DNA of 5,756 nt from an uncultured Erysipelotrichaceae bacterium (GTDB lineage: Bacteria > Bacillota_I > Bacilli_A > Erysipelotrichales > Erysipelotrichaceae): NCBI GenBank assembly GCA_902782955.1, contig CACZPD010000101.1, positions 1 through 5,756 on the forward strand, in the 5' to 3' direction. Shown piece by piece: positions 1-5,756 of this stretch; the first letter of the stretch is position 1, and the number at the start of each line of letters is the position of its first letter. The notes below the pieces were generated by a model. It saw only the letters and a program-made list of their open reading frames with translations, made no database searches and was not told the DNA's origin. The position numbers were made by a program, and so were the translations under genes.

Positions 1-1119
1 GAAGAAGCACCAGTTGAGGAGAAGTCCTACAAGCTGAAAGTCACGGACGAAGGCGTTGTAGCTGTCGATGATTTCAATCTTGATATCAAAGACAAGGAAT
101 TCATTGTTCTGGTCGGTCCTTCCGGATGCGGAAAATCGACAACACTGAGAATGGTCGCCGGTCTTGAAGAGATTACCCGCGGCGAGCTGTACATCGATGA
201 CAGACTTGTCAACGATGTCGCGCCAAAGGACAGAGACATCGCAATGGTCTTCCAGAACTATGCTCTGTATCCGCATATGACGGTCAGACAGAACCTCGAG
301 TTCCCGCTGAAGCTGAGAAAGGTTCCGCAGGCTGAAATCGATGAGAGAGTCAACGAAGCTGCTGAGATCCTCGGTATCTTCCAGTATCTCGACAGAAAGC
401 CGAAAGCATTATCCGGTGGTCAGAGACAGCGTGTCGCTATCGGACGTGCAATCGTACGTGAACCGAAGGTTCTTCTGATGGACGAGCCGCTCTCCAACCT
501 GGACGCTAAGCTGCGTAACCAGATGAGAGCAGAGATCATCAAGCTGAGACAGAGAATCAACACAACATTCATCTACGTTACACATGACCAGACCGAAGCT
601 ATGACACTGGGCGACAGAATCGTCATCATGAAAGACGGCGAAGTCCAGCAGATCGGTACACCGCAGGAAGTCTTCAATGACCCGATCAACACATTCGTCG
701 CAGGATTCATCGGAATGCCGCGTATGAACATGTTCGGCGGAGAACTGAAGAAGAAGAACGGCAAGTATGTTGTATGCGTAGAAGGTGCTGAGATCGAACT
801 GTCCGAAGACAAGCAGAAGAGACTTGCAGCCAAGGGCGTAGAAGAGATGAACGTTACAGTCGGCGCAAGACCTGAGCACATCACTCTGGATTACGCAGAA
901 GGCGCTATGCTCGAAGGTCTCGTAGAAGTCAGCGAAATGATGGGTTCTTCTGTACATCTGCACCTCAATGCGTATGGAAGAGACTGCATCATCATCGTTC
1001 CGACGCTCGACCTCAAGGACAACTCCGCTCTTGAAATCGGTTCAACCGTCAAGTTCACACTTGTACCGAACGCGATCCACTTATTCGATCCGTGGACCGG
1101 TAAGAATGTAGAATTCTGA
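1..1119 (+). CDS. ABC transporter ATP-binding protein, MsmX/UgpC/MalK-type sugar importer ATPase (5' end missing)
   Basis: Cytoplasmic ATPase subunit that powers carbohydrate ABC importers. The frame is open from base 1, so the true start lies upstream; 372 residues are visible. Numbering from the window edge, the ABC domain has Walker [10 protein letters not shown] (39-47), Q-loop Gln85 in [14 protein letters not shown], signature LSGGQ (137-141), Walker B VLLMDEP (157-163), D-loop SNLD and switch His195 in [10 protein letters not shown]-terminal TOBE-type regulatory/substrate-specificity region carries the ARPEH motif near 289-293. This layout, with two nucleotide-binding-domain halves followed by TOBE, is that of the multi-sugar ATPases, which often serve several importers from one unlinked gene; no permease gene is visible here. 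The visible N-terminus ([18 protein letters not shown]) is a charged stretch longer than the usual link before the Walker A strand, suggesting an insertion. Codon use is strongly biased (AGA, CTG, GAA, ACA), consistent with high expression. A terminator follows directly. The family call is secure; the transported sugar is unknown. Confidence 0.96.
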
Positions 1120-1128
1120 TCAGGATAC

Positions 1129-1167
1129 AAAAAAAGGACAATGTCTCCATAAGACATTGTCTTTTTT
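1129..1167. terminator. bidirectional rho-independent terminator between converging genes
   Basis: There is a perfect 10-bp stem, GACAATGTCT (1137-1146) paired with AGACATTGTC (1152-1161), with the 5-base loop CCATA. It is flanked by seven A residues on the left (1129-1135) and six T residues on the right (1162-1167). The A and T runs can extend the stem and give a U-tract in either direction. It lies 10 bases after the ABC ATPase stop and 23 bases beyond the end of the oppositely oriented AEC gene, so one hairpin can end both transcripts. Confidence 0.93.
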
Positions 1168-1190
1168 ATATTTCTTTCTCCGAATTGAAT

Positions 1191-2126
1191 TTATACGAGC
1201 AATACCGCGATCAGTACATAGACAACAAGCGTAACGATCATGAACAATGACAGGAACGCTGACATGAACTGTTCATCCGATTCATCACTGCACAGCGGCA
1301 TCAGCTGCATTGGCAGCGCAAACCCGGTCGGGCACATGAAGTACAGCAGCACTGCGATCAGGTAGATCCGGTCCTGCATCAGGCCCGGGAAAAAGAGGAA
1401 GAATCCGGCAATGATCAGGGCGCCTGTCAGAATACGGGAAAGTCCGAGTTTCAGAATCGGTTTCAGCGTTCCGGCATCCACTTTCAGATCATACCCCAGG
1501 GAGAACAGGATGATTCCCGTTACCGGTGACACGATCATGGAAACAGCGTTGGTGTAGAGATTTCCGAAAGCGGAATTCTGCAGGATGTTATATACCCCTG
1601 TCACGTTCAGGACAAGACCCAGCGTGACCGCGATCACAAAAGAATTCGTGCATATTTTCTTCAGCAGCCCTTGCAGATCGACTCCTGAAGCGCTCTGGAT
1701 GGAGACCATGATTGGTACAAGCACGAACGCAACGATCGTTCCTGCCATATCGAAGGTGACCGTATTGATCGCATAGGAAGCGCCGACAATGGATGTATAC
1801 AGCGGCAGCGCTACATTCCCGCCTTCACAGGTCGTCAGAAGATACGGGGATATTTTTGCGTATTTCTCACCGGTGAACTTTGTCAGTACTTTCCCGATCA
1901 TGTAGGCAAGGATAAACCCGCCTGTCACATATGCGACGATCTGGAATGTGGACGGAGATAGACTTGCCGTGAAAATGGCATTGAAGATCAGAACCGGAAA
2001 AAGGATACCGAAGACGATCTTCCTTGCCCCGTCCTTCTGTTCCGCGGTGATCCATCGGCGCAGGCGTGCAGTTACGCCCAAAGCCATCATCAGAAATACC
2101 GGTAATAATGTTTCCGCTGCCTGCAT
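1191..2126 (-). CDS. AEC (auxin efflux carrier) family transporter, 311 aa
   Basis: Integral membrane secondary transporter of the AEC/Mem_trans family. Bacterial relatives with known roles move small organic acids such as malate or malonate. The protein is almost entirely hydrophobic, with about ten predicted membrane segments in two five-helix halves separated by a loop near residues 145-160. Family marks include GILFPVLIFNAIF (40-52), the Gly/Asn/Pro-broken helix CEGGNVALPLY (100-110) and the matching break CPTGFALP (265-272) in the second half, which correspond to the crossing unwound helices of this fold. The length of about 310 residues is normal. The start is fixed by AGGAGG (complement of 2134-2139), 7 bases before ATG. 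It is transcribed away from the flavoprotein/aldo-keto reductase operon, from a shared control region that contains the predicted LysR operator, so it probably carries the substrate or product of the neighbouring enzymes. That link is inference, and the substrate and direction of transport are unknown. Confidence 0.9.
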   Translation of the reverse strand: MQAAETLLPVFLMMALGVTARLRRWITAEQKDGARKIVFGILFPVLIFNAIFTASLSPSTFQIVAYVTGGFILAYMIGKVLTKFTGEKYAKISPYLLTTCEGGNVALPLYTSIVGASYAINTVTFDMAGTIVAFVLVPIMVSIQSASGVDLQGLLKKICTNSFVIAVTLGLVLNVTGVYNILQNSAFGNLYTNAVSMIVSPVTGIILFSLGYDLKVDAGTLKPILKLGLSRILTGALIIAGFFLFFPGLMQDRIYLIAVLLYFMCPTGFALPMQLMPLCSDESDEQFMSAFLSLFMIVTLVVYVLIAVLLV

Positions 2127-2170
2127 ATATCTGCCTCCTGTGAGAATACTGTGTTTCTCTTTACGGGCAC

Positions 2171-2200
2171 ACTATAAAGGTTTTTTCATGTTATTGCTAA
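2171..2200 (-). promoter_or_regulatory. putative promoter of the AEC transporter gene
   Basis: On the minus strand, TTAGCA (2200-2195) is followed by 18 bases and then TATAGT (2176-2171), five of six matches to the -10 consensus. The -35 box lies inside the conserved 12-mer shared with the lysR control region. The promoter upstream of the 73-residue protein has the same form and spacing (TTAGCG-N18-TATCAT), which raises confidence beyond a lone match. The expected 5' leader is about 40 bases. Confidence 0.55.
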
Positions 2201-2243
2201 TAGTTATCTTTTATATCATGTTATTCTGTTTTGGAATAGTTAT
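2187..2243 (+). repeat. paired short direct repeats in the AEC/flavoprotein control region
   Basis: CATGTTATT occurs at 2187-2195 and again at 2217-2225, 30 bp start to start. AATAGTTAT occurs at 2199-2207 and 2235-2243, 36 bp start to start. The two words come in the same order in both copies, separated by 3 bases in the first and 9 in the second. Spacings near whole multiples of the DNA helical turn would place the repeats on about the same face, as expected for adjacent regulator dimers. The 36-bp AATAG spacing recurs in the lysR/small-protein region; the CATGTTATT word does not. Confidence 0.6.
2196..2239 (+). promoter_or_regulatory. predicted LysR operator module, copy A (AEC / flavoprotein divergent region)
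   Basis: This 44-bp block matches the complement of 4966-4923 at 35 of 44 positions without a gap, although both lie between genes. It opens with the identical 12-mer GCTAATAGTTAT (2196-2207) and ends with the identical GGAATAG (2233-2239). Bases 2222-2238, TATTCTGTTTTGGAATA, form a dyad with one mismatched pair and a T-N11-A core (T2224, A2236), the usual half-site form for LysR-type regulators. The 12-mer overlaps the AEC -35 box and the dyad abuts a -10-like TATAAA (2241-2246) facing the flavoprotein gene. Sharing with the lysR control region makes the local LysR protein the likely binder. Binding itself is inferred. Confidence 0.72.
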
Positions 2244-2291
2244 AAATTTGAATCGTATTCTTGACTTAGAGTACGCTTTATCCTGTATGAT
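2241..2291 (+). promoter_or_regulatory. putative promoter(s) of the flavoprotein / aldo-keto reductase operon
   Basis: Two candidates are visible. The first is TATAAA (2241-2246), placed directly after the predicted operator exactly where the lysR copy has its TATAAT; it lacks a good -35, as is common for activator-dependent promoters. The second is TTGACT (2261-2266) with TATGAT (2286-2291), good boxes but a long 19-base spacer, which would leave a leader of only about 12 bases before the ATG. I favour the first because its placement is conserved, but cannot exclude use of both. Confidence 0.4.
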
Positions 2292-2297
2292 CACATC

Positions 2298-2305
2298 AGA
2301 AGGAG
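2298..2305 (+). promoter_or_regulatory. ribosome binding site that fixes the flavoprotein start
   Basis: AGAAGGAG ends 5 bases before the ATG at 2311. The same frame is open upstream and has an earlier ATG at 2188, but this strong site plus the FMN-domain start (MKILVLNGSP) directly after 2311 decide the start. A second ATG at 2307-2309 is out of frame and too close to the site. Confidence 0.85.
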
Positions 2306-2310
2306 CATGC

Positions 2311-2841
2311 ATGAAAATACTTGTACTTAACGGCAGCCCGCACGTGAACGGAGCGACAGCGGACATGGTCAGTGCCTTCCGGAAAGGCGCAGAAGAAGCG
2401 GGCAATGAAGTCATTGTCATACAGGCGGCGCATAAGAATATACGCGGATGCCTGGCATGCGAATACTGCCATGAAAAGGAAAAAGGCGTATGTATCCAGA
2501 AAGATGACATGCAAGAGATTTATCCGGAGATTCTCAGCGCCGATATGGTCGTATTCGCTTCCCCGATCTACTATTTCACTTTCTCCGCCCAGCTGCAGGC
2601 CCTGATCCACAGGACATATGCCATCGGCATACCTGAAAACGTGAAGAAGACTGCTCTGATCATGAGCTCAGGCGACAAGTTTGTCTACGCCGCAGCTATC
2701 ACAGAGTACTTCCAGGGTATCGTTGAATACTGGGGCGTGGAAAACACCGGCATCTTCACCGCCAACGGCGATGAAAACAAATCAGAGAAAAAACGACAGG
2801 AATTGTACCGCTTCGGCAGATCATTACAGGAGGAAAAGTAA
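2311..2841 (+). CDS. flavodoxin-fold NAD(P)H-dependent oxidoreductase, iron-sulfur flavoprotein-like, 176 aa
   Basis: Small cytoplasmic redox protein of the FMN-reductase/flavodoxin_2 group. The N-terminus MKILVLNGSPHVNGATADMV (residues 1-20) is the phosphate-binding strand-loop for FMN, and ASPIYYFTFSAQLQALIHR (83-101) is the typical isoalloxazine-side loop. Between them, C47, C50, C53 and C61 form CX2CX2CX7C followed by DDM (65-67). Compact CX2CX2CX4-7C motifs bind a 4Fe-4S cluster in iron-sulfur flavoproteins, so an Fe-S cluster as well as FMN is plausible. Many relatives without a proven cluster also keep some of these cysteines. The stop codon TAA overlaps the next ATG by one base (TAATG), so the aldo-keto reductase is probably translationally coupled and may exchange electrons with this protein. 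The gene lies downstream of a predicted LysR operator. The flavodoxin fold is secure; electron donor, acceptor and cluster are not shown. Confidence 0.92.
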   Translation: MKILVLNGSPHVNGATADMVSAFRKGAEEAGNEVIVIQAAHKNIRGCLACEYCHEKEKGVCIQKDDMQEIYPEILSADMVVFASPIYYFTFSAQLQALIHRTYAIGIPENVKKTALIMSSGDKFVYAAAITEYFQGIVEYWGVENTGIFTANGDENKSEKKRQELYRFGRSLQEEK

Positions 2842-3959
2842 TGGAACAGTTTGATTTTATTCAGAAGAATTTCGGATTCGGCATGATGCGCCTGCCGATG
2901 AACGGCGATGAAGTCAATTACGAAGAGACCTGCAGAATGGTGGATTACTTCATCGATCACGGTTTCAATTATTTCGATACTGCCCACGGCTACATTCAGG
3001 GAAAAAGCGAAATTGCAGTCCGTGAATGTGTGGTCAAACGTTATCCGCGGGATAAATTTATTCTCACAGACAAACTGACAGGCAGCTATTTCAAAAAGGA
3101 AGAAGAGATCCGTCCCCTCTTTCAGAAACAGCTGGAAGCCTGCGGTGTGGACTACTTTGATTTCTACCTGATGCATGCCCAGAACAGCAATATCTTTGAA
3201 GAGTTCAAAAAAGCCCGTGCATTTGAAACAGCGTTCGATCTGAAAAAAGAAGGCAAGGTAAAGCATGTCGGCATTTCCTTCCATGACAAAGCGGAAGTTC
3301 TGGACAGGATCCTCACCGAATACCCTGAGATCGAGATCGTACAGATCCAGTTCAATTACCTTGATTATGAAAGCGCGGCAGTGGAATCCCGCAAGGTATA
3401 CGAAGTATGCGAAAAGCATGACAAGCCTGTACTCGTCATGGAACCGGTCAAGGGAGGCAGCCTGGTCAATCTTCCGGCAGAAGCCAGAAAATACCTGGAT
3501 GATCTGCACGGCGGTTCCTACGCAAGCTATGCCGTCCGCTTCGCAGCCGGCTTCAAAAACATCCGCGTAGTTCTTTCCGGCATGAGCAATATGGAACAGA
3601 TGATCGACAACGTATCCTTCATGGAAGACTTCAAGCCTCTGAATGAAAAAGAGCTCGAAGCCGTCAGACAGGTCGTTGCGGTATATGACTCCATGCATGC
3701 GATCCCCTGCACTTCCTGCCGCTACTGCATCGAGGAGAGCTCCTGCCCGAAGAACATCCTGATCCCGGATCTGTTCTCCTGCTACAACGCGATGAAGATC
3801 TTCAATGACTGGAACGCATCACATTACTATGACAGGGCAGTCAGTGAACACGGCCGTGCTTCCGACTGCATCCGCTGCGGCAAATGTGAGCGCGTATGTC
3901 CCCAGCATCTCCCGATCCGCGACCTGCTGGCACAGACGGCGGAACAGTTCGACAAATAA
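2841..3959 (+). CDS. aldo/keto reductase with C-terminal 4Fe-4S ferredoxin-like domain, 372 aa
   Basis: Predicted oxidoreductase of the COG1453 type: a TIM-barrel aldo/keto reductase (about residues 1-280) fused to a cysteine-rich tail. The catalytic tetrad is intact: D46 and Y51 in FDTAHGY, K78 in TDKLTG and H112 in LMHAQN. Cofactor-side motifs follow, including GISFHD, QFNYLDYE, MEPVKGG and the late LSGMSNMEQM. The tail has two cysteine groups: C290, C293, C296, C302-Pro (CX2CX2CX5CP) and C343, C346, C349, C353-Pro (CX2CX2CX3CP), enough for two clusters. The first group has a wider last gap than the second. The start ATG overlaps the previous stop by one base and has AGGAGG at 2828-2833, 7 bases upstream. 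Coupling to the flavoprotein suggests a short electron chain NAD(P)H-AKR-FeS-FMN; direction and substrate are inferred or unknown. A terminator follows at once. Confidence 0.95.
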   Translation: MEQFDFIQKNFGFGMMRLPMNGDEVNYEETCRMVDYFIDHGFNYFDTAHGYIQGKSEIAVRECVVKRYPRDKFILTDKLTGSYFKKEEEIRPLFQKQLEACGVDYFDFYLMHAQNSNIFEEFKKARAFETAFDLKKEGKVKHVGISFHDKAEVLDRILTEYPEIEIVQIQFNYLDYESAAVESRKVYEVCEKHDKPVLVMEPVKGGSLVNLPAEARKYLDDLHGGSYASYAVRFAAGFKNIRVVLSGMSNMEQMIDNVSFMEDFKPLNEKELEAVRQVVAVYDSMHAIPCTSCRYCIEESSCPKNILIPDLFSCYNAMKIFNDWNASHYYDRAVSEHGRASDCIRCGKCERVCPQHLPIRDLLAQTAEQFDK

Positions 3960-3979
3960 AAAAGTCTGCAGACGCAGAC
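3958..3979 (-). terminator. terminator of the lysR-type gene (minus-strand reading)
   Basis: Stem GTCTGC (3964-3969) pairs with GCAGAC (3974-3979) around a 4-base loop. On the minus strand the hairpin is followed by six T residues (complement of A3963-A3958). It lies about 32 bases past the minus-strand stop at 4011-4013. Its T-run overlaps the aldo-keto reductase stop codon. Confidence 0.7.
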
Positions 3980-3982
3980 TGC

Positions 3983-4009
3983 GCGTATGCTGAAAGGCAT
4001 ACGCTTTTT
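3983..4009 (+). terminator. terminator of the flavoprotein / aldo-keto reductase operon
   Basis: A perfect 8-bp stem GCGTATGC (3983-3990) and GCATACGC (3997-4004) is closed by TGAAAG, which can form a U-G pair over a GAAA tetraloop. Five T residues follow (4005-4009). It sits 23 bases after the operon's last stop and ends directly before the stop codon of the convergent lysR-type gene. Confidence 0.9.
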
Positions 4010-4010
4010 A

Positions 4011-4892
4011 TTATTCTTCTGAAAATGACTGCCGGATCTGTTTCAGGAAACGCTCTGCGATCGGCGTGAAGCTCTGGTATTTATTCCAGATCAGATACAT
4101 TTTCATTTCCAGCTGCGGCTGCAGCGGACTGAATACAAGACCGCTTTCCGCTGATGTATTCACCAGGTTATTCAGGGTCAGAAGAATACCGAGGCCTTCC
4201 TTCGCAAACATGGATCCGTTGTAAGACAGCCGGAATGTCCCTTCGAGATGCAGGTCATCAAACTTCTCCCCTGCCCACGGACGGATGTCATTCTCCCAGC
4301 TCTGGTTTGAGCAGAACAGCGGCAGCCCGGCCAGGTCATCTGCCGTGACGCTGTCCTTTCCTGCCATCGGGGAATCCGCCGGAAATACCGCGCCGAAATA
4401 ATCCGATTCGGGAAAACATATATAGCTGTATTTTCTTTCATCCGGTGTTTCGCAGATCACCGCGAAATCCAGCAGTCCCTTATCCAGTTTTTCCGTAACC
4501 TGTTCCGTATCGCCGCTGCTGATATGGTAGCGCAGGCCCGGATAATATTCCTTAAAGGTACGGAGTTCCCGTGCCAGATGGCGGATCTGATATGACTCAG
4601 CCAGGCCGAAATACAGATCGCCGCCTGTGATCTCATCCAGCGAAAGGAATTCCTGTTCGATCTTGTCTGCCATGGATACCAGGTCCTCTGCCCGGTTCCT
4701 CAGCAGTATCCCTTCCTCCGTCAGGGAGATGCGGAAACTGTGGCGTATGAACAGTTTCTTGCCGAGTTCGTCTTCCAGGCTTTTCAGCTGTTTGGACAAA
4801 GTCGGCTGGGTGACATGCAGAAGGCTGGCAGCCCGGGTCATATTCTCTTCCCTGGCAACAGCCAGGAAGTATCTCAATGTGCGTATTTCCAT
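4011..4892 (-). CDS. LysR-family transcriptional regulator, 293 aa
   Basis: DNA-binding regulator that normally acts as a tetramer and responds to a small effector. The N-terminal winged helix-turn-helix is clear: LRYFLAVAREENMTRAASLLH then recognition helix TQPTLSKQLKSLEDELG (28-44), and the wing KLFIRHSFRISLTEEG (46-61). A linker helix leads to the periplasmic-binding-protein-like effector domain from about residue 90, starting at GGDLYFGLAES. The length is normal. The start is fixed by AAGGAG (complement of 4900-4905), 7 bases upstream of ATG. It is transcribed divergently from the small-protein/hydrolase genes and convergently to the aldo-keto reductase operon. Its own control region carries a 44-bp module repeated upstream of the AEC and flavoprotein genes, so it probably autoregulates and controls all four flanking units. 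The effector cannot be read from the sequence. Confidence 0.96.
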   Translation of the reverse strand: MEIRTLRYFLAVAREENMTRAASLLHVTQPTLSKQLKSLEDELGKKLFIRHSFRISLTEEGILLRNRAEDLVSMADKIEQEFLSLDEITGGDLYFGLAESYQIRHLARELRTFKEYYPGLRYHISSGDTEQVTEKLDKGLLDFAVICETPDERKYSYICFPESDYFGAVFPADSPMAGKDSVTADDLAGLPLFCSNQSWENDIRPWAGEKFDDLHLEGTFRLSYNGSMFAKEGLGILLTLNNLVNTSAESGLVFSPLQPQLEMKMYLIWNKYQSFTPIAERFLKQIRQSFSEE

Positions 4893-4916
4893 TTTTATAC
4901 TCCTTAATATACAGAT

Positions 4917-4945
4917 ATTATACTATTCCATTACGGAATATCACG
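4917..4945 (-). promoter_or_regulatory. putative lysR promoter overlapping the operator dyad
   Basis: On the minus strand a perfect TATAAT (4922-4917) lies 24 bases before the start codon. The hexamer 17 bases upstream, CGTGAT (4945-4940), is a poor -35. The 17-bp dyad (4924-4940) fills the spacer, so bound regulator would block polymerase, the usual picture of LysR autorepression. Confidence 0.6.
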
Positions 4946-4966
4946 ATATGCATTATAACTATTAGC
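4923..4966 (-). promoter_or_regulatory. predicted LysR operator module, copy B (lysR / small-protein divergent region)
   Basis: Read on the minus strand, this block begins with the same GCTAATAGTTAT 12-mer (4966-4955) and ends with GGAATAG (4929-4923), as in copy A at 2196-2239, with identical internal spacing. Bases 4924-4940, TATTCCATTACGGAATA on the plus strand, are a perfect 6-bp inverted repeat around 5 bases and contain a T-N11-A core (T4926, A4938). Position between a LysR gene and its divergent neighbour is the classical site for such an operator. The perfect dyad here against one mismatch in copy A may mean tighter binding. Confidence 0.78.
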
Positions 4967-4991
4967 GAAATTTCTTCTTCCTTCCTATCAT
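4962..4991 (+). promoter_or_regulatory. putative promoter of the small-protein / hydrolase operon
   Basis: TTAGCG (4962-4967), 18 bases, then TATCAT (4986-4991), five of six matches to the -10 consensus. The -35 is part of the conserved 12-mer of operator copy B. Form and spacing equal those of the AEC promoter. A second possible -10, TATAAC (4954-4959), overlaps the 12-mer but has no convincing -35. The leader would be about 27 bases. Confidence 0.5.
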
Positions 4992-5024
4992 GAAGATGTA
5001 AACAGCGGTTGTACGGAGGCTGCG

Positions 5025-5246
5025 ATGGAACAGAAACTGCAAAAGATGCTGGAAAACATGGAAGATGCGGGATGCGCTGACAGCGACCTGAAGAAAGCGG
5101 AGCACCTGTATCAGAACGGTGACATGAAAGATCTGATCCTGTTTCTGCGCAGATGCCGGTGCAGCCGCATGGAGGAACTCCGCGAAAGTCAGCGGAAAGT
5201 TGACTGTCTGGATTATCTGATCCGGCAGACAAAGACAGAACTGTAA
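5025..5246 (+). CDS. small cysteine-containing protein of unknown function, 73 aa
   Basis: I recognise no named family. The gene looks real: CGGAGG (5014-5019) lies 5 bases before ATG, it has an open frame of normal codon use, and it is followed after 15 bases by another well-signalled gene. The protein is highly charged and predicted almost wholly helical, with no signal peptide or membrane segment. Cysteines are C17, C44 and C46 (in RRCRCSRMEEL), and C61. The C-terminal half (about 47-70, MEELRESQRKVDCLDYLIRQ) has a heptad-like amphipathic pattern that resembles dimerisation helices at the ends of MerR-type regulators, but there is no DNA-binding domain. It could be a small partner or redox-responsive modulator of the neighbouring enzymes or of the LysR protein. 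That is a guess. Confidence 0.82.
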   Translation: MEQKLQKMLENMEDAGCADSDLKKAEHLYQNGDMKDLILFLRRCRCSRMEELRESQRKVDCLDYLIRQTKTEL

Positions 5247-5261
5247 AAAAGGAGACAGAAC

Positions 5262-5756
5262 ATGATCAGAAAAGAAGAACTGAAACTCACACAGGATTGG
5301 GACAAAACATTTCCGAAAAGCGATAAAGTAGATCACTCTAAGGTAACATTTGTGAACCGTTACGGCATCACCCTGGCGGCTGACCTGTACATTCCGGTCA
5401 ATGCCGGAGACAAGCTGCCGGCCATCGCCGTATCCGGTCCGTTCGGTGCTGTCAAGGAACAGTGCTCCGGTCTGTATGCGCAGACTATGGCGGAACGCGG
5501 ATTCATGACCCTGGCATTTGATCCGTCCTTTACAGGCGAAAGCGGCGGGAATGTCCGTTATATGGCAAGTCCTGACATCAATACCGAAGACTTCATGGCA
5601 GCGGTGGATTTTCTTTCCCTGCATGAAAAGGCAGATCCGGAACGCATCGGCATCATCGGGATCTGCGGATGGGGCGGCATGTCCATCAACGCAGCTGCGC
5701 TTGATCCGCGCATCAAGGCTACTGCCGCAATGACCATGTATGATATGACACGCGTC
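5262..5756 (+). CDS. alpha/beta hydrolase, YcjY/dienelactone-hydrolase-like (3' end missing)
   Basis: 165 codons are visible before the window edge; relatives are about 300-330 residues, so roughly half is missing, including the region expected to hold the catalytic acid and His. The start has AAGGAG (5249-5254), 7 bases upstream. Fold marks in order are the strand-pair VTFVNRYGITLAADLYIP (28-45), an oxyanion-side loop AVSGPFGAVKEQ (56-67), LAFDPSFTGESGG (84-96), and the nucleophile-elbow region RIGIIGICGWGGMSINAAA (128-146). The C-terminal part seen (DPRIKA, TMYDMTRV) fits cytoplasmic hydrolases of the YcjY/S15-like group. The elbow lacks a Ser: in register with CASGG-type elbows of this group the nucleophile position is W137, while C135 could instead serve as a Cys nucleophile as in dienelactone hydrolase. 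Catalytic activity is therefore open. It probably forms an operon with the 73-residue protein under the LysR-controlled divergent promoter. Confidence 0.88.
   Translation, partial: MIRKEELKLTQDWDKTFPKSDKVDHSKVTFVNRYGITLAADLYIPVNAGDKLPAIAVSGPFGAVKEQCSGLYAQTMAERGFMTLAFDPSFTGESGGNVRYMASPDINTEDFMAAVDFLSLHEKADPERIGIIGICGWGGMSINAAALDPRIKATAAMTMYDMTRV

What the first reader, a model, noticed from the sequence alone, without database searches (positions are those of the whole stretch)
2196..4966. The same 44-bp operator module sits in two divergent control regions and ties four transcription units to one LysR regulator
Directly seen: 2196-2239 (+) and 4966-4923 (-) agree at 35 of 44 positions without gaps. 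Agreement is concentrated in an exact 12-mer (GCTAATAGTTAT), ATATC, TATTC and GGAATAG, and is absent from the 5-base stretch just after the 12-mer and the dyad centre, as expected for protein contacts rather than recent duplication. Each copy has a 17-bp dyad with the T-N11-A core of LysR-type sites. The two regions lie about 2.7 kb apart and flank genes of different families. This predicts a local regulon: AEC permease, Fe-S flavoprotein plus aldo-keto reductase, lysR itself, and small protein plus hydrolase.
Basis: partly seen in the sequence, partly recalled or inferred. Interest (0 to 1): 0.78.

Follow-up and report, generated by a model that had tools for sequence, protein, structure and literature searches.

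The report
Shared LysR operator in two promoters
Two control regions in this bacterium carry the same landing site for one gene switch, a site also found in many related gut bacteria beside the same kinds of enzyme genes, so this is a real but conventional small regulatory circuit with one newly wired transporter.

Summary
The repeat is real: 35 of 44 positions, 0 of 5000 shuffles as good. It is most likely the operator of the window's LysR. The copy beside lysR recurs upstream of lysR in 74 of 76 related loci; a profile trained on those copies scores site 1 at 39 bits, control maximum -6. Nearly all copies hold a T-N11-A dyad and, at one fixed spacing, a -10-like box for the gene on one side: 124 of 126 copies beside lysR and 17 of 17 others have at least 4 of 6 letters, placing the dyad near -66. 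So the module is a directional LysR-type promoter: site 2 serves the small protein and hydrolase and overlaps lysR's own promoter; site 1 serves the AEC permease. The four-unit claim is partly supported: the flavoprotein-aldo-keto reductase operon lies on the side out of register, and its two nearest relatives lack the module. No module was found beside AEC or close flavoprotein relatives elsewhere. Other copies precede mainly hydrolases and aldo-keto reductases, suggesting a carbonyl or electrophile response (inferred). Binding is untested. Ordinary in kind.

The parts
2196..2241 (+). site 1: 46-nt operator module (44 nt in the finding), read so that the target (AEC permease) lies to its left
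   Evidence: 35/44 identity to site 2; 39.0 bits on a profile built only from lysR-upstream sites of related loci, reversed control maximum -6.2
2222..2238 (+). site 1 recognition dyad TATTC-N7-GAATA, T-N11-A = T2224/A2236, centre 2230
   Evidence: sequence; T and A of T-N11-A kept in 142/143 and 143/143 modules (both letters are in the search pattern, which allowed 3 mismatches)
2195..2200 (-). putative -35 of the AEC promoter (TTAGCA), overlapping the conserved 12-mer
   Evidence: sequence; 18-bp spacer to the -10; inferred
2171..2176 (-). putative -10 of the AEC promoter (TATAGT), at the conserved offset -25 from the module start
   Evidence: 5 of 6 to the consensus; chance of >=5/6 at one fixed offset 0.011 from the composition of that spacer
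1191..2126 (-). AEC permease, proposed target of site 1
   Evidence: PF03547, 30.4 bits; adjacent and in register
2261..2291 (+). putative own promoter of the flavoprotein-AKR operon (TTGACT 2261-2266; TGTATG 2284-2289 with a 17-bp spacer or TATGAT 2286-2291 with 19)
   Evidence: same letters in sister L001, which lacks site 1 and AEC at this place
2311..2841 (+). NADPH-dependent FMN reductase / flavodoxin-like protein; membership in the regulon uncertain
   Evidence: PF03358 74.3 bits, PF02525 60.8
2841..3959 (+). aldo-keto reductase with C-terminal 4Fe-4S domain; membership uncertain
   Evidence: PF00248 144.8 bits, PF13187 32.3 bits
4011..4892 (-). LysR-type regulator, presumed to bind both sites
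   Evidence: PF00126 and PF03466; module accompanies its relatives
4921..4966 (-). site 2: operator module between lysR and the small protein-hydrolase operon
   Evidence: 74 of 76 relatives carry it; 61.8 bits (the identical site of L001 is in the training set)
4924..4940 (-). site 2 recognition dyad TATTC-N7-GAATA, T-N11-A = 4938/4926, centre 4932
   Evidence: sequence
4952..4957 (-). lysR -10 box (TATAAT) inside the module
   Evidence: at least 5/6 of TATAAT in 116/126 lysR-adjacent modules against 11/17 without lysR, Fisher p 0.0045
4962..4967 (+). putative -35 (TTAGCG) of the small protein-hydrolase operon
   Evidence: CGCTAA is part of the conserved consensus; role inferred
4986..4991 (+). 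putative -10 (TATCAT) of the small protein-hydrolase operon
   Evidence: offset -25 register, 5 of 6
5025..5246 (+). 73-aa helical protein, first gene of the site 2 target operon
   Evidence: no Pfam or NCBIfam match; 52 homologues; model pLDDT 96
5262..5756 (+). alpha/beta hydrolase, cut by the window end
   Evidence: PF02129/PF01738; full-length relative in L002 matches PA2218 (2hdw) at 8.9e-115

Best explanation
Both copies are operators of the window's LysR-type regulator, and each is a directional promoter module. A T-N11-A dyad (recognition site) sits about 66 bp upstream of the predicted start of the target transcript. A second block (the 12-mer GCTAATAGTTAT, next to GAATATC-AT-GATATTC in most relatives) runs over the target's weak -35 (TTAGC), where a LysR tetramer would help RNA polymerase. 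The target's -10 stands at a fixed distance. Site 2 drives the small protein-hydrolase operon and contains lysR's own -10, so LysR bound there should repress itself. Site 1 is a second copy, so far seen only in this lineage, that drives the AEC permease and lacks the lysR -10. The flavoprotein-AKR operon on the other side of site 1 has its own promoter-like stretch and is only possibly affected. Shown: repeat, conservation, dyad, register, sister comparison. Inferred: binding, activation, autorepression, start sites, and the effector (perhaps a reactive carbonyl or electrophile, judged from the enzymes).
For: Repeat beyond chance. Footprint: module upstream of lysR in 74 of 76 loci, 74 of 74 on the lysR strand, with variable flanks and variable dyad centre. 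In 80 loci plus window (991 kb), hits above 12 bits were the 74 lysR-proximal ones, the two window sites and three weak backward readings of the same palindromes. Pattern scan: 61 of 61 lysR-bearing genomes given, 38 of 272 family genomes, 18 of 391 sampled from the class of G003; reversed control 0 in every genome. -10 register: mean 4.86 of 6 at offset -25, at most 2.83 at any other offset tested; of 17 modules without adjacent lysR, 17 have at least 4 of 6, mean 5.0, next best offset 3.35; chance per site about 0.07. Target genes of those 17: 7 hydrolases or esterases, 6 aldo-keto reductases, 1 cyclophilin-like, 1 AEC (window), 2 none nearby. T-N11-A often around -65 and an activation site at -35 are the described LTTR layout (PMC8407307, passages).
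Against: No binding data. No module was found beside AEC relatives (24 loci L179-L202, best 1.3 bits) or the 14 closest flavoprotein relatives (L203-L216, all negative) (flanks about 1.5 kb, shorter at contig ends). The window's genome is not held, so its full regulon is unknown. Site 1 scores lower than most copies (39.0; lysR-adjacent median 66.2, 5th percentile 39.8, minimum 7.1). Of 126 lysR-adjacent modules 5 have no recognised target and 1 an ABC-type hit. Start sites are predicted only.
Confidence: 0.8

Rival explanations
1. One reading: site 1 is a true two-way operator, so LysR controls AEC and the flavoprotein-AKR operon alike, giving four co-regulated units.
For: The site 1 dyad centre (2230) is about equally far from both predicted starts (about 66 to AEC, about 68 to the flavoprotein; coordinates). 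A small extra dyad GAAT-CGT-ATTC (2250-2260, by eye) lies beside the flavoprotein -35. Aldo-keto reductases and FMN reductases recur as targets or downstream genes of the module.
Against: Sister L001 keeps the operon and its promoter-like stretch without the module; G002's orthologous operon has none; 15 of 15 other assessed modules without lysR have no divergent predicted gene on that side; the extra dyad is not in the register of the conserved block (by eye).
Confidence: 0.3
2. Site 1 is a relic: an operator that arrived with a DNA piece (for example from a lysR-hydrolase spacer) and no longer works.
For: Seen only in this window, lower score (39.0 bits), no lysR -10 box.
Against: Dyad and 12-mer intact; target -10 in register (chance 0.011 at one offset); the 40-nt flank of site 1 stands out against no other module compared (identity at most 22, mean 16.7).
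Confidence: 0.12
3. The repeat is an operator of some other regulator, and lysR is only a neighbour.
For: Binding was not tested.
Against: lysR lies within 700 nt in 126 of 143 distinct copies (many loci were fetched through lysR, so this count leans that way) and 61 of 61 lysR-bearing genomes given have the module, with the T-N11-A layout.
Confidence: 0.05
4. Chance or AT-rich composition.
For: Both spacers are about 66% A+T.
Against: 0 of 5000 shuffles; control maximum -6 bits against 39.
Confidence: 0.005

Closest known systems
LysR-type regulators with divergent target and autorepression, general layout (PMC8407307, passages)
   Same: T-N11-A dyad often around -65, second block at the target -35, lysR divergent from its target with overlapping promoters
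   Different: A long (46-nt), strongly conserved whole module that also occurs, with its -10 spacing, away from lysR
CidR (NCBIfam NF047520)
   Same: Best NCBIfam match of the regulator, 130.8 bits over its length
   Different: Cut-off is 415 bits; proposed targets here are hydrolases and reductases, not the cidABC operon named by the model
LpLttR of Lactiplantibacillus plantarum (PMC9019972, passages)
   Same: Firmicute LysR regulator with an AT-rich 15-base box, (A/T)TAC-N7-(G/A)(T/A)a(T/A), at several promoters
   Different: Different half-sites (here TATTC/GAATA) and other targets; no sequence comparison of the proteins was made
YhaJ (PMC11739112, passages)
   Same: T-N11-A-like operator and recognition/activation-site model
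   Different: Different organism and targets; no sequence comparison was made here

Membership tests
LysR-type transcriptional regulator (protein) | N-terminal HTH_1 and LysR substrate-binding domain | tested here: met
   PF00126 77.5 bits, PF03466 80.5 bits, both above cut-off
LysR-type operator | T-N11-A inside a dyad | tested here: met
   2224/2236 and 4938/4926; 142/143 and 143/143 modules
LysR-type operator | recognition dyad near -65 of the target | tested here: met
   about -66 reckoned from the -10 register; start sites are predicted, not mapped
LysR-type operator | activation block overlapping the -35 | tested here: inconclusive
   conserved CGCTAA/TTAGCG lies 18 bp from the -10; its role is inferred
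LysR-type operator | binds its LysR protein | not testable with these tools
   needs gel shift or footprint
LysR-type regulon | autoregulation of lysR | not testable with these tools
   lysR -10 lies inside the module, suggestive only
CidR equivalog (NF047520) | score at or above the curated cut-off | tested here: not met
   130.8 against 415 bits
Flavoprotein-AKR operon as member of this regulon | operator kept with the operon in relatives | tested here: not met
   absent in L001/G001 and G002

The most novel reading that the evidence does not exclude
A LysR regulator and its whole 46-nt promoter module behave as a portable control part in gut anaerobes: the module has been placed, spacing and all, before hydrolases, aldo-keto reductases, cyclophilin-like proteins and, in this lineage, a permease, forming a reactive-carbonyl or electrophile response; the 73-aa helical protein, shaped like the dimer half of a MerR regulator, tunes the circuit.
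Probability: 0.2. Interest if true: 0.55.

Novelty: new member of a known kind. Interest (0 to 1): 0.35.

Why it matters
It gives a well-resolved candidate operator for a LysR family that is widespread in gut and rumen genomes, with a fixed target-promoter register that lets its regulon be read from sequence. It also shows a candidate regulon member (AEC) beside a sister genome without it. No paper on this system turned up in the search listings, which cover only the open-licence library and those term sets.

Tried and rejected
Own-genome scan: not possible, no genome held. First pattern had one base too few in the dyad centre and matched only 13 of 42 genomes; corrected. First ORF caller picked antisense frames; replaced by a codon-scored one. 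RNA element: no Rfam match up to E 0.5 in the window. Plasmid origin of the site 1 spacer: no match in the plasmid collection. Recent segmental duplication: flanks agree at 14 of 40. Donor of AEC plus site 1: none seen; none of the 80 lysR loci shows an AEC match above 60 bits. CidR identity rejected by score. Structure match of the small protein: MerR family 3gp4 at TM 0.69 but E 2.5, so a hint only. The target names use query proteins some of which come from those same loci (L154, L165, L139, L042), so self-matches there are circular; the enzyme classes of those queries come from Pfam.

Dropped rows and limits: 4 of 80 loci (L051, L076, L079, L080) lack the lysR start and were left out of the 76; misses there are L061 and L075. 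Not every place found was fetched, so the 143 distinct modules are those in fetched sequence. One search was given 61 genomes reached through 61 of the 80 loci. L250 was not assessed for orientation. L178 has a DkgA-like hit 2.7 kb away and is counted as no target nearby; L250 has none. L217 (60% flavoprotein) has a 4.2-bit hit; L223 and L225 (50% flavoproteins) have module-like hits of 19.6 and 7.8 bits. PMC5002191 was looked at in passages only and is not used.

Full report
Observation. The two stretches agree at 35 of 44 positions, with an exact 12-mer; no shuffle of 5000 came near (best 29). The match is the strongest inverted repeat of the window. The 40 bases beside them on the target side agree at 14 positions, so the agreement is confined to the module.

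Genes. 1-1119 ABC transporter ATPase (open at the window edge), 1191-2126 AEC permease on the minus strand, 2311-2841 FMN reductase-like flavoprotein, 2841-3959 aldo-keto reductase with 4Fe-4S domain, 4011-4892 LysR regulator on the minus strand, 5025-5246 a 73-aa protein without family match, 5262 onward an alpha/beta hydrolase.

Footprint of site 2. One scan of genome contigs with a LysR alignment gave 80 loci (best-segment identity 61-98%), with record titles naming Erysipelotrichaceae, Oscillospiraceae, Ruminococcaceae, Lachnospiraceae and others, and two records of Bifidobacterium boum and Pseudoscardovia suis. lysR usually stands divergent from the small protein and hydrolase. Of 76 loci with the lysR start, 74 carry the module upstream on the lysR strand; L061 and L075 do not reach the threshold. 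Among 68 non-redundant rows the conserved letters are CGCTAATGGTTATAATGAATATC-TGATATTC, then seven freer bases, then GCATATCA, plus an ATA triplet about 20 bases before the module and a TTGAC/TTTAC-like block between.

Site 1 as a second copy. A profile trained on lysR-upstream sites of relatives scores site 1 at 39.0 bits and site 2 at 61.8 (the identical site of L001 is in the training set); one-strand shuffled and reversed controls peak at -23 and -6. In 991 kb the other hits above 12 bits were the 74 lysR-proximal ones and three weak backward readings of the same palindromes.

Genome scans. With the corrected pattern and up to 3 mismatches, 61 of 61 lysR-bearing genomes matched, mostly once and sometimes two or three times; 38 of 272 genomes of the sister's family matched; 18 of 391 genomes sampled from the class of G003 matched. 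The reversed pattern matched in none of them. The sister genome G001 has two modules: one at lysR and one, with 3 mismatches, before an aldo-keto reductase on another contig.

Direction of the module. Over the distinct modules that have 45 bases upstream, the -10 consensus on the target strand peaks at one offset (mean 4.86 of 6; next best 2.83). Both window sites have 5 of 6 there: TATAGT at 2176-2171 towards AEC and TATCAT at 4986-4991 towards the small protein. Of 143 distinct modules in fetched sequence, 126 have lysR within 700 nt and 17 do not; 124 of 126 and 17 of 17 have at least 4 of 6 at that offset (chance per site about 0.07). Counting 7 bases from the -10 puts the dyad centre about 66 bp upstream, where LysR recognition sites are often found (PMC8407307, passages). 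The conserved CGCTAA then falls on the target's -35 (TTAGCG, 18-bp spacer). TATAAT inside the module looks like lysR's own -10: 116 of 126 lysR-adjacent modules have at least 5 of 6, against 11 of 17 others (Fisher p 0.0045). Site 1 reads TATCTT there.

What the module controls. On the target side of the 126 lysR-adjacent modules, 108 show the hydrolase among the first three recognised genes, often behind the small protein and followed by FMN reductases, DkgA-like reductases or cyclophilin-like proteins; 5 show nothing recognised (domains). The 17 modules without lysR stand before 7 hydrolases or esterases, 6 aldo-keto reductases, 1 cyclophilin-like protein, the window's AEC permease, and 2 with nothing recognised nearby (see the circularity remark in Tried and rejected). 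A reactive-carbonyl or electrophile response is my inference from these enzyme classes.

The flavoprotein-AKR operon. The sister L001 has ABC, flavoprotein, AKR and lysR in the same order but lacks AEC and site 1 between ABC and flavoprotein; the flavoprotein's promoter-like stretch from CTTGACTTAGAG through TGTATGATCA is unchanged. G002 has the orthologous operon (85% and 83%) with a different upstream and no module. In 15 of 15 other assessed modules without lysR the predicted gene on the non-target side is not divergent. Against this, the site 1 dyad is about equally far (66 and 68) from both predicted starts and a small extra dyad lies at 2250-2260, so a two-way effect cannot be excluded.

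Conservation of site 1. AEC relatives at E <= 1e-20 occur in 19 of 272 family genomes, not in G001; none of the 24 loci fetched has a module (best 1.3 bits). The flavoprotein has relatives in 71 of 272 genomes, of which 30 loci were fetched; the 14 closest (67% or more, L203-L216) have none. Some relatives near 50% lie in lysR-hydrolase loci with modules (L220, L227, L228) and two (L223, L225) have weak module-like hits. Flanks were about 1.5 kb, shorter at contig ends. Whether AEC plus site 1 was gained here or lost in the sister is open.

Verdict. A real pair of LysR-type operators and a small regulon, conventional in kind; three of the four proposed units are well placed (AEC and hydrolase operon by register, lysR by overlap), the fourth is not supported. 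DNA binding and regulation remain to be shown.

Noticed in passing
window 5025-5246: 73-aa protein with nearly invariant Cys17 and invariant Arg45-Cys46 among 21 aligned sequences and a long C-terminal helix (model pLDDT 96); best solved-structure resemblance is to MerR regulators (3gp4, TM 0.69, E 2.5; also HiNmlR 5d90, E 7.1), not significant. It may be a MerR remnant without a DNA-binding part.
   Followed up: partly
L064, L069: LysR at 72% and 71% with hydrolase at 82% in Pseudoscardovia suis and Bifidobacterium boum records, with the module upstream, suggests transfer of the cassette between phyla; no tree was made.
   Followed up: no
L032, L039, L052, L059, L066, L067, L071: Seven loci have the module 82-202 nt from lysR instead of 10-32, several with repetitive inserts, yet the module is kept (loci matched by eye).
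   Followed up: no
L012 3138-4010; L160 3598-4443: DUF3737 proteins lie in module-headed operons; the paper search for DUF3737 returned nothing.
   Followed up: no
L042 6534-7700: Fusion of an alpha/beta hydrolase with a cyclophilin-like domain, on the target side of a module.
   Followed up: no
L130 1707-2624: An AEC-like permease gene lies just upstream of a module-headed aldo-keto reductase, same strand, not divergent (named by eye from its sequence).
   Followed up: no
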